Source of the DNA: Bacteroides faecis MAJ27
GTDB lineage: Bacteria; Bacteroidota; Bacteroidia; Bacteroidales; Bacteroidaceae
Direction: 5' to 3'
Length of the DNA stretch: 64,000 nt
Assembly: GCF_900106755.1 (NCBI RefSeq)
Contig: NZ_FNNN01000003.1
Coordinates: 186,001 to 250,000, forward strand
The notes beneath the pieces are model-generated. The model was not told the origin of the DNA. It made no database searches and was given only the letters and a program-made list of their open reading frames with translations. Positions 1 to 64,000 of this stretch are shown here, piece after piece (position 1 is the first letter of the stretch; every line of letters begins with the position of its first letter). The position numbers and the translations under genes were made by a program.

Positions 1-1
1 A

Positions 2-175
2 GATGTAACCAATCTCAGTATTTCCACCCTGAGCCGGTACGAAAACGAAGTGACCAAATGCAGCGTACAAAGTTTCATAACGATATGCTACCACTATCAG
101 AAGTACCTCTATAAGCAGCATATCCCCTTCGACAGGAGTCTGTTTCTCATAGATATGAATACGTTTGATAACTAA
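2..175 (+). CDS. C-terminal end of an unidentified protein
   Basis: An open frame enters from the left edge and encodes 57 residues before a TAA stop. The visible tail begins with STLSRYENEV and ends with FLIDMNTFDN. The first part loosely resembles the recognition helix of an XRE-type helix-turn-helix protein (the S-x-x-S-R-Y-E-N pattern), but the remaining 40 residues are not typical of that family and too little is visible for a call. It is followed by a 136-base gap carrying the promoter of the polysaccharide operon, so it is probably a separate transcription unit. Confidence 0.5.
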   Translation, partial: DVTNLSISTLSRYENEVTKCSVQSFITICYHYQKYLYKQHIPFDRSLFLIDMNTFDN

Positions 176-266
176 TAGAGAAACAGAGAGATAAAACGGA
201 CACACAAAGAATGAAGGCACAACACCGAAAAAAAGCAAAAAAGATGAAAAGTATCATATCTTTTAT

Positions 267-274
267 TACCTTTG
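267..274 (+). promoter_or_regulatory. Bacteroides -7 box, polysaccharide operon promoter
   Basis: TACCTTTG matches the TAnnTTTG consensus of Bacteroides housekeeping promoters exactly. It lies 38 bases before the ATG at 312, which would give a leader of about 30 bases. No clear TTTG -33 element is visible about 20 bases upstream. It is the only box of this type I see before the series of glycosyltransferase genes. Confidence 0.6.
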
Positions 275-311
275 TATATGGCAAAAGCCCACCAAAAACA
301 AAGAATCAAGC

Positions 312-1448
312 ATGAACGACAATGAAATAGGCAATCCACCGGTAAAAGCATTAATCGTTTTCAGAGAGAATGGAGATACGGACAATCTTTTTGTCCCCAT
401 TTTATGCGATGCTATCAGGACGACGGGGATTGACGTACGATGTTCCACAAATGAGTTCTGGAACTCGGATACACCTTACGACATCATCCACTTCCAATGG
501 CCCGAAGAGGTGACGGAAGGGAGTTGTGACGATCCGGACAGGATTTGCCGCCTGGAAGAGCGTATCGCTTTTTTCCGGTCCCGTGGGGCCCGGTTCGTGT
601 ATACGCGCCACAATGTCCGTCCGCATGATGCGGACGAGGTGACCGGCCGTGCTTATGACATCATCGAAGAACAAAGCGATGTGGTGGTGCACATGGGACG
701 TTACAGTCGCGACGAATTTGCAGCCAAACATGCGGACAGCCGGAATGTCATCATTCCTCATCCTATTTATCAATACACGTACAAGGAGGACATCAGTATG
801 GAACGTGCGCGCCAGTATCTTAATCTGCCGCAGGAGGCGTTTATCGTCACGTCGTTCGGAAAGTTCCGGAATCGTGAAGAGAGGCGGATGGTGACCGGAG
901 CGTTCCGAAAATGGGATGAAGCAAAGAAGTTCCTGCTTGCTCCGCGACTGTACCCGTTTTCGAGATTCAACAGGTATGGCAGCAACTTCTTCAAACGCTG
1001 GACATCCCGGACAGGATATTACCTGCTTATACCCTTGCTCAACCGCCTGCGCAGAATGCACACCGGAACCAGAATGCACGCCGGAGCCAGCGACGAACCT
1101 ATAGACAACTGCGACCTGCCTTACTACATGGCCGCTTCGGATGTAATATTCATTCAACGAAAAGATATTCTGAACTCTGCCAGTATACCTCTCGCCTTCC
1201 TTTTTCACAAAGTGGTCATAGGTCCCAATATCGGGAATATAGGAGAAATCCTCCAGGATACGGGCAACCCCGTCTTCCACCCCGACAACAAATTTGATAT
1301 CATACGAGCACTGGAAGCGGCCCGCCAACTGTCCGCCCGAAGGAAGGGGGAAGACAACTATGCATATGCCATTGAAAACATGAACAGCGGAAAAATAGGA
1401 AAAGAATATGCGGAGCTTTACAGAAACCTGCCCAATCTCTCTCTTTAA
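312..1448 (+). CDS. GT-B fold glycosyltransferase
   Basis: 378 residues with the outline of a retaining GT-B glycosyltransferase, which would move a sugar from a nucleotide donor to a lipid-linked glycan on the cytoplasmic face of the inner membrane. The N-terminal half shows Rossmann-like strands (DIIHFQWPEE, FVYTRHNVRPHD) and the interdomain segment VIIPHPIY. The C-terminal half opens with VTSFGKFRNREE and has the donor-side segments PYYMAASDVIFI and NIGEIL. There is no signal peptide. The E-x7-E pattern of GT4 is weak, so neither family nor sugar is assigned. An 18-base tandem duplication at 1053-1088 encodes a repeated M-H-x-G. First gene of the operon, 47 bases before the next. Confidence 0.75.
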   Translation: MNDNEIGNPPVKALIVFRENGDTDNLFVPILCDAIRTTGIDVRCSTNEFWNSDTPYDIIHFQWPEEVTEGSCDDPDRICRLEERIAFFRSRGARFVYTRHNVRPHDADEVTGRAYDIIEEQSDVVVHMGRYSRDEFAAKHADSRNVIIPHPIYQYTYKEDISMERARQYLNLPQEAFIVTSFGKFRNREERRMVTGAFRKWDEAKKFLLAPRLYPFSRFNRYGSNFFKRWTSRTGYYLLIPLLNRLRRMHTGTRMHAGASDEPIDNCDLPYYMAASDVIFIQRKDILNSASIPLAFLFHKVVIGPNIGNIGEILQDTGNPVFHPDNKFDIIRALEAARQLSARRKGEDNYAYAIENMNSGKIGKEYAELYRNLPNLSL

Positions 1449-1494
1449 ACGATCTCAAAAACAAACAACAATAGAGTAGCCATACACAGTATTT

Positions 1495-2439
1495 ATGGAA
1501 AATAAAGAAATAAAAGTCAGTGTCGTCATACCTGTCTATAACACCGAAAAATATGTTCGGGAGGCAGTAGAAAGCATTATGAATCAGACACTGCGGGAAT
1601 TGGAGATCATCATCATCAATGACGGCTCCACGGATAACAGTCTGCAAGTTGCAGAAGAACTGGCTGCGGCAGACAGTCGGATACAGGTGTATTCGCAAAC
1701 CAACCGGGGATTGTCAATGGCACGCAATGCCGGCATCACGCATGCCCACGGAAGATACATCTATTTCATGGATAGTGATGATCTGTTGGAAAAAGATGCA
1801 ATGGAGTTGTGCTACAGCAAATGCGAAGAAAAAGAACTGGATTTCGTTTTCTTTGATGCCCAGAGCTTTTTTGAAGAGGATATTCGCAATGCTCCCGCAC
1901 TAAATTACCAACGTACCGATAAGTTAGAAGACAAGGTTTATACAGGTCCCGAAGCTATCAACATACAATTGCAGCACAAAACGTACACCCCATCCGCCTG
2001 TCTGAACGTTATCCGCACAGCTTTTCTGGAAGAACGGCAGCTCCTCTTTTATCCGGACATTGTACACGAAGATCAGCTATTCACGACCTTACTTTATCTG
2101 CAAGCCCGAAGAACAAGCTGTATCCAACGATCGTTCTTTCACCGGCGCATACGTAAAAATTCAATTATGACATGCGATTTTTCACTCCAAAATTTAAAAG
2201 GATATCTCACTGTTGCTCAAGAGATAGTCAGATTCAAGCAACAAACCTCTGAATACGAAATCAGGAATACTATTGATTTATATCTGTCGCAAATGCTGAA
2301 TGCTGTCATTTGGCAAGCCCATGTGCTCCCTTACCCGTACCGGCTTCGGCTGGCGTGGCGGTGTCTGTTTAGATACAAAAAACTCATATCTATAAGAAGC
2401 ATCGGAGTCTTGTTATTCAAATCCATCATTCACAAGTAG
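1495..2439 (+). CDS. GT2 family glycosyltransferase
   Basis: 314 residues. The N-terminal 110 residues are a classic GT-A, GT2-family domain: VSVVIPVYNTEKYV at the start, IIINDGSTDNS for nucleotide binding, GLSMARNAGI, and the metal-binding DXD-type motif FMDSDDLL. Such enzymes are inverting and act on the cytoplasmic side of the inner membrane. The C-terminal 150 residues hold VHEDQLFTTLL, a usual position for the catalytic base (ED), and a basic tail. Its place between another transferase and a flippase supports a role in building one repeat unit of a surface polysaccharide. Donor and acceptor cannot be read from the sequence. Confidence 0.88.
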   Translation: MENKEIKVSVVIPVYNTEKYVREAVESIMNQTLRELEIIIINDGSTDNSLQVAEELAAADSRIQVYSQTNRGLSMARNAGITHAHGRYIYFMDSDDLLEKDAMELCYSKCEEKELDFVFFDAQSFFEEDIRNAPALNYQRTDKLEDKVYTGPEAINIQLQHKTYTPSACLNVIRTAFLEERQLLFYPDIVHEDQLFTTLLYLQARRTSCIQRSFFHRRIRKNSIMTCDFSLQNLKGYLTVAQEIVRFKQQTSEYEIRNTIDLYLSQMLNAVIWQAHVLPYPYRLRLAWRCLFRYKKLISIRSIGVLLFKSIIHK

Positions 2440-2462
2440 ACCAGAAAAGGATCATTCAGGCA

Positions 2463-3938
2463 ATGGCAAACAATATTAAACATCAGTTATTTTCCGGAGT
2501 ATTCTACACGGCACTAGCCAAATACAGTGGAATCATTATATCACTCGTCGTGGCAGGGATTCTTGCGCGGTTACTCTCTCCGGATGACTTCGGAGTAGTG
2601 GCAATCGCTACGGTCATTATTGCATTTTTCAATCTCTTTACGGATATGGGAATATCGCCTGCTATCGTACAACATAAATCATTGACTAAAGAAGAACTCT
2701 CGGACATCTTCTCATTCACCGTATGGACAGGCATCGGAATCAGCATACTCTTTTTTGCCGCTTCCTGGCTGATCGCCGGTTACTACGGAAGCGGGATCTT
2801 ACGGACGTTGTGCCAGCTCCTGTCCGTCAACCTGTTCTTCGCCTCTGCCAACATCGTGCCGGGAGCCTTGTTCTACCGCAACAAAGAGTTCAAGTTCATT
2901 GCTGTCCGAAGCTTTATCATCCAGATAGCCGGAGGCGCCGGAGCAATAACTGCCGCGCTTTGCGGAGCCGGTTTATATGCGCTGATCATCAATCCTATAC
3001 TTTCCAGCATACTGATATTCGTTATTTCCTATCAACGCTATCCGCAACGGCTGCGTTTCACGTTAGGACTGAAAGTACTCCGAAAGATATTCTCCTATTC
3101 GGCCTATCAATTCTTGTTTAACGTGATTAACTACTTCAGCCGCAATCTGGATAAACTGCTGATCGGTAAATATATGAGCCTGTCAGCGCTAGGATACTAT
3201 GAAAAGTCCTACCGCTTGATGATGCTCCCTCTGCAGAATATTACGCAAGTCATCACACCGGTAATGCACCCCATCTTCAGCGATTTCCAGAATGACAAGG
3301 AAAAGCTGGCAACATCCTACGAACGCATTGTCCGTTTTCTGTCATTCATCGGTCTGCCGCTCAGCGTACTGCTTTTCTTTACGGCGGAAGAAGTGACACT
3401 GATTATTTTCGGTGATCAATGGCTGCCTTCGGTTCCCGTATTCCGGATACTGGCACTTTCGGTCGGCATTCAGATCATACTCTCTTCTTCAGGTTCCATT
3501 TTCCAGGCAGCAGGTGATACACGAAGCTTATTCATCTGCGGACTCTTTTCGTCCGTACTCAATGTGACCGGAATGCTGGCAGGGATATTCTATTTCGGCA
3601 CACTGACAGCTGTAGCAACATGTATCGTGATAACTTTTACTATCAATTTCGTACAATGCTATTGGATGATGTACCGAGTAACTTTTCAAAGAAACGCATG
3701 GATATTTATCAGACAACTTCTTTCTCCACTCCTTGTCAGCCTACTAATAACGGCATTCCTCACGCCTATATATTATATGATGGAAAATATGAATATTTTC
3801 GCAACACTTATTGCAAAAAGTTTCGTAAGTTTTATTATCTTTGGGACATATATGCAAGTAACACACACCTATGATATCACAGGCAAAGTGAAGACTCTTG
3901 TAAGAAATAGAAAGTTGGTACAAAAGAACAAACAATGA
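2463..3938 (+). CDS. Wzx-type polysaccharide flippase (PST family)
   Basis: 491 residues, almost entirely hydrophobic, with roughly twelve to fourteen predicted membrane segments. The N-terminus (LARLLSPDDFGVVAIATVI) and the central stretch NYFSRNLDKLLIGKYM are typical of lipopolysaccharide/exopolysaccharide flippases of the MOP superfamily. These move an undecaprenyl-linked repeat unit from the cytoplasmic to the periplasmic leaflet. Length is normal for the family. The stop overlaps the next start by four bases (ATGA), so the two are translationally coupled. A Wzx protein implies a Wzy-type pathway, yet no polymerase is evident in the window; it may lie upstream of base 1. Confidence 0.9.
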   Translation: MANNIKHQLFSGVFYTALAKYSGIIISLVVAGILARLLSPDDFGVVAIATVIIAFFNLFTDMGISPAIVQHKSLTKEELSDIFSFTVWTGIGISILFFAASWLIAGYYGSGILRTLCQLLSVNLFFASANIVPGALFYRNKEFKFIAVRSFIIQIAGGAGAITAALCGAGLYALIINPILSSILIFVISYQRYPQRLRFTLGLKVLRKIFSYSAYQFLFNVINYFSRNLDKLLIGKYMSLSALGYYEKSYRLMMLPLQNITQVITPVMHPIFSDFQNDKEKLATSYERIVRFLSFIGLPLSVLLFFTAEEVTLIIFGDQWLPSVPVFRILALSVGIQIILSSSGSIFQAAGDTRSLFICGLFSSVLNVTGMLAGIFYFGTLTAVATCIVITFTINFVQCYWMMYRVTFQRNAWIFIRQLLSPLLVSLLITAFLTPIYYMMENMNIFATLIAKSFVSFIIFGTYMQVTHTYDITGKVKTLVRNRKLVQKNKQ

Positions 3939-5065
3939 AAGGATTATTCCTCATATTCCATGGTTTCGAAGCATTCAACGGAATCAGTAAAAAGATACGT
4001 TATCAAGTAAAAGCCCTCAAAGAATGCGGACTAGAAATGCATACGTGTTGGCTAGACGATACGGACAACCATAAACGCCGTATGGTAGATGAATCGATAA
4101 TCGCCGACTATGGTTTCGGGATCAAAGGAAAAATCCTAAAAAGAATCGAATTTGACAGTATCGTACATTATGTACAGAAAGAAAACATAGACTTTATCTA
4201 TGTACGCTATGTCCATAATGCCAGCCCTTTCAGCATACGGCTGATGAAACTACTAAAAAAGACCGGAGCACGTATAGTGATGGAAATCCCGACATATCCA
4301 TACGACCAAGAATATAAGGGACTCCCATTCGTATACCAACGAATCCTATTTATAGACAAATGTTTCCGACAGCATCTGGCACGCTATGTTGACAAGATCG
4401 TCACTTTTTCGGACTATGACATTATTTGGAATCGCCCCACCATCCGCATCTCAAATGGAATTGATTTCAGCGAAATCCCTTTAAGAGGTCCAAAGAATGA
4501 TACCGCACATTCTCTACAACTGATTGCCGTAGCGACAATGCACCCATGGCATGGTTTCGACAGAGTTATAGCCGGCATGGCAAATTACTATCGTACACAT
4601 ACGGACACTCATGATTATAAAGTATATCTCAATATCGTAGGCTTCGGGGTTCCCGAACTGGTGGACAGCTATAAAAAAGATGTAGCCAAACATCAGTTAG
4701 AGAAATATATCATCTTTCATAGTGCCTTATACGGCAAAGAACTGGATGCCGTGTTCGAGCAGTCGGACATGGGAATAGGCAGTCTGGCTCGCCATCGTAG
4801 CGGTATTGACAAAATCAAGACCTTAAAGAACCGTGAATATGCAGCAAGAGGCATTCCTTTTGTTTATTCAGAAACGGATGATGACTTTGAGCATCAGCCA
4901 TACATACTTAAGGCAGCACCGGACGATTCGCCCCTTGACATCGAAAAAGTAATCCGCTTTTATCAATCATTGAAAACAACGCCGCTCCAAATACGGATGT
5001 CTATAGAGCAATCACTTTCATGGAAAGCCCAGATGCAAATTGTTATTAATGAAACCTTTGAATGA
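3935..5065 (+). CDS. GT-B glycosyltransferase (GT4-like)
   Basis: 376 residues starting at the ATG of an ATGA overlap with the flippase gene. The N-terminal domain contains IDFIYVRYVHNASPF and GARIVMEIPTYPYDQEY; the C-terminal domain begins with LIAVATMHPWHGFDRVI, followed by LNIVGFGVPEL, FEQSDMGIGSL and KTLKNREYAARGIPFVYSE. The last is where GT4 enzymes carry the donor-binding E-x7-E pattern. Cytoplasmic or peripheral membrane, no signal peptide. From this gene through 10,716 the DNA is visibly richer in A and T than the genes at 10,754-14,744, consistent with an exchangeable polysaccharide cassette. Sugar specificity unknown. Confidence 0.8.
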   Translation: MKGLFLIFHGFEAFNGISKKIRYQVKALKECGLEMHTCWLDDTDNHKRRMVDESIIADYGFGIKGKILKRIEFDSIVHYVQKENIDFIYVRYVHNASPFSIRLMKLLKKTGARIVMEIPTYPYDQEYKGLPFVYQRILFIDKCFRQHLARYVDKIVTFSDYDIIWNRPTIRISNGIDFSEIPLRGPKNDTAHSLQLIAVATMHPWHGFDRVIAGMANYYRTHTDTHDYKVYLNIVGFGVPELVDSYKKDVAKHQLEKYIIFHSALYGKELDAVFEQSDMGIGSLARHRSGIDKIKTLKNREYAARGIPFVYSETDDDFEHQPYILKAAPDDSPLDIEKVIRFYQSLKTTPLQIRMSIEQSLSWKAQMQIVINETFE

Positions 5066-5077
5066 AACTATATCACT

Positions 5078-5989
5078 ATGAATATACAGCCACTGATCAA
5101 TGCTGTCCGCTATAAATTGCGTTATGGCATTACTGTAGAATGGTACAATTTCTGGTACATGGCTCTCAGATGCCATCAGAAAACAACTCCGCAGGTAGCT
5201 TCCATTGATGAGACCATCCGGATAATCGTAGAAGACCAATGTTCCGTGAGCCGTTTCGGCGATGGTGAGATGCTGCTTACCAACCCGGACAAGGAAATAG
5301 GATTCCAAAAAGGAAATGTACTCTTGGCTCAGCGTCTCAAGGAAGTATTGACAAGCCATGAAGAAGGACATTTGGTTTGTATCTCCGATACTTTCGAAAA
5401 CATCTATCGCTATAACCGCAAAGCACGCCGATTCTGGAGAACTCACTTCTTTCTGTATGGCAGCTGGTGGGACCGCTTGCTGTTGCCCGACAGGCTATAC
5501 TACAATACATTCATCACCCGTCCCTACATGGACTTCGCTTCCAAAGAAGACTGCCCACGGTGGTTTCACCAGATGAAAGCTATCTGGAAAGACAGGGATG
5601 TCGTATTCATTGAAGGCGAAAAAAGCCGTTTGGGGGTAGGCAACGACCTCTTTGACAATGTAAAAAGCATCAGACGTATTCTTTGTCCGCCCCGTGACGC
5701 ATTTGACCGCTACGAAGAAATACTGAATGAAGCGCAAAAACTCGAGAAAACCGCTCTCTTCCTGATTGCTTTAGGACCTACGGCTACTGTACTGGCTTAC
5801 GATTTATTCAAGTCCGGTTATCAGGCAATTGACGCAGGGCACGTGGACGTAGAATATGAATGGTGGCGAATGGGAGCCAAACGGAAAGTAAAGCTGGAAC
5901 GAAAATATGTAAACGAAGCCGCCAACGGAAAACAAGTGTCCGACGCCGGAGAATTTTATCGGAAACAAATCATTGCTAAAATCTATTAA
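5078..5989 (+). CDS. GT-D fold glycosyltransferase (DUF1792/SP_1767 type)
   Basis: 303 residues. Diagnostic segments are VSRFGDGEM near residue 48, where the conserved D-G-E binds metal and nucleotide, IEGEKSRLGVGNDLFD around residue 180, LIALGPTATVLAYDL around residue 230, and DAGHVDVEYEW about 20 residues later. These are hallmarks of the DUF1792 family, the founding group of the GT-D fold, known from streptococcal adhesin glycosylation loci and from polysaccharide clusters. It would add a hexose to a growing glycan in the cytoplasm. It is 12 bases after one transferase and 3 bases before the next, in an evident operon. Confidence 0.88.
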   Translation: MNIQPLINAVRYKLRYGITVEWYNFWYMALRCHQKTTPQVASIDETIRIIVEDQCSVSRFGDGEMLLTNPDKEIGFQKGNVLLAQRLKEVLTSHEEGHLVCISDTFENIYRYNRKARRFWRTHFFLYGSWWDRLLLPDRLYYNTFITRPYMDFASKEDCPRWFHQMKAIWKDRDVVFIEGEKSRLGVGNDLFDNVKSIRRILCPPRDAFDRYEEILNEAQKLEKTALFLIALGPTATVLAYDLFKSGYQAIDAGHVDVEYEWWRMGAKRKVKLERKYVNEAANGKQVSDAGEFYRKQIIAKIY

Positions 5990-5992
5990 ATC

Positions 5993-7150
5993 ATGAAGAT
6001 AGCCTATTACCTGCCCTCACTACAGGCACCTGGCGGAATAGAACGGATAGTTACATTCAAAGCCAATTATTTTGCAGAACATTTTGAAGGATACGACATC
6101 ACCATCATTACATCCGAACAAATGGGTAAAGCACCACACTTTCCATTATCCCCCAAAGTAAAGCATATCGACTTAGGAGTATCTTTCGACCTGCCCTACT
6201 CTCAATCCACAGTAAGTAAAATGCTGAAGTATCCGTTCCGCTACTATCGGTTTAAACAACGACTATCGAATCTATTGAACGAACTGAAACCGGACATTAC
6301 TATCTCAACCATGCGCCGGGAACTGAACTTTATCACTAAATTGAAAGACGGTAGCCTGAAAATCGGAGAGTTTCACGTCAGCCGCTACGCCTATGGCGCA
6401 GAAGCACTGAAACGTAAAAGCGCGATTGTCAACATGATAAAGAAAAGATGGGCAAACAGATTTGTCAAAAACCTGTCTAAACTGTCCAGAGTGATTATAC
6501 TTACAAGTGAAGGGGCTAAAGACTGGCCGGAACTGACTAATATCAGCATCATCCCTAATCCTATTTCTACTCCTGTAGAAGGAAAACAAACAGATATTCT
6601 GTCACATAATGCTATTGCTGTAGGGCGATATGCGCCCCAAAAAGGATTTGATATGCTAATCCCCGCCTGGAGCATTGTCGCCCAAAGACATCCGGACTGG
6701 AAACTACATATTTATGGAGAAGGCGACCTGAAAGAGAAGTTCACCAAACTAATAGATGAACTACAACTAAATAATAATTGTCTGCTTCATCACACTGTAT
6801 CGAATATAGCCGAAAAATACTGTATGAGTTCGATATTTGTCTTATCAAGCCGATACGAAGGGCTACCTCTGGTATTGGGCGAAGCAATGGCTTATGGAAT
6901 TGCTCCGGTTGCCTTTGCCTGTCCATGCGGTCCGCGGGACATGATAACGAATGGAAAAAACGGGCTCTTGGTAGAAAACGGAAACATTGAACAATTGGCC
7001 AAGCAAATTTGCTATCTGATTGAGAACGAGAATATCCGCATAGAAATGGGTAGGCAGGCAAAAATCAGGGCCAAAGATTTTACTATGGAAGTAATCTCGC
7101 GACAATGGAAAAGTTTATTTGAAGAATTGATGGAATATGCACCTCAATAA
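5993..7150 (+). CDS. GT4 family glycosyltransferase, first of a tandem pair
   Basis: 385 residues. The N-terminus carries the glycine-rich acceptor loop (APGGIERI), and the C-terminal domain has AVGRYAPQKGFDMLI, LHIYGEGDLK and the donor-binding segment YEGLPLVLGEAMAYGIAPV, whose two glutamates fit the E-x7-E signature of retaining GT4 enzymes. A CPCGPRDMI segment follows. The next gene has the same architecture and many identical stretches, including CYLIENEN near the C-terminus, so the two are paralogues from a local duplication. They probably add successive, perhaps identical, sugars. Start codon is 3 bases after the previous stop. Confidence 0.9.
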   Translation: MKIAYYLPSLQAPGGIERIVTFKANYFAEHFEGYDITIITSEQMGKAPHFPLSPKVKHIDLGVSFDLPYSQSTVSKMLKYPFRYYRFKQRLSNLLNELKPDITISTMRRELNFITKLKDGSLKIGEFHVSRYAYGAEALKRKSAIVNMIKKRWANRFVKNLSKLSRVIILTSEGAKDWPELTNISIIPNPISTPVEGKQTDILSHNAIAVGRYAPQKGFDMLIPAWSIVAQRHPDWKLHIYGEGDLKEKFTKLIDELQLNNNCLLHHTVSNIAEKYCMSSIFVLSSRYEGLPLVLGEAMAYGIAPVAFACPCGPRDMITNGKNGLLVENGNIEQLAKQICYLIENENIRIEMGRQAKIRAKDFTMEVISRQWKSLFEELMEYAPQ

Positions 7151-7162
7151 AAGAAGAAAAGA

Positions 7163-8326
7163 ATGACTATCATCTATTTATATCGCTCACTAGCGGCTTT
7201 TGGTGGCGTAGAAAGAATCTTCATCGACAAGGCGAATTATCTGGCAGAACATTACGGATACCACGTATACATTATTACTTGGGAGCAAGGGGGACATTCC
7301 ATCGTTTACCCTTTATCACCCAAAGTGACCCATATAGATTGGGGCATACTATTCTATCGCCAGTATCAATATGGGCTTTTCAAACGCATGTTCATGCAGT
7401 GGAAAATGGAAAAAGAGTTTTTTAAAAAACTCAGTAATTTCGTACATACAACTCAAGCCGACATAGTCATCGGAGCTAGTTGCGAATTCACAACTATGGC
7501 TGGTATGGATTTACTTCAAAGAAAAACGCATACCATACTGGAAACGCATAGCATGAGGACAAGTATTGAAAAAAATAATCCACCTGCCGGAAATCTATTG
7601 ATGAGATGGGCATTCAAAAGAAGAGACAAGCAACTTCACCAGTATATCAAACATATGTCCGCTTTTGTAACACTGACTCACAACGATGCGAAAGACTGGT
7701 CCGACATAACACCGCAGGCAAGAATCATCCCCAATATGCTGCACCGGTATCCTGCAGAAATCAGTCCAGACAAGAAAACTCAAAAACGGATTATTACCGC
7801 AGGAAGACTGGTAGAGCAGAAAGGATATGACTTATTACTGGATACCTGGAGTAAAGTACATCAGAAACACCCTGAGTGGATTCTTGATATATATGGAGAG
7901 GGTGAAGACAAAAACATGTTATTGGAGAAACGGAAAAATCTGGCACTGGAAAATTCCGTGTTATTTCATCCTCCCACTCCCGATATCTATCAAAAATACA
8001 TGGATAGCGACTTTTATGTCATGAGTTCCCGATACGAAGGTTTTGGACTCGTTCTGGCAGAAGCAATGTCATGTGGTATACCCTGTGTCTCATTTGACTG
8101 TCCGCATGGTCCTTCGGATATCATAAAAGACCATGAAGACGGTCTACTAGTGGAGAAAGAAAATATCAAGGAACTTGCAGACAAAATCTGCTATCTGATT
8201 GAGAATGAAAATGTACGCATCAAGATGGGACACAAAGCCAGGGAAAACGTAAAACGCTTTCTGCCGGAAAATGTGATGCCACAATGGAAAAACTTATTCG
8301 AATCATTAACTTATTCTTCTAAATAA
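7163..8326 (+). CDS. GT4 family glycosyltransferase, second of a tandem pair
   Basis: 387 residues, with the glycine loop AFGGVERIF at the N-terminus, then ITAGRLVEQKGYDLLL, LDIYGEGED, and the donor motif YEGFGLVLAEAMSCGIPCV with the E-x7-E spacing. Strongly similar to the gene before it through most of its length, including the unusual PLSPKVTHID segment near residue 50. A purine-rich ribosome site (AAGAAGAAAAG) precedes the ATG. The most divergent region is residues 75-180, the acceptor side in GT-B enzymes, which suggests the two copies use a similar donor but different acceptors. That reading is inference. Confidence 0.9.
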   Translation: MTIIYLYRSLAAFGGVERIFIDKANYLAEHYGYHVYIITWEQGGHSIVYPLSPKVTHIDWGILFYRQYQYGLFKRMFMQWKMEKEFFKKLSNFVHTTQADIVIGASCEFTTMAGMDLLQRKTHTILETHSMRTSIEKNNPPAGNLLMRWAFKRRDKQLHQYIKHMSAFVTLTHNDAKDWSDITPQARIIPNMLHRYPAEISPDKKTQKRIITAGRLVEQKGYDLLLDTWSKVHQKHPEWILDIYGEGEDKNMLLEKRKNLALENSVLFHPPTPDIYQKYMDSDFYVMSSRYEGFGLVLAEAMSCGIPCVSFDCPHGPSDIIKDHEDGLLVEKENIKELADKICYLIENENVRIKMGHKARENVKRFLPENVMPQWKNLFESLTYSSK

Positions 8327-8337
8327 CAGAACAATAT

Positions 8338-9189
8338 ATGGTAAAGTGGTATAAAACTTATCTGGAAGTATACGGGAAATCTTTTGATGAGATTTCTGAC
8401 GATAGTATCCGCAAAGTCAAAAGACAACTCAAAGAACGTCAAAACGATTCTCCACTGGTATCGGTTGTACTCATTGCACACAATGAGGAACGTCATCTGA
8501 TAAGTTGTATCTGGTCACTCTCCGAGAATCATTGCCATTTCCCCATTGAAATAATAGCCGTTAACAACAATTCAACGGATAAAACGGAAGAAGTATTAAA
8601 ATCATTGGGAGTTACCTATTATAACGAAACGAAGAAAGGTCCGGGATACGCCCGCCAATGCGGATTGGACCATGCAAAAGGAAAATATCATATTTGTATT
8701 GATGCAGATACTTTATATCCGCCGCATTACATTGAAACGCATGTAAAATATCTAATGAATCCGAAGGTTGCATGTACATTCAGTTTATGGAGTTTTATGG
8801 TTGACGAAAGACATTCCCGATTCGGACTATGGTGCTACGAAGGCCTGCGCGATATATACCTCCGCTTACAAGCCATCCAGCGTCCTGAACTCTGTGTGCG
8901 GGGTATGGCTTTCAGTTTTAATACGGAAACAGGACGTCGGTTCGGATTTCGTACAGATATTATCCGCGGAGAAGACGGTTCGTTAGCATTAGCTATGAAA
9001 CCGTATGGAAAAATCGTATTTATTACAAGTCGCAAAGCACGAGTGCTTACAAGTAATGGAACCCTAAATTCTGAAGGATCACTGATTGATAATATATGGA
9101 TACGGGTAATCAAAGCACTGAAAGAAATCACCGGACTCTTTATCAAAAAAACGGCATACAAAGATAAAGACTCTAATCTCATCAAATAA
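8338..9189 (+). CDS. GT2 family glycosyltransferase
   Basis: 283 residues. A lead of about 35 residues precedes the GT-A core: VSVVLIAHNEERHLI, EIIAVNNNSTDKTEEV, GPGYARQCGLDHAKG, and the metal-binding ICIDADTLYPPHY. This is the layout of inverting GT2 enzymes. The later segment IIRGEDGSLALAM supplies the usual acidic pair of the catalytic base region. No membrane segment is evident, so it is soluble or peripheral. It sits 12 bases after the GT4 pair and 19 bases before the lipoprotein gene, within the same operon. Substrates unknown. Confidence 0.87.
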   Translation: MVKWYKTYLEVYGKSFDEISDDSIRKVKRQLKERQNDSPLVSVVLIAHNEERHLISCIWSLSENHCHFPIEIIAVNNNSTDKTEEVLKSLGVTYYNETKKGPGYARQCGLDHAKGKYHICIDADTLYPPHYIETHVKYLMNPKVACTFSLWSFMVDERHSRFGLWCYEGLRDIYLRLQAIQRPELCVRGMAFSFNTETGRRFGFRTDIIRGEDGSLALAMKPYGKIVFITSRKARVLTSNGTLNSEGSLIDNIWIRVIKALKEITGLFIKKTAYKDKDSNLIK

Positions 9190-9207
9190 GGTCTCATCAA
9201 AATCATT

Positions 9208-10716
9208 ATGGATATGGCAAAATATATAGTAAATATCATCTTAGTAACAGCTTGTCTTTTCACCTATACTTCCTGTATAAGAAAAATGAATCTATACGAT
9301 GAGAATAGAAATACAGGACAAGACAATAACGAAAAAGATACAGATTCTACTCCCGTCTATATGTATCCTTTCGACAAAGAAACAGCAAACGTTACAGCAG
9401 AAATCATTATCCACACAAAAAAAGAAATACAGACCAAAGATATTAATGTCGAAATCCCTCATTTAAAATACAATAAGACATGGATGTTGATGCTAACACA
9501 AGACGACTGCATGCAGGCTGCTTTTTGCCGTACGTGGGCTGCAATAAACGGTAAACCGATCTCAAGTTCAATACCTTATCCTACTCCAACTCCCACTGAT
9601 CAGAATATGAAACACCAATTATATTTTGACATCAAACATTTGCAAAAAGGGGATCTTCCCCCTACTATTATTTCCGCCAACCAATCTTTGGGATGTACAG
9701 ACGGAGCAGGAAATGAAGTTCGGTTTGCTATTACTACCACTCTTGCCCCTGAAGAAAAATGGATGGATGCTGAAACAAACGTACTGCCGGGGTTTACTGC
9801 AAACTATTATCGTTTTTATATGAAATCCGGACTTATATGGGATAACATACGAGAGATGTTGAACTATGGAACAGGCATTGCCCTCCATGATGTAATGACA
9901 AAGGATGCTAATGATCCAATACAAATATTGGAACATTTTGATATTGCCCAAAACATTATTGTAGAGAAACTCACAGGAAGGGGATGCAAATTTCTTGCTG
10001 AACCCAATGGAAATAAGACATACGTAACTGCTGCTCTTCAATGTCCGGAAATTCAAACGATGACCGCACAAGCAGGAGCAATTACCCTATATCCGTATCA
10101 GGTGTCTGAAACTTTACAAAAATCTCTGATAGAACGGGAGTTTAACGATTCACCAGCATATTTTAAACAACAGATTACTGACCTGCTAAAATTACCCAAA
10201 GAAGAACGTAAAGCAATCTGCATAGGTGTTCATGGTACGGACAACAATTGGATCGACTTTTTATTATGGTTAAATAGTAATTATGGTAAAGATGGGGATG
10301 ATTCGTTATGGTTTCCAAGCCAGGAAGAATATTATGAATATAACTATTATCGTTTAAACAGCCATATTAGTATAGCACAAATAGACGCAAGTTCTTTCAA
10401 ATTAACAATAAATTTACCGGGAGAAAAGTTCTTCTACTATCCTTCTACCACTATCAATTTGTCGGGAATTAGCATGTATGACATTGTTTCCATCGAAGGA
10501 AATGATGCATTGACCGGACTATCTTATGCTGACTACAAAGACGGTATCATGCTCAATATCGACTGTCGGAAATACCTGTTTGAACACGCCGAGAACTTCG
10601 TAAAACGATACGAGGCCAATCCTTCCGATGCTTCCAACAAAGCAGACGCCCTCTACTTTGTAAACATGCTGAAAGAATCGGCTAAAAAAGAGGCACTGAA
10701 AAAACGACTTCAATAA
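9208..10716 (+). CDS. Lipoprotein, possible divergent polysaccharide deacetylase
   Basis: 502 residues. The N-terminus is a lipoprotein signal with lipobox YTSC (Cys about 26), so it should be anchored in a membrane and face the periplasm or the cell surface. I do not recognise the family firmly. Three stretches recall a NodB-type deacetylase in the right order: LTQDDC (compare T-x-D-D-G), IALHDVMTKD (compare H-x3-H, here incomplete), and CIGVHGTDNNWIDF further on. The DNA is notably AT-rich. It is followed 38 bases later by a processive GT2 synthase, the arrangement expected if it modifies that polymer. Alternative: a structural polymer-binding lipoprotein with no enzyme activity. Confidence 0.6.
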   Translation: MDMAKYIVNIILVTACLFTYTSCIRKMNLYDENRNTGQDNNEKDTDSTPVYMYPFDKETANVTAEIIIHTKKEIQTKDINVEIPHLKYNKTWMLMLTQDDCMQAAFCRTWAAINGKPISSSIPYPTPTPTDQNMKHQLYFDIKHLQKGDLPPTIISANQSLGCTDGAGNEVRFAITTTLAPEEKWMDAETNVLPGFTANYYRFYMKSGLIWDNIREMLNYGTGIALHDVMTKDANDPIQILEHFDIAQNIIVEKLTGRGCKFLAEPNGNKTYVTAALQCPEIQTMTAQAGAITLYPYQVSETLQKSLIEREFNDSPAYFKQQITDLLKLPKEERKAICIGVHGTDNNWIDFLLWLNSNYGKDGDDSLWFPSQEEYYEYNYYRLNSHISIAQIDASSFKLTINLPGEKFFYYPSTTINLSGISMYDIVSIEGNDALTGLSYADYKDGIMLNIDCRKYLFEHAENFVKRYEANPSDASNKADALYFVNMLKESAKKEALKKRLQ

Positions 10717-10753
10717 GTAAATCAACAAACATCTATTAAACGAGAATACAGCT

Positions 10754-11959
10754 ATGAACGAAACTCTCACCCTCGAAATCCTCTTCTGGTTCGCCCTGTT
10801 CATGGTGTTCTACACCTATCTGGGCTACGGCATCGTCCTCTACGCGCTCGTCAGGCTGAAAGAGCTTTTCGTGAAACCCGTGAAACGGGTGCTGCCACCG
10901 GACAGTGACCTGCCGGAAGTAACCCTCTTCATCACCGCCTTCAACGAAGAAGACGTGGTGGACGAAAAGATGGAGAACAGCCTCGCCCTGGACTACCCTG
11001 CGGACAAACTCCGCATCGTCTGGGTGACGGACGGAAGCGATGACGGCACAAACGACCGTCTCCAAACCCGCTGGAACGGAAAAGTAACCGTCTACTTCCA
11101 GCCGAAACGGCAGGGAAAGACAGCCGCCATGACACGAGGAATGACACTCGTCCGGACCCCGCTTGTCGTCTTTACGGACGCCAACACGATGGTCAACAGC
11201 GAGGCAATCCGTGAAATCGTACTGGCTTTTCAAAACCCGAAAGTGGGCTGCGTGGCAGGAGAAAAACGTATAGCCGTACAGACGAAGGACGGAGCAGCCG
11301 CCGGAGGCGAAGGCATCTACTGGAAATACGAATCGACACTGAAAGCGCTCGACTCCCGTCTCTACTCAGCTGTAGGCGCTGCCGGAGAACTGTTTGCCGT
11401 CCGCCGCGAACTCTTCGAACCGATGGAACCGGATACGCTGCTCGACGACTTCATCCTCTCTCTCCGCATCGCCATGAAAGGATACACCATCGCCTACTGC
11501 ACCAACGCCTACGCCATCGAAAGCGGATCGGCAAATATGGGTGAAGAGGAAAAACGGAAAGTGCGCATCGCTGCCGGAGGATTACAGTCGATCTGGCGTC
11601 TGCGCCCGTTGCTGAACCCTTTCCGTTACGGAATCCTTAGTTTTCAGTACACGTCGCACCGGGTATTGCGCTGGTCTGTCACTCCATTCCTGCTGTTTGT
11701 GCTGTTGCCGCTGAATATAGTCGTTTTACTGCTGGGCGGATCTCCCCTGTTTTATGGCACCCTGCTGGGGTTACAGATTCTTTTCTACGGAATGGGATAC
11801 TGGGGATATTACCTCTCTACCAGACAAATAAAGAATAAAGTACTGTTTATTCCCTATTATTTCTTATTCATGAACGTGAATGTGCTCAAAGGAATCGGCT
11901 ACCTGAAAAGAAAAAAAGGAAGCGGAGCGTGGGAAAAAGCAAAACGCGCGGAAAAATAA
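10754..11959 (+). CDS. Membrane-bound processive GT2 synthase (PgaC/IcaA-like)
   Basis: 401 residues. A membrane segment at residues 8-33 is followed by a GT2 domain with LFITAFNEEDVV, IVWVTDGSDDGTND, GKTAAMTRGM, the DXD motif FTDANTMVN and the catalytic LLDDFILS. After that comes AAGGLQSIWRLRPLL, in the place of the Q-x-x-R-W acceptor-channel motif, then three to four membrane segments. This architecture is that of poly-N-acetylglucosamine, hyaluronan or cellulose synthase-like enzymes that extend and extrude a chain. Its base composition is visibly more GC-rich than the AT-rich genes before it, so it may belong to a stable flank rather than the exchangeable cassette. Product unknown. Confidence 0.85.
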   Translation: MNETLTLEILFWFALFMVFYTYLGYGIVLYALVRLKELFVKPVKRVLPPDSDLPEVTLFITAFNEEDVVDEKMENSLALDYPADKLRIVWVTDGSDDGTNDRLQTRWNGKVTVYFQPKRQGKTAAMTRGMTLVRTPLVVFTDANTMVNSEAIREIVLAFQNPKVGCVAGEKRIAVQTKDGAAAGGEGIYWKYESTLKALDSRLYSAVGAAGELFAVRRELFEPMEPDTLLDDFILSLRIAMKGYTIAYCTNAYAIESGSANMGEEEKRKVRIAAGGLQSIWRLRPLLNPFRYGILSFQYTSHRVLRWSVTPFLLFVLLPLNIVVLLLGGSPLFYGTLLGLQILFYGMGYWGYYLSTRQIKNKVLFIPYYFLFMNVNVLKGIGYLKRKKGSGAWEKAKRAEK

Positions 11960-11982
11960 GAACAGAGAAACAAATCTTTTAT

Positions 11983-11990
11983 TATCTTTG
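11983..11990 (+). promoter_or_regulatory. -7 box for the hybrid kinase gene
   Basis: TATCTTTG, an exact TAnnTTTG match, 36 bases before the ATG at 12,027. A longer in-frame reading would begin with a TTG inside this box, so the box decides the start: the ATG at 12,027 is the credible one. Confidence 0.65.
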
Positions 11991-12026
11991 CATGAAACAG
12001 AATCTTATAAATCTAATCGGACAAGC

Positions 12027-14744
12027 ATGAACAGAACATTACATGAGGCGGATAATGCGCAGAGGATACTGAAACTGACTGCCGACACCATGCTATTAGT
12101 CGATAGAAATGGCATTTGCATTGATATTGATATTCATAGCAATTTATGGTTTTTGCAAGAAGAGAGGCTCTTAGGAAAAAATATATTCGAATTAATGCCC
12201 GAACATACCCGGGAGAAGGTCTACAGCACCTTCGAAACCGTACTCCGGGAACAGCGCAGCATCAGCAAAAACTACAAGCTGGAACTGAAAGATGATACCT
12301 ATTACTTCAAGTGTATCATGTATCCTTACGATGACAACGTGCTCTGCCAATATCGGGACATCACCCAGCGAAGCAACGTGAAACGCCAGCTGGAGCAGGT
12401 CAACAGGAACTTACGGGAGATACAGAAAGTGGCCCAGATCGGACAGTGGATGTACAACACATACGACAATGTATTCTATTATATGGGCTACACCGGAGTG
12501 TTGTGCGAAGAGTCCTCCCGAAGTATCTCTCTTGACAACTACCAGCAGCTTATTGTCGAAGAAGACCGCCTGAACTTCACCAACTGGTGCCGCAAAAACG
12601 AGGAAGGTCCCAACGAGGAGAGCATCAGCTACCGCGTCCGCGTTGCCGGAGAGATCTACTACATGCGTCTGCAGGCCTATCTGCGCGAAGAGCTGCCGAA
12701 CGGTAGCTGCAACATCGAAGGGTACATCCAGAACATCACCTACATACAGCGTCACAGAAACGATATCAACACGCTGACACATGCCATCAACAACGCAAAG
12801 GAGAGTATCTTCGCCGCCAAAGAGGATGGCACGCTGATCTTCGCCAACCGCCAGTTCCTCCAGAATCATGGCATTCCAGAAAGTGAGGAGATCGGCAAAC
12901 TGAAAATCTACGAAATAGCCGGGGACATGAAAACGGAGAATGACTGGCAGGAACGCTGCAAAGATATTCTTCACGGAGGAAGCAGAAGTTTCATCGCCCA
13001 TCACCCCTCGAGGATAAGCAAAAACATACTGGCTTACGAAGGGATCATGTACAATGTCACCAACGACTCCGGAGAGGAAAGTTACTGGTCGTTCTCACAC
13101 GACATCTCCGAACGGCTGCACTATGAAGCGCAAATCAAACGGCTCAACCTGATCATGGATACCACCATCGACAATCTTCCCGCCGGAATTGTCGTCAAGG
13201 AGGTCAACAATGATTTCAGATATATCTACCGCAACCGGGAATCGTACAACCGGGACCTGTGCGTCGGTGAAGCTATCGGCAAGAATGACTTCGACTACTA
13301 TCCGCCCGAAGTGGCAGAAAAGAAAAGGGAGGAAGATGTACTGGTTGCCACTACCGGACAAGGACTCCACTGGACGATGGAGGGAAAAGACAAAAACGGA
13401 AACCAGCTCATTCTGGACAAGCGGAAGATACGGGTGGACGGGGACGAACTATCCTCTCCTATCATTGTCAGCATCGAATGGGACATCACGGAACTGGAAA
13501 AGATCAAACGGGAACTTCAGACATCCAAGGAGAAAGCCGAAATGTCCGACAAACTGAAATCTGCTTTCCTCGCCAATATGAGTCATGAGATACGTACTCC
13601 GCTGAATGCCATCGTCGGCTTCTCGCATCTGATCGCCGAAAGTGAAAATACGGAAGAACGGCATACATTCTACGAGATTGTCGAGGCCAACAACGAACGT
13701 TTGCTGCAACTGATCAACGAGATTCTCGATCTTTCGAAAATCGAATCGGGCATTATTGAGTTCACCAGCGCACCGGTAAATATCCACAGCCTGTGTAAGG
13801 AAGTGTACGATGCCCACGTCTTCCGTACTCCACAAGGGGTGAAGCTAATCTACGAGCCATCCGAAAATGGTCTGGTGATAGAGACTGACAAGAACCGGGT
13901 GTTCCAGGTGTTCTCGAACCTGATAGGCAACGCGTTCAAATTCACAAAGGCGGGCAGCATCAGCTACGGATACAAGCTGGTGAACAAGCAGGTTGTTTTC
14001 CACGTGACTGACACCGGTACGGGCATCGAACCGGAGAAAATAGAACGTGTGTTCGAACGTTTTGCCAAACTGAACAACTACGCGCAGGGCACAGGACTGG
14101 GACTGTCTATCTGTAAAACAATCGTTGAACGGTTGGGTGGCGAAATCTCTGTTTCTTCGGTGGTAGGCAAAGGGACGACTTTCACTTTCACGCTGCCTTA
14201 CGAATCGGATCAAGCATCCGGAGATAGGGAAGAACAGGAAGGGAATGCGACGAATGCAAACGGAAATCCGAGTGATACGGCAGCCATGGGAACGTTCGCT
14301 GAAACGTCTGTCCAGGATGCTTCCGGCAGCGTGTCCGGAAATACAGAGGAAGGCTGTTCCGAAGGTAGTTCCGCTGATGCCTCTCCCAGCCAGCAAACGA
14401 TTCTGATAGCAGAAGATGAGGACAGCAACTTTGATTTGCTGAAGGCCATTCTTGGAAGGAAGTACAGGCTGATACGTGCCCGGGATGGTATGGAAGCCGT
14501 CATGTCATACGACGAAGCGAAGCCGGACCTTATCCTGATGGACATCAAAATGCCCAATCTCGATGGTCTGGAGGCCACAAAGATTATTCGTGAGCTCTCT
14601 ACCACTGTGCCCATCATCGCACAAAGTGCTTATGCCTACCAGCAGGATCAGATAGCTGCTATGGACGTCGGCTGCAATGACTTCATTGCCAAACCGATCT
14701 CGCAAGCGAAGCTCAAGGATATGATTAATAAATGGTTACCGTAA
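12027..14744 (+). CDS. Hybrid two-component histidine kinase with PAS domains
   Basis: 905 residues from the ATG at 12,027. No membrane segment or signal peptide is visible, so this is a cytoplasmic sensor. Four PAS-like modules occupy about residues 10-110, 120-240, 245-360 and 375-500. A short coiled linker leads to a HisKA domain with the phospho-accepting His520 in MSHEIRTPLNAIVGF, and a HATPase domain with NLIGNAFKFT, DTGTGI and GTGLGLSI. A variable acidic, serine-rich linker precedes a C-terminal receiver with ILIAEDEDSNF and the phospho-acceptor Asp839 in LMDIKMP. No DNA-binding domain is present, so output probably passes to another protein. The signal is unknown. One base separates it from the next gene. 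Confidence 0.93.
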   Translation: MNRTLHEADNAQRILKLTADTMLLVDRNGICIDIDIHSNLWFLQEERLLGKNIFELMPEHTREKVYSTFETVLREQRSISKNYKLELKDDTYYFKCIMYPYDDNVLCQYRDITQRSNVKRQLEQVNRNLREIQKVAQIGQWMYNTYDNVFYYMGYTGVLCEESSRSISLDNYQQLIVEEDRLNFTNWCRKNEEGPNEESISYRVRVAGEIYYMRLQAYLREELPNGSCNIEGYIQNITYIQRHRNDINTLTHAINNAKESIFAAKEDGTLIFANRQFLQNHGIPESEEIGKLKIYEIAGDMKTENDWQERCKDILHGGSRSFIAHHPSRISKNILAYEGIMYNVTNDSGEESYWSFSHDISERLHYEAQIKRLNLIMDTTIDNLPAGIVVKEVNNDFRYIYRNRESYNRDLCVGEAIGKNDFDYYPPEVAEKKREEDVLVATTGQGLHWTMEGKDKNGNQLILDKRKIRVDGDELSSPIIVSIEWDITELEKIKRELQTSKEKAEMSDKLKSAFLANMSHEIRTPLNAIVGFSHLIAESENTEERHTFYEIVEANNERLLQLINEILDLSKIESGIIEFTSAPVNIHSLCKEVYDAHVFRTPQGVKLIYEPSENGLVIETDKNRVFQVFSNLIGNAFKFTKAGSISYGYKLVNKQVVFHVTDTGTGIEPEKIERVFERFAKLNNYAQGTGLGLSICKTIVERLGGEISVSSVVGKGTTFTFTLPYESDQASGDREEQEGNATNANGNPSDTAAMGTFAETSVQDASGSVSGNTEEGCSEGSSADASPSQQTILIAEDEDSNFDLLKAILGRKYRLIRARDGMEAVMSYDEAKPDLILMDIKMPNLDGLEATKIIRELSTTVPIIAQSAYAYQQDQIAAMDVGCNDFIAKPISQAKLKDMINKWLP

Positions 14745-14745
14745 A

Positions 14746-15864
14746 ATGAAAGCCTTCTATAGATTACTCTACTATCTGTCTATCTTGCTGACAAGTATTT
14801 TGGCTGGTTTCACATTAGCCGGAGCCTTTGCCGGAGATGCTTCACCGGACAGCTTTACGCTAATGCCTTTTATCGGATTGATTTTGCCGGTACTTTTGCT
14901 GGCTAATGTCGTCTCTGCGATCTATTGGACGGTCCGCTGGCGATGCTGGGTTTTCATTCCTTTCATCGCCATATTGGGAAACTGGGGATACCCGACTCGT
15001 GTTCTCCAGTCTCCGCTTTTTGACTCAGCTTCCCAACCGAATACTGAATCTTTGTCTCTGAAGAAAAACGAAAGAGGCACCGAATCAGCACTGACTATTG
15101 CCACCTATAACGTTAACAGCTTTAATCACGAACACACAGGTTTCTCATGCAAGGGAATCGCTGCTTACATGAAGGAGCTCGGTGTAGATATCTTCTGTTT
15201 TCAAGAGTTTGGGATCAATCATGAATTTGGTATTGACAGTCTTCGCACCGTTCTTTCCGAATGGCCGTATTACTATGTACCTTCTTCTCCTGCCGGGGAG
15301 AGTCTTTTGCAACTGGCTGTGTTCAGCCGTTATCCTATCAAGGAGAAACAGCTCGTCACCTACCCAAATTCCAACAATTGCAGCCTGTGGTGTGATATCG
15401 ACATCAACGGCCAAACAATCCGTCTGTTCAACAATCATCTGCAGACTACAGAAGTCAGCCGCAACAAGCGCAAACTGGAAAAAGAACTTCGTGCGGACGA
15501 TACCGACCGTGCGGAACGTGCCGCTCTCACCCTTGCCGGTGGTCTGCACGAGAACTTCAAAAAACGTGCTGTACAAGCTAAACAAATCAATCAACTGATT
15601 TCCGATTCTCCCTATCCCACCCTGGTATGTGGTGACTTCAACTCTCTCCCTTCTTCATATGTATATCAAACGGTAAAAGGAGAAAAGATGAATGATGGTT
15701 TTCAGACCTGCGGACATGGGTATATGTACACCTTCCGATATTTCAAGCATCTGCTGAGAATCGACTATATCCTCCATTCGTCTGAGTTTCAAGGGGTGGA
15801 TTACTTCTCTCCGGATTTGGAGTATAGTGATCATAATCCGGTGGTGATGAGGATGAGGTTATAA
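14746..15864 (+). CDS. Membrane-anchored endonuclease/exonuclease/phosphatase family protein
   Basis: 372 residues. The first 90 residues contain two to three hydrophobic membrane segments. From about residue 110 an EEP-fold metal-dependent phosphoesterase domain follows: ATYNVNSFNHE (metal Asn), DIFCFQEFG (catalytic Glu), CGDFNSLPSSYVYQ (Asp and Asn) and YSDHNPVVMRM (Asp-His). Members hydrolyse phosphodiester or phosphate ester bonds in nucleic acids, phospholipids or inositol phosphates; the anchored Bacteroides form has no substrate I can name. The start lies one base after the kinase stop, so the two are probably co-transcribed. A shared hairpin terminator follows at 15,905. Confidence 0.9.
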   Translation: MKAFYRLLYYLSILLTSILAGFTLAGAFAGDASPDSFTLMPFIGLILPVLLLANVVSAIYWTVRWRCWVFIPFIAILGNWGYPTRVLQSPLFDSASQPNTESLSLKKNERGTESALTIATYNVNSFNHEHTGFSCKGIAAYMKELGVDIFCFQEFGINHEFGIDSLRTVLSEWPYYYVPSSPAGESLLQLAVFSRYPIKEKQLVTYPNSNNCSLWCDIDINGQTIRLFNNHLQTTEVSRNKRKLEKELRADDTDRAERAALTLAGGLHENFKKRAVQAKQINQLISDSPYPTLVCGDFNSLPSSYVYQTVKGEKMNDGFQTCGHGYMYTFRYFKHLLRIDYILHSSEFQGVDYFSPDLEYSDHNPVVMRMRL

Positions 15865-15904
15865 GCTTTACGCTGCATATCACTATATAGTAAGGCAACA
15901 AAAA

Positions 15905-15935
15905 AGCCGGTTAACTCATTATGAATTAACCGGCT
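15905..15935 (-). terminator. Rho-independent terminator of the TonB receptor gene
   Basis: Perfect 10-bp inverted repeat (AGCCGGTTAA, 15,905-15,914 and 15,926-15,935) with an 11-base loop. On the minus strand it is followed by six T residues, so it ends the receptor transcript. It may also slow plus-strand transcripts from the EEP gene. Confidence 0.85.
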
Positions 15936-15977
15936 CCCATTAAAATAAAATCCTTCTTTTTAACTTTAAAACTTGTA

Positions 15978-18900
15978 TTAGAAAGTAACTTTTACTCCTA
16001 ATTGCATAGACCATGCACTACCAATGGTATTGGTATATTGCCATGATGATCTTTCTTTAAAAGCTTCACGTGAATTAGCATTTATCTGGTAAGTCAAGGG
16101 TTCACCAACTTTGCTGGCAGTTTTTAATAACTGTACATTGTCATAACTCTTGAGACCACAAGATTGATATGCTCCCCATTTTGAATTAATCATATTTCCT
16201 ACATTCAGCATATCAAGGCTAACCTGTATTCCATATTTACGCCCACCTAAAGTTGCATAAAAATCCTGAGCAATTTTAAAATCAAAGCGATTAATCCAAG
16301 GTGTTAAAGATCCATTACGTTCCACATATTTTCCCTTACGATCTTTAAGATAAGAATCATTGTTCACAAAATCCCAAAAATCTTTAGCTTGATCTACAGC
16401 AGAATAAGTAATAGCACCACTTTTATCTGTAATATCAACAAAGGTCATTTCATCCTGAGAGTTAGGCACGTATATTAAATCCGAATAATTGCCATCACCA
16501 TTCATATCATTATAATATGTATAGGAATAACGTCCAGTATGATATCCTGAATAAAATAACGAGAACGTTGTCTTTAAGCATTTAGCATAATTGATTTCAT
16601 AAGAAGCATTAGCAATAATACGATGGGGCGTAGAAAATAAAGAATAAGATACTCCAGGATCATTCAATGAATTTACTGCCACATTATTTTGCCATGCTGA
16701 ATTAGGTGCTGACCCAGGATTTGCAGTCAGATCTTTAGCCATTGTATAAGTATAGCCGATAGACCCTGTAAAACCAAAATCGTATTTCTTTGTCAAAATA
16801 GCATTAAAAGAATATTGATATCCTTTATCTTCTCCATTAGAAAGTTTTACTACTACATTCTTACCATTAGTATAATCATTATACTCGTATTTTTTTGAAG
16901 CCCAATAAATACGATCCGGTTGTTCATTATACACACCCGTAGGCTCAGCCTCATTCATATTGATCTGCGCAACATTATAAATATCTCTTGTATACATTGC
17001 TCCAACAGATAACATAAAATCATACGGCAGTTGAATATCCACATTCAAATTACTACGCCAAACTTGCGGCATCTTAAACTTAGGATCTACATATGCTATA
17101 ACATCAGGTGCTTGCTCTGAAGGTGTAGAAGGAAATAAACTGGGATATTTCTGCAGAGTTTCTCTATAATTAGGATTAAAACCAAAGTCAGCAGGTAAAG
17201 AGCCCGGATTTTTTTGTGTATTATACTCTACCATATTTTGGTATAAGCCCGAATTACTTGGTTGATTAGTGAACCATACAAAAGGTAACAATCCAGTAAA
17301 GATTCCTGTACCTCCTGATACAATTACGGAGCGATCACCTTTTACATCCCAATTAAAACCGACTCTTGGCGAAAACAAGACTTGTGTCTTCGGCCACTTA
17401 GAAATATCGACATGAGTATTATTTACAAAAGCTAATTCCTCTATTGACTTGTTAGAATCCAATGAATTCATATATATTGGCATATCCAGACGTAAGCCAT
17501 ATGTCAAACGAAAATTAGGAGTAAGAGACCATACGTCTTGGGCATACACACCAGCCATTCCGAATGTCAACTCAGAACCTGGAGCATCATTACCATTATA
17601 CCCATATGTAATACCATAAATGGTAGGTACTTTTCCCTGCATAAAATCATCCATTGAATCATAACGATAATATCCGTAAGGGCCTCTCAAATAAGAATTT
17701 TTAAAATATTGGCGTTCAAAAGAAACGCCAGCAAGCAATTCATGTTTTCCTAATGATATACTCACATTATCAACAAGACTAAATACATTATTGATAACCT
17801 GATTATTAGGAGTAAACACTTCTGTACCTAAAGTTATATATTGCTTTCCGTCCTTATATATATCGACAAAAGGAAAATCAGAGCCTTTCTGCTCGCGTGT
17901 ATCACTAATATGAGTATATGTGGCTAACAGTTTATTCTGAACATTATTCGAGAAACGACTATTTAACTCGCCTGTTATCGATGTTACTACGTTTTTCATC
18001 TTATAGTTTGAATTACCAAAAGAAAAGGCATCCAAACCATAACGATTAGAATTAGTACTAGTTATAATAGTGGACTTAGCGCTTACTTCTCTGTCATCTT
18101 CTGAGGAAACAGAATTAAAACGCACTGTCAACTTATGGTTCTGATGTATATTCCAATCAATACGGGCCATTAACTTCCAATTATCACTTTGGAAATTATT
18201 GAAGTTCTCATACTGTCCGGGGTCATAATCATATTTAGTTTTAACAAAGTCACTGATAGTACGCATATCACCCACCCAAGTACGTGAGATACGTTTTCCG
18301 CTATCCCCTGTTCCATTTTGATCTTGATTAGGAAGCCAAGTTACCCCCGGAGTTTCCTTATTTTCAATTTCAGCATTCAAGAAGAAGAAAAGCTTATTCT
18401 TAATGATTGGACCTCCAAAAGTTACACCATATGAATGAGAGTTGTATTCTTTTGCTTTAAGAATATCCTCACCGTCAATAGAACTCCCTGCAAATCCTCT
18501 TGGTTTATGATAAGTATATGCAGTACCCGAAAATGAGTTTGTTCCACTTTTTGTTACAGCATTAATAGAAGCACCTGTGAAGTTGGAATATTTAACATCG
18601 TAAGGAGAGACATTTACAGTAATCTCATCGATTGCATCTAAAGATATGGGTTGAGAATCTCCTCCAGGCAAATTATTAGAACTTAGTCCAAAACTATTAT
18701 TAAACGAAGCACCATCAATCGTTATATTGTTATAACGTCCATCACGCCCCGCAAAAGAACTGCTTCCACCTGCATAAGGAGAGAGCTTTGTGAAATCTGT
18801 TATACTTCTGTTAATAGTAGGTAAAGTGTTCATCTGACGTTCACTTACATTAGTAACGGTACCTATTTTTTCAATAGTTTTTGGTGCTGTTACTACTACT

Positions 18901-19250
18901 TCATCCAACAACTCTGAACTTTCTTTCAAAGAAACATTCAATACGTAGTTTTCTCCTAATGACAACTGGATGCCCTTGTAAATGGCTGACTGATAGCCAA
19001 CATAGGTGATTTCGACTTTGTAAGGGCCACCCGTACGCATACCTTGCAGATTGAATTGCCCACTGACATTGGTCACTGTACCATAGCGGGTACCGGAGGG
19101 CTCGTGAATAGCAACGATCGTTGCTCCAATAATAGGTTCATCTTGTGCTGTTACTTTACCACTCATACTTGCTGTGGTAACCTGCGCACTCATCGTAGCA
19201 GTAATCAGTAACATTACGACCACTAAAAAAGACCGCATTCTCTTCAACAT
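15978..19250 (-). CDS. TonB-dependent outer-membrane receptor, Oar-like
   Basis: 1090 residues. It has a signal peptide (about residues 1-22, ending in TMSAQ), then a CarboxypepD_reg-like beta-sandwich (VTAQDEPIIGATIVA ... GQFNLQGM) and a stretch with the start-of-plug sequence LDEVVVTAP. The plug contains NNITIDGASFNNSFG and ASINAVTKSGTNSFSG. A very long 22-strand-type barrel ends in the terminal aromatic signature LGVKVTF. The order of motifs matches the Oar family (named for Myxococcus Oar), not SusC: there is no SusD neighbour and no TonB-box-linked STN domain. Members take up or export proteins or large ligands by TonB-driven gating; this ligand is unknown. Monocistronic, with its own promoter and terminator. 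Confidence 0.92.
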   Translation of the reverse strand: MLKRMRSFLVVVMLLITATMSAQVTTASMSGKVTAQDEPIIGATIVAIHEPSGTRYGTVTNVSGQFNLQGMRTGGPYKVEITYVGYQSAIYKGIQLSLGENYVLNVSLKESSELLDEVVVTAPKTIEKIGTVTNVSERQMNTLPTINRSITDFTKLSPYAGGSSSFAGRDGRYNNITIDGASFNNSFGLSSNNLPGGDSQPISLDAIDEITVNVSPYDVKYSNFTGASINAVTKSGTNSFSGTAYTYHKPRGFAGSSIDGEDILKAKEYNSHSYGVTFGGPIIKNKLFFFLNAEIENKETPGVTWLPNQDQNGTGDSGKRISRTWVGDMRTISDFVKTKYDYDPGQYENFNNFQSDNWKLMARIDWNIHQNHKLTVRFNSVSSEDDREVSAKSTIITSTNSNRYGLDAFSFGNSNYKMKNVVTSITGELNSRFSNNVQNKLLATYTHISDTREQKGSDFPFVDIYKDGKQYITLGTEVFTPNNQVINNVFSLVDNVSISLGKHELLAGVSFERQYFKNSYLRGPYGYYRYDSMDDFMQGKVPTIYGITYGYNGNDAPGSELTFGMAGVYAQDVWSLTPNFRLTYGLRLDMPIYMNSLDSNKSIEELAFVNNTHVDISKWPKTQVLFSPRVGFNWDVKGDRSVIVSGGTGIFTGLLPFVWFTNQPSNSGLYQNMVEYNTQKNPGSLPADFGFNPNYRETLQKYPSLFPSTPSEQAPDVIAYVDPKFKMPQVWRSNLNVDIQLPYDFMLSVGAMYTRDIYNVAQINMNEAEPTGVYNEQPDRIYWASKKYEYNDYTNGKNVVVKLSNGEDKGYQYSFNAILTKKYDFGFTGSIGYTYTMAKDLTANPGSAPNSAWQNNVAVNSLNDPGVSYSLFSTPHRIIANASYEINYAKCLKTTFSLFYSGYHTGRYSYTYYNDMNGDGNYSDLIYVPNSQDEMTFVDITDKSGAITYSAVDQAKDFWDFVNNDSYLKDRKGKYVERNGSLTPWINRFDFKIAQDFYATLGGRKYGIQVSLDMLNVGNMINSKWGAYQSCGLKSYDNVQLLKTASKVGEPLTYQINANSREAFKERSSWQYTNTIGSAWSMQLGVKVTF

Positions 19251-19300
19251 AATGTAATTTATTAGTTAATACTAATTGTTTGTTTCATTGAAACTGTGCA

Positions 19301-19308
19301 CAAAGATA
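19301..19308 (-). promoter_or_regulatory. -7 box for the TonB receptor gene
   Basis: Minus-strand TATCTTTG, an exact TAnnTTTG match, about 50 bases before the ATG at 19,250. A convincing TTTG -33 element is not seen. The leader would be about 40 bases. Confidence 0.6.
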
Positions 19309-19390
19309 ATTAATATTATTTAGACTTAGATGACAATTATGCTACATTCTTTTAAGAGAGATAAACATTTTATTGCTTTCGAAAACAATA

Positions 19391-19417
19391 AAGGCCCTGC
19401 AATGCTTGCAGAGCCTT
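19391..19417 (-). terminator. Terminator of ettA
   Basis: A 12-bp inverted repeat (19,391-19,402 with 19,406-19,417, one C-A mismatch, 3-base loop). On the minus strand it is followed by TATTGTTTTC. It lies 50 bases beyond the ettA stop. Confidence 0.75.
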
Positions 19418-19466
19418 TCATTTTCGTATATTAAGCGAGATTTAACTTGTAATCTGTCAGCAAATA

Positions 19467-21155
19467 CTAGTCAGTCATTAAGTTTCTGTAACGAACACGC
19501 TTCGGCTCTTCATTGCCCAGACGTTTCAGTTTATTCTCTTCATACTCTGAATAAGAACCCTCAAAGTAGAATACATTTGAATCTCCTTCGAAAGCTAAAA
19601 TATGCGTACAGATACGGTCGAGGAACCAACGGTCGTGAGAGATGACTACCGCACAACCGGCAAAGTCTTCCAAACCTTCCTCCAAAGCACGAAGGGTGTT
19701 CACGTCAATATCATTGGTCGGCTCATCGAGCAATAACACGTTACCTTCTTCTTTCAGAGCGATTGCCAAGTGCAGGCGGTTTCTTTCACCACCGGAAAGA
19801 ACACCACAAAGTTTTTCCTGATCGGCACCGGCAAAGTTGAAACGGGACAGGTACGCACGTGCATTGATATCACGTCCGCCCATACGGATCAAATCGTTAC
19901 CACCGGAGATTACCTGATAGACGCTCTTGTTCGGGTCAATGTCTTTATGTTGCTGGTCTACATAGGATACCTTTACGGTCTCTCCTACTTCAAACTCGCC
20001 TTTATCCACCGTTTCCAATCCCATAATCAGACGGAAAAGGGTTGTTTTTCCCGCACCGTTAGGACCGATAACGCCAACAATACCATTAGGAGGAAGCATA
20101 AAGTTCAGATCGTCAAACAGCAGTTTGTCACCGTATGCCTTCGCTACGTGTTTGGCCTCGATCACCTTATTACCCAGACGGGGACCGTTCGGAATAAAGA
20201 TTTCCAGTTTCTCTTCTTTTTCCTTCAAGTCTTCGTTCAGCAACTTGTCGTATGAATTAAGACGGGCTTTTCCTTTAGCCTGACGAGCTTTCGGAGCCAT
20301 GCGCACCCATTCCAACTCACGTTCCAGTGTTTTGCGGCGCTTGCTGGCAGTCTTTTCTTCCATCTCCATCCGCTTGGTCTTCTGTTCCAGCCACGACGAA
20401 TAGTTTCCTTTCCATGGAATACCTTCACCACGGTCAAGTTCGAGAATCCATCCGGCAACGTGATCCAGGAAGTAACGGTCGTGGGTTACAGCGATTACTG
20501 TACCTTCGTATTGCTGGAGATGCTGTTCCAGCCAGTCGATAGATTCAGCATCCAAATGGTTGGTAGGCTCATCAAGCAACAGTATGTCCGGTTTCTGCAA
20601 TAGCAAACGGCAAAGGGCAACACGACGGCGTTCACCTCCGGAAAGATTTTCCACCGGCTGATCTTCGGGCGGACAACGGAGTGCATCCATAGCACGTTCC
20701 AGTTTGCTGTCCAGATTCCACGCATCGGTTGCATCGATAATATCCTGCAGCTCTCCCTGACGGGCGAAAAGAATATCCATCTTGTCCTGATCTTCATAAT
20801 ATTCAGGCAAACCGAATTTCTGATTGATTTCTTCGTATTCTGCCAGTGCGTCAACAATTGGTTGCACACCTTCCATTACTACTTCTTTTACGGTCTTTGT
20901 GTTGTCCAGATAAGGTTCCTGTGCCAGATAGCCCACAGAATATCCCGGAGAGAAGACTACTTCCCCCTGATAGGATTTCTCCAAACCTGCGATAATCTTC
21001 AATAAGGTAGATTTACCGGAACCATTCAGACCAATAATACCAATCTTCGCTCCATAGAAGAACGACAGGTAAATGTCTTTCAGTACATTTTTATTTGGTT
21101 GGAAAGCTTTGCTCACTCCCACCATTGAGAAGATGATTTTTTTATCGTCAGCCAT
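19467..21155 (-). CDS. ettA: ABC-F ATPase EttA (energy-dependent translational throttle)
   Basis: 562 residues, close to the length of EttA. It has two soluble ABC domains and no membrane segments. The first has Walker A GLNGSGKST, signature LSGGERRRVALC and Walker B ILLLDEPTNHLD; the second has GPNGAGKTT, LSGGERNRLHLA and VLLLDEPTNDID. Between them is a basic linker (around residues 245-300) of the P-site tRNA-interaction type, and an arm segment lies within domain one. EttA binds the ribosomal E site and gates entry into elongation according to the ADP/ATP ratio. Other ABC-F members give antibiotic resistance, but the N-terminal motif set and absence of a long C-terminal extension favour EttA. 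Own promoter and terminator. Confidence 0.93.
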   Translation of the reverse strand: MADDKKIIFSMVGVSKAFQPNKNVLKDIYLSFFYGAKIGIIGLNGSGKSTLLKIIAGLEKSYQGEVVFSPGYSVGYLAQEPYLDNTKTVKEVVMEGVQPIVDALAEYEEINQKFGLPEYYEDQDKMDILFARQGELQDIIDATDAWNLDSKLERAMDALRCPPEDQPVENLSGGERRRVALCRLLLQKPDILLLDEPTNHLDAESIDWLEQHLQQYEGTVIAVTHDRYFLDHVAGWILELDRGEGIPWKGNYSSWLEQKTKRMEMEEKTASKRRKTLERELEWVRMAPKARQAKGKARLNSYDKLLNEDLKEKEEKLEIFIPNGPRLGNKVIEAKHVAKAYGDKLLFDDLNFMLPPNGIVGVIGPNGAGKTTLFRLIMGLETVDKGEFEVGETVKVSYVDQQHKDIDPNKSVYQVISGGNDLIRMGGRDINARAYLSRFNFAGADQEKLCGVLSGGERNRLHLAIALKEEGNVLLLDEPTNDIDVNTLRALEEGLEDFAGCAVVISHDRWFLDRICTHILAFEGDSNVFYFEGSYSEYEENKLKRLGNEEPKRVRYRNLMTD

Positions 21156-21187
21156 ATATTAATGATTGTATATTGTTGATAATGGCA

Positions 21188-21195
21188 CAAAGATA
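21188..21195 (-). promoter_or_regulatory. -7 box for ettA
   Basis: Minus-strand TATCTTTG, 33 bases before the ATG at 21,155. Together with the tRNA promoter it forms a divergent promoter region of fewer than 60 bases. Confidence 0.65.
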
Positions 21196-21214
21196 AGAAA
21201 AATGTTTGAAATGC

Positions 21215-21245
21215 TTTGGAGTTCTAAAAAAATGTTCTACCTTTG
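21215..21245 (+). promoter_or_regulatory. Promoter of tRNA-Lys (-33 and -7 elements)
   Basis: TTTG at 21,215-21,218 and TACCTTTG at 21,238-21,245, separated by 19 bases. Both elements and the spacing fit the Bacteroides primary-sigma consensus. The predicted transcript would start about 25 bases before the tRNA. Confidence 0.75.
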
Positions 21246-21277
21246 CACCCGCAATTCGAAAGAAAGCACAAAGGATT

Positions 21278-21350
21278 GATTCGCTAGCTCAGCAGGTAGA
21301 GCACAACACTTTTAATGTTGGGGTCCTGGGTTCGAGCCCCAGGCGGATCA
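21278..21350 (+). tRNA. tRNA-Lys (UUU anticodon)
   Basis: A complete 73-base cloverleaf. Acceptor arms GATTCGC and GCGGATC pair over seven positions with one G-T; the D arm is GCTC/GAGC, the anticodon loop CTTTTAA gives anticodon TTT, and the T arm is CTGGG-TTCGAGC-CCCAG. Discriminator base is A and the CCA end is not encoded. It has its own promoter and terminator and stands alone. Confidence 0.97.
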
Positions 21351-21354
21351 CTAA

Positions 21355-21407
21355 AAAAGAAGAAAAGTCTCTGATAATCAATGGTTATTGGAGACTTTTC
21401 TTCTTTT
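21355..21407 (+). terminator. Terminator after tRNA-Lys
   Basis: A 17-bp perfect inverted repeat (21,355-21,371 and 21,391-21,407) with GTCTC/GAGAC at the apex and A/T-rich bases at the foot, ending in a run of T. It begins five bases after the tRNA. Confidence 0.85.
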
Positions 21408-21565
21408 ATTCGTATATACGGATAAGAGATATTAATGCTGATCGCTACTCCTCCGATGATGAAAATATTCTCCACCCCCAGCCTATCGGCAATAAAACCG
21501 GTTAGCAGCAGACCGATGACAGAAGGGAACTGACTGATACTTCCATACAAAGGAAAGATACAACT
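21408..21565 (-). pseudogene. Relic of an MFS transporter C-terminus
   Basis: An open stretch on the minus strand, with no proper start codon, reads FPLYGSISQFPSVIGLLL, then TGFIADRLGVENIFIIGG. This is the pattern of a late membrane helix pair of a major-facilitator transporter (G-x3-P-x-x-G and G-x-x-A-D-R-x-G). It is closed upstream by an in-frame TAA and runs downstream into the tRNA terminator. Only about 50 residues remain of a normal length near 400, so it is a decayed fragment. No other part of the transporter is recognisable nearby. Confidence 0.55.
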
Positions 21566-21641
21566 TTAGGAAATAGCAGAAATGAACATTTGTTAATAAA
21601 AAGATGCCTATTCCGGACAACTGCTTACCGGAAAAATAGCT

Positions 21642-21649
21642 TATTTTTG
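21642..21649 (+). promoter_or_regulatory. -7 box for the AraC/GyrI operon
   Basis: TATTTTTG fits TAnnTTTG and lies 23 bases before the ATG at 21,672, leaving a leader of only about 15 bases. No good -33 element. Confidence 0.5.
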
Positions 21650-21671
21650 CAAGCAAAGCAAGAATAGACAA

Positions 21672-22805
21672 ATGGTTGAATCCGAAATAAATAAAAGATA
21701 TTGCCAAAGTTGCGGAATGCCGCTTCGCTTTGATGTGGAAGAATATCTAGGTACTAACTCTGACGGTTCGAGAAGTGATGAGTTTTGCTATTATTGCCTG
21801 AAGGAGGGAAAATACATTGTCGACATATCCATGTGGGAAATGATCGATATCTGGATAAAATATACAGATAAATATAATGAATATGCAGATACGGACTATT
21901 CTCCGGAAGAACTGAGGAATATACTGAATAAACGGCTTCCTACACTGAACAGATGGCGGCAAAAGGTGGAAACAAGCTATCTGCATCACAAGATGATTCA
22001 GAACATAATAGTGTACATCAACTGTCATCTGACGGAGATATTGGATACTGATACACTGAGTTCAATGAGCGGGCTGTCCAAATACCATTTCAGAAGAGTG
22101 TTCCTTGCCGCTACCGGAGAAAATATCGGCAGCTATATACAGCGTTTGCGCATTGAACATGTTGCACATTTGCTGATCTCAACAGACTATACACTGAAAC
22201 AAATAATAGAGCAGACAAGTTATCAGACTAAATCCAGCATTGCTAAAGCTTTTAAGAAACATTTTGGTATATCAACTTCCCAATACAGAGAAAAGCATAA
22301 ACCGAACAGTAAAAATCCGGCAACGGATATCGAGCCGGAAATAAAAGTGATCAGCCCGATGAAGATATTCTGCATTGAAGTAGGAGAAGCGTATAAAAAC
22401 AAAATAAAATACCAATTGCTATGGAATAAACTACGGCATTACGCCAGACAGTATGAAGCCGATCAGCGGTATGACAAGTTTATCAGCCTTAGTATGGACG
22501 ATCCGTCAATCACACCTACAGATAAGTGCAGATTCTATCTGGGTATTACCATTCGCGATGATTCAAAAGTGAAAACGATGCCGGGGATCATGCAGATACC
22601 CGGTGGACGGTATGCCATATTCAGGCATAAGGGAAGCTATTCTTCTTTATACAAAGCGTACAGGATGATTTATGAGGAATGGTTCCCGAAAAGTAAATAC
22701 CATCCTCAAAGTACATCCAGCTTTGAGGTATATATGAATCGTCCGTCTACTACAGAAACATCGGAGTTGCTAACAGACATATATATACCGGTCATACGGA
22801 AGTAA
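21672..22805 (+). CDS. AraC-type regulator with zinc ribbon and GyrI-like effector domain
   Basis: 377 residues in three parts. Residues 10-50 are a putative zinc ribbon with two Cys pairs (YCQSCGMPL and FCYYCLKEGKY). Residues about 110-215 are two AraC-type helix-turn-helix motifs (DTLSSMSGLSKYHFRRVF and LKQIIEQTSYQTKSSIAKAF). Residues 225-377 are a GyrI-like ligand-binding domain (GGRYAIFRHKGSYSSLYKAY). AraC proteins with GyrI domains (Rob, BmrR relatives) sense small hydrophobic or cationic compounds and switch on efflux or detoxification genes. The next gene is a free GyrI-like protein 21 bases away, so the pair is an operon. The MFS relic upstream may be what is left of a former target. 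Confidence 0.88.
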   Translation: MVESEINKRYCQSCGMPLRFDVEEYLGTNSDGSRSDEFCYYCLKEGKYIVDISMWEMIDIWIKYTDKYNEYADTDYSPEELRNILNKRLPTLNRWRQKVETSYLHHKMIQNIIVYINCHLTEILDTDTLSSMSGLSKYHFRRVFLAATGENIGSYIQRLRIEHVAHLLISTDYTLKQIIEQTSYQTKSSIAKAFKKHFGISTSQYREKHKPNSKNPATDIEPEIKVISPMKIFCIEVGEAYKNKIKYQLLWNKLRHYARQYEADQRYDKFISLSMDDPSITPTDKCRFYLGITIRDDSKVKTMPGIMQIPGGRYAIFRHKGSYSSLYKAYRMIYEEWFPKSKYHPQSTSSFEVYMNRPSTTETSELLTDIYIPVIRK

Positions 22806-22826
22806 TCATCATTAAAAACAGAATCT

Positions 22827-23297
22827 ATGGCAAAGATATCAGAAATCATGCTTTTACAGCAACCGGAGCAGCCTGCTCTGGCTATCGAAGTGCAAACCGA
22901 CATGAAAGGAATGCCACAAGCTATCGGAGAGAACTTTGTAAGAATCGACACTTTATTCAAGGAGCAAGGGGAAGTGACCACCAATATTCCCTTTGTCGGG
23001 TACCCCGACTTTGAAAGCCTGACCGAAGAACATGTAAGAATGATTATCGGATTGAAATCGTCGAGAACTCTACAAGGGACCGGAAACATAAAGTCTGTCA
23101 TCATCCCCGCCAGAAGAATAGTCTCATGCTTGCACAGAGGAAACTACAATGAATTGGCACAACTGTATAACGAGATGGCCGAATGGATAAAGACAAATGG
23201 ATATAAGGCTTCCGGAACATCAATAGAATATTATTACAGTAATCCGGATGTGCCCGAAGAAGAACATGTCACAAGAGTTGAAATGCCTTTGCTATAA
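22827..23297 (+). CDS. Stand-alone GyrI-like small-molecule-binding protein
   Basis: 156 residues. The conserved GyrI/SOUL-like core appears as GEVTTNIPFVGYP near the middle, IVSCLHRGNYNELAQLYNEM for the aromatic ligand pocket, and SIEYYYSNPDVPEEEHVTRV with the terminal strand EMPL. No DNA-binding part. Cytoplasmic. Free GyrI-like proteins sequester or hydrolyse small molecules; here it probably shares a ligand with the regulator encoded just upstream. Role by context only. Confidence 0.82.
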   Translation: MAKISEIMLLQQPEQPALAIEVQTDMKGMPQAIGENFVRIDTLFKEQGEVTTNIPFVGYPDFESLTEEHVRMIIGLKSSRTLQGTGNIKSVIIPARRIVSCLHRGNYNELAQLYNEMAEWIKTNGYKASGTSIEYYYSNPDVPEEEHVTRVEMPLL

Positions 23298-23362
23298 AAA
23301 ACAGGAGACATGCCTACAATTGCTGAAACGACATAATTACGCTGTGACAAAAGCCAGCCGTG

Positions 23363-24133
23363 TTAAAAGCCAATGGATATGCGGCCTGACGTTTCCATCT
23401 TCCATTCCTTTGAATTCTTGTCATACTGATATTCAGCACCGACACTTACTTCCGTATTCTTTTTCACATCGACCGATATGGAGGCTCCCATCCCCGTATG
23501 TGGAAATATCGGATTATAAGCCGGAGGAGGCGTATTGCCCCAGATAAAGTACTGTCCCCAGACATTTAGACGGACATTTCTGGCCAAAGTATATTGCATC
23601 CTCGTATACATTCCTGCTATATCTTGCCTCGCTATAGGCAAAACCAAGTAGTATTGCCGGCTATAGGCACCTCCTGCCTCAACGAAAAATCTTTGGGAAG
23701 GTACCCAGCGCACTCCGGCATTGACTGCCATATATTGTCCTAATCCCAAATAAGTTTTCTGTTCCGCACTCCCAATAAAAGAAAGTCGCCCATTCATCGG
23801 ATACCACCGGAAGTTATAAAAATCCGTCAATGTCGGATTACTTTCCAGCAATGCAGGAAAATCATAAAAATAAGGAGATAAGCCCGATGCAGGGTTTGAG
23901 GGTGTCAAGCCGTATGACTGCGTGGACTTATCATCTGCTGCTTTCTTTTTGACCTCCATATCCGGCAACTTCGGTTCTATGTCTTTTGTTTCAAGCAATA
24001 AACGTCCGCTTACTTCCGTAGAACTATTTTTCTTTTGCACGTCTACTTTATTCTCCTTTTCTACAGTTTGGGAAAAGGCAGCAGTAACACATACAGAAGT
24101 TACAAAAACGAAAACAACAATTGTTCTGACCAT
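23363..24133 (-). CDS. Outer-membrane beta-barrel protein of unknown function
   Basis: 256 residues with a signal peptide (residues 1-22, ending TAAFSQ). About 70 polar, low-complexity residues rich in Lys, Glu and Ser follow, then a small barrel: alternating hydrophobic strands such as YMAVNAGVRWVPSQ, FFVEAGGAYSRQYYLV and RNVRLNVWGQYFIWG, finishing with the aromatic-terminated GRISIGF. Around eight strands would fit. I do not recognise a named family. No operon partner: the next minus-strand gene ends 80 bases upstream of its start. The barrel is inference from the strand pattern and terminal Phe. Confidence 0.75.
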   Translation of the reverse strand: MVRTIVVFVFVTSVCVTAAFSQTVEKENKVDVQKKNSSTEVSGRLLLETKDIEPKLPDMEVKKKAADDKSTQSYGLTPSNPASGLSPYFYDFPALLESNPTLTDFYNFRWYPMNGRLSFIGSAEQKTYLGLGQYMAVNAGVRWVPSQRFFVEAGGAYSRQYYLVLPIARQDIAGMYTRMQYTLARNVRLNVWGQYFIWGNTPPPAYNPIFPHTGMGASISVDVKKNTEVSVGAEYQYDKNSKEWKMETSGRISIGF

Positions 24134-24213
24134 TATATTCTCCTTTCCTATATCAAGGCTATATTATTAATACAATTATCCGGTCAAAAGCTCAATAGTC
24201 AATAACATCTTTT

Positions 24214-25605
24214 TTATTTTAAAGAGATGATAGATCGACGGACAGTTTCTGCCATTACTTTGGCTCCCTTTTCATTCGGATGAATGCGGTCCGGAAAAAG
24301 TTCGGGCATTCCGTCCATAGCAGTATGGAGGTCTATGACAGACAGGTTGTTTTTCCTGGCAAGTTTCCTTATCATCGGGATGATCTCTTTGGAGATAATA
24401 TCATCGTTGATACCGTCACCTGTCAGATAGGCTTTGGAAGGATAGCAGAGATAAATCTTCGGTTGTGCCGGAAGGGCTTTGAAGGCATCAATCATTGTCT
24501 GCGCATCTTTCATAAAGTCGGCTTTGTATTTCCAGTTGAATGATTTACTGTCGTTTGTCCCGAGTTTGATAACAACGATATTAGGATTGAAAGCTAATGC
24601 ATTCTTGTAGGCAAGTTCATTCATATACGGATGATCTCCTTTGTTCAACATAGTGCGGGCACTTACTCCGAAGTTTTTCACCCAGTAACCATCGCCCAGC
24701 ATACGAGACAATACGGAAGGATAACTATCGCGGCTGCGATTCTTTATTCCTGCTCCGAACGTAATGCTGTTGCCGATGCAAGCTACACGTACGGCATCTT
24801 TGCGGGGAGCTTTGAAGCTACGCAACCAAGAGGTCAGTTCGTTCTGCATTTCACTCTTGTAGAGGAAGTCTTCACGGATTCCCCAACCATGTCCGCCTGT
24901 GGGATAAATGTGGAGAACGGAGGGAACGCCTTTCTTATTCAGAGCCAGATAATAGTTGACTCCATTGGCAGGAGGAACGACTTTATCATCATCACTATAA
25001 ACAATGAACGCACGGGGAGTTTCCTTTGTCACCTGCTTCTCGTTAGAGAATTCTTTTTCCAGTTCTTCAGAAGCATCTTTGCCCAACAGATTGTCATGAG
25101 AGCCCATGTGGGTAAAAGATTTATCCATCGTAATCACCGGATAGAAGAGAATCTGGAAATTAGGACGAAGCTCTTTAGGCGCATGTGTAGCGATTGTCGA
25201 AGCCAGATGACCTCCGGCGGAAGATCCCATGATACCAATATCATTCGGATTCAGATTCCATACGTCAGCACTGTCGCGTACCATTTTCATGGCGACTTCG
25301 GCATCAGAGATCGGGAGAGTGCGGTCCCCTTTCGGCATCCGGTATTTAAGAACGATCAATGCAATTCCTTGTTTGTTGAAATATGGTGCCCAGTCATACC
25401 CTTCATGATTGACCGCCAAGCCGGAGTATCCCCCACCCGGGCAAGCTACCACCGCACGCCCAGTTGCCAATTCCGGTGCCGGAAGAAAAACACGAAGAGA
25501 AGGTTGTTCAATATCAAATGGTTTTGGCGCACTTTGTGCCGAGGCTTGCAGACCTGCTAACAACAGGACGAGCAATACCCAAAAAGAAGAGATTTTTTGT
25601 TTCAT
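24214..25605 (-). CDS. Two-domain esterase: alpha/beta hydrolase fused to SGNH hydrolase
   Basis: 463 residues, secreted (signal peptide about residues 1-23, QASAQ). Residues 40-270 are an alpha/beta-hydrolase of the acetyl-esterase type: oxyanion loop CPGGGYSGLA, nucleophile Ser in GSSAGGH, Asp in YSDDDKVVP and His in TGGHGWG. Residues 275-463 are an SGNH/GDSL esterase: block I CIGNSITFGAG, block III KLGTNDSK and block V DRIHPNEKG with the Asp-His pair. Both active sites look intact. Such pairs remove acetyl groups from plant or host glycans in the periplasm. No glycoside hydrolase or SusCD genes lie beside it, so the target glycan is unknown. Confidence 0.88.
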   Translation of the reverse strand: MKQKISSFWVLLVLLLAGLQASAQSAPKPFDIEQPSLRVFLPAPELATGRAVVACPGGGYSGLAVNHEGYDWAPYFNKQGIALIVLKYRMPKGDRTLPISDAEVAMKMVRDSADVWNLNPNDIGIMGSSAGGHLASTIATHAPKELRPNFQILFYPVITMDKSFTHMGSHDNLLGKDASEELEKEFSNEKQVTKETPRAFIVYSDDDKVVPPANGVNYYLALNKKGVPSVLHIYPTGGHGWGIREDFLYKSEMQNELTSWLRSFKAPRKDAVRVACIGNSITFGAGIKNRSRDSYPSVLSRMLGDGYWVKNFGVSARTMLNKGDHPYMNELAYKNALAFNPNIVVIKLGTNDSKSFNWKYKADFMKDAQTMIDAFKALPAQPKIYLCYPSKAYLTGDGINDDIISKEIIPMIRKLARKNNLSVIDLHTAMDGMPELFPDRIHPNEKGAKVMAETVRRSIISLK

Positions 25606-25662
25606 AGTATCTGTATACTTTGATTAATGAATATTTTGATGTGCGAAGATAGTAATTTTATG

Positions 25663-25670
25663 TATCTTTG
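25663..25670 (+). promoter_or_regulatory. -7 box for the MATE gene
   Basis: TATCTTTG, 28 bases before the ATG at 25,698. The TTTG at 25,635-25,638 is 24 bases upstream, a little far for a -33 element. A longer reading frame that starts with TTG inside this box is therefore rejected as the start. Confidence 0.6.
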
Positions 25671-25697
25671 CGCCTCCTTTTAAATAGAAAAAGTAAT

Positions 25698-27053
25698 ATG
25701 CAAGGGATAAAGAATCTGACACATGGTCCTATCAACCGCCAACTGTTCAATCTGGCGATGCCCATCATGGCAACATCGTTTATACAGATGGCATACAGCC
25801 TTACGGATATGGCATGGGTGGGACGGTTGGGAAGTGAAGCCGTAGCAGCCATCGGTTCTGTAGGAATCCTGACGTGGATGTCCGGTTCTATCTCCTTATT
25901 AAATAAGGTAGGGTCCGAAGTCAGCGTAGGACAATCCATCGGTGCACAAAACCAAGAAGATGCCCGTCAGTTCGCTTCACACAATATCACGATTGCACTG
26001 ATCATTTCGCTCTGCTGGGGCGGATTGCTTTTCACATTCGCAAGTCCCATTATCCGGATTTACGAGCTCAAAGAGCACATCACGGTCAATGCTATCGAAT
26101 ACCTGCGGATTATCTCCACCGCATTACCGTTCATATTCCTGTCTGCCGCCTTTACCGGTATCTATAATGCAGCAGGACGAAGCAAAATCCCGTTTTATAT
26201 CAGCGGTACAGGACTGATTATGAACATCATTCTCGATCCCCTGTTTATCTTCGGATTCGGCCTGGGTACAAACGGTGCCGCCTATGCCACATGGCTTTCG
26301 CAAGCTACTGTTTTCGCTATCTTCATCTACCAACTACGTTTCCGCAAGGACGCCCTGCTCGGCGGTTTCCCATTCTTCTCCCGCCTGAAGAAGAAGTACA
26401 CACGGCATATTCTGAAATTAGGTCTGCCCGTAGCTACCCTGAACACGTTATTTGCGTTTGTCAACATGTTCCTCTGCCGCACCGCCTCCGAACAGGGCGG
26501 ACACATCGGACTGATGACCTTCACCACCGGAGGACAAATAGAAGCTATCACCTGGAATACCTCCCAAGGCTTCTCCACCGCACTTAGCGCCTTTATTGCA
26601 CAGAATTTCGCTGCCGGACGAATAGAGCGCGTGCTGAAAGCATGGCATACTACCTTGTGGATGACAGGAATCTTCGGTACTTTCTGCACACTGCTGTTCA
26701 TTTTTTACGGAAACGAAGTCTTTTCAATTTTTGTCCCCGAACAGGCGGCTTATGAAGCCGGCGGTGTATTTCTGCGTATCGACGGATATTCGCAGCTATT
26801 CATGATGCTCGAAATCACGATGCAGGGAGTGTTCTATGGCATCGGACGTACCGTACCTCCTGCCATTGTCAGCATCGTATGCAATTATATGCGTATTCCG
26901 CTTGCCATCCTGTTTGTACGGATGGGCATGGGAGTAGAAGGCATCTGGTGGGCAGTATGCGTCACAACGATTGCTAAAGGAATGATTCTCTTGGGATGGT
27001 TTACCATGATCAGGAAAAAATGCTTAAATCTGCCTTCCGTGTCAACAAGGTAG
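25698..27053 (+). CDS. MATE family efflux transporter
   Basis: 451 residues from the ATG at 25,698. Twelve membrane helices in two similar halves. The N-terminus (GPINRQLFNLAMPIMATSF) and segments TDMAWVGRLGSEAVAAIGSV, AAGRSKIPFYISG and the second-half TTGGQIEAITWNT are typical of MATE proteins, which expel cationic drugs or organic compounds in exchange for Na+ or H+. Length is normal. It stands alone and diverges from the esterase gene at 25,605 over a 92-base promoter region. Substrate not deducible. Confidence 0.93.
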   Translation: MQGIKNLTHGPINRQLFNLAMPIMATSFIQMAYSLTDMAWVGRLGSEAVAAIGSVGILTWMSGSISLLNKVGSEVSVGQSIGAQNQEDARQFASHNITIALIISLCWGGLLFTFASPIIRIYELKEHITVNAIEYLRIISTALPFIFLSAAFTGIYNAAGRSKIPFYISGTGLIMNIILDPLFIFGFGLGTNGAAYATWLSQATVFAIFIYQLRFRKDALLGGFPFFSRLKKKYTRHILKLGLPVATLNTLFAFVNMFLCRTASEQGGHIGLMTFTTGGQIEAITWNTSQGFSTALSAFIAQNFAAGRIERVLKAWHTTLWMTGIFGTFCTLLFIFYGNEVFSIFVPEQAAYEAGGVFLRIDGYSQLFMMLEITMQGVFYGIGRTVPPAIVSIVCNYMRIPLAILFVRMGMGVEGIWWAVCVTTIAKGMILLGWFTMIRKKCLNLPSVSTR

Positions 27054-27135
27054 CCATGTCGTTTGTTATTTAACATATACAAAGATCATCCGGAGTTATT
27101 TTAACCTAAAAAGTATGACCTTGGCAAATAATATG

Positions 27136-27143
27136 TATCTTTG
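27136..27143 (+). promoter_or_regulatory. -7 box for the OmpA-lipoprotein/mtgA operon
   Basis: TATCTTTG, 56 bases before the ATG at 27,199. An upstream in-frame ATG at 27,115 lies before this box and cannot be used by a transcript from it, which supports the 27,199 start that also gives a proper lipoprotein signal. Confidence 0.6.
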
Positions 27144-27198
27144 CGTTGTTAATTTATTAAAGTATTATTTTATAAACCTATTAAAAAAACATTGCATT

Positions 27199-27915
27199 AT
27201 GAACAAAATGAAATGGATGGTTCTCTTCATGAGTATAACCATTATATTCAGTGGCTGCGCAAGCATGAACAATACGGGCAAAGGTGCCGCAATCGGCGGT
27301 GGTTCGGGTGCTGCATTAGGTGCTATCCTCGGCGGTGTTATCGGTAAAGGCAAGGGTGCTGCCATCGGTGCGGCTATTGGTACTGCCGTAGGTGCAGGAA
27401 CAGGTGCCCTTATCGGAAAGAAGATGGATAAAGCGGCAGCAGAAGCAAAACAGATTGAAGGCGCACAAGTAGAGCAGATAACTGACAACAACGGATTGCA
27501 GGCAGTAAAGGTAACATTCGATTCGGGTATTCTTTTCACTACCGGTAATGCGACTCTAAGTGCTGCTGCCAAGTCTGCATTGAGCAAGTTCGCCAACAAC
27601 GTACTCAACCAGAACAGAGACATGGACGTATCCATCTATGGATATACCGACAATCAGGGCTGGAGAAACAGTACTGCCGAACAAAGTCGTCAGAAGAATC
27701 TGAACTTGTCACAGGAACGTGCACAGAGTGTAGCCAGTTATTTGTTGAGCTGCGGCGTTTCATCCAGCCAGATTAAAGGTGTGGACGGAATGGGCGAAAG
27801 TGATCCTGTTGCCAGCAACGACACAGCTGCCGGAAGAGAGCAGAATCGTCGTGTAGAAGTTTACATGTACGCAAGTGAGCAGATGATTAAAGATGCACAA
27901 GCCGCTTCCCATTAA
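27199..27915 (+). CDS. OmpA-family lipoprotein with glycine zipper
   Basis: 238 residues from the ATG at 27,199. The signal peptide ends in lipobox FSGC (Cys about 20). Residues 28-80 are a run of small residues with repeated G-x3-G spacing ([18 protein letters not shown] and following), a glycine zipper that can pack within or against a membrane. The C-terminal 120 residues are an OmpA-type peptidoglycan-binding domain: [17 protein letters not shown], the [17 protein letters not shown] helix, GMGESDP and NRRVEVYM, with the diaminopimelate-binding Asp and Arg positions present. It would tether the outer membrane to the cell wall. It overlaps the next gene, mtgA, by 23 bases. Confidence 0.9.
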
Positions 27916-28636
27916 AAGAATATTGCGTTATGCACGCAACCTGCTGATTTTCTTCTTTGCATCTACCATTCTGGCTGTGATTGTCTATCGGTTTATGCCG
28001 GTGTATGTCACCCCGTTGATGGTCATCCGAAGTGTACAGCAGCTTGCGTCAGGAGATAAACCCACGTGGAAACACACGTGGGTTTCTTTTGATAAGATAT
28101 CTCCCCAACTGCCGATGGCGGTCATCGCCTCCGAAGACAACCGTTTTGCCGAACATAATGGATTTGATTTTATCGAGATCGAGAAAGCGATCAAAGAAAA
28201 CGAGAAACGGAAACGGAAGCGCGGAGCAAGTACCATCAGTCAGCAGACAGCCAAGAATGTGTTCCTATGGCCGCAATCATCTTGGGTGCGCAAAGGATTC
28301 GAGGTTTATTTCACCTTTCTTATAGAGTTGTTCTGGTCGAAAGAACGAATAATGGAAGTATATCTCAACTCTATTGAAATGGGAAAAGGTATTTACGGTG
28401 CACAGGCTGCCGCCAAATACAAATTCAATACGACAGCCGCCAAGTTGAGCAAAGGACAGTGCGCACTGATTGCCGCTACGCTCCCCAACCCGATACGGTT
28501 TAACTCAGCAAAGCCTTCGGCATATATTTTGAGACGACAAAAACAGATATTGAGACTAATGGACCTGGTTCCTAAATTTCCTCCTGTGGAGAAAAAAGCC
28601 ATAGAGAAGAAGAATACCAGGAAGAAAAAGAAATAA
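27893..28636 (+). CDS. mtgA: Monofunctional peptidoglycan transglycosylase MtgA
   Basis: 247 residues. One membrane anchor (residues 12-34), then a GT51 domain: catalytic Glu in [30 protein letters not shown], the second Glu region [32 protein letters not shown] and [13 protein letters not shown]. No transpeptidase domain, hence monofunctional. It polymerises lipid II into glycan strands on the outer face of the inner membrane. The C-terminus is a Lys-rich tail. The start lies inside the OmpA-lipoprotein gene, so translation is probably coupled, linking two cell-wall functions. A terminator-like hairpin sits within its own 5' part (28,058-28,090). Confidence 0.93.
28058..28090 (+). terminator. 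Terminator-like hairpin inside mtgA
   Basis: A perfect 11-bp inverted repeat (28,058-28,068 and 28,075-28,085; AAACCCACGTG) with a 6-base loop, followed directly by CTTTT. It lies about codon 56-64 of mtgA. The arrangement is that of an intrinsic terminator, but it is inside a coding region. It may attenuate mtgA relative to the lipoprotein gene, or be chance. Confidence 0.4.
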
Positions 28637-28638
28637 AG

Positions 28639-28700
28639 CAATCCCTTTATCCCAGTCTGTATTCCATCAGGAAACAGAACCAGAATAAAGGGATTGTTTC
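28639..28700 (+). terminator. Terminator of the OmpA-lipoprotein/mtgA operon
   Basis: A perfect 12-bp inverted repeat (CAATCCCTTTAT at 28,639-28,650 and its complement at 28,685-28,696) enclosing 34 bases, followed by TTTC. It begins three bases after the mtgA stop and also faces the converging minus-strand gene. Confidence 0.7.
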
Positions 28701-28722
28701 TATCCGTTATTTTATATATGCA

Positions 28723-30498
28723 CTATGCCGGCTCCTCACATCTTTCAATATACGCCAACGGCTCACCTTTATTGACCAGTGCCCCCTGCTTGGCACATAC
28801 CTCGATCACGCGACCGCTAAAGTTTGCCAACACCTTATCATACGTATTCCAAGGAGTAGCGATATAACAAAATACATCATCCGGCTCATATTTATGTCCC
28901 ACTTCGGGTGGCATGGAAGGCGATTCCACGTCAATCTCCCAAATGATCCGGCCTTTTTCCATAGCAGTCACCGGTTCGGCTTTCGCACGCTTCATCCGTT
29001 TCACTTCTTCTTCCGAGAATCCCTGTTTGGCCAAAGCAGCATCTTTGGCACGCTGCAAGTCGTCCTCGAAACGCTTCTTGGCAACACCCGATTTGTAATC
29101 CCTGTATTGACGGTCGTGCATTGCCAGCTCAAAGAGTTCTTCATCATCCTTTCCAAAGTCCCAACCGTTTTCTGTCATTTCTTTGCGATACTCATCCAGC
29201 TGGTCCGGATAATTCTTCTGCGGGTCTTCGTCCGTAAATTCATATCCTTTTTCATTTGCCAATGCGATAATTTCGGGAGCAAGTGTACCGGGCAAACGCC
29301 CGCTTTTACCCAGAATCATATCCCAGGTATGATTGTCGATCATCGTCCAACGCTCCTCTCCTTTGATAAGAGACATCACATTCATCAATGCCACATTCTT
29401 CACATATTGGCTGAACGGAGTTACCAGTGGAGGATAACCAAGTTTTGGCCACACATACTCTACTTCGTCAAACAGCATCACGAGCAAATCGTCAATGCTC
29501 AGTTCCGGTTCGTTCTTACCCCTCAATATCATATTAATGCCGGAATGTACTCCTTTCAGATCGGCCATCATAGAGCCCATCATACCTCCGGGAAGTCCGC
29601 ATTTCAAGAGCAAAGAAGACATATGCTTGTTGGTAGGGTCCATAAAATAGCCCAGAAAATCGTCGATAAACTCCTGCGTCATGGCACGGGCTTTCATATA
29701 AGCCTTCATATTAATCTCCGGTACCTGAAATCCTGCATCTTTCAGCATAGCTTGCACGGAGATAACATCCGGATGAACCTTTCCCCACGAAATAGGTTCC
29801 ATCGCCACATCGATAATATCCGCACCATTCTCACAAACTTCCAGAATAGAAGCCATGGAGAGCCCCGGTCCGCTATGTCCGTGATACTGGATGATGATTT
29901 CGGGATGCCGTTCTTTGATTGCTTTCGTCAGACGTCCCAGCATTTCGGGACGACCGACACCCGCCATGTCTTTCAGGCAGATTTCCGGTGCTCCGGCTTC
30001 TATCAGACGCTCGGCGATAGCGGTATAATATTCTACGGTATGCACGGGTGAGAACGTAATGCACAACGTTGCCTGCGGAATCATCCCTGCTTCGAGGGCA
30101 TAACGGATGGAAGGAATAATATTCCTGACTTCATTCAGCCCACAAAAGATACGGGTGATGTCCACTCCTTGCGCATGCTTCACTTTATACATCAGCCGGC
30201 GTACATCTGCCGGTACGGGATACATTCGGAGACCATTCAGACCACGGTCGAGCATGTGAGTTTGTATGCCCGCTTCGTGGAAAGGTTTTGTGAAAGCCCG
30301 GACGGCTTTGTTCGGGTTCTCTCCATACAGCAGATTGACTTGTTCGAACGCACCTCCGTTGGTTTCTACACGAGAGAAACAACCCATTTCGATAATTAAC
30401 GGAGCAATTCTTACTAACTGATCGGCACGTGGTTGATACTTGCCGGACGACTGCCACATATCCCGATAAACGAGACTAAATTTGATTTCCTTTTTCAT
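28723..30498 (-). CDS. OadA/PycB-type carboxyltransferase lacking the biotin lysine
   Basis: 591 residues. The first 450 match the carboxyltransferase domain of oxaloacetate decarboxylase alpha, pyruvate carboxylase B and transcarboxylase 5S. Metal ligands Asp13 (YRDMWQS), His206 and His208 (YHGHSG) are kept, as are the carbamylated-lysine position Lys176 (CLKDMAG) and SPVHTVEYY. The usual R-D-A-H-Q-S is R-D-M-W-Q-S. The C-terminal 80 residues look like a biotinyl domain (LANFSGRVIEVCAKQGALV), but where A-M-K-M is expected the sequence reads TPWNTYDK, so no lysine is present for biotin. It could work with a separate biotin carrier or have a biotin-free role. Single gene, cytoplasmic, strong promoter. 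Confidence 0.85.
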   Translation of the reverse strand: MKKEIKFSLVYRDMWQSSGKYQPRADQLVRIAPLIIEMGCFSRVETNGGAFEQVNLLYGENPNKAVRAFTKPFHEAGIQTHMLDRGLNGLRMYPVPADVRRLMYKVKHAQGVDITRIFCGLNEVRNIIPSIRYALEAGMIPQATLCITFSPVHTVEYYTAIAERLIEAGAPEICLKDMAGVGRPEMLGRLTKAIKERHPEIIIQYHGHSGPGLSMASILEVCENGADIIDVAMEPISWGKVHPDVISVQAMLKDAGFQVPEINMKAYMKARAMTQEFIDDFLGYFMDPTNKHMSSLLLKCGLPGGMMGSMMADLKGVHSGINMILRGKNEPELSIDDLLVMLFDEVEYVWPKLGYPPLVTPFSQYVKNVALMNVMSLIKGEERWTMIDNHTWDMILGKSGRLPGTLAPEIIALANEKGYEFTDEDPQKNYPDQLDEYRKEMTENGWDFGKDDEELFELAMHDRQYRDYKSGVAKKRFEDDLQRAKDAALAKQGFSEEEVKRMKRAKAEPVTAMEKGRIIWEIDVESPSMPPEVGHKYEPDDVFCYIATPWNTYDKVLANFSGRVIEVCAKQGALVNKGEPLAYIERCEEPA

Positions 30499-30545
30499 TG
30501 CCGTAAATAGATGAGATTTATATTACTTAGGTTAACTAGTTGATA

Positions 30546-30578
30546 CAAATATAGAAAGTTCTCTGACATAATAACAAA
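30546..30578 (-). promoter_or_regulatory. Promoter of the carboxyltransferase gene
   Basis: On the minus strand TTTG (30,575-30,578) and TATATTTG (30,546-30,553) are separated by 21 bases, a full match to the Bacteroides -33/-7 pattern, 48 bases before the ATG. Confidence 0.7.
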
Positions 30579-30637
30579 CATTCAGCGAATAAGTTGGGCT
30601 ATAAAGATATGTTTAATATCATATTGTCACAAAAACG

Positions 30638-30671
30638 AAGGAGCAAACGAGTTTCTCACTCGTTGCTCCTT
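30638..30671 (-). terminator. Terminator of the sigma-factor gene
   Basis: Inverted repeat of 13 bp with one bulged A (30,638-30,651 and 30,659-30,671, AAGGAGCAA...CGAG), followed on the minus strand by CGTTTTTGTG. It is 38 bases beyond the sigma-factor stop. Confidence 0.8.
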
Positions 30672-30708
30672 ACCGGCATTAATTGTCTGGTTGATGTGTT
30701 ATCCCAAT

Positions 30709-31212
30709 TTATACAAAATCTTTCAATTCTTGTTGCAAACGTTGGCGTGTGAAGAATATGCGGCTCTTCACCGTTCCGAGGGGCAGGTCCAGTTTCTCTG
30801 CGATTTCACGGTATTTAAAACCGGATACGTGCATCGAGAATGGTACTTTATATTCCTTCGGCAGCGCGTTGACGATGCGGTGCATCTCTTTCAAGTCATA
30901 AGCGCCTTCCGTACTTTCAAATCCTGAGTCTTGAGGGAGATTCAAGTGATACAGATTGTCGGTCTGATCTACGAATGTCTGGTCACGTACTATTTTACGG
31001 TAGTTATTAATAAAGATGTTACGCATGATCGTATACATCCATCCTTTGAAATTTGTATCGGGAACATATTTTTCCTCGTTATCCAAGGCCTTTAATGATG
31101 TTTCTTGCAATAAATCATTTGCTTCTTCACGATTGGCAGTTAATTTATAAGCAAAACGAAGCAACTCTTCCTGAACTCCAATTAAATCTTTTCTGAAACT
31201 TAAACTTTTCAT
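30709..31212 (-). CDS. ECF-type RNA polymerase sigma factor
   Basis: 167 residues. Region 2 contains LLRFAYKLTANREEANDLLQ, the core-binding helix, and FKGWMYTIMRNIFINNYRK for -10 recognition. Region 4 has HVSGFKYREIAEKLDLPLGT and KSRIFFTRQRLQ, the -35 helix-turn-helix. Regions 1 and 3 are absent, as in group 4 (ECF) factors. No anti-sigma gene adjoins it, which differs from the FecI-FecR arrangement common in Bacteroides and suggests control by another route. The divergent lemA-htpX pair, 242 bases away, may be a target. EcfO of B. fragilis is a possible relative, not confirmed. Confidence 0.92.
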   Translation of the reverse strand: MKSLSFRKDLIGVQEELLRFAYKLTANREEANDLLQETSLKALDNEEKYVPDTNFKGWMYTIMRNIFINNYRKIVRDQTFVDQTDNLYHLNLPQDSGFESTEGAYDLKEMHRIVNALPKEYKVPFSMHVSGFKYREIAEKLDLPLGTVKSRIFFTRQRLQQELKDFV

Positions 31213-31330
31213 ACTTTAAGGGTTTTACGGTTAATATTTCGTTTCTTTCTTGACATTTGCAAGTTTAAAGGTATTTTATGACTCAAACAGGGGGAAATTC
31301 GTCATTTCTTAGGGGGTGAAACTGTCAAAT

Positions 31331-31366
31331 GATAGTTTTCAGGTGCTTTTTGATAGTTTTTAGGTG
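31331..31366. repeat. Two direct repeats 21 bp apart between sigma factor and lemA
   Basis: GATAGTTTTCAGGTG (31,331-31,345) and GATAGTTTTTAGGTG (31,352-31,366) differ at one base and repeat with a 21-bp period, two helix turns. They lie about 30 bases before the lemA -33 element and 120 bases before the sigma-factor ATG. The rest of the 242-base gap holds no gene. A tandem operator is plausible. Confidence 0.5.
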
Positions 31367-31394
31367 GTTTAGAACTATTTTTATTCTCTTCTAC

Positions 31395-31425
31395 TTGCTT
31401 GGCAATGCAAAATAACTTACTTTTG
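31395..31425 (+). promoter_or_regulatory. Promoter of lemA-htpX
   Basis: TACTTTTG at 31,418-31,425 matches TAnnTTTG; TTG at 31,395-31,397 lies 20 bases upstream and could be a partial -33 element. The ATG at 31,455 is 29 bases further on. Confidence 0.6.
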
Positions 31426-31454
31426 GCTAGTATTATTAACTAAAAGATAAAGAC

Positions 31455-32015
31455 ATGGCTATACTTATTATCGTAGGAATTATCGTATTATTAGGAATCA
31501 TATTTGCTTCCATGTACAACTCATTGGTGAGACTGAGAAACAACCGTGAAAATGCGTTTGCAGACATCGACGTGCAACTGAAACAACGTCACGATCTTAT
31601 CCCGCAGTTAGTGGAGACTGTGAAAGGATATGCCTCACACGAAAAAGAAACGCTCGACCGGGTGATTCAGGCACGTAACGGTGCAGTCAGCGCTAAAACG
31701 ATCGACGAAAAAATAGCAGCCGAGAATCAGTTATCTTCCGCTTTATCGGGATTGAAAATCACTCTGGAGGCTTATCCCGACCTGAAAGCTAACCAGAATT
31801 TCCTGCAATTGCAGGAAGAAGTATCCGATGTGGAGAATAAATTAGCCGCTGTACGCCGTTACTTTAACTCGGCAACGAAGGAATATAATAACGCCGTTCA
31901 GACATTCCCGTCCAATATCGTAGCAGGTATGGCAGGATTCCGCAGAGAAATTATGTTCGATCTGGGTACCAACGAACGTGCCAACCTGGAACAAGCGCCG
32001 AAGATCAGTTTCTAA
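31455..32015 (+). CDS. LemA family protein
   Basis: 186 residues. A single N-terminal membrane helix (residues 2-22, IIVGIIVLLGIIFASMY) is followed by a long helical body with the family signatures NAFADIDVQLKQRHDLIPQL, LVETVKGYASHEKETL and YFNSATKEYNNAVQTFPSN, ending AGMAGFRREIMFDL. The body faces the periplasm or cytoplasm and folds as a helical bundle. LemA proteins accompany HtpX/M48 proteases in many bacteria; the exact role is unsettled. The protease gene starts 14 bases after its stop, so the two form an operon. Confidence 0.92.
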   Translation: MAILIIVGIIVLLGIIFASMYNSLVRLRNNRENAFADIDVQLKQRHDLIPQLVETVKGYASHEKETLDRVIQARNGAVSAKTIDEKIAAENQLSSALSGLKITLEAYPDLKANQNFLQLQEEVSDVENKLAAVRRYFNSATKEYNNAVQTFPSNIVAGMAGFRREIMFDLGTNERANLEQAPKISF

Positions 32016-32029
32016 AAAACGAAGCACAC

Positions 32030-32992
32030 ATGCAGTACGTCGGAATTCAAACACAGCAGAGCCGGAACAACCGCCGCTCTGTCTTTCTGTTATTTCTATT
32101 TCCTTGCCTGGTAGCAGCACTGCTTTATTTGGCATGCTACTTGCTGGTTGCCCTAGGACATGACGAGAGCATGGAGACAGGGATGCTGGAAATGATCAAT
32201 CCTTTATTTATCAATGCCCTCCCCTACACAATGGGCATCGTACTGATCTGGTTCCTGATTGCTTTCTGGATGAATACAAGCATTATCAAAGCTGCCACAG
32301 GTGCAAAGCCGCTCGACCGCAGGGAGAACAAACGTGTCTACAATCTGGTAGAGAACCTCTGCATGGCGAACGGAATGAAGACTCCTAAAATCAACATCAT
32401 TGACGACAATTCGCTGAACGCTTTTGCCAGTGGCATCAACGACCGTACTTATACCGTCACCCTCTCAAGGGGGATTATTCAGAAGTTGAACGATGAAGAA
32501 CTCGAAGCGGTCATCGCCCATGAACTGACTCATATCCGCAACCGGGACGTACGCCTGCTAATTGTCTCCATTGTATTTGTCGGAATCTTCTCGATGCTGG
32601 CACAAATCACCTTCTATACTATCACGCACACGCGCATACGCAGCAATGGGAAAAATGGCGGAGGTGTCATCCTCATTATGCTGATTGCTTTAGTAATCGC
32701 TGCTGTCGGCTTCTTCTTTGCCAGCCTGATGCGTTTCGCCATTTCACGGAAACGTGAATATATGGCAGATGCCGGGTCGGCTGAAATGACAAAGAACCCG
32801 TTGGCACTGGCCAGTGCCCTGCGTAAGATTTCAGATGATCCGAATATAGAAGCTGTAAAACGCGGAGATGTGGCACAGTTATTCATTCAGAATCCCGGCA
32901 AGCAGTCAGAAAGTGCTCTCAGCGGCTTTAGCGGTCTCTTTGCCACACATCCCCCTATCGAGAAACGAATCTCCATTCTGGAACAGTTCTAG
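32030..32992 (+). CDS. M48 family membrane metalloprotease, HtpX-like
   Basis: 320 residues. Two N-terminal membrane helices (about residues 22-48 and 62-85), then the zinc site VIAHELTHIRNRD (H-E-x-x-H) around residue 163, two further helices at about 178-200 and 208-235, and the third zinc ligand in KREYMADAGSAEM. A cytoplasmic tail ends in the FATHPPIEKRI segment typical of HtpX. The family degrades misfolded membrane proteins. Partner of LemA in the same operon; the divergent ECF sigma gene suggests envelope-stress control, which is inference. Confidence 0.92.
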   Translation: MQYVGIQTQQSRNNRRSVFLLFLFPCLVAALLYLACYLLVALGHDESMETGMLEMINPLFINALPYTMGIVLIWFLIAFWMNTSIIKAATGAKPLDRRENKRVYNLVENLCMANGMKTPKINIIDDNSLNAFASGINDRTYTVTLSRGIIQKLNDEELEAVIAHELTHIRNRDVRLLIVSIVFVGIFSMLAQITFYTITHTRIRSNGKNGGGVILIMLIALVIAAVGFFFASLMRFAISRKREYMADAGSAEMTKNPLALASALRKISDDPNIEAVKRGDVAQLFIQNPGKQSESALSGFSGLFATHPPIEKRISILEQF

Positions 32993-33044
32993 GGATTTCT
33001 GTTTAATTTTCATTAAAGAAAGCAGGGAGACTCCTTATTTTTAG

Positions 33045-33052
33045 TATATTTG
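33045..33052 (+). promoter_or_regulatory. -7 box for the DUF4251 gene
   Basis: TATATTTG, exact TAnnTTTG, 35 bases before the ATG at 33,088. Confidence 0.6.
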
Positions 33053-33087
33053 AGTGTTATACATATATACACTAAACTATAACTGAT

Positions 33088-33585
33088 ATGAAAACAAAAA
33101 AACAAATCCTTATGCTACTGCTGGCTATGCTGGCAGGAATCCCAACTCTTTCCGCACAAACCAAGAAAGAGAAGAAGGAACAAAAGAAAGAAGCTGTCAG
33201 ACAGCTGATCGTATCAGAAAACTACAAGATAGACGTCAACACAGCTATGCCCATGCGTGGACGTAATATCACTTTGAGTTCTCCATACTCGCTGGAAATC
33301 AGAAATGATTCGGTATTCTCTTACCTGCCCTACTACGGACGTGCTTATAGCGTTCCTTATGGCGGAGGAAGCGGGCTGATCTTCAATGCCCCCCTCAAAG
33401 AATATACAATGGATTTGGATAAGAAGGGAAATGCAGTTATCAAGTTCTCCGCCCGAAGTCCGGAAGATTTCTTTGAGTTCAGTGCCAAAGTATTCTCGAA
33501 CGGTACTGCCAGCATTGACGTCATCATGCAGAATCGCCAGTCCATCAGTTATCGGGGAGAACTGGATACAGAGAACAAGAAGTAA
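33088..33585 (+). CDS. DUF4251 family exported protein
   Basis: 165 residues. A signal peptide (residues 1-24, TLSAQ) is followed by a very basic, Lys/Glu-rich helix (KKEKKEQKKEAVRQL), then a beta-rich domain with NTAMPMRGRNITLSS, LPYYGRAYSVPYGGGSGL and EDFFEFSAKVFSNGTASIDV. This pattern defines DUF4251, frequent in Bacteroidales and of unknown function. It should be periplasmic. The gene converges with the channel gene on the other strand, their stop codons only 5 bases apart with no visible terminator between. Confidence 0.88.
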   Translation: MKTKKQILMLLLAMLAGIPTLSAQTKKEKKEQKKEAVRQLIVSENYKIDVNTAMPMRGRNITLSSPYSLEIRNDSVFSYLPYYGRAYSVPYGGGSGLIFNAPLKEYTMDLDKKGNAVIKFSARSPEDFFEFSAKVFSNGTASIDVIMQNRQSISYRGELDTENKK

Positions 33586-33590
33586 AATCC

Positions 33591-34220
33591 TTAAGAATCA
33601 CTGTCAGTCTCTTCGCTACCTTTTAATATAGGAAGGCAAATGTGGTATTTCACAGCAAGAATACGCGTGATGAACACCGCTGATCCGCCAACGAGCTGAC
33701 AGACATAAGATTCCATACCTGCGGCATCGCACAGCCAGTAAGCGATGCCGCCTACTACACATGCCATCGCATAGATCTCTTTTCGAAAAATCAGAGGTAT
33801 CTCATTAATGAAGACATCACGGATCACACCTCCCGCCGCACCGGTGATACTACCCATAATGATAGCCACCCAGAAGGGATAGCCCAAAGCGATACTTTTG
33901 CCCACACCGACTACCGTAAACAGTGCGAGTCCGATGGTATCGAATATAAAAAAGGTATTATTCAAACGAATCAGCCAGCGGCCAAAGCAGATTACCCAGA
34001 TTAAGGCAAGTCCTGTACAGATTAAATAGATAGGGTTCGTCATCCATCCGGGAGTCACATCCAGCAGTACATCACGAATAGTACCGCCACCGATAGCGGT
34101 AGCAAGACCTACAACATAAGCTCCGAACCAGTCGAAACGCTTTGCCGAAGCTAGCCGGATACCACTAATAGCAAAGGCAAATGTGCCTATAAAATCAAGA
34201 ATCTGAACGAATGTGGGCAT
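33591..34220 (-). CDS. TRIC-type cation channel family protein (YicG/UPF0126)
   Basis: 209 residues from the ATG at 34,220; a longer frame to 34,400 has a poor N-terminus and crosses the divergent promoter, so it is rejected. Seven membrane helices in two inverted repeats, each with the conserved glycine segment: GLATAIGGGTIRDVLLD in the first and GSITGAAGGVIRDVFINE in the second. These are the UPF0126 signatures, now known as prokaryotic trimeric intracellular cation channels that conduct K+ and Na+. Physiological role in bacteria is uncertain. Divergent from the WecB-like gene over 82 bases. Confidence 0.92.
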   Translation of the reverse strand: MPTFVQILDFIGTFAFAISGIRLASAKRFDWFGAYVVGLATAIGGGTIRDVLLDVTPGWMTNPIYLICTGLALIWVICFGRWLIRLNNTFFIFDTIGLALFTVVGVGKSIALGYPFWVAIIMGSITGAAGGVIRDVFINEIPLIFRKEIYAMACVVGGIAYWLCDAAGMESYVCQLVGGSAVFITRILAVKYHICLPILKGSEETDSDS

Positions 34221-34270
34221 ATATTTGTTATTTTGTATGCAAAGTAACGAATAAATTCCGTAAGAAAATG

Positions 34271-34278
34271 TACTTTTG
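34271..34278 (+). promoter_or_regulatory. -7 box for the WecB-like gene
   Basis: TACTTTTG, exact TAnnTTTG, 24 bases before the ATG at 34,303. A longer frame beginning with a TTG in this box is rejected as the start. Confidence 0.6.
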
Positions 34279-34302
34279 CTACACGAATTAGATAGAAACA
34301 AT

Positions 34303-35388
34303 ATGAAAATAACAATTGTTGCCGGGGCACGCCCCAATTTCATGAAAATAGCCCCTATCACGCGCGCTATCGAAGCCGCAAGAGGGCTGGGTAAAAGCAT
34401 TTCCTACCGTTTGGTATATACAGGCAGACGGGACGATACAAGTCTGGATGCTTCCCTGTTTTCGGATCTCGACATGAAAGCTCCCGACGTTTACCTCGGA
34501 GTGGAGAGCAGTAACCCCACCAGTCTGGCAGCCGGAATCATGATCGCTTTCGAGCAGGAACTGACGGAGAATCCGGCACATGTCGTTCTGGTAGTGGACG
34601 ACCTGACAGCAACCATGAGTTGTGCCATCGTAGCCAAGAAACAAGGAATCAAAGTAGCTCATCTGGTAGCCGGTACACGTTCGTTTGACATGAAGATGCC
34701 GAAGGAAGTGAACCGTATGATTACCGACGGAATATCCGACTATCTGTTTACCGCCGGCATGGTAGCCAACCGAAACCTGAATCAGACGGGTACGGAAAGC
34801 GAAAACGTTTATTACGTCGGCAACATTTTGGTAGACACTGTCCGCTTCAACCGGAACCGACTGCTTAAGCCGGTATGGTTCTCTGTTCTGGGACTTCAGG
34901 AAGGCAATTACCTCCTGCTCACCCTCAACCGACGCGTACTACTCAACAACAAAGAGAATCTGCGACAATTGATGGAAACTATGATCGAAAAAGCGGACGG
35001 TATGCCTATCGTGGCTCCCATGCACACCTATGTGCGCAATGCGGTCAAAGACCTCGGCATAGAAGCCCCGAATCTCCACATCATGCCTCCGCAGAATTAT
35101 CTTTTCTTCGGATACCTGATCAACAAAGCCAAAGGAATCATTACGGACTCCGGCAATGTAGCCGAAGAAGCTACGTTCCTCGGCATCCCTTGCATTACGC
35201 TCAATACGTATGCCGAACATCCGGAAACGTGGCGCGTAGGAACGAATGAACTGGTCGGTGAAGATCCGTCCGCACTCGCTCGGGCTATGGATACGCTGAT
35301 GAAAGGCGAATGGAAAAAAGGCGAACTTCCCGAACGCTGGGATGGTCGAACAGCCGAACGAATCGTACAGATTTTAACAAATAAATAA
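34303..35388 (+). CDS. WecB-like UDP-GlcNAc 2-epimerase homologue with altered active site
   Basis: 361 residues from the ATG at 34,303. The fold is that of non-hydrolysing UDP-N-acetylglucosamine 2-epimerase: VAGARPNFMKIAPI at the start and TDSGNVAEEATFLGIPC in the nucleotide-binding C-terminal domain. By alignment from memory with E. coli WecB, whose catalytic residues are Asp95, Glu117, Glu131 and His213, this protein keeps the Asp (Asp100, VVDDLTA). The others differ: Val122 (AHLVAGTR for H-V-E-A-G-L-R), Lys134 (MPKEVNR for P-E-E-A-N-R) and Asn209 (LLTLNRR for T-x-H-R-R). UDP-binding residues look intact. It may bind or modify a different nucleotide sugar. Stands alone, not in the polysaccharide operon. 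Confidence 0.82.
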   Translation: MKITIVAGARPNFMKIAPITRAIEAARGLGKSISYRLVYTGRRDDTSLDASLFSDLDMKAPDVYLGVESSNPTSLAAGIMIAFEQELTENPAHVVLVVDDLTATMSCAIVAKKQGIKVAHLVAGTRSFDMKMPKEVNRMITDGISDYLFTAGMVANRNLNQTGTESENVYYVGNILVDTVRFNRNRLLKPVWFSVLGLQEGNYLLLTLNRRVLLNNKENLRQLMETMIEKADGMPIVAPMHTYVRNAVKDLGIEAPNLHIMPPQNYLFFGYLINKAKGIITDSGNVAEEATFLGIPCITLNTYAEHPETWRVGTNELVGEDPSALARAMDTLMKGEWKKGELPERWDGRTAERIVQILTNK

Positions 35389-35398
35389 CGAAGGCAAT

Positions 35399-35430
35399 GA
35401 GTCCGGTTCATTTGTTATTGAACCGGACTC
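35399..35430 (+). terminator. Hairpin after the WecB-like gene
   Basis: A perfect 12-bp inverted repeat (GAGTCCGGTTCA and its complement) with an 8-base loop, 10 bases after the stop. It is followed by AACTGCTG, not a run of T, so it is a strong hairpin whose terminator role is likely but not certain. Confidence 0.65.
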
Positions 35431-35620
35431 AACTGCTGATTCGCATTCATACTTAATACCTAATACTACCGGAAAGCGAATGAAAAACGGGAGGAAATTC
35501 GGTAAAAAACAATGGGGGAAATATTACTTGATTTGAAAAACTAAAAGCTCTGCCCCCCCATGGATAGGGCGCAAAAACCCAATCAAAACCAGTAGAGAAG
35601 AGAAGAGTAGAGAAGAGTAT

Positions 35621-35649
35621 ATAATTCTATTCTAAAGAAATAGAATTAT
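35621..35649. repeat. 11-bp inverted repeat in a gene-free stretch
   Basis: ATAATTCTATT (35,621-35,631) and its exact complement (35,639-35,649) with a 7-base loop. It lies after a purine-rich tract of AGAGAAGAG repeats (35,591-35,620). The gap 35,389-36,247 contains no gene; it holds this hairpin, the preceding terminator, a roughly 210-bp repeat element, a 22-bp tandem array and a promoter. Confidence 0.6.
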
Positions 35650-35697
35650 TAAGAAAGAAAAGAAAGAATTTCGCCGCCGCCAATTTACTTTTTAAAC

Positions 35698-35911
35698 AGA
35701 CTAATCTGAAAAAACCGGTTGCTTTCAGATTATTTCTTTCCGTACAGAAATGAACTAAATTATAAATTGAGGATTAGGCACGGATTACACGGATTAACAC
35801 GGTTGTTTTACGTAATCATAGCACTAAAACCGTGAAATCCGTGTAATCCGTGCCTAAATATATTCTTTTCTGATTCGTATGGAGCTCAAACAGTTTTTGG
35901 AGACTGCCCCT
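35698..35911. mobile_element. MITE-like hairpin element, copy 1
   Basis: About 210 bases without an open frame. The core 35,747-35,870 matches 52,156-52,280 almost base for base (one substitution and a small difference in the right arm). Within the core, a perfect 21-bp inverted repeat (35,775-35,795 with 35,836-35,856, core GGCACGGATTACACGG) forms a long hairpin. The outer ends (AATCTGAAAAAACCGGTT on the left; the complement of CAGTTTTTGGAGACT on the right) are imperfect inverted repeats. Non-autonomous transposable elements look like this; no transposase is in the window. Boundaries are approximate. Confidence 0.65.
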
Positions 35912-36012
35912 TTTAAACAGGTATGAACGAATCTCCCATGCAAGGATGAATCAAACTTCTATTAAAGTATTCTACATACAAGTTATGATGGCTCCACATA
36001 CGGACCGAATTC

Positions 36013-36122
36013 TGTAAGCTCGGAGATGAAGGCTACTCACCACCGAGATGAAAGTAGCTCACCACCGAGGTGAAAGTAGCTCACCACCGAGGTGAAAATT
36101 ACTCACCACCGAGATGAGGATG
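36013..36122. repeat. Tandem array of 22-bp units, TCACC-ACCGA-RGTGA type
   Basis: Four good units start at 36,035, 36,057, 36,079 and 36,101, preceded by a degenerate one at 36,013; the period is exactly 22 bp. Each unit holds the core CTCACCACCGAGRTGA, itself a small inverted repeat (TCACC/GGTGA around ACCGA), followed by 6-7 variable bases. It ends about 100 bases before the -7 box of the next gene. 22 is not a multiple of three and no reading frame is present, so it is not coding. Confidence 0.8.
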
Positions 36123-36220
36123 ACGCAGAAATGAACAAAAATCAACGGCTGATTCGCTTAAATAACAAAAAACGATGGGTAAAAAAAGTTATATACTCTA
36201 TTTTACTCAGAGTTATTTGT

Positions 36221-36228
36221 TAACTTTG
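36221..36228 (+). promoter_or_regulatory. -7 box for the DUF5686 gene
   Basis: TAACTTTG, exact TAnnTTTG, 20 bases before the ATG at 36,248, leaving a very short leader. No clear -33 element. Confidence 0.6.
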
Positions 36229-36247
36229 CAGCCCTACTACGAACGTT

Positions 36248-38824
36248 ATGATACAACGATATAATAAAATAATAATACTGCTCTTAGTCGTATTTGCAGT
36301 TTCAAATGCTTTTGCGCAGCAAATAAAGGGGGTTGTAACTGATTCAGTCACTCATGAACCACTAATGTATATCTCTGTCTACTATCAAGACAAGAGAGAT
36401 ATGGGTACTGTCACCAATATTGACGGAGAATATAAGCTCGACGCACGAAGAAACGGTGGAACGCTTATTTTCTCTTCCATCGGATATGTCAGCAAAACTG
36501 TCAAAGTAGGCTCCGGAAATCAGACCGTCAATGTCAAACTCTCTCCGGACGATGTAATGCTCACTGAAGTAGTCGTAAAACCCCAGAAAGAAAAATATTC
36601 CCGAAAGAATAATCCGGCAGTTGAATTCATGAAGAAGGTAATCGAACACAAAAAAGCACAGGTGCTCGAAGTGAACGATTACTACCAGTACGACAAGTAC
36701 GAGAAAATGAAGATGTCCATCAACGACCTGACACCGGAGAAACTGGAAAGAGGTATCTACAAGAAATACTCATTCCTCAAAGATCAGGTAGAAGTATCGG
36801 AGACTACCAACAAACTGATTCTCCCGATCTCCGTGCAGGAGACGGCATCACAGACCATCTTCCGGAAAGACCCTGAAAGCAAAAAGACCATCATCAAAGG
36901 AAAGAACTCCAACGGTATCGAAGAGTTTTTCTCTACGGGAGACATGCTGGGGACTGTGCTGAAGGACGTTTTTGCAGATATCAACATCTACGACGATGAC
37001 ATCCGGCTGCTCCAACAGCGTTTCGTAAGTCCTATCGGCAACAATGCCATTTCCTTTTATAAGTACTATCTGATGGATACGCTGATGGTAGACAAGCGCG
37101 AATGCGTACATCTGACTTTCGTACCGCAGAACTCACAGGATTTCGGATTTACAGGACATCTTTATGTGCTGAAAGATTCGACCTATGCTGTTCAGAAGTG
37201 TACGATGAACCTGCCTAAAAAGAGTGGCGTCAACTTCGTCAACCGCATGGACATCGTGCAACAGTACGAGCAACTTCCTAACGGAAACTGGGTATTGGCA
37301 GATGACGACATGACAGTAGACCTTTCATGGAGCTCCAACAAAACAGCGGGAGGACTACAGGTAGAACGAACGACTAAATACAGCAATTATAAGTTTGACC
37401 CGATAGAGCAGCGGCTGTTCCGCCTGAAAGGCCCTGTGATCAAAGAAGCCGATATGCTTTCGAAGAGTGACGAATATTGGGCGAGTGTGCGCCAAGTACC
37501 GTTGACCAAGAAGGAAAGCAATATGGATGTATTCGTCAATCGTCTGGAACAAATCCCGGGATTCAAATATATCATCTTTGGTGCGAAAGCACTGATCGAG
37601 AACTTCGTGGAAACCGGTAGTAAAGACCATAAGAGTAAAGTGGATATCGGTCCTATCAACACGATGATTTCGAGCAACTACATCGACGGAACCCGCTTCC
37701 GCCTGAGTGGTATGACTACTGCCCACTTTGACAAACACTGGTTCCTGAGCGGATACGGAGCCTACGGTCTGAAAGATGAGAAGTGGAAATATAGCGGAAC
37801 GCTGACTTACTCTTTCAACAAACGGGATTATGTGGTGTGGGAATTCCCCAAACATTTCATATCTGCTACATACAGTTATGACGTAATGTCTCCGATGGAC
37901 AAGTTCCTGTTTACGGACAAAGACAACATCTTCCTTTCGATAAAAACAACGACAGTAGACCAGATGTCATATATGCGCGATGCCACCATCAACTACGAAC
38001 TCGAAACGCTTACGGGATTCGGAGTAAAAGCTATGCTCCGTCATCGAAACGACGAGCCTGCCGGCAAACTGGAATACCTGCGGAATGACGCTGCACAAAC
38101 CCGTGTGCATGATGTGACGACTTCCGAAGCAAGTGTGACGCTGCGTTATGCTCCGGGAGAGTCTTTTGTCAACTCCAAGCAGCGCCGTGTTCCGGTATCG
38201 CTGGACGCTCCTATCTTTACACTGACTCATGCCATGGGCTTCAAAGGCGTACTGGGTGGAGAATACAACTTCAACCGCACGGAAGCAAGCATCTGGAAAC
38301 GCTTCTGGCTTCCCGCTTCGTGGGGAAAGATAGACTGCAGCGTAAAAGCAGGTGCAGAATGGAATGTCGTCCCTTTCCCGTTATTGATTCTGCCGGAAGC
38401 CAACTTGTCATATATCACTCAACGTGAAACATTCTCCCTGATCAACAATATGGAGTTCCTGAACGACCGTTATGCATCCATGTCCCTTTCTTATGACATG
38501 AACGGAAAATTGTTCAACCGCATTCCGCTGATCAAGAATCTGAAATGGAGAGAGATGTTCCGTGTCCGCGCCTTGTGGGGAACATTGACCGACAAGAACA
38601 ATCCATTCAAGAGCAGCAATCCCGATCTCTTCCGCTTCCCGACACGCGACGGCAAGTTCACCAGCTTCGTGATGGACCCCAAAGTGCCGTATATCGAGGG
38701 AAGCATAGGTATCTACAACATTTTCAAGCTGCTGCACGTTGAATATGTACATCGTTTCACCTACCGTGACAACCCGGGTATCAATAAGAACGGTATTCGT
38801 TTCATGGTATTAATGGTATTCTAA
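36248..38824 (+). CDS. DUF5686 outer-membrane protein with carboxypeptidase-like regulatory domain
   Basis: 858 residues. A signal peptide (residues 1-24, NAFAQ) is followed by a CarboxypepD_reg-like domain (residues 25-110: VTDSVTHEPLMYISVYYQD, GTVTNIDGEYKLDA). A 350-residue DUF5686 region then leads into a C-terminal 400-residue beta-barrel with many aromatic strands and the terminal GIRFMVLMVF. The layout resembles TonB-dependent receptors, but there is no plug, so it is a distinct barrel family of Bacteroidetes with unknown substrate. It should lie in the outer membrane. The rarA gene starts 4 bases after the stop, an odd neighbour that may share its transcript. Confidence 0.88.
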   Translation: MIQRYNKIIILLLVVFAVSNAFAQQIKGVVTDSVTHEPLMYISVYYQDKRDMGTVTNIDGEYKLDARRNGGTLIFSSIGYVSKTVKVGSGNQTVNVKLSPDDVMLTEVVVKPQKEKYSRKNNPAVEFMKKVIEHKKAQVLEVNDYYQYDKYEKMKMSINDLTPEKLERGIYKKYSFLKDQVEVSETTNKLILPISVQETASQTIFRKDPESKKTIIKGKNSNGIEEFFSTGDMLGTVLKDVFADINIYDDDIRLLQQRFVSPIGNNAISFYKYYLMDTLMVDKRECVHLTFVPQNSQDFGFTGHLYVLKDSTYAVQKCTMNLPKKSGVNFVNRMDIVQQYEQLPNGNWVLADDDMTVDLSWSSNKTAGGLQVERTTKYSNYKFDPIEQRLFRLKGPVIKEADMLSKSDEYWASVRQVPLTKKESNMDVFVNRLEQIPGFKYIIFGAKALIENFVETGSKDHKSKVDIGPINTMISSNYIDGTRFRLSGMTTAHFDKHWFLSGYGAYGLKDEKWKYSGTLTYSFNKRDYVVWEFPKHFISATYSYDVMSPMDKFLFTDKDNIFLSIKTTTVDQMSYMRDATINYELETLTGFGVKAMLRHRNDEPAGKLEYLRNDAAQTRVHDVTTSEASVTLRYAPGESFVNSKQRRVPVSLDAPIFTLTHAMGFKGVLGGEYNFNRTEASIWKRFWLPASWGKIDCSVKAGAEWNVVPFPLLILPEANLSYITQRETFSLINNMEFLNDRYASMSLSYDMNGKLFNRIPLIKNLKWREMFRVRALWGTLTDKNNPFKSSNPDLFRFPTRDGKFTSFVMDPKVPYIEGSIGIYNIFKLLHVEYVHRFTYRDNPGINKNGIRFMVLMVF

Positions 38825-38828
38825 AACT

Positions 38829-40100
38829 ATGCAACCTCTAGCAGAACGGTTACGACCAAAGACATTGGATGATTATATCGGTCAGAAACATTTAGTTGGA
38901 CCGGGGGCTATCCTGCGCAAGATGATTGATGCGGGACGCATTTCTTCGTTTATCCTCTGGGGACCTCCGGGGGTAGGAAAAACCACGTTGGCTCAGATTA
39001 TCGCCAATAAGCTGGAAACTCCGTTTTATACGCTGAGTGCCGTGACTTCAGGAGTCAAGGACGTACGTGAAGTGATAGAACGTGCCAAGAGCAACCGCTT
39101 CTTCTCGCAATCCAGCCCGATTTTGTTTATTGATGAAATCCATCGGTTCAGCAAGTCTCAACAGGATTCTTTGCTGGGAGCAGTGGAAAATGGCACTGTG
39201 ACGCTGATCGGCGCAACGACCGAGAACCCGTCATTCGAAGTAATCCGCCCTCTCCTCTCCCGTTGCCAGCTTTATGTGCTCAAGTCTTTGGAAAAGGAAG
39301 ACTTACTGGAGCTTCTGCAACGCGCCATCGCTACCGATACGGTACTGAAAGAGCGGAAGATCGAACTCAAAGAAACGACAGCAATGCTGCGCTTCTCCGG
39401 TGGAGACGCCCGCAAATTGCTCAATATACTCGAACTTGTAGTAGAATCGGACACGGAAGAAACGGTAGTCATCACTGACGACATGGTAACCGAACGTCTG
39501 CAACAGAATCCGCTGGCTTATGATAAGGATGGAGAAATGCACTACGACATCATTTCTGCTTTTATCAAGTCCATTCGCGGCAGTGATCCCGATGGCGCTA
39601 TTTACTGGCTCGCCCGTATGGTAGAAGGTGGTGAAGATCCTGCTTTCATTGCACGAAGACTCGTAATCTCTGCTGCCGAAGATATAGGACTGGCCAATCC
39701 GAATGCCCTGCTACTGGCTAATGCCTGTTTTGAGACTCTAATGAAAATCGGTTGGCCCGAAGGACGTATCCCTTTGGCAGAAACAACCATTTATCTGGCA
39801 ACAAGTCCTAAAAGCAACTCGGCATACAGTGCCATCAACGATGCATTAGAGCTAGTGCGTTCTACCGGAAACTTACCCGTTCCCCTGCATTTGCGTAATG
39901 CTCCCACCAAACTGATGAAGCAACTGGGATACGGACAAGAATATAAGTACGCCCACAGCTATGAAGGTAATTTTGTGAAACAGCAATTCTTACCGGACGA
40001 ACTGAAAGAAAAACGAATCTGGCAACCACAGAATAATGCTGCGGAACAAAAGCATGCAGAACGGATGCAGCAGCTATGGGGAGAAAGATTCAAAAAATAA
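38829..40100 (+). CDS. rarA: Replication-associated recombination protein A (RarA/MgsA)
   Basis: 423 residues. AAA+ ATPase with Walker A GPPGVGKTT near residue 46, Walker B FIDEIHRFSKSQQDSLL, sensor 1 GATTENPSFEV and arginine finger LLSRCQLY, then the helical C-terminal tetramerisation part (ARRLVISAAEDIGLANP, LRNAPTKLMKQLGYG). This is the RarA/WRNIP1 group, which acts at stalled replication forks with SSB and RecA. Length close to the E. coli protein. Immediately downstream of the DUF5686 gene. Confidence 0.95.
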   Translation: MQPLAERLRPKTLDDYIGQKHLVGPGAILRKMIDAGRISSFILWGPPGVGKTTLAQIIANKLETPFYTLSAVTSGVKDVREVIERAKSNRFFSQSSPILFIDEIHRFSKSQQDSLLGAVENGTVTLIGATTENPSFEVIRPLLSRCQLYVLKSLEKEDLLELLQRAIATDTVLKERKIELKETTAMLRFSGGDARKLLNILELVVESDTEETVVITDDMVTERLQQNPLAYDKDGEMHYDIISAFIKSIRGSDPDGAIYWLARMVEGGEDPAFIARRLVISAAEDIGLANPNALLLANACFETLMKIGWPEGRIPLAETTIYLATSPKSNSAYSAINDALELVRSTGNLPVPLHLRNAPTKLMKQLGYGQEYKYAHSYEGNFVKQQFLPDELKEKRIWQPQNNAAEQKHAERMQQLWGERFKK

Positions 40101-40212
40101 GCCATAAATTAGCTGTTACACCACATGAATGAACTATTAATTTATGAGAGGATATGCTAATAGCTAATGCAAATAAGACAATAAGCAACTTATAATAACT
40201 AGTTAAATTGAA

Positions 40213-41169
40213 ATGAAAATAGTAGTTTTAGACGGCTTTGCCGCCAATCCCGGTGATTTATCATGGGAAGGTTTGAAAGCTCTCGGAGAATGTACCATTT
40301 ATGATCGTACTGCTCCCGAAGAAGTATTGGAACGCGCAGCCGGAGCTGAAGTGATTCTGACGAATAAAGTAATCATCAACGCCGATCACATGGCTGCTCT
40401 GCCCGAGCTGAAATATATCGGTGTACTCGCTACGGGATATAACGTAGTGGATACGGCAGCAGCAAAAGAGCGTGGCATCATTGTCACCAACATCCCCGCA
40501 TACAGCACAGCTTCTGTTGCACAAATGGTATTTGCGCATATTCTCAATATCTGCCAGCAAGTACAGCACCACTCGGAAGAAGTGCATAAAGGCCGCTGGG
40601 CAAACAACAAGGATTTCTGCTTCTGGGATACTCCGCTGATAGAGCTGAGAGACAAAAAAATCGGTCTCGTCGGATTGGGAAATACAGGATATACGACTGC
40701 TCGCGTTGCCATCGGCTTCGGCATGCAGGTATATGCTTTGACTTCAAAGTCTCACTTCCAGTTGCCGCCGGAAATCAAGAAAATGGATTTGGATCAGTTG
40801 TTCAGCGAGTGTGATATCATTAGCCTGCACTGCCCGCTCACTCCGGAAACTCATGAATTGGTGAATGCACGCCGCCTTGCTCTAATGAAGCCGAATGCTA
40901 TCTTGATCAATACAGGTCGTGGCCCATTGGTTAACGAACAAGACCTTGCAGATGCACTGAACAGTGGCAAGATTTATGCTGCCGGAGTAGATGTACTTTC
41001 TTCGGAACCTCCTCGTGCCGACAATCCGTTGCTGACTGCAAAGAACTGCTACATTACTCCGCATATCGCGTGGGCAAGCACAGAAGCTCGTGAACGTCTG
41101 ATGAATATTGCCATTAGCAATCTACAGGCTTATATCTCCGGAACACCGGAAAATGTAGTGAATAAGTAA
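40213..41169 (+). CDS. D-2-hydroxyacid dehydrogenase (glycerate/hydroxypyruvate type)
   Basis: 318 residues. NAD(P)-dependent dehydrogenase: the substrate half contains YIGVLATGYNVVD; the dinucleotide motif is VGLGNTGYTTARVA (G-x-G-x-x-G) near residue 155. The signature INTGRGPLVNEQDL holds the Arg-containing region, and the catalytic His is in TPHIAWASTEAR. The N-terminal FAANPGDLSWEGL is shared with enzymes annotated as glycerate dehydrogenase/hydroxypyruvate reductase, the most likely role, but closely related enzymes reduce other 2-oxo acids. Cytoplasmic. Monocistronic with a strong terminator; the 112-base region before it has no box I can support. Confidence 0.9.
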   Translation: MKIVVLDGFAANPGDLSWEGLKALGECTIYDRTAPEEVLERAAGAEVILTNKVIINADHMAALPELKYIGVLATGYNVVDTAAAKERGIIVTNIPAYSTASVAQMVFAHILNICQQVQHHSEEVHKGRWANNKDFCFWDTPLIELRDKKIGLVGLGNTGYTTARVAIGFGMQVYALTSKSHFQLPPEIKKMDLDQLFSECDIISLHCPLTPETHELVNARRLALMKPNAILINTGRGPLVNEQDLADALNSGKIYAAGVDVLSSEPPRADNPLLTAKNCYITPHIAWASTEARERLMNIAISNLQAYISGTPENVVNK

Positions 41170-41195
41170 AAGACTATATATTTGAATAATACGGA

Positions 41196-41230
41196 AAAGG
41201 CTGTTTCTTTTTTATTTTGAAACAGCCTTT
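41196..41230 (+). terminator. Terminator of the hydroxyacid dehydrogenase gene
   Basis: Perfect 12-bp inverted repeat (AAAGGCTGTTTC, 41,196-41,207 with 41,219-41,230), 11-base T-rich loop, beginning 26 bases after the stop. Confidence 0.85.
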
Positions 41231-41296
41231 ATACTCTAACCCATCTTACCATTCCTTAAAAGGAAATTAAATCTTATACTAATAAACCTCACGAAT

Positions 41297-41677
41297 ATGT
41301 TCGAATTAAAGTTTAACCTGAAAGGCACAATTAATAGAAAAGAGTTTCTGCTATCCATGATTCTGTCAATTATAAATTTCATTGTATGTCTGGCAATATC
41401 CATGATCGATCTATTTATACACTTTGGAGGCGATTACAAACCGGGAACCACACCTTCATTAAGTTTTTGGGGAGGAATCATTCTGTTTATAACTACAGTT
41501 ATGATTCTCATAACATTATGGTATTTTCTTGCACAATGTATGAAAAGATTGCGTGATATTTCGTTATCCGGTCTGTGGCTATTGGTATTAGTCGTTCCAA
41601 TAGCGAATATCTTCCTGTTAGTATATTTATTATTTGCCAAGAGTACTGACAATCCCCCAAAAGACATCTCTGCTTGA
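41297..41677 (+). CDS. DUF805 family membrane protein
   Basis: 126 residues. It starts FNLKGTINRKEFLLSM, the R-x-x-[YF] segment typical of DUF805, and has three membrane helices (about residues 20-42, 60-82 and 92-112). The conserved CMKRLRDISLSGLWLLV connects the last two. DUF805 proteins occur widely as small inner-membrane proteins with no assigned function. It stands alone between a terminator and the converging cydB gene. The 173-base gap after it contains an imperfect palindrome around 41,770-41,797 and nothing else notable. Confidence 0.88.
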   Translation: MFELKFNLKGTINRKEFLLSMILSIINFIVCLAISMIDLFIHFGGDYKPGTTPSLSFWGGIILFITTVMILITLWYFLAQCMKRLRDISLSGLWLLVLVVPIANIFLLVYLLFAKSTDNPPKDISA

Positions 41678-41850
41678 AACACGATAGATGAGTTACATAA
41701 AAGAAAAGCTATTACAGAGGATGTTATAATTAAAAGAACTCCCCTCATGTAAGTCAACTCCATATCATAGAAATTGCCTTATATAAGGGGAATTTCCGGT
41801 AAATCCCAATAAAATATTCAATCGGTTATTCCATTTAGGAAAAGTTATAT

Positions 41851-42993
41851 TCAATAAGAATGTCCTCCTTCATCCATCTCCTTCTCCGTAATCTTATGAC
41901 GGTCGATACTACGCCATGCATAGAATATGTAAGCTATCACGAACGGAACAAGAATAGAGACATAAGCCATGGTCTTCAGCGTAAATTCACTCGAACAGCT
42001 GTTAGCCAATGTCAGCGAACTTTGCAAGTCCGTATATGAAGGATAATAAGCAGTGTTATTATATCCGGCTACGAGTAACAAAGCCAAGACTGTCAGCACC
42101 GTACCTATCCCTGCAAACCAAATTCCTTTGTCGAAAGTCTTTTTCAGAACCGTCTTACCGATTCCAAAAAGTACCAATACTACACCTGTCAGGAAGATGA
42201 TCAGAACTACCGGCATTTCTATAAAGTTGATAAAGTATTTATAAGGCTGCATATAAACCTCCAATGTATCCGGATTGACAGCAAAACCGTCAGAAACCAA
42301 TGTACGGATTACAAATGCCAAAAAGAATACAAGGAAGAAAATAGTATTATTCAATACTGCACGACGGCATTTATCGGTCAGTTCCTTATCCGCTATACTA
42401 TTAATGAAATAGAGCGAACCCAACACACGTGCCAAAAAGAATACAGCCAGTCCGAGAATAACATTCCAGATATTAGTCAACGCGTCCAGTCCGTGCCATC
42501 CATTTCCCCAATGACTGATAACCGGCATAATCGTATCCGTCATATTCGCCTTATTGATATAGAAATCAGAACCGGTGAAGAAAGTAGCGACTGCTCCACC
42601 CAGCAACAGAGGTCCCACTACCCCATTAATTACCAAGAAAGTCTGATAGGTCTTTTTACCCAGCAAATTCCCTGCCTTGCTCTGGAACTCGTAACTCACA
42701 GCCTGCAACACAAAACTGAAAAGAATAATCATCCAAAGCCAGTAAGCCCCACCGAAACTGGTACTGTAAAACAACGGGAACGAAGCAAAGAAAGCACCTC
42801 CAAACGTTACCAGCGTAGTAAACGTAAATTCCCACTTACGCCCGGTAGAGTTCACCATCATCTTACGATGTTCCTCCGTCTTACCCAAACAGAACAACAA
42901 AGAATTTCCTCCCTGCACAAATAATAAAAACACAAGTATGGCCCCCAGCAAGGAAACGACCAGCCACCAATATTGTTGTAGAAATATATACAT
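41851..42993 (-). CDS. cydB: Cytochrome bd ubiquinol oxidase subunit II
   Basis: 380 residues with eight to nine membrane helices, typical of CydB. Conserved features include the N-terminal WLVVSLLGAILVFLLFVQGG, GRKWEFTFTTLVTFGGAFFA, and the later segment YPSYTDLQSSLTLANSCSS. CydB pairs with CydA to form the heme-containing quinol oxidase that reduces O2 to water in the inner membrane. In Bacteroides it allows use of nanomolar oxygen. It follows cydA in the same minus-strand operon, separated by a 161-base repeat-rich spacer. The last residues form a short cytoplasmic tail (EKEMDEGGHSY). Confidence 0.95.
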   Translation of the reverse strand: MYIFLQQYWWLVVSLLGAILVFLLFVQGGNSLLFCLGKTEEHRKMMVNSTGRKWEFTFTTLVTFGGAFFASFPLFYSTSFGGAYWLWMIILFSFVLQAVSYEFQSKAGNLLGKKTYQTFLVINGVVGPLLLGGAVATFFTGSDFYINKANMTDTIMPVISHWGNGWHGLDALTNIWNVILGLAVFFLARVLGSLYFINSIADKELTDKCRRAVLNNTIFFLVFFLAFVIRTLVSDGFAVNPDTLEVYMQPYKYFINFIEMPVVLIIFLTGVVLVLFGIGKTVLKKTFDKGIWFAGIGTVLTVLALLLVAGYNNTAYYPSYTDLQSSLTLANSCSSEFTLKTMAYVSILVPFVIAYIFYAWRSIDRHKITEKEMDEGGHSY

Positions 42994-43000
42994 AATATGT

Positions 43001-43168
43001 AAGTATTAAGTTTTAAGTATTAAGTATTAGCTCAAGTAATAAGCAATATATAGTATCAAGTAATAAGTAATAGATAATAAGTAACAACGTCAACCACGAT
43101 GACAAATCAGCCAGCAGCTACGATTAATACTTAATACTTATTACTTAATACCTGTTACCTATTACTTA
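43001..43168. repeat. AAGTATTAAGTA-type repeats between cydA and cydB
   Basis: The spacer is filled with variants of AAGTATTAAGTA and AAGTAATAAGTAATA. The left block (43,001-43,085) and the right block (43,123-43,168) are in inverted orientation and can pair over about 28 bases with few mismatches, leaving a 37-base GC-richer loop. Short copies of the same motif occur at 35,448-35,468, 48,629-48,650 and 50,962-50,976, all between genes. The right block overlaps the final codons of cydA. Confidence 0.7.
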
Positions 43169-44717
43169 CCTCTTCTTCCGGTCCTTTCTTAATTGCCTTC
43201 ACCATAATCCCGATTTCCGCAATCAACATCACGGTAAACAAGATCAGGAAGATAAAGAAAGTAGCCTGAACGGAGCCTACATCCAATTTAGAGATAGCCG
43301 CCGTCGTAGGAAGCATATCACGGATAGCCCAAGGCTGGCGACCGCATTCGGCAACCACCCAACCTGCCTGTCCGGCGATGTAAGCCAAAGGAATAGTCAG
43401 CAAAGCAATCCAATGCATCCAGCGCATCTTACTCAAGTCTTTCTTATATACAAAGAAAAGCACAACGATAAAGAATAAGATAAAATATCCGCCCAAGATC
43501 ACCATTACACGGAAAGCGTAAAAGTTCAGAGGAACATTCGGAACCAACTGATTAACATCTTTAATATATCCGTATCCGAAGTATGGCATATTTTCCTGCA
43601 ACACTTTATAGGCAACCGCAGCATCTTCTTCGTGTCCTGCACTCTTTGCCGCACGATAAGCTGCCAATGCACCGATAGCGGTCTTACCCCGCTCTATTTT
43701 TTCGGCTGCCGACAGGGCAGTCGTGCCGTCTTTCAGCTGATAGCCACCTTCGATAATATTCGTAATTCCCGGAACGTAACCATCCACATCCCGTTCGGCA
43801 AGGAACGAAAGCATGCTGGGTATCTCAATCCGGAACAGGAAAGGGTCTTTACCATCATTGTAAGTCTCTTTTTCGGGATTCAGCATTCCGATTCCCACCA
43901 GACCTACCTTGGTGCCTCCTTCATAAAGTCCTTCTACAGCCGCCAGTTTCATCGGTTGTGTCTGTGCAATCTGATAGCCGGAACCATCGCCCGTCCATAC
44001 TGCCAGCAACGAAGCGACCAGTCCGAAAATAGCACCGATCTTTATACTGGCAAGTGCAAACTCACGGTTACGTTTCTTCAACAGGAACCAACAGCTGATA
44101 CCTACAACAAACACACCGCCAAGCACCCATCCGGACAACACCGTATGGAAAAACTTATTGACCGCTACAGGTGAAGTTGCCACCGCCCAGAAATCTACCA
44201 TTTCATTACGCACCGTATCAGGATTGAACTCCATGCCTACCGGATGTTGCATCCATGCATTCGCAACGAGAATCCACCAAGCGGAAATGGTAGCTCCCAA
44301 GCCTGTCAGCCAAGTAGAAGCAAGGTGAAAGCGTTTGCTTACCTTATCCCATCCGAAGAACATGACCGCAATAAACGTAGCTTCCATAAAGAACGCCAGA
44401 ATACCTTCGATAGCAAGCGGCGCACCGAAAATATCCCCCACAAACCAAGAATAATTACTCCAGTTCGTACCAAACTCAAACTCCAGAATCAGCCCCGTTG
44501 CCACACCGATGGCGAAGTTAATACCGAAAAGTTTCATCCAAAACTTGGCAGTCCGCTTCCAGAATTCATTGCCTGTTTTATAATACAGCGTCTCCATTAT
44601 TCCCATCACCACAGCCAGTCCGAGGGTGAGCGGAACGAAAATCCAGTGGTACATGGCTGTCATCGCAAATTGGGCTCTCGACCAATCGATCAGCGAGGTG
44701 TCAATACTTTCAATCAT
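43155..44717 (-). CDS. cydA: Cytochrome bd ubiquinol oxidase subunit I
   Basis: 520 residues with about nine membrane helices. Recognisable parts are AQFAMTAMYHWIFVPLTLGL near the N-terminus with the heme b595 ligand His, FGTNWSNYSWFVGDIFGAPL, a long periplasmic Q-loop region (residues 235-375) that binds quinol, and the conserved WVVAECGRQPWAIRD. CydA carries hemes b558, b595 and d. Its last codons (encoding EEVSNR) lie in a dispersed AT-rich repeat, so the stop is supplied by the repeat. It is preceded by the DUF4492 gene 20 bases away and followed by cydB. Confidence 0.95.
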   Translation of the reverse strand: MIESIDTSLIDWSRAQFAMTAMYHWIFVPLTLGLAVVMGIMETLYYKTGNEFWKRTAKFWMKLFGINFAIGVATGLILEFEFGTNWSNYSWFVGDIFGAPLAIEGILAFFMEATFIAVMFFGWDKVSKRFHLASTWLTGLGATISAWWILVANAWMQHPVGMEFNPDTVRNEMVDFWAVATSPVAVNKFFHTVLSGWVLGGVFVVGISCWFLLKKRNREFALASIKIGAIFGLVASLLAVWTGDGSGYQIAQTQPMKLAAVEGLYEGGTKVGLVGIGMLNPEKETYNDGKDPFLFRIEIPSMLSFLAERDVDGYVPGITNIIEGGYQLKDGTTALSAAEKIERGKTAIGALAAYRAAKSAGHEEDAAVAYKVLQENMPYFGYGYIKDVNQLVPNVPLNFYAFRVMVILGGYFILFFIVVLFFVYKKDLSKMRWMHWIALLTIPLAYIAGQAGWVVAECGRQPWAIRDMLPTTAAISKLDVGSVQATFFIFLILFTVMLIAEIGIMVKAIKKGPEEEVSNR

Positions 44718-44737
44718 AATCTTATGTAGTTTAAGAG

Positions 44738-44974
44738 TTAAAAATCAGTAGTTTTCTCCGGAAGGGCACGCTGTATCAGCTCATTTCCCACATACGTTCC
44801 CTTGTCGGCATCCGTGGGATGGTCACCGAGAAAGTCGGGAAAGAAGAAAATTTTGAGGATGAAGAACATAATGAATAATTTCACTAAGATAATAAGCCAC
44901 AAGGTACGACCTAATGTCATACTACGGAAACCTTCCAGATAAAAGTTCCAGATCGTAAGTAGTGTATTCTTCAT
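44738..44974 (-). CDS. DUF4492 small membrane protein, first gene of the cyd operon
   Basis: 78 residues. One central membrane helix (about residues 24-45, TLWLIILVKLFIMFFILKIF) follows an amphipathic N-terminus (FYLEGFRSMTLGRTL), and a soluble tail FFPDFLGDHPTDADKGTYVG completes it. This matches DUF4492, regularly encoded just before cydA in Bacteroidetes. It may be an assembly factor or small accessory subunit of the oxidase, comparable in position, not in sequence, to CydX. It starts the operon DUF4492-cydA-cydB. Confidence 0.88.
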   Translation of the reverse strand: MKNTLLTIWNFYLEGFRSMTLGRTLWLIILVKLFIMFFILKIFFFPDFLGDHPTDADKGTYVGNELIQRALPEKTTDF

Positions 44975-45002
44975 AAGCGGACTCTATAATTTGTAATGAG
45001 TA

Positions 45003-45032
45003 CAAATATACATTTTTTATAATTAAAACAAA
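45003..45032 (-). promoter_or_regulatory. Promoter of the cyd operon
   Basis: On the minus strand TTTG (45,029-45,032) and TATATTTG (45,003-45,010) are 18 bases apart, 29 bases before the DUF4492 ATG. Confidence 0.65.
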
Positions 45033-45138
45033 CAAGTAAGGCAAAATGTTGCGCGATTTGTATGTTTTTTCTCAGAAAACCTGCCTATCGACAGAAAAAA
45101 AACATTTAACGGCGAAAAAGCGCCATCTGTCTATCACT

Positions 45139-45170
45139 TTTGCAGCTAATATAAGATGTACGTACCTTCG
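45139..45170 (+). promoter_or_regulatory. Promoter of the tolC-type efflux operon
   Basis: TTTG (45,139-45,142) and TACCTTCG (45,163-45,170, one base off TAnnTTTG) with a 20-base spacer, 23 bases before the ATG at 45,194. Confidence 0.55.
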
Positions 45171-45193
45171 TTCCAGTAAATCAATAGAAATAT

Positions 45194-46591
45194 ATGAATA
45201 TGATAAATGTAAGAAGATTGACAGTGATAGCATTTCTTGGAGCGGGTTTGCTGCCCGGTATATCCGCCCAAGAATCTTCTGTGCAGGACAATGTCCGGAG
45301 TGAGGTGAATCTCCCCGCTCAATGGGATTTACAGTCGTGCATCGACTATGCGTTGCAACAGAACATTACGATTCGTAAAAACCGGGTCAATGCGGAAAGT
45401 ACACAGATTGACGTGAAGACGGCAAAAGCTGCCTTGTTCCCCAGTCTGTCATTCTCCACAAGCCAGAATATGGTGAACCGTCCGTATCAGGAATCGAGCA
45501 AAACAGTCAGCGGCAGTGAAGTGATTGAGACAACCAGCAAGACCAGTTACAATGGCAATTACGGTCTGAATGCTTCGTGGACCATTTACAATGGCAGCAA
45601 GCGACTGAACACCATCAAGCAGGAAAGGCTGAACAATCAGGTCGCAAATCTGGATGTAGAAACATCAGAGAATAGTATTCAGGAATCTATTGCCCAGATT
45701 TATATACAGATTCTTTATGCAGCGGAATCTGTCAAGGTCAACGAAAACACGCTGCAAGTTTCCATTGCGCAGCGTGATCGCGGACAGGAACTTCTGAATG
45801 CCGGAAGCATTGCTAAAAGTGATTTTGCACAGTTGGAAGCTCAGGTCAGCACCGACCGTTATCAATTAGTAACAGCGCAAGCCACTCTTCAGGACTACAA
45901 ATTACAACTAAAACAATTGCTCGAACTCGATGGGGAGAATGAAATGAACATCTATCTCCCCGTCCTGTCCGACGAGAATGTACTGTTGCCGTTGCCTGCT
46001 AAAAAAGATGTATATATGAGTGCGCTCACTCTTCGTCCCGAGATTGAAGCGAGCAAGATTAATGTGGAAGCATCGGAACTGGGTATCGACATCGCCAAAG
46101 CGGGCTACCTTCCCACCATCAGCCTTAGCGCCGGAATCGGGACCAACCATACCAGCGGCAGCGACTTCACCTTCGGAGAACAGGTAAAGAACGGATGGAA
46201 CAACTCCATCGGTGTCTCCGTCAGCGTTCCTATATTTAACAACCGGCAGACTAAGAGCGCCGTACAGAAAGCTAAATTACAGCGTGAGACGAGCCTGCTG
46301 TCGCTACTTGACGAACAGAAAACGCTGTATAAAACGATCGAAGGACTTTGGCTGGATGCAAACAGCGCACAACAGCGTTATGCGGCAGCGAATGAGAAAC
46401 TGAAAAGTACGCAGATCAGCTACGACCTGATCAGCGAACAGTTCGACTTGGGTATGAAGAACACAGTAGAGCTGTTAACGGAAAAGAACAACCTGCTGCA
46501 AGCACAGCAGGAGCAGCTCCAGGCTAAATATATGGCGATACTGAATACCCAGTTGCTCAAATTCTATCAGGGGGACAAACTGGCACTATAA
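45194..46591 (+). CDS. TolC family outer-membrane efflux channel
   Basis: 465 residues. Signal peptide (about 1-24, PGISAQ), then the duplicated TolC layout: LQSCIDYALQQNITIRKNRV near residue 50, long helical hairpins rich in Gln and Ala (AQLEAQVSTDRYQLVTAQAT, EASELGIDIAKAGYLPTISL), strands such as LNASWTIYNGSKRLN, and QFDLGMKNTVELLTEKNNLL near the end. Such trimers form the outer-membrane and periplasmic exit duct of tripartite pumps. First gene of an operon with the adaptor, ATPase, permease, kinase and regulator genes, spaced 6-61 bases apart. Confidence 0.93.
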   Translation: MNMINVRRLTVIAFLGAGLLPGISAQESSVQDNVRSEVNLPAQWDLQSCIDYALQQNITIRKNRVNAESTQIDVKTAKAALFPSLSFSTSQNMVNRPYQESSKTVSGSEVIETTSKTSYNGNYGLNASWTIYNGSKRLNTIKQERLNNQVANLDVETSENSIQESIAQIYIQILYAAESVKVNENTLQVSIAQRDRGQELLNAGSIAKSDFAQLEAQVSTDRYQLVTAQATLQDYKLQLKQLLELDGENEMNIYLPVLSDENVLLPLPAKKDVYMSALTLRPEIEASKINVEASELGIDIAKAGYLPTISLSAGIGTNHTSGSDFTFGEQVKNGWNNSIGVSVSVPIFNNRQTKSAVQKAKLQRETSLLSLLDEQKTLYKTIEGLWLDANSAQQRYAAANEKLKSTQISYDLISEQFDLGMKNTVELLTEKNNLLQAQQEQLQAKYMAILNTQLLKFYQGDKLAL

Positions 46592-46643
46592 GCCTTCTTC
46601 CTTATAAAAAGCAGAATATAAATAAGTAAAAACAAAATATAGA

Positions 46644-47873
46644 ATGAAAACGAAAAAGATTATCCTGATCGCTGTGGCAGTTGCCGTAGTAGCAGGCGGA
46701 GGAATCTGGTTCTTTACAGGTTCTCCGGCAAAGCACAAGGTGACTTATGCCAGCGCTACTGTCAGTAAAGGCGATATCTCCAATTCGGTGACTGCAACCG
46801 GAACAATCGAACCGGTGACAGAAGTAGAAGTCGGTACGCAGGTATCCGGTATCATTGACCAGATTTATGTAGATTATAATTCGGTAGTAACCAAAGGACA
46901 GCTGATTGCTGAAATGGACCGTATCACTCTACAGAGTGAACTGGCTTCTCAACAGGCAACTTACGATGGTGCCAAAGCCGAATACGAGTATCAGAAAAAG
47001 AACTACGAACGCAGCAAAGGATTGCACGATAAATCGTTGATCAGTGATACTGACTACGAACAGGCTCTCTATAATTATCAGAAAGCCATGAGTGCTTTCG
47101 ACAGCAGCAAAGCGTCTTTGGCTAAAGCAGAACGGAACCTGTCTTATGCTACTATTACTTCACCGATTGACGGGGTAGTCATCAGCCGTGATGTAGAAGC
47201 CGGACAGACGGTAGCTTCCGGATTCGAAACTCCTACCCTCTTTACCATTGCAGCCGACCTGACTCAAATGCAAGTAGTGGCAGACGTGGATGAAGCGGAT
47301 ATAGGCGGTATCGAAGAAGGCCAACGCGCCAGCTTTACTGTCGATGCTTATCCGAACGATGTGTTCAGCGGAGTCGTGACACAGATTCGTCTGGGAGACG
47401 CAAGCAGTAGCAGCAGTACAAGTTCAAGCACCAGCACGGTAGTCACTTACGAAGTGGTGATCTCTGCTCCGAATCCGGACTTGAAACTGAAACCGCGTCT
47501 GACAGCTAACGTCACAATCTATATTCTCGATAAAAAAGATGTATTGTCTGTTCCCAGCAGAGCATTACGTTTCACTCCCGAAGAACCGTTGATCGGCAAA
47601 AACGACATTGTGAAAGACTGCGAAGGTGAGCATAAGGTATGGACACGCGAAGGAACCACCTTCACGGCTCATCCGGTAGAAATCGGAATCAGCAACGGTG
47701 TTTCTACAGAAATCATCAGCGGCGTTGCCGAAGGAACCAAAGTTGTAACGGAAGCTACCATAGGTGCCATGCCGGGCGAAAATGCAGAGGCTGAGCCAAA
47801 TCAGGGAAGCGGAGAAAGAAGTCCGTTCATGCCGGGCCCTCCGGGAAACAATAAAAAGAAAAGCAACAAGTAG
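46644..47873 (+). CDS. MacA-like periplasmic adaptor protein
   Basis: 409 residues. One N-terminal membrane anchor (residues 5-24, IILIAVAVAVVAGGGIWFF). Then the membrane-fusion-protein pattern: barrel-sandwich half VTATGTIEPVTEVEVGTQVS, the alpha-hairpin (residues 95-150), and the matching half YATITSPIDGVVISRDVEAG. The beta-barrel domain runs to about residue 290, with a Ser-rich insertion (SSSSTSSSTST) near residue 255, and VPSRALRFTPEEP follows. The C-terminal tail is Gly/Pro/Asn-rich and polar. It connects the inner-membrane ABC permease to TolC, as MacA does. The ATPase gene starts 6 bases after its stop. Confidence 0.92.
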   Translation: MKTKKIILIAVAVAVVAGGGIWFFTGSPAKHKVTYASATVSKGDISNSVTATGTIEPVTEVEVGTQVSGIIDQIYVDYNSVVTKGQLIAEMDRITLQSELASQQATYDGAKAEYEYQKKNYERSKGLHDKSLISDTDYEQALYNYQKAMSAFDSSKASLAKAERNLSYATITSPIDGVVISRDVEAGQTVASGFETPTLFTIAADLTQMQVVADVDEADIGGIEEGQRASFTVDAYPNDVFSGVVTQIRLGDASSSSSTSSSTSTVVTYEVVISAPNPDLKLKPRLTANVTIYILDKKDVLSVPSRALRFTPEEPLIGKNDIVKDCEGEHKVWTREGTTFTAHPVEIGISNGVSTEIISGVAEGTKVVTEATIGAMPGENAEAEPNQGSGERSPFMPGPPGNNKKKSNK

Positions 47874-47879
47874 CCAAGT

Positions 47880-48623
47880 ATGAAAAAAGTAATTGAACTT
47901 CAAAATATCAAACGAGACTTTCAGGTGGGAGAAGAAACCGTCCATGCGTTACGGGGCGTTTCATTCACCATCAACGAAGGCGAGTATGTGACCATTATGG
48001 GTACTTCCGGCTCGGGAAAGTCCACGCTGCTCAACACATTGGGCTGCCTGGACACTCCTACCAGCGGAGAATATCTGCTCGATGGCATCTCTGTACGTAC
48101 GATGAGCAAGCCTCAACGTGCCGTACTGAGAAACCGGAAAATCGGCTTCGTCTTCCAGAGCTACAACCTGCTCCCAAAAACGACGGCTGTAGAAAACGTT
48201 GAGTTGCCGCTGATGTATAATTCATCAGTGAGCGCTGCCGAACGTCGCCGGCGTGCCATCGAAGCGTTGCAGGCTGTGGGGCTGGGCGACCGGCTGGAAC
48301 ATAAATCCAACCAGATGTCCGGCGGACAGATGCAGCGTGTAGCCATCGCCCGTGCACTGGTCAACAATCCTGCGGTAATCCTTGCCGACGAAGCAACCGG
48401 AAACCTTGACACACGTACATCTTTCGAGATACTTGTCCTGTTCCAGAAACTTCATGCAGAAGGACGTACCATTATATTCGTAACGCACAATCCTGAAATC
48501 GCGCAATATAGCAGCCGGAATATCCGCCTGCGCGACGGACATGTCATTGAAGATACTGTCAATTCACATATTCTGTCCGCAGCCGAAGCACTGGCCGCAT
48601 TGCCCAAGAGCGACGAGGATTGA
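47880..48623 (+). CDS. MacB-type ABC transporter ATP-binding protein
   Basis: 247 residues. A single ABC domain of the LolD/MacB class: Walker A GTSGSGKSTLLNTLG, Q-loop FVFQSYNLLPKTTAVEN, signature MSGGQMQRVAIARAL, Walker B VILADEATGNLD and switch His in FVTHNPEI. The KSTLLNTLGCLDTPTSGEY stretch is typical of this class. Unlike E. coli MacB, where ATPase and permease are fused, here they are separate proteins. It energises the permease encoded next, 35 bases downstream, across a short AT-rich repeat. Confidence 0.95.
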   Translation: MKKVIELQNIKRDFQVGEETVHALRGVSFTINEGEYVTIMGTSGSGKSTLLNTLGCLDTPTSGEYLLDGISVRTMSKPQRAVLRNRKIGFVFQSYNLLPKTTAVENVELPLMYNSSVSAAERRRRAIEALQAVGLGDRLEHKSNQMSGGQMQRVAIARALVNNPAVILADEATGNLDTRTSFEILVLFQKLHAEGRTIIFVTHNPEIAQYSSRNIRLRDGHVIEDTVNSHILSAAEALAALPKSDED

Positions 48624-48658
48624 AAATAAAAGTATTAAGTAATAAGCAACAATAGTTT

Positions 48659-49879
48659 ATGAATGGAACCAACTTATTTAAGATAGCTCTCCGGGCATTG
48701 GCAAACAACAAGCTACGCGCTTTCCTCACCATGCTTGGTATCATTATCGGTGTCGCTTCCGTCATCACGATGCTCGCTATCGGTCAGGGATCGAAACGAA
48801 GCATCCAGCAACAGATATCGGAGATGGGATCGAACATGATCATGATCCATCCGGGAGCCGACAGACGGGGTGGTGTCCGGCAAGACCCTTCGGCCATGCA
48901 GACGTTGAAGCTGACCGATTATGAAGCCTTGCGTGATGAGACCAATTTCCTGTCTGCCATCAGCCCCAACGTTTCTTCATCGGGACAGCTCATTGCGGGT
49001 AACAACAACTACCCATCATCTGTCAGCGGTGTCGGACTGGAGTATCTGGAAATCCGCCAGCTGAGCGTAGAAACCGGAGACATGTTTACAGAAGCCGACA
49101 TACAGAGTTCGGCTAAGGTCTGCGTGATCGGTAAGACGATTGTGGACAACCTCTTTCCGGATGGAGGCGACCCGATAGGGAAAATTATCCGTTTCAATAA
49201 AATACCGTTTCGGGTAGTAGGCGTACTCAAAGCAAAAGGGTACAACTCTATGGGACAGGATCAGGACAATATCGTACTGGCTCCTTATACCACCGTTATG
49301 AAACGCTTACTTGCCGTCACCTATCTTCAGGGTGTCTTTGCTTCTGCCCTCACCGAAGACATGACGGAGTATGCTACGGATGAAATCACGGAAATCCTGC
49401 GGCGCAACCATAAACTGAAAGCCTCGGACGAAGACGATTTCACCATCCGTACGCAACAGGAGTTGAGCACGATGCTAAACTCTACCACTGATCTGATGAC
49501 AACCCTGCTCGCCTGCATTGCCGGAATTTCTCTGGTGGTAGGTGGTATCGGTATCATGAATATCATGTACGTATCCGTCACCGAACGTACCCGCGAAATC
49601 GGTCTGCGTATGTCCGTCGGCGCACGTGGCGTTGATATTCTGAGTCAGTTCCTCATCGAGGCGATCCTGATCAGCATCACGGGAGGCCTTATCGGAGTCG
49701 TCATCGGCTGCGGTGCCAGCTGGATAGTCAAGAGTGTGGCACACTGGCCTATCTTCATCCAGCCTTGGAGTGTCTTCCTTTCTTTTGCCGTCTGTACTGT
49801 CACCGGAGTCTTCTTCGGATGGTATCCTGCAAAGAAAGCTGCAGATTTAGACCCGATAGAGGCTATCAGATACGAATAA
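48659..49879 (+). CDS. MacB-type ABC transporter permease
   Basis: 406 residues. First membrane helix at residues 20-42 (LRAFLTMLGIIIGVASVITM), then a periplasmic MacB_PCD domain of about 230 residues (SVSGVGLEYLEIRQLSVETG, GKTIVDNLFPDGGDPIGKII), then three helices of the FtsX domain (CIAGISLVVGGIGIMNIMYV, SVTERTREIGLRMSVGAR, SFAVCTVTGVFFGWYPAKKA) and the final DLDPIEAIRYE. This is a MacB-like mechanotransmission protein that drives substrates through the adaptor and TolC rather than across the inner membrane. Substrates may be peptides, lipids or macrolides. Confidence 0.94.
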   Translation: MNGTNLFKIALRALANNKLRAFLTMLGIIIGVASVITMLAIGQGSKRSIQQQISEMGSNMIMIHPGADRRGGVRQDPSAMQTLKLTDYEALRDETNFLSAISPNVSSSGQLIAGNNNYPSSVSGVGLEYLEIRQLSVETGDMFTEADIQSSAKVCVIGKTIVDNLFPDGGDPIGKIIRFNKIPFRVVGVLKAKGYNSMGQDQDNIVLAPYTTVMKRLLAVTYLQGVFASALTEDMTEYATDEITEILRRNHKLKASDEDDFTIRTQQELSTMLNSTTDLMTTLLACIAGISLVVGGIGIMNIMYVSVTERTREIGLRMSVGARGVDILSQFLIEAILISITGGLIGVVIGCGASWIVKSVAHWPIFIQPWSVFLSFAVCTVTGVFFGWYPAKKAADLDPIEAIRYE

Positions 49880-49897
49880 AAAACTATCTTTGTCTTT

Positions 49898-50962
49898 ATG
49901 AAACAAACCCTTACATCCGCACGTCGTCCCCTGGAAGCACTGATACATGTGATCGGCTGGGGGATTATGTTCGGTTTTCCGTTCTTCTTCGTAGAGCGCG
50001 AAAACGGAAACATCAACTGGATGGCATACGTACGTCATTCTGCCGTACCGCTGTCCTTTATGATCGTGTTCTACGTCAATTATTTCCTGCTGGTTCCCCG
50101 GTATCTTTTCCAGAGCCAGAACAAGAGGTATATTACCTACAATATTCTCCTGTTGTGTGCCATCGGTCTGATGCTGCATCTTTGGCGGAGTCTGACATTC
50201 GACCCTTCCTTTGTTCCCAAGCACCGGTCGGGAGTTCCTCCGGGATGGCTGTTCTTTGTCAGAGATATGCTGAGCCTCGTTTTCACCATCGGACTGAGTG
50301 CCGCAATACGTATGAGTGCCCGATGGACGCAAGCGGAAGCAGCCCGCAAGGAGGCAGAACGGAGTCGTTCGGAAGCAGAGCTGAAGAATCTGCGGAACCA
50401 ACTGAATCCGCATTTTCTGCTCAACACATTGAACAATATCTATGCATTGATTGCTTTCGATACGGACAAAGCACAACAGGCTGTGCAGGAACTAAGTAAG
50501 CTGCTCCGTTATGTACTGTATGATAATCAGCAGACTTATGTCCCTCTGGGCAAGGAGACTGACTTTATCCGCAACTATATCGAGCTGATGCGCATCCGTC
50601 TGTCCGCCAATGTACAGATGACAACGCAGATCGACATCCAGCCGGACAGTCAGACGCTTATCGCACCGCTGATCTTTATCTCCTTGATCGAAAATGCTTT
50701 CAAACACGGTATATCGCCTACAGAACGGAGTTTCATCCATATCCATCTTGCAGAAAATGACACGGAAGTGATCTGCGAAATAAGTAACAGCAATCACCCC
50801 AAAAACATAACGGACAAGAGCGGTTCGGGTATAGGACTGGAACAGGTGAGCCGACGACTGGAGATTCTTTATCCCGGCCAATATACTTGGCAGAAAGGAA
50901 TTTCGGAAGACGGCAAGGAGTACAAATCGAGATTGAGTATCCGTGTGAGAGACAGGTATTAA
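49898..50962 (+). CDS. LytS-family sensor histidine kinase
   Basis: 354 residues. Four membrane helices in the first 140 residues, then a coiled-coil (residues 145-165, AEAARKEAERSRSEAELKNL). The His_kinase domain (PF06580 type) carries the phospho-accepting His in NLRNQLNPHFLLNTLNNIY, and the ATP-binding half contains LIENAFKHGI and SGSGIGLEQVSRRL. There is no periplasmic sensory domain, so the signal may come from within the membrane. It lies 18 bases after the permease and 61 before its LytTR partner, suggesting that it monitors the transporter or its substrate. Confidence 0.93.
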   Translation: MKQTLTSARRPLEALIHVIGWGIMFGFPFFFVERENGNINWMAYVRHSAVPLSFMIVFYVNYFLLVPRYLFQSQNKRYITYNILLLCAIGLMLHLWRSLTFDPSFVPKHRSGVPPGWLFFVRDMLSLVFTIGLSAAIRMSARWTQAEAARKEAERSRSEAELKNLRNQLNPHFLLNTLNNIYALIAFDTDKAQQAVQELSKLLRYVLYDNQQTYVPLGKETDFIRNYIELMRIRLSANVQMTTQIDIQPDSQTLIAPLIFISLIENAFKHGISPTERSFIHIHLAENDTEVICEISNSNHPKNITDKSGSGIGLEQVSRRLEILYPGQYTWQKGISEDGKEYKSRLSIRVRDRY

Positions 50963-51023
50963 ATATTAAGTATTGGATGCTGAATAAGAAACATCAGATT
51001 TAAGCAATAAAATAGAGAGAATT

Positions 51024-51722
51024 ATGATATTACGTTGTGCCATTGTAGATGATGAGCCCTTGGCTCTTGGCCTATTAGAAAGTTATGTAAACAAGACACC
51101 GTTTCTGCAGCTTACAGGAAAGTATTCCAGTGCGGTGCAGGCAATGAAGGAGTTACCGGGCGAAGAGGTCGATCTTCTTTTCCTTGACATTCAGATGCCG
51201 GAACTTAACGGACTGGAGTTCTCGAAGATGGTAGATCCCCGCACGCGTATCGTATTTACGACCGCATTCGGTCAGTATGCAATCGACGGGTATCGCGTCA
51301 ATGCACTCGATTATCTGCTGAAACCTATCTCGTATGTCGATTTCCTGCAAGCGGCAAATAAAGCCCTGCAATGGTTTGAACTGGTGCAGAAACCGGAAGA
51401 GATAGACAGTATCTTTGTAAAAAGTGACTACAAGCTGGTGCAAGTAGAACTGAAAAAGATCATGTATATCGAAGGATTGAAAGACTACATCAAAATCTAT
51501 ACAGAAGAGGATGCCAAACCTATCTTGTCACTTATGAGCATGAAGGCTATGGAAGAGCTTTTGCCTTCAAGCCGATTCATCCGTGTACATCGCTCATTCA
51601 TTGTTCAGAAGGACAAAATACGGGTGATCGACCGTGGCCGTATTGTCTTTGACAAAACGTATATCCCCATTAGTGATAGCTACAAACAGGTTTTCCAGGC
51701 TTTTTTGGACGAAAGAAGTTGA
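51024..51722 (+). CDS. LytTR-type response regulator
   Basis: 232 residues. The N-terminal receiver (residues 1-120) has the acidic pair in IVDDEPLALGLL, the phospho-acceptor Asp in LLFLDIQMPELNG, Thr in VFTTAFGQYAIDGY and Lys in LDYLLKPI. The C-terminal LytTR domain (residues 140-232) includes IFVKSDYKLVQVELKKIMYI, YIEGLKDYIKI and SRFIRVHRSFIV, the beta-strand DNA-binding fold. It is the cognate partner of the kinase just before it and probably controls the efflux operon itself. Last gene of that operon. Confidence 0.95.
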   Translation: MILRCAIVDDEPLALGLLESYVNKTPFLQLTGKYSSAVQAMKELPGEEVDLLFLDIQMPELNGLEFSKMVDPRTRIVFTTAFGQYAIDGYRVNALDYLLKPISYVDFLQAANKALQWFELVQKPEEIDSIFVKSDYKLVQVELKKIMYIEGLKDYIKIYTEEDAKPILSLMSMKAMEELLPSSRFIRVHRSFIVQKDKIRVIDRGRIVFDKTYIPISDSYKQVFQAFLDERS

Positions 51723-51768
51723 TGAATGCCAAATTTATCGGCAAAAAAGTGAATTTTGTCGATTATAG

Positions 51769-51800
51769 TTTGTCAGAAATCGGTTTTATATGTAACTTTG
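51769..51800 (+). promoter_or_regulatory. Promoter of a candidate small RNA
   Basis: TTTG (51,769-51,772) and TAACTTTG (51,793-51,800) with a 20-base spacer: both elements and the spacing match the Bacteroides primary-sigma consensus. No open frame of useful size follows before the terminator at 51,874. Confidence 0.75.
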
Positions 51801-51807
51801 CAACGAA

Positions 51808-51917
51808 CAGAAAGGGATTGTGAAATTCCAAGAATAGAATAGTTTAGTTAAGTCTAGTTTAGTTTTTGTGTTGAGTGCTTCCTCGTCGGCGGACGAACAA
51901 GGAAGCACTTTTTTATT
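51808..51917 (+). ncRNA. Candidate small RNA of about 110 nt
   Basis: The stretch is bounded by a full consensus promoter and a strong intrinsic terminator, with a predicted start about eight bases after the -7 box. It has no ATG-led frame. The body is AT-rich, with TAGTTTAGTTAAGTCTAG-like repeats and a possibly unpaired region rich in T and A that could base-pair with targets. Nothing in it resembles 6S, tmRNA, RNase P or SRP RNA. It may be an independent sRNA or a leader fragment; the following gene is over 400 bases away. From 51,918 to 52,108 I see nothing beyond AT-rich sequence. Confidence 0.6.
51874..51917 (+). terminator. Terminator of the candidate small RNA
   Basis: A 10-bp stem (AGTGCTTCCT, 51,874-51,883 with 51,900-51,909), extended by CGTC/GACG beyond a 4-base bulge, capped by GGCG and followed by a run of six to seven T. 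Confidence 0.85.
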
Positions 51918-52108
51918 TCTATATTTATAGAACATAGTGGACTATAGCACTAAATCAAAGAAAAATTATATAAAAATTGATTACATATAAAGTACTTTTA
52001 TATTCTATTATCTCTTAATATACTCCTTTCTGCGATCAAAGACCTGCCTCTGTTTGTTTATAGATAATATACATCAGTAATAAATAAACAAACAATCAAA
52101 TTAAAAAG

Positions 52109-52320
52109 GATCAATCCGAACCCCCGGTTGTTTTCAGTTTGCTTCTTTCTGTACGGAAATGAACTAAATTATAAATTGAGGATTAGGCACGGATTACACG
52201 GATTAACACGGTTGTTTTACGTAATCATAGCACTAAAACCGTGTTAATCCGTGTAATCCGTGCCTAAATATATTCTTTTCCGTACAGTATGCAGTTCAAA
52301 CAGGGTTTTCAGACTGATCC
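52109..52320. mobile_element. MITE-like hairpin element, copy 2
   Basis: About 210 bases. The core (52,156-52,280) is nearly identical to the copy at 35,747-35,870. A perfect 28-bp inverted repeat (52,184-52,211 with 52,239-52,266) makes a long hairpin. The outer ends are imperfect inverted repeats: GGATCAATCCGAACCCCC on the left pairs with the complement of GGTTTTCAGACTGATCC on the right. No transposase and no open frame. No clear target-site duplication is visible. The right end stops about 25 bases before the SRAP start codon, so the element may influence that gene. Confidence 0.7.
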
Positions 52321-52345
52321 ATTACAAACATTAATTGCAAATAAT

Positions 52346-53044
52346 ATGTGTTTCCACAACTCAATGTCAGCCAAAGCCATCAAAGTTGCCGCCCGTTACG
52401 GACGCAAATCGGATGTAGTCGGGATTTACCAGAGTATTCTTGACGAACAGTATCATGTGAATGCGTTCACCTTCCCCAAATATCCCATCATTACTTCTTC
52501 GGATGAAGTACAGGTTTTCAACTGGGGACTAATCCCCTTTTGGGTAAGAACCGAAGAGGATGCGACAGAAATAAGAAAGATGACACTTAATGCCCGTGCA
52601 GACACCATCTTCGAGAAACCGTCTTTCCGAGAGCCGATCATGAAAAAACGGTGCATAGTGCCCAGTACCGGCTACTTTGAATGGAGGCATGAAGGAGCCA
52701 ATAAGATACCTTATTATATATATCTGAAAGATGAACCCATCTTCTCTATGGCTGGTATCTACGACCGCTGGCTGGACAAGGATACGGGAGAAGAACACGA
52801 AACTTTCTCCATTATCACCACTGATACCAATTCGCTCACCGGTTATATCGATAACACCAAGCACCGGATGCCTGCCATCCTCGCCAAAGAGGATGAAGAG
52901 AAATGGCTTGATGCTCCATTGAGTAAAGCGGAAATAGCTTCTTTCCTAAAGCCTTTCGATACAGAAAAGATGGATGCGTACGTTATCAGAAATGATTTCT
53001 TAAAGAAGTCCTCCAATGACCCGACAATCATACAAAGAATGTAA
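52346..53044 (+). CDS. SRAP-domain abasic-site protein (YedK/HMCES family)
   Basis: 232 residues if started at the ATG at 52,346; a longer frame from 52,289 begins inside a repeat element and would bury the catalytic Cys. Cys2 (MCFHNS), exposed once Met1 is removed, is the residue that links covalently to abasic sites in single-stranded DNA. Other active-site positions are seen in LNARADTIFEKPSF (Asn), STGYFEWRH (Glu) and NTKHRMPAIL (His). FNWGLIPFW is also typical. The family shields abasic sites at replication forks. Cytoplasmic. Its promoter is not visible and may lie in or near the repeat. Confidence 0.92.
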   Translation: MCFHNSMSAKAIKVAARYGRKSDVVGIYQSILDEQYHVNAFTFPKYPIITSSDEVQVFNWGLIPFWVRTEEDATEIRKMTLNARADTIFEKPSFREPIMKKRCIVPSTGYFEWRHEGANKIPYYIYLKDEPIFSMAGIYDRWLDKDTGEEHETFSIITTDTNSLTGYIDNTKHRMPAILAKEDEEKWLDAPLSKAEIASFLKPFDTEKMDAYVIRNDFLKKSSNDPTIIQRM

Positions 53045-53064
53045 AAAAGATAAATTGGTCTTGT

Positions 53065-53188
53065 AAAAGTGAGAGGAGTGAGAGAGGATTCGTAACTTTT
53101 ATATTTTTTTTCATTCCTACTCTTTACTCTATATCTCTCAAAAAAAAAATACGAATGTTGTAATTCCTCTCTCACTCCTCTCACTTTT
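53065..53188. repeat. 24-bp perfect inverted repeat with 76-base spacer
   Basis: AAAAGTGAGAGGAGTGAGAG... at 53,065-53,088 has its exact complement at 53,165-53,188. The spacer is AT-rich with runs of T and A and no open frame. It lies 20 bases after the SRAP stop, in the 311-base gap between the SRAP and peroxidase genes. The gap also contains a bidirectional terminator at 53,253. It could be a small transposable element end pair or a stable hairpin at the 3' end of the SRAP transcript. Confidence 0.65.
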
Positions 53189-53252
53189 TACCCCTTATTT
53201 CATTAAGATCGGGATAAAACAGGAAGAAAAACAATATTCTGTCTTTAAAAAA

Positions 53253-53304
53253 CGTAGTGGGAAATTCGGAAAGTATCATTATCTTTTCCGAATTCCCCAC
53301 TATG
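53253..53304. terminator. Bidirectional terminator between SRAP and DyP genes
   Basis: Inverted repeat of about 20 bp with two mismatches (53,253-53,272 with 53,284-53,304; core TAGTGGG/CCCACTA), with T runs on both exits. It serves the converging SRAP (plus) and DyP (minus) transcripts. Confidence 0.75.
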
Positions 53305-53355
53305 TTTTTATCTGTTTCGCCCGCACCGCCTTTTAAGTCGGTTCGCAGGCCCTTT

Positions 53356-54306
53356 TTACTCTCCCAATTCACCCAGCAAATCATACGATGGCGCAAAGAA
53401 AAGCGTCCCCGTTATCGCTGTACTGAAATCGAGCAAACGGTCGGTATTGCCTGCCGGACTACCGATAAACATATTCTCCAGCATCCGGCGAGTAGTGCTG
53501 AACGTACTTGCATACCCTATAAAATAGGTACTATACTCCCCTTTCGAGGTATTGGCAAACGGCATATTGGCACGTACAATCTTCAAATCATCACCAATAT
53601 TAGTCACAGCATTATGTGCATTCACCGGCTTCTCTTCATCCGACAGCTCCACATCGTTGAACTTATGGCGACCGATCACCTTTTCCTGTTGTTCTACCGG
53701 AAGCGCATTCCACGCCACCATATCATGAATATACTTCTGCACAAACACATAACTGCCTCCTGCAAAGTCCGCATCCTCCTCGCCAATCACCGCAAAATGA
53801 TACGGGTTCTCATCGACAGCCGGATTCTCCGTTCCATCCACAAAGCCGATAATCGCCTTACCATCCATATAGCGGAATCCGTGAGTCTCATCAATAGGCA
53901 CCACGGCTCCTTTGAGCTTTTCGTCAAGAATGGAAGCAAACTCAAAACACAGCCCCATCTGTTTCGCCCGGATATGGAACAACAGATCGCCGGGAGTAGA
54001 AACAGCGGTATACTTCTCCCCCTTTATTTCGGAGAAAGTACTCAGCTCTTTCGGTTTGCCCTTGTCGGGGAAAAGCCGTGTCCACGCATCAGCTCCGAAT
54101 CCCATCGTGCAACTGAATTGCAAGTCGGGAAAACGATTGCGCATACTACGGATCATCGCCGGGAAATTGGCACATACATCTTTTACCTTATCAGCAGCAT
54201 CGGGGGAATCAGTCAAGCCATACACTATAAATATAACATTCTCTCCCTGTTTTCCGGCTACATCCTGTGGGATATGGCCGCCGAACGAATTTTGAAATGG
54301 ATTCAT
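53356..54306 (-). CDS. DyP-type heme peroxidase
   Basis: 316 residues. A dye-decolourising peroxidase: the GxxDG motif appears as AIIGFVDGTENPAV around residue 150, with catalytic Asp; the proximal heme His is in VTNIGDDLK-flanking sequence, and the Arg of FSTTRRMLENMFIG is conserved. No signal peptide or Tat motif, so it is cytoplasmic, class P-like. DyP enzymes reduce peroxides using varied donors; in Bacteroides the role is probably peroxide defence, though a link with heme handling has been suggested for relatives. Adjacent to the SRAP gene, converging. No clear promoter box in the 171-base gap upstream. The His assignment is tentative. Confidence 0.88.
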   Translation of the reverse strand: MNPFQNSFGGHIPQDVAGKQGENVIFIVYGLTDSPDAADKVKDVCANFPAMIRSMRNRFPDLQFSCTMGFGADAWTRLFPDKGKPKELSTFSEIKGEKYTAVSTPGDLLFHIRAKQMGLCFEFASILDEKLKGAVVPIDETHGFRYMDGKAIIGFVDGTENPAVDENPYHFAVIGEEDADFAGGSYVFVQKYIHDMVAWNALPVEQQEKVIGRHKFNDVELSDEEKPVNAHNAVTNIGDDLKIVRANMPFANTSKGEYSTYFIGYASTFSTTRRMLENMFIGSPAGNTDRLLDFSTAITGTLFFAPSYDLLGELGE

Positions 54307-54477
54307 ACTCTTACTCTTCTATAATTTGATGAAAGAAAAAGAGACCGCATAGGTTACATAGACAAGAAGCCCCCGGTTTCGACTCCGTGAGCTTCTCTCT
54401 TCGCTAATGTTACTCTCTCTCCTTATATATTATTACTTTGTCTTTATATTGTCTCTCTTCTGTTGTTTTTTCTCTTT

Positions 54478-55194
54478 TCAGCCGTTCCGGACATACATCG
54501 CGGCTCCGGCATCCATAAACAATTCCACATTCTCCGCATGGTGGGCTATATAAGCTGCCGGCCCCGTATCTCCCGAGTGACAGATTTCTTCCACCACTTC
54601 CGCCTTGGCTTTTCCGGTAATCAGAAAAATAACCAGACGGGCAGTAAGAATCGGAAATCCGGTCATTGCAATACGTTTCTGTCCGTTGCGGGGATGAATG
54701 CTGGTCACATAAATCTGGTCAGAAGAAAGCAAAGCCTCTTGTCCGGGGAAGATAGAGGAAGTATGCCCGTCTTCTCCGGCTCCCAACAACACAATGTCAA
54801 ATTCGGGCCAGCCATTCTTTTTAGGTACCTGCCGGTCGACAAGTTCGGAATAGCGGGCAGCCTCTTTTACCGGCTTCTCTTCTCCGCGAATGCGGAATAC
54901 ATTTTCGTAAGGAATGGGCACTATCCCCAAAAGCAGGGAACGCATCATTCCATAATTACTATCGGAATCTTCGGGAGGAACACAGCGTTCATCCACCCAA
55001 TATAGTTTCATACGCCCCCAAGGAGTGATATCAGCGTATTCATTTGCCCATAAATCAAACATCAGCGCGGGAGTACTGCCGCCACTCACCGCTATGTTGA
55101 ACGTTTTATCCGGTTCAGCATTCATGATATCCACCAGGTGAAATATCAATGAACGGGCCGTTTCCATAGACGACGGGAAAACAGATAGTTTCAT
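54478..55194 (-). CDS. pgl: 6-phosphogluconolactonase
   Basis: 238 residues starting at the ATG at 55,194, which overlaps the zwf stop as ATGA. A nine-residue shorter start than the longest possible frame is chosen because the extension begins with TTG. Motifs: NIAVSGGSTPALMFDLW near residue 40, KLYWVDERCVPPEDSDSNYG near residue 75, and VLLGAGEDGHTSSIFPG near residue 145. The family is related to glucosamine-6-phosphate deaminase; the absence of the deaminase's catalytic pattern and the neighbours zwf and gnd make lactonase the right call. It hydrolyses 6-phosphogluconolactone in the cytoplasm. Confidence 0.93.
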   Translation of the reverse strand: MKLSVFPSSMETARSLIFHLVDIMNAEPDKTFNIAVSGGSTPALMFDLWANEYADITPWGRMKLYWVDERCVPPEDSDSNYGMMRSLLLGIVPIPYENVFRIRGEEKPVKEAARYSELVDRQVPKKNGWPEFDIVLLGAGEDGHTSSIFPGQEALLSSDQIYVTSIHPRNGQKRIAMTGFPILTARLVIFLITGKAKAEVVEEICHSGDTGPAAYIAHHAENVELFMDAGAAMYVRNG

Positions 55195-56687
55195 AGTTCG
55201 CAATATTGATCTGTATTTGTTAAATTCTTACACGGGTTGGTCCAGTCTGCCCCATGCTCGTGCATCATAGCTTCACTTTCGAGAGGCCCCCACGTACCTG
55301 CCGGATAACCGTACAAAGGCGCGTCCGGATTCTCTTTCCAATAACGTAAGACCGGATCAAAGAAATTCCAGGAAGCCTCTACAGCGTCACTTCGAGTAAA
55401 CAAGGTCGGATCGCCCTGAATGCAGTCGTCAATCAGACGGGCATAAGCGTCGCCGCTCGGCACACCGCCCAACTGTGCGTAACTGAAATCCATCGTCACC
55501 TGACGGACTTCGAAACCTGCACCCGGAACCTTCATTCCGATCTTCAGCACAATACCTTCGTTGGGTTGCAAACGAAGGATCAACTTATTGGCCCTCGGAC
55601 AGTTGCCACCGGAACAGCGGAACATCTGATGGGGCGTCTCGCGGAAGTGAACGACAATCTCCGTCACCTTCGTCGGCATCTGCTTACCGGTGCGGATGTA
55701 GAACGGTACTCCACTCCAACGCCAGTTGCTGATACCTAGCTTCATCGCAATATAAGTCTCCGTGCGCGAATCGGGAGCTACGCCCTTTTCTTCACGATAA
55801 CCTTTCTTATTGCCCGAAGCCGTATATTGTCCGCGAACGATATGTTCATTCAAGTCCGTCTCCGTAAGCGGAGTCAATGACTCATAAACCTTCACTACCT
55901 CATTCCGGAAATTATCTGCGTTGAACACTGCCGGCGGTTCCATAGCTGTAAGAGCCACCAGCTGAATAAGATGATTCTGCACCATATCCCGCAAGGCTCC
56001 CGCCGTCTCGTAAAAACCTCCGCGCTGCTCAATGCCCAGATTCTCTACAGCAGTAATCTCCACATAATCTATATAATTGCGATTCCATAAAGGCTCAAAT
56101 ATACCATTGGCAAAACGGAAAGCAAGCACATTCTGTGCCGTCTCCTTCCCCAGAAAATGATCGATACGATAAATCTGATGCTCGGCAAACACAGAAGAAT
56201 AAATCTTATTCAACTCACGCGCCGACTCAAGATCGTATCCAAACGGCTTCTCCACAATAATACGGGAATGCGGAGTATTCAACCCGGCAGCCTTCAAATG
56301 CAAAGGTACCACCCCATACAATGAAGGCGGAGTAGCCAGATAGAACAACAAATTATCGGGATCAACCTCCTTCGTAAGTTCCACCAACCGCTCCCGCAAT
56401 TGAGAATACCCCTCCACCTTCGCCGGGTCCATCGGCAAATAATGCAGATGAGAAACAAAAGAAGACATCATCTCCAAATCCTGCTCTTCAGCCTTTACAA
56501 ACTGCTGCAGCTCTCCCGATATATATGAACGGTAATCTTCATCAGAATAGACAGTCCGCCCAATTCCCAGAACAGTAAAGCTCCCTGTCAGCCGTTTATC
56601 CCGATACAGAGAGTACAATGCGGGCATTAGCTTGCGTTTCGTCAAGTCGCCCGAAGCACCAAAAATAATCATTGCAAATTTATCCAT
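55191..56687 (-). CDS. zwf: Glucose-6-phosphate 1-dehydrogenase
   Basis: 498 residues, normal length. The NAD(P)-binding motif IIFGASGDLTKRKLMPALYS starts near residue 8; the substrate-binding and catalytic segment RIDHFLGKETAQNVLAFR with its Asp-His pair is near residue 175; EKPFGYDLESA precedes it. It produces 6-phosphogluconolactone and reduces NADP+. It is cotranscribed with pgl through a four-base ATGA overlap and is downstream of gnd across a 198-base spacer that holds hairpins, so gnd-zwf-pgl forms the oxidative pentose-phosphate operon. Confidence 0.96.
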   Translation of the reverse strand: MDKFAMIIFGASGDLTKRKLMPALYSLYRDKRLTGSFTVLGIGRTVYSDEDYRSYISGELQQFVKAEEQDLEMMSSFVSHLHYLPMDPAKVEGYSQLRERLVELTKEVDPDNLLFYLATPPSLYGVVPLHLKAAGLNTPHSRIIVEKPFGYDLESARELNKIYSSVFAEHQIYRIDHFLGKETAQNVLAFRFANGIFEPLWNRNYIDYVEITAVENLGIEQRGGFYETAGALRDMVQNHLIQLVALTAMEPPAVFNADNFRNEVVKVYESLTPLTETDLNEHIVRGQYTASGNKKGYREEKGVAPDSRTETYIAMKLGISNWRWSGVPFYIRTGKQMPTKVTEIVVHFRETPHQMFRCSGGNCPRANKLILRLQPNEGIVLKIGMKVPGAGFEVRQVTMDFSYAQLGGVPSGDAYARLIDDCIQGDPTLFTRSDAVEASWNFFDPVLRYWKENPDAPLYGYPAGTWGPLESEAMMHEHGADWTNPCKNLTNTDQYCEL

Positions 56688-56804
56688 CGTCGTATTTTTA
56701 ACTTTTTACCTTTATCTATCCATCACCTCAACCGACCAGCCTAACACACAATCACCCACTACTAACATCCGAACGGTCTCCCGGCCTCACCGAAGGAGCG
56801 TCAA

Positions 56805-56880
56805 GCGGAGGAGTAGCTCCGCAGGTGCAGCCTTGATTTTTTCTTTTGGTACCTTTCTTTTGCATCAAGGCAAAAGAAAA
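56805..56880. repeat. Hairpin-rich spacer between gnd and zwf
   Basis: Two hairpins: GCGGAG/CTCCGC at 56,805-56,822, and TTTCTTTTGC/GCAAAAGAAA at 56,854-56,863 with 56,870-56,879 around the loop ATCAAG. The loop plus two stem bases (ATCAAGGC, 56,864-56,871) is also complementary to GCCTTGAT at 56,830-56,837, so the minus-strand transcript could form a pseudoknot or switch between folds. It starts right after the gnd stop. Similar intergenic blocks are common in Bacteroides as I recall. Confidence 0.6.
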
Positions 56881-56885
56881 GTACA

Positions 56886-58361
56886 CTATACATTATAAGT
56901 CCCCGACTTCGTATCCCCTCCATGTCCCGTCCAATTCTCATGAAAGAACTGTCCGCGCAACTCATCCTTCCGTTCAAACGTATGCGCACCGAAGTAATCG
57001 CGCTGCGCCTGCACCAGATTGGCAGGAAGATCTTCAGAAGTCAGCGAATAGAAATAATTCAGAGCAGAAGAGAATGCCGGAACAGGCAATTCCTCCTTCA
57101 TAGCCTCCGCTACCAGATTCTTCCATCCGGGAAGCAGAGTCTTGATCTCCTCACGGAAGTATGGAGTCAGCAACAAATGCTTCGGCTTATCCGCCGCTTC
57201 AAAAGCAGCAGCGATATCGTTCAGGAAAATACTGCGGATGATACATCCTCCACGCCACATACGGGCAATGGAAGCCAAATCCAGATTCCACCCGAAAGCA
57301 TCAGAAGCACGCTGCAACACAGCAAAGCCCTGCGCGTATGAAACAAGTTTGGAAGCATAAAGTGCAGAAAAGATCTCCTCCACCAAATCCGCCTTATTAT
57401 ATATAGGCAATGTATGTTTACACATGAACTGATTGGAAGCAAGATGACGCAAATCTTTCTGTGCCGAGAGACTGCGTTCGAACACCGCCGTAGCAATCAG
57501 CCCCAGCGGCATACCCAGTTCCATCGCGTTGATAACAGACCACTTGCCTGTCCCTTTCTGTCCGGCAGCATCGAGAATCTTATCGATAAGATATCCGCCG
57601 GATTTATCCTTATGACGCAAAATATTAGAAGTAATCTCAATCAGATAACTGCGGAGCTTTCCTTCATTCCAGCGGGCAAACACGTCCGCCATCTCCTCAT
57701 TCGTCAAATCGATCAGATTCTTCATCACCCAGTAAGCCTCAGCGATCAGCTGCATATCACCGTATTCGATACCGTTGTGAATCATCTTCACAAAATGTCC
57801 CGATCCGGCTGGTCCTACCCATTGGCAACAAGGAGTTCCGTCCGGCGCTTTCGCTGCGATGCTCTGCAAAACAGGCTTCACTTCCGACCATGCTTTCTCC
57901 GATCCTCCGGGCATGATGGAAGCACCGTTCAGAGCACCTTCCTCTCCGCCCGACACCCCGCTTCCTACAAACAGGAAGCCTTTCGATTCTGCTAATTTTA
58001 CACGGCGATTGGTATCTTCGTAATTTGAATTACCACCGTCGATCAAAATATCTCCGGGAGAAAGCAAAGGGAAAAGCTGATCCATCAGTTCGTCTACCGG
58101 ACTGCCGGCACGTACCATCATCATAATTTTGCGAGGGGTGGCTATTGATTCCACAAAAGCCTTTATATCTGTAAAACCTTCAATGTTTTTACCTTTAGCC
58201 CGACCATTCATAAAGCGGTCTACTACTCCTTCTTCCACTCCGGGGACGGTACGATTGTAAACAGAGACGTGCCACCCCTTGCTTTCCATATTCAAGGCAA
58301 GGTTCTCGCCCATCACTGCCAGACCGATCAACCCGATATCTGTTTTATTCTGATTTGCCAT
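56886..58361 (-). CDS. gnd: 6-phosphogluconate dehydrogenase (decarboxylating)
   Basis: 491 residues. N-terminal Rossmann fold IGLIGLAVMGENLALNMESK; substrate signature VGSGVSGGEEGALNGASIMP near residue 130; catalytic Lys in GSGHFVKMIHNGIEYGDMQL near residue 185; and an all-helical C-terminal domain ending with AHTFERKDELRGQFFHENW. It converts 6-phosphogluconate to ribulose 5-phosphate and CO2 with NADP+. First gene of the gnd-zwf-pgl operon. The 110 bases upstream hold no clear minus-strand TAnnTTTG box. Confidence 0.96.
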   Translation of the reverse strand: MANQNKTDIGLIGLAVMGENLALNMESKGWHVSVYNRTVPGVEEGVVDRFMNGRAKGKNIEGFTDIKAFVESIATPRKIMMMVRAGSPVDELMDQLFPLLSPGDILIDGGNSNYEDTNRRVKLAESKGFLFVGSGVSGGEEGALNGASIMPGGSEKAWSEVKPVLQSIAAKAPDGTPCCQWVGPAGSGHFVKMIHNGIEYGDMQLIAEAYWVMKNLIDLTNEEMADVFARWNEGKLRSYLIEITSNILRHKDKSGGYLIDKILDAAGQKGTGKWSVINAMELGMPLGLIATAVFERSLSAQKDLRHLASNQFMCKHTLPIYNKADLVEEIFSALYASKLVSYAQGFAVLQRASDAFGWNLDLASIARMWRGGCIIRSIFLNDIAAAFEAADKPKHLLLTPYFREEIKTLLPGWKNLVAEAMKEELPVPAFSSALNYFYSLTSEDLPANLVQAQRDYFGAHTFERKDELRGQFFHENWTGHGGDTKSGTYNV

Positions 58362-58440
58362 ATCTTATATATTTTAAAATATTGTTTATGTAAGAAACAC
58401 TTGAAAAGCACATTTGTTCGCTAATTTTAGATTAAAATAC

Positions 58441-58448
58441 TATTTTTG
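58441..58448 (+). promoter_or_regulatory. -7 box for the symporter gene
   Basis: TATTTTTG, exact TAnnTTTG, 23 bases before the ATG at 58,472; a TTTG at 58,413-58,416 is 24 bases upstream, slightly far. Confidence 0.5.
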
Positions 58449-58471
58449 TAGTCAAACAAATAAATATCAGA

Positions 58472-59641
58472 ATGAAGAAGATTAAGATCGGCCTGCTGCC
58501 ACGCATTATTATTGCTATCATCTTGGGTATTGCCATCGGTACAATTTTTCCGGCCCCATTGGTGCGAATATTCGTTACGTTCAACGGAATTTTCAGCGAA
58601 TTTCTTAACTTCTCCATCCCGCTTATCATCCTCGGACTGGTCACCATAGCCATTGCCGACATCGGGAAAGGTGCGGGAAAGATGTTGCTAGTCACCGCCC
58701 TTATCGCCTACGGCGCAACGCTCTTCTCGGGCTTCCTGTCCTACTTCACAGGCATGGCCGTCTTCCCCTCGCTCATCGAAGTGGGCGCACCGCTCGAAGA
58801 GGTCAGCGAAGCGCATGGTATCCTCCCCTACTTCTCCGTATCCATCCCTCCGCTGATGAATGTCATGACCGCATTGATTCTGGCTTTCACACTGGGATTG
58901 GGGCTGGCTGCACTGAACAGCGATTCGCTGAAAAATGTAGCGCGGGATTTTCAGGAAATCATCGTGCGTATGATCAGCGCCGTCATCCTGCCCTTGCTGC
59001 CGCTTTACATCTTCGGCATTTTTCTGAACATGACTCATTCCGGACAAGTATATGCCATCCTGATGGTATTCATCAAGATTATCGGAGTCATCTTTCTGTT
59101 ACATATTTTCCTGCTCGTCTTTCAGTATTCCATTGCAGCGATCTTTGTCCATAAAAATCCGTTCCGGCTATTGGGTAAGATGATGCCGGCATACTTCACC
59201 GCATTAGGCACACAATCATCTGCCGCCACCATTCCGGTGACGCTGGAACAGACGAAGAAGAATGGAGTATCCGCCGATATTGCGGGGTTCGTGATTCCGC
59301 TCTGCGCCACTATCCATCTGTCGGGCAGCACACTGAAAATCGTAGCCTGCGCACTGGCACTGATGATGATGCAGGGAATGCCGTTCGACTTCCCGCTGTT
59401 TGCCGGATTCATCTTTATGCTGGGCATCACGATGGTAGCCGCACCGGGCGTTCCGGGAGGAGCCATCATGGCAGCACTCGGTATCCTGCAATCGATGCTG
59501 GGCTTCGACGAATCGGCACAGGCACTGATGATTGCGCTATACATCGCAATGGACAGCTTCGGAACCGCCTGCAACGTGACGGGCGACGGAGCCATCGCGC
59601 TCATCATAGACAAAGTGATGGGAAAAGGAGCGGGAAAATAA
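58472..59641 (+). CDS. Dicarboxylate/amino acid:cation symporter (DAACS family)
   Basis: 389 residues. Eight membrane helices plus two re-entrant loops. Family signatures include FLNFSIPLIILGLVTIAIAD, TALGTQSSAATIPVTLEQ with the serine-rich hairpin, CATIHLSGSTLKIVACA for the conserved substrate-binding helix, and APGVPGGAIMAALGIL. Members import glutamate, aspartate, serine or C4-dicarboxylates together with Na+ or H+. This one keeps the serine-rich loop, but its substrate cannot be told from the sequence. Divergent from gnd over 110 bases. Confidence 0.92.
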   Translation: MKKIKIGLLPRIIIAIILGIAIGTIFPAPLVRIFVTFNGIFSEFLNFSIPLIILGLVTIAIADIGKGAGKMLLVTALIAYGATLFSGFLSYFTGMAVFPSLIEVGAPLEEVSEAHGILPYFSVSIPPLMNVMTALILAFTLGLGLAALNSDSLKNVARDFQEIIVRMISAVILPLLPLYIFGIFLNMTHSGQVYAILMVFIKIIGVIFLLHIFLLVFQYSIAAIFVHKNPFRLLGKMMPAYFTALGTQSSAATIPVTLEQTKKNGVSADIAGFVIPLCATIHLSGSTLKIVACALALMMMQGMPFDFPLFAGFIFMLGITMVAAPGVPGGAIMAALGILQSMLGFDESAQALMIALYIAMDSFGTACNVTGDGAIALIIDKVMGKGAGK

Positions 59642-59718
59642 AACGGACTTGGTTTGCATATACAGCATAAAATAACGAAATTTGTCCCCATATTTTCAAA
59701 TAAAAGAATTAATAGCAT

Positions 59719-60789
59719 ATGAAAACAGCCCTTATATCAGGCATCACCGGACAGGATGGTTCTTATCTTGCCGAATTTCTCTTGCAAAAAGGTTACGAAG
59801 TACACGGTATTCTCCGTCGTTCTTCTTCATTCAATACGGGACGTATCGAACATTTGTACTTTGACGAATGGGTGCGCGACATGAAACAAAAACGTACCAT
59901 CAACCTTCACTACGGCGACATGACGGACTCCAGTTCACTGATCCGCATCATACAGCAGGTACAACCGGATGAGATCTACAATCTGGCCGCACAGAGTCAC
60001 GTAAAGGTTTCATTCGACGTGCCCGAATATACAGCCGAAGCGGACGCCATCGGTACGCTGCGCATGCTCGAAGCCGTACGCATCTTGGGACTGGAAAAGA
60101 AAACGCGCATCTATCAGGCTTCCACCTCCGAACTTTTCGGCAAGGTGCAGGAAGTTCCGCAGAAGGAAACCACTCCGTTCTATCCCCGTTCTCCTTACGG
60201 AGTAGCCAAGCAATATGGTTTCTGGATCACGAAAAACTATCGCGAAAGCTACGGTATGTTTGCCGTTAACGGTATCTTGTTCAATCACGAAAGTGAACGC
60301 CGTGGCGAAACGTTCGTTACCCGCAAGATATCCCTCGCTGCCGCACGCATCGCGCAAGGAGAGCAGGACAAGTTATATCTGGGTAATCTGGATGCCCGTC
60401 GCGACTGGGGGTATGCGAAAGATTATGTGGAATGTATGTGGCTGATTCTCCAGCATGACGTGCCGGAAGATTTCGTAATAGCCACCGGAGAAATGCACAC
60501 CGTACGCGAATTTGCCACACTGGCATTCAAGGAAGCGGGCATCGAACTGCGCTGGGAAGGCGAAGGTGTGGATGAAAAGGGTATCGACGTGGCTACCGGG
60601 AAAGTATTGGTAGAGGTTGATCCCAAGTATTTCCGTCCGGCAGAAGTGGAACAACTGTTAGGAGACCCGACCAAAGCCAGAACACTGCTGGGATGGAATC
60701 CGTGCAAAACCTCGTTCGAAGAACTGGTAAGCATCATGGTTCGCCATGACATGGAAAAAGTAAGAAGAATGATTGCTACCAAGCACTAA
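59719..60789 (+). CDS. gmd: GDP-mannose 4,6-dehydratase
   Basis: 356 residues. Short-chain dehydrogenase/extended SDR fold: nucleotide motif [17 protein letters not shown]; catalytic Tyr-x3-Lys in [27 protein letters not shown] for the Thr/Glu pair; [30 protein letters not shown]. It makes GDP-4-keto-6-deoxymannose from GDP-mannose in the cytoplasm. Fcl, encoded next, completes GDP-L-fucose synthesis. The gap to fcl (107 bases) contains a hairpin repeat. GDP-fucose feeds capsules and protein O-glycans in Bacteroides. Confidence 0.96.
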
Positions 60790-60804
60790 TACAACCCGAA
60801 TCAG

Positions 60805-60874
60805 ACACGGATTACTCCGATTATGCGCATCTTACATCTAAAATGAAGATCGTTTTAATCAGCGTAATCCGTGT
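60805..60874. repeat. Hairpin repeat between gmd and fcl, related to the MITE core
   Basis: ACACGGATTACTCCGATT (60,805-60,822) and AATCAGCGTAATCCGTGT (60,857-60,874) are inverted repeats with two mismatches. The arm sequence is the same CACGGATTAC motif found in the arms at 35,775 and 52,184, while the flanks and loop differ. The loop sides GCGCATCTT and AAGATCGT can pair further. It ends 22 bases before the fcl start codon, so it lies in the gmd-fcl message. Confidence 0.65.
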
Positions 60875-60896
60875 TCATATATATCATTACTCAATC

Positions 60897-61967
60897 ATGG
60901 AAAAGAATGCTAAAATATATGTAGCAGGACATCACGGACTGGTGGGGTCTGCTATCTGGAAGAATTTGCAGGACAAAGGATATACCAACCTGATCGGACG
61001 CACGCATAAAGAGCTGGATTTGCTGGATGGTGTGGCTGTCCGCCGTTTTTTCGACGAAGAACAACCGGAGTATGTATTTCTGGCCGCTGCTTTTGTGGGC
61101 GGTATCATGGCCAACAGCATTTACCGTGCCGACTTTATTTATAAGAACCTGCAAATACAGCAGAACGTTATCGGTGAAAGTTTCCGCCATAACGTCAAGA
61201 AGTTACTGTTTCTCGGCAGCACCTGCATCTATCCGCGCGATGCCGGACAACCGATGAAAGAGGAAGTCCTGCTGACTTCACCACTGGAATATACGAATGA
61301 GCCATACGCCATCGCCAAAATTGCCGGTCTGAAAATGTGCGAAAGTTTCAACCTGCAATACGGCACGAATTATATCGCTGTCATGCCGACCAATCTGTAC
61401 GGTCCGAATGATAACTTCGACTTGGAACGCAGCCATGTTCTGCCTGCCATGATCCGCAAGATTCACCTTGCGCATTGTCTGAAGGAAGGAGATTGGGAAG
61501 CTGTCCGCAAGGATATGAACCGACGTCCCGTAGAAGGCATCAACGGCGACAGCCCGAAAGAGGACATACTGAATATCCTTCGCAAGTACGGCATCAGTGA
61601 CACGGAAGTAACATTGTGGGGCACCGGCACTCCCCTGCGCGAATTTTTGTGGAGCGAAGAAATGGCCGACGCCAGTGTATTCGTAATGGAACATGTGGAC
61701 TTCAAGGATACCTATAAGGAAGGTGACAAGGATATCCGCAACTGCCATATCAACATCGGAACCGGAAAGGAAATCACCATCCGCCAACTTGCCGAACGAA
61801 TCGTAGAAACGGTAGGTTATCAAGGCAAGCTAACCTTCGACAGCAGCAAACCGGACGGCACCCTGCGCAAACTGACCGATCCTTCCAAACTCCACTCCCT
61901 GGGATGGCACCACCAAATTGAAATTGAGGAAGGGGTACGGAAAATGTACGAATGGTACTTGAAATAG
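60897..61967 (+). CDS. fcl: GDP-L-fucose synthase
   Basis: 356 residues from the ATG at 60,897. An 18-residue upstream extension reads through the hairpin repeat and is rejected because the nucleotide motif VAGHHGLVGSAIW should lie near the N-terminus. Catalytic set: SSTCIYP-type segment GSTCIYPRDAGQPMKEE, Tyr-x3-Lys in PYAIAKIAGLKMCE, and PTNLYGPNDNFDL. It catalyses 3,5-epimerisation and NADPH-dependent 4-reduction, forming GDP-L-fucose. Longer than E. coli Fcl because of an insertion around residues 205-235 (MNRRPVEGINGDSPKEDI), seen in Bacteroidetes homologues as I recall. Confidence 0.95.
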   Translation: MEKNAKIYVAGHHGLVGSAIWKNLQDKGYTNLIGRTHKELDLLDGVAVRRFFDEEQPEYVFLAAAFVGGIMANSIYRADFIYKNLQIQQNVIGESFRHNVKKLLFLGSTCIYPRDAGQPMKEEVLLTSPLEYTNEPYAIAKIAGLKMCESFNLQYGTNYIAVMPTNLYGPNDNFDLERSHVLPAMIRKIHLAHCLKEGDWEAVRKDMNRRPVEGINGDSPKEDILNILRKYGISDTEVTLWGTGTPLREFLWSEEMADASVFVMEHVDFKDTYKEGDKDIRNCHINIGTGKEITIRQLAERIVETVGYQGKLTFDSSKPDGTLRKLTDPSKLHSLGWHHQIEIEEGVRKMYEWYLK

Positions 61968-61987
61968 ATCTACTATCAGACTCACAT

Positions 61988-62075
61988 CATGCATTGGTAA
62001 TGTCCGTAACATGCATTGTGAATCATCATATCATGCATTGTGAACGACACTAACAAGCATTGATAACTCCCCTGC
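61988..62075. repeat. Tandem array of 22-bp units, CATGCATTG type
   Basis: Four units start at 61,988, 62,010, 62,032 and 62,054 with exact 22-bp spacing. The constant part is CATGCATTG (last copy CAAGCATTG), often followed by TGAA; the remaining 9-13 bases vary. It lies about 20 bases after the fcl stop. No reading frame, and the period excludes coding repeats. Confidence 0.75.
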
Positions 62076-62093
62076 CTTCCAGTGAGTACAACT

Positions 62094-62203
62094 GTGCCAT
62101 ACGCCGGAAACAATCGTGCCACACGCCGGAAACGCTTGTGCCACCGGCTTGGCACGGTTATGCCATCGGTGCGGCACACTTGTGCCAAAGGCGTGGCACA
62201 CCC
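62094..62203. repeat. Tandem array of 22-bp units, GTGCCA/GGCAC type
   Basis: Five units start at 62,094, 62,116, 62,138, 62,160 and 62,182, again exactly 22 bp apart. Each begins GTGCCA (one ATGCCA); three continue to GGCAC, giving small hairpins GTGCC/GGCAC around about six bases. Units one and two share CGCCGGAAAC instead. The rest of the 394-base gap before the acyl-CoA synthetase holds the other array and a promoter. Confidence 0.8.
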
Positions 62204-62323
62204 CTTTTGCGCTTATCCCCGTTCCTCTTCTCCTTAACTTCCTCATCTTTGTTCCTTATTACTCCAAGACTCCCCATTTCCAAAAATTCTTCATTCTTAA
62301 TTCTTCATTCTTAATTTAATTAC

Positions 62324-62331
62324 TATATTTG
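62324..62331 (+). promoter_or_regulatory. -7 box for the acyl-CoA synthetase gene
   Basis: TATATTTG, exact TAnnTTTG, 30 bases before the ATG at 62,362. Confidence 0.6.
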
Positions 62332-62361
62332 CACAATTTAATACCAAATGTGCAAAAAACA

Positions 62362-64000
62362 ATGGAACAGAGTTTTATAGCTTACATTGAGAATAGTATC
62401 AAGAACAATTGGGACCTGGACGCCCTGACAGATTACAAGGGGGCCACCCTTCAGTATAAAGACGTTGCTCGAAAAATCGAAAAACTCCATATCATCTTCG
62501 AAGAAAGCGGAATCCGCAAGGGAGACAAAATCGCCGTGTGCGGACGAAACAGTTCCCATTGGGGAGTCACCTTCCTCGCCACACTAACGTATGGAGCAGT
62601 CATCGTCCCCATCCTTCACGAGTTCAAAGCGGACAATGTGCACAACATCGTCAACCATTCCGAGGCCAAATTACTATTTGTCGGAGACATGGTCTGGGAA
62701 AACCTGAACGAATCGGCAATGCCTCTGCTGGAAGGTATCCTGATGATGAACGACTTCACCTTATTGGTATCGCGCAGCGAACGGCTGACACATGCCCGCG
62801 AACATCTGAACGAAATGTTCGGCAAGAAATATCCGAAGAACTTCCGCAAGGAACACATCGAATACCATAAAGACGAGCCCGAAGAGCTGGCAGTAATCAA
62901 CTACACCTCCGGCACAACGAGCTACTCGAAAGGAGTCATGCTCCCCTACCGCAGCCTCTGGTCGAACACCAAGTTCGCTTACGAAGTACTCGAACTGAAA
63001 GCCGGAGACAAGATCGTCTCTATGCTGCCTATGGCACACATGTACGGACTGGCTTTCGAATTCCTCTACGAATTCTCCGTCGGTGGCCACATTTATTTCC
63101 TTACCCGCATGCCGAGTCCGAAGATTATCTTCCAGGCATTCGAAGAAGTGAAGCCGAATCTCATCGTGGCCGTTCCGCTCATCATTGAAAAAATCATCAA
63201 GAAGAGTGTGCTCCCGAAACTGGAGACACCGACCATGAAAATCTTACTGAAAGTCCCCATCATCAACGACAAGATAAAGGCAACCATACGCGAAGAAATG
63301 ATCAAAGCGTTTGGCGGTAACTTTGCGGAGATTATCGTTGGTGGAGCAGCTTTCAACCAAGAGGTAGAGCAATTCCTGAAAATGATAGACTTCCCCTACA
63401 CCGTGGGCTACGGTATGACAGAATGTGGGCCGATCATCTGCTACGAAGACTGGAAAAGATTCAAACCGGGTTCGTGCGGAAAGGCTGCGCCACGCATGGA
63501 TGTACGGGTACTGTCTTCCGATCCCGAGAATATCGTCGGCGAAATCGTCTGCAAAGGCCCTAACGTAATGCTCGGATACTACAAGAACGAAGAAGCGACA
63601 GAAGCCGTGATCGACAAAGACGGCTGGCTGCACACAGGCGACCTTGCTTTGATGGACGCCGAAGGCAATATCACCATCAAGGGACGCAGCAAAAACCTGC
63701 TGCTGAGTGCCAGCGGACAGAATATCTATCCGGAAGAAATCGAAGACAAGCTGAACAACTTGCCTTATGTATCGGAAAGCATCATCGTACAGCAGAACGA
63801 GAAACTCGTCGGACTGGTTTATCCGGACTTTGACGAAGCGTTTGCACACGGTCTGAAGAATGAGGATATCGAACGGGTAATGGAAGAAAACCGTGTGACA
63901 CTGAATGCCATGTTACCGGCATACAGCCAGATCCTCAAAATGAAGATTTATCCCGAAGAGTTTGAAAAGACTCCGAAGAAGAGTATCAAACGCTATCTGT
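62362..64000 (+). CDS. Long-chain acyl-CoA synthetase (AMP-binding), truncated by the window end
   Basis: 546 residues are visible with no stop before the window ends. ANL-superfamily adenylating enzyme: P-loop VINYTSGTTSYSKGVMLPY, the AMP-binding VGYGMTECGPIICYED, KDGWLHTGDLALMDAEGNI with the ribose-binding Asp, and hinge plus C-domain FIKGRSKNLLL-like segment TIKGRSKNLLLSASGQNI. The catalytic Lys of the C-domain is probably in KTPKKSIKRYL at the very edge. It would activate fatty acids as acyl-AMP then acyl-CoA. Close relatives include O-succinylbenzoate ligases, but length and the insertion at residues 130-175 favour a long-chain type. Confidence 0.92.
   Translation, partial: MEQSFIAYIENSIKNNWDLDALTDYKGATLQYKDVARKIEKLHIIFEESGIRKGDKIAVCGRNSSHWGVTFLATLTYGAVIVPILHEFKADNVHNIVNHSEAKLLFVGDMVWENLNESAMPLLEGILMMNDFTLLVSRSERLTHAREHLNEMFGKKYPKNFRKEHIEYHKDEPEELAVINYTSGTTSYSKGVMLPYRSLWSNTKFAYEVLELKAGDKIVSMLPMAHMYGLAFEFLYEFSVGGHIYFLTRMPSPKIIFQAFEEVKPNLIVAVPLIIEKIIKKSVLPKLETPTMKILLKVPIINDKIKATIREEMIKAFGGNFAEIIVGGAAFNQEVEQFLKMIDFPYTVGYGMTECGPIICYEDWKRFKPGSCGKAAPRMDVRVLSSDPENIVGEIVCKGPNVMLGYYKNEEATEAVIDKDGWLHTGDLALMDAEGNITIKGRSKNLLLSASGQNIYPEEIEDKLNNLPYVSESIIVQQNEKLVGLVYPDFDEAFAHGLKNEDIERVMEENRVTLNAMLPAYSQILKMKIYPEEFEKTPKKSIKRYL

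Follow-up and report, generated by a model that had tools for sequence, protein, structure and literature searches.

REP and BIME sequences lie outside genes, are palindromic, alternate in orientation and prefer 3' ends to the space between divergent genes; in enterobacteria, REP sequences sit in 3' UTRs. An intrinsic terminator combines a stem with a U-tract behind it. Satellites of constant repeat size were the subject of a 2020 article by Subirana and Messeguer in J. Bacteriol., which reportedly names lengths of 22 and 44 nt. The BrickBuilt MITE belongs to Porphyromonas gingivalis, a member of the same order as the bacterium studied here. The accessible parts of the work of Subirana and Messeguer describe bacterial satellites whose repeats vary in sequence and keep one size, 20-23 nt in many groups and 52 nt in Firmicutes, and whose function is given as unknown (PMC8161180; PMC8625621; PMC6749651). 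The authors suggested, in the same accessible text, proteins polymerising on DNA, or small RNAs (PMC8161180). The words 'bacteroid' and 'palindrom' have 0 occurrences in the text of PMC8161180. For P. gingivalis, the accessible text reports 22- and 23-nt repeats, the 22-nt ones in strain W83, as well as BrickBuilt, an intergenic MITE of tandem 23-nt bricks (1 to 22.8 of them, 19 copies in one genome) with a leader and a tail carrying IS5-like terminal repeats (PMC4596501).

Here we describe mirrored arrays of period 22, named after their half-site word TGCCA, and place them among these systems. An earlier note on the same DNA had proposed an undescribed class of repeats. At the level of the class this does not stand, because constant-size satellites of 20-23 nt (PMC8161180) and 22- and 23-nt repeats of P. 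gingivalis (PMC4596501) are already described in the accessible parts of these publications. As far as those descriptions go, the arrays share with constant-size satellites a single repeat length, several word families per genome and the lack of a known function. They differ from them in having mirrored half-sites every 11 bp at period 22, mostly eight, in their 3'-end position and in the swapping of words from locus to locus. They resemble the accessible description of BrickBuilt as short tandem units that are intergenic and present in many copies in one genome. Like REP and BIME sequences, TGCCA arrays are palindromic, alternating and extragenic, and lie at 3' ends (0 of 41 loci between divergent genes), whereas their unit is much smaller, the words differ per array and the source genome has no Y1/RAYT match. 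Like intrinsic terminators, they provide stable stems at gene ends, and they are symmetric for both strands; unlike them, most arrays have no U-tract beyond them, and the word itself is conserved.

The window, i.e. the whole 64,000-nt stretch of the Bacteroides faecis MAJ27 genome under analysis, holds the following features. Gene calls are ORFs with ATG starts, and gene names were assigned by eye.

62095-62198, no strand: window array as read from the sequence, ten 5-bp half-sites at an 11-bp step with N6 spacers and alternating orientation
62095-62132, no strand: mixed units 1-2, TGCCA-N6-GGAAA twice, with GGAAA occupying the TGGCA register
62139-62198, no strand: palindromic units 3-5, TGCCA-N6-TGGCA, with CGGCA ending unit 4
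61982-62073, no strand: adjacent 22-bp array with another word (CATGCATTG...), also in the relative G082; dyad p 0.72, not significant
36011-36135, no strand: third 22-bp array of the window, word TCACC/GGTGA; dyad p 0.06
60843-61967, + strand: upstream gene, GDP-L-fucose synthase-like by its sequence; stop 127 bp before the array
62362-63999, running off the window, + strand: downstream gene, AMP-binding acyl-CoA ligase-like by its sequence; start 163 bp past the array

The units are exactly 22 bp long and span ~62088 to 62202, and the half-sites read, in order, TGCCA, GGAAA, TGCCA, GGAAA, TGCCA, TGGCA, TGCCA, CGGCA, TGCCA, TGGCA. Tandem Repeats Finder gives the array as two rows (62088-62144 and 62135-62201), and a scan of the window at periods 15-44 returned 22, its double 44 and one segment at 36. 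The window array is beyond chance: a 400-kb genome sample, shuffled five times in blocks of 3-mers, gave no hit at any period from 12 to 60 at the unbiased scan's threshold. Half-site reading and period scan agree with the five units of exactly 22 bp reported in the earlier note, with CGCCGGAAAC common to the first two (TGCCA-N6-GGAAA, twice) and with the palindromic character of the last three, one of which has a single base changed. Its description of units evolving along the array is better replaced by another word at two half-sites in the same register. The three arrays of one period that it counted in 64 kb are all found again, those at 61982-62073 and 36011-36135 being real as well.

Unlike BrickBuilt as described in the accessible text, the window array has period 22, not 23, and no inverted pair flanks it within 61900-62420. 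No terminator-like site was found at the array; near it there are four such sites against 1.7 expected, all inside the upstream gene, and three promoter-like sites against 2.7 expected. An Rfam search at gathering scores (the window and eight array loci) gave no match over the array. Its only matches, a tRNA and BTnc049, both lie elsewhere in the window, the latter, a Bacteroides sRNA, at 51807-51915 on the + strand (E 2.4e-18). The window also contains A+T-rich 7-bp tandem repeats at 43000-43168 (TAAGTAT, TTAATAC), a 14-bp repeat AATTCTTCATTCTT at 62285-62316, just upstream of the ligase gene and kept in G082, and an intergenic hairpin-like repeat around CACGGATTAA / AGGCACGGATTACACGGAT at 35779-35852 and 52188-52262, found again at 4618-4706 of locus L044.

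The source genome (G000) shows the same rhythm on a larger scale. A sample of 464 kb, made of the window and 20 stretches of 20 kb drawn from long contigs known to bear TGCCA arrays elsewhere, contains 16 arrays of period 22 built on many words, and no other basic period between 12 and 60 has more than one array; eight arrays recur at 44, the double of 22. These counts leave out segments with strong periods below 12. Without the window there are 13 period-22 arrays in 400 kb, which extrapolates to ~190 per genome. By these numbers the source genome has the constant repeat size of the published satellites, which is less clear in G025: there, 120 kb gave two arrays at 22, two at 44 and one each at 18, 23, 24, 33, 36, 46 and 54. 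In G029 (140 kb) we found one array at 21 (also at 42 and 43), in G067 (140 kb) one at 27 and three at 22, one of which is overlapped by a further array at 23, and in 12 genomes of other families (154 kb) one each at 22, 42 and 51. The dominance of period 22 is thus clear in the source genome, and less so in the small samples of the others. Dyad symmetry reaches p < 0.05 in 21 of 32 array calls at periods 21-23 (slightly lower threshold) and does not in 11, which include the window arrays at 61982-62073 and 36011-36135. A second word has the same layout, GTTYCA-N6-TGRAAC-N4, with 42 matches in the source genome at up to 2 mismatches; it is present in 10 of 61 genomes, all within the genus. One genome can therefore hold several word families (TGCCA, GTTYCA and others). 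A GTTCCACC array lies ~3 kb from a Y1-type transposase gene at G017:C14:3605-7026 and at G030:C14:267059-270229, perhaps a RAYT with its own repeats.

For the TGCCA word, a three-site pattern with the same spacing gave 67 matches in the source genome and its reversed control none. The arrays occupy at least 23 places there, which disposes of the doubt, raised in the earlier note, that similar arrays might be absent elsewhere in the genome. The class that it had sketched, with constant words and variable linkers, extends genome-wide, is mostly intergenic and is also found in relatives. We studied 41 loci: that of the window, 22 further ones of the source genome, eight of G029 and ten of G021. 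Six paralogous loci were dropped from the element statistics, which use 35 of the 41. The standard element consists of four TGCCA-N6-TGGCA units joined by N6, the joint often being CAACTG or CAGTTG; with its arms, a unit reads TGTGCCA-N6-TGGCACA plus two bases. Most TGCCA arrays are made of four units of equal length. Exactly eight half-sites occur in 28 of the 35 non-paralogous elements (three species), the others having 4 (one element), 6 (two), 10 (three) or 12 (one); loci were found by patterns of three or four half-sites, so that shorter elements are under-sampled and lengths above eight are unaffected. The word TGCCA is perfect in 249 of the 282 half-sites of these 35 elements. Against this standard, the window array is long, with its ten half-sites, and partly changed. 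With two half-sites altered, it may be a weakened member.

Searched with four half-sites and up to 2 mismatches, 13 of 61 genomes match, namely the source genome and 12 of the 36 others of its genus (two of these 12 with a single match each); none of the 24 genomes from other families does. Across 295 genomes of the order and with at most 1 mismatch, matches are confined to the source genome and two of the three members of one other family (G163 and G262); in this draw, the third member of that family and the two other members of the genus gave none. All three elements read in G163 have eight half-sites, and G262 has seven elements with 8 to 10. A phage origin was considered and rejected, with 0 exact TGCCA-array matches in viral contigs. 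In a Prevotella MAG, three hairpins with the TGTGCCA word start 34 bases past a stop codon and are followed by TTTTC (L021, 6842-6910); the second and third pair with each other. Eight source-genome arrays are flanked by inverted-repeat copies of ~120 bp (ATTGTCATCTGTCAGC...) within a repeated element of ~0.6-0.75 kb or more, possibly a MITE carrying the array:

L044 4840-5434, and L047, L059, L051, L052, L054, L057, L060: arrays between ~120-bp inverted repeats

The TGCCA arrays lie mostly at the 3' ends of genes. The 41 loci of three species comprise 20 convergent, 21 codirectional and 0 divergent contexts, and the array overlaps a called ORF at five of them (L057, L060, L075, L076, L077). 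Without the eight element-borne loci, 17 of 33 are convergent, 16 codirectional and none divergent. As background, samples of G000, G029, G025 and G067 gave 241 intergenic regions no shorter than 120 bp, of which 131 are codirectional, 66 divergent and 44 convergent; against it, the 33 loci lack divergent contexts (P = 2.6e-5) and are enriched in convergent ones (P = 1.6e-5). At codirectional loci the array is closer to the upstream stop in 12 of 14 usable cases (p 0.006; the eight element-borne loci dropped). Some convergent gaps consist almost wholly of the array, which together with 6-18 bases on either side fills the space between two stop codons: 8+82+6 nt (L072), 8+82+18 (L233) and 6+82+14 (L235). 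The ten loci in the other family are five convergent, four codirectional and one divergent. When all words in the samples are taken together, there are 24 distinct contexts: 12 codirectional, 6 convergent and 2 divergent, with 3 more in a called ORF and 1 at an edge.

Our preferred reading, to which we would give somewhat less than an even chance, is that the array offers phased half-sites to a putative word-specific DNA-binding protein, forming a platform that insulates gene ends or stops transcription in both directions. Each TGTGCCA-N6-TGGCACA unit would bind one dimer, and the 11-bp step would bring successive half-sites near the same helix face, so that four dimers could line up. A loaded array 3' of genes, above all between converging genes, would then stop or insulate transcription from both sides, and different arrays and species would use the same layout with different words. 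We infer the protein, its binding and its transcriptional effect from the fixed eight-site geometry, the conservation of half-sites relative to N6 and the 3' position. No binding protein for the arrays was identified. The complementary loops and links and the stable folds, which also fit an RNA role, count against the platform, as does the divergent locus in the other family.

The first alternative is an RNA 3'-end element, which we regard as possible, if rather unlikely. Here the transcribed array would form four short hairpins, or one long imperfect one, and end, protect or process the mRNA on either strand; the comparison is with the REP sequences of 3' UTRs. The 3' position suits this reading. 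Just 2 of 40 array-facing gene ends have a canonical terminator in the gap that separates the stop codon from the array (many of these gaps are too short for one), so that the array is probably transcribed. Single elements make very stable RNA folds, with z scores of -6.6, -7.4 and -9.6 for three members outside the window, all stronger than that of the window copy (z -2.8). In 28 elements with eight half-sites, six paralogous loci being left out, complementarity exceeds that of shuffles for loops 1-4 (p 0.0055), loops 1-3 (p 0.014) and links 1-3 (p 0.0075; nine pair tests, uncorrected). The Prevotella hairpins, three of the same word shortly past a stop and followed by a short T-run, also agree with an RNA element.

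Other tests of pairing and folding go against this RNA element. Loops 2-3 are not complementary in the same 28 elements, and one long conserved hairpin was rejected for this reason. A conserved RNA fold was rejected too, RNAfold of the 28 elements showing no common structure by eye, and shuffling N6 from element to element leaves the mean fold energy about as good (p 0.1). Watson-Crick closure of the loops is avoided, with 24 cases against 52 expected. A single changed half-site occurs in 33 of 141 hairpin pairs and a double change in none, hence no compensated pair, although just 1.9 double changes would be expected by chance (P of none 0.15); their lack is weak support for the reading of a word over pairing. 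One of 106 link pairs has two changes, and these are uncompensated. Many half-site changes, e.g. TGACA and TGCCT, disrupt pairing on both strands. The half-site changes and the avoidance of loop closure lean towards a word that is read in duplex DNA. Hairpins, moreover, do not need an exact 22-nt step, and of 33 loci, tested on one side and without the eight element-borne ones, 2 have TTTT in the 25 nt after the array. A further comparison bears on the protein platform. Canonical terminators within 160 nt are rarer at array-bearing gene ends (10 of 47, against 48 of 101; p 0.002). Over a fairer range of 260 nt the significance is lost (13 of 40, compared with 48 of 101; p 0.13), and the split gives 4 of 19 for the source genome (p 0.04) and 9 of 21 for the other two genomes (p 0.8). 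All these counts exclude the eight loci, and since the effect is significant at 160 nt and not at 260 nt, the case for arrays replacing canonical terminators is weak.

The second alternative, which we rate slightly below the RNA element, is a selfish or neutral satellite without host function, in which slippage, fold-back synthesis or gene conversion would make mirrored 22-bp arrays where they are least harmful, i.e. at gene ends. The history of individual loci, where arrays are present, absent or changed in word between relatives, is in its favour. Both genes of the fucose synthase-ligase locus occur in 20 of 30 loci, 8 of which have an array of period 21 or 22 as well. In G082, the nearest relative found, the first array is there and the TGCCA array is missing, with a clean alignment gap at which no target duplication is visible. 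The same gap holds 21-bp arrays, one base shorter in period than in the source genome, with words like TTTAGCTATAATGATA or ATAGCATATC in G011, G008, G067 and G020 (L081-L084), and 22-bp arrays with a third word in G066 and G070. At 12 other loci we sought the neighbouring gene in G082, G011 and G020; a single flanking gene was matched, so that an 'absent' array could reflect rearrangement. L050 and L055 had no clear match, and L045 had a weak one in G082 only. The TGCCA array is absent from every relative found at L039, L041, L042, L043, L046 and L049, and from all three relatives at L040, where G020 has a 22-bp array with TTCTCA/TGAGAA. The array of L053 is present in G082 and G011 and not in G020, that of L056 in G011 and G020. 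Arrays thus come and go at single loci between close relatives, which implies that no such locus strictly needs one. The eight arrays inside the inverted-repeat element also fit a satellite, as does the recurrence of identical N6 spacers, above null, in unrelated arrays of the same genome and of different ones; if arrays exchange units, their words could stay similar with no strong selection behind them.

Conservation of the words, however, speaks against a satellite of this kind. When arrays shared by relatives are compared in register, 2-5 of the 40 half-site positions have changed, against 9-24 of the 42 positions in the interleaved N6. The difference has a Fisher p below 0.005 in six comparisons and of 0.07 in one; these seven pairwise comparisons come from three locus sets and are not independent. 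The arrays of L045 (source genome) and L063 (G029) lie ~60 bases past the stops of related genes (66% over 144 aa) and differ at 2 of 40 half-site positions and 22 of 42 N6 positions, possibly as an old shared array. This is the sole close pair when flanking genes are compared across the 41 loci (proteins of at least 130 aa), the other matches being remote (24-36%). Against an array near its locus in G082, whose flank matches weakly (68%) and which was left out of the tests, L045 has 35 of 40 half-site positions equal in either orientation; for N6, 14 of 42 positions agree one way round and 23 of 42 the other way round. The constancy of eight half-sites in most TGCCA elements and the occurrence of the TGCCA word in a second family of the order likewise argue against a satellite. 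Spread as a REP/BIME-type element by a RAYT (Y1-type) transposase is disfavoured and very improbable: the arrays are extragenic palindromes of alternating orientation at 3' ends, and a Y1_Tnp match exists in three genomes with TGCCA arrays (G011, G030, G036), but there is none in the source genome (PF01797, E 0.001) or in the array-rich G003, G008, G020, G021, G029 and G031.

In the literature searched, with subscription papers mostly uncovered, we found no account for Bacteroidales of half-sites mirrored every 11 bp, of their number of eight, of the location at 3' ends or of the word change. The 22-base rhythm belongs to a known, little-understood class; what looks new is the layout, the place at gene ends and the way in which words are swapped from one species to another. 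The window array is a real, well-ordered member of that known, unexplained class, and its features suggest that gene ends are bound in a sequence-specific way. The protein platform can be carried further, as a speculation that we think unlikely. Bacteroidales would have a dedicated gene-end system whose mirrored half-sites, frequently numbering exactly eight, follow an 11-bp lattice; each word would be read by its own member of a DNA-binding family and give a two-sided stop or insulation; words and proteins would turn over while lattice and position stay. Constant-size satellites are puzzling in that they have one repeat length, no common sequence and no known function. With their layout, their place at gene ends and words that are kept while spacers drift, the TGCCA arrays offer a tractable case that makes this puzzle testable, and the gene-end system, if true, would be the first function for the constant-size satellites of bacteria.
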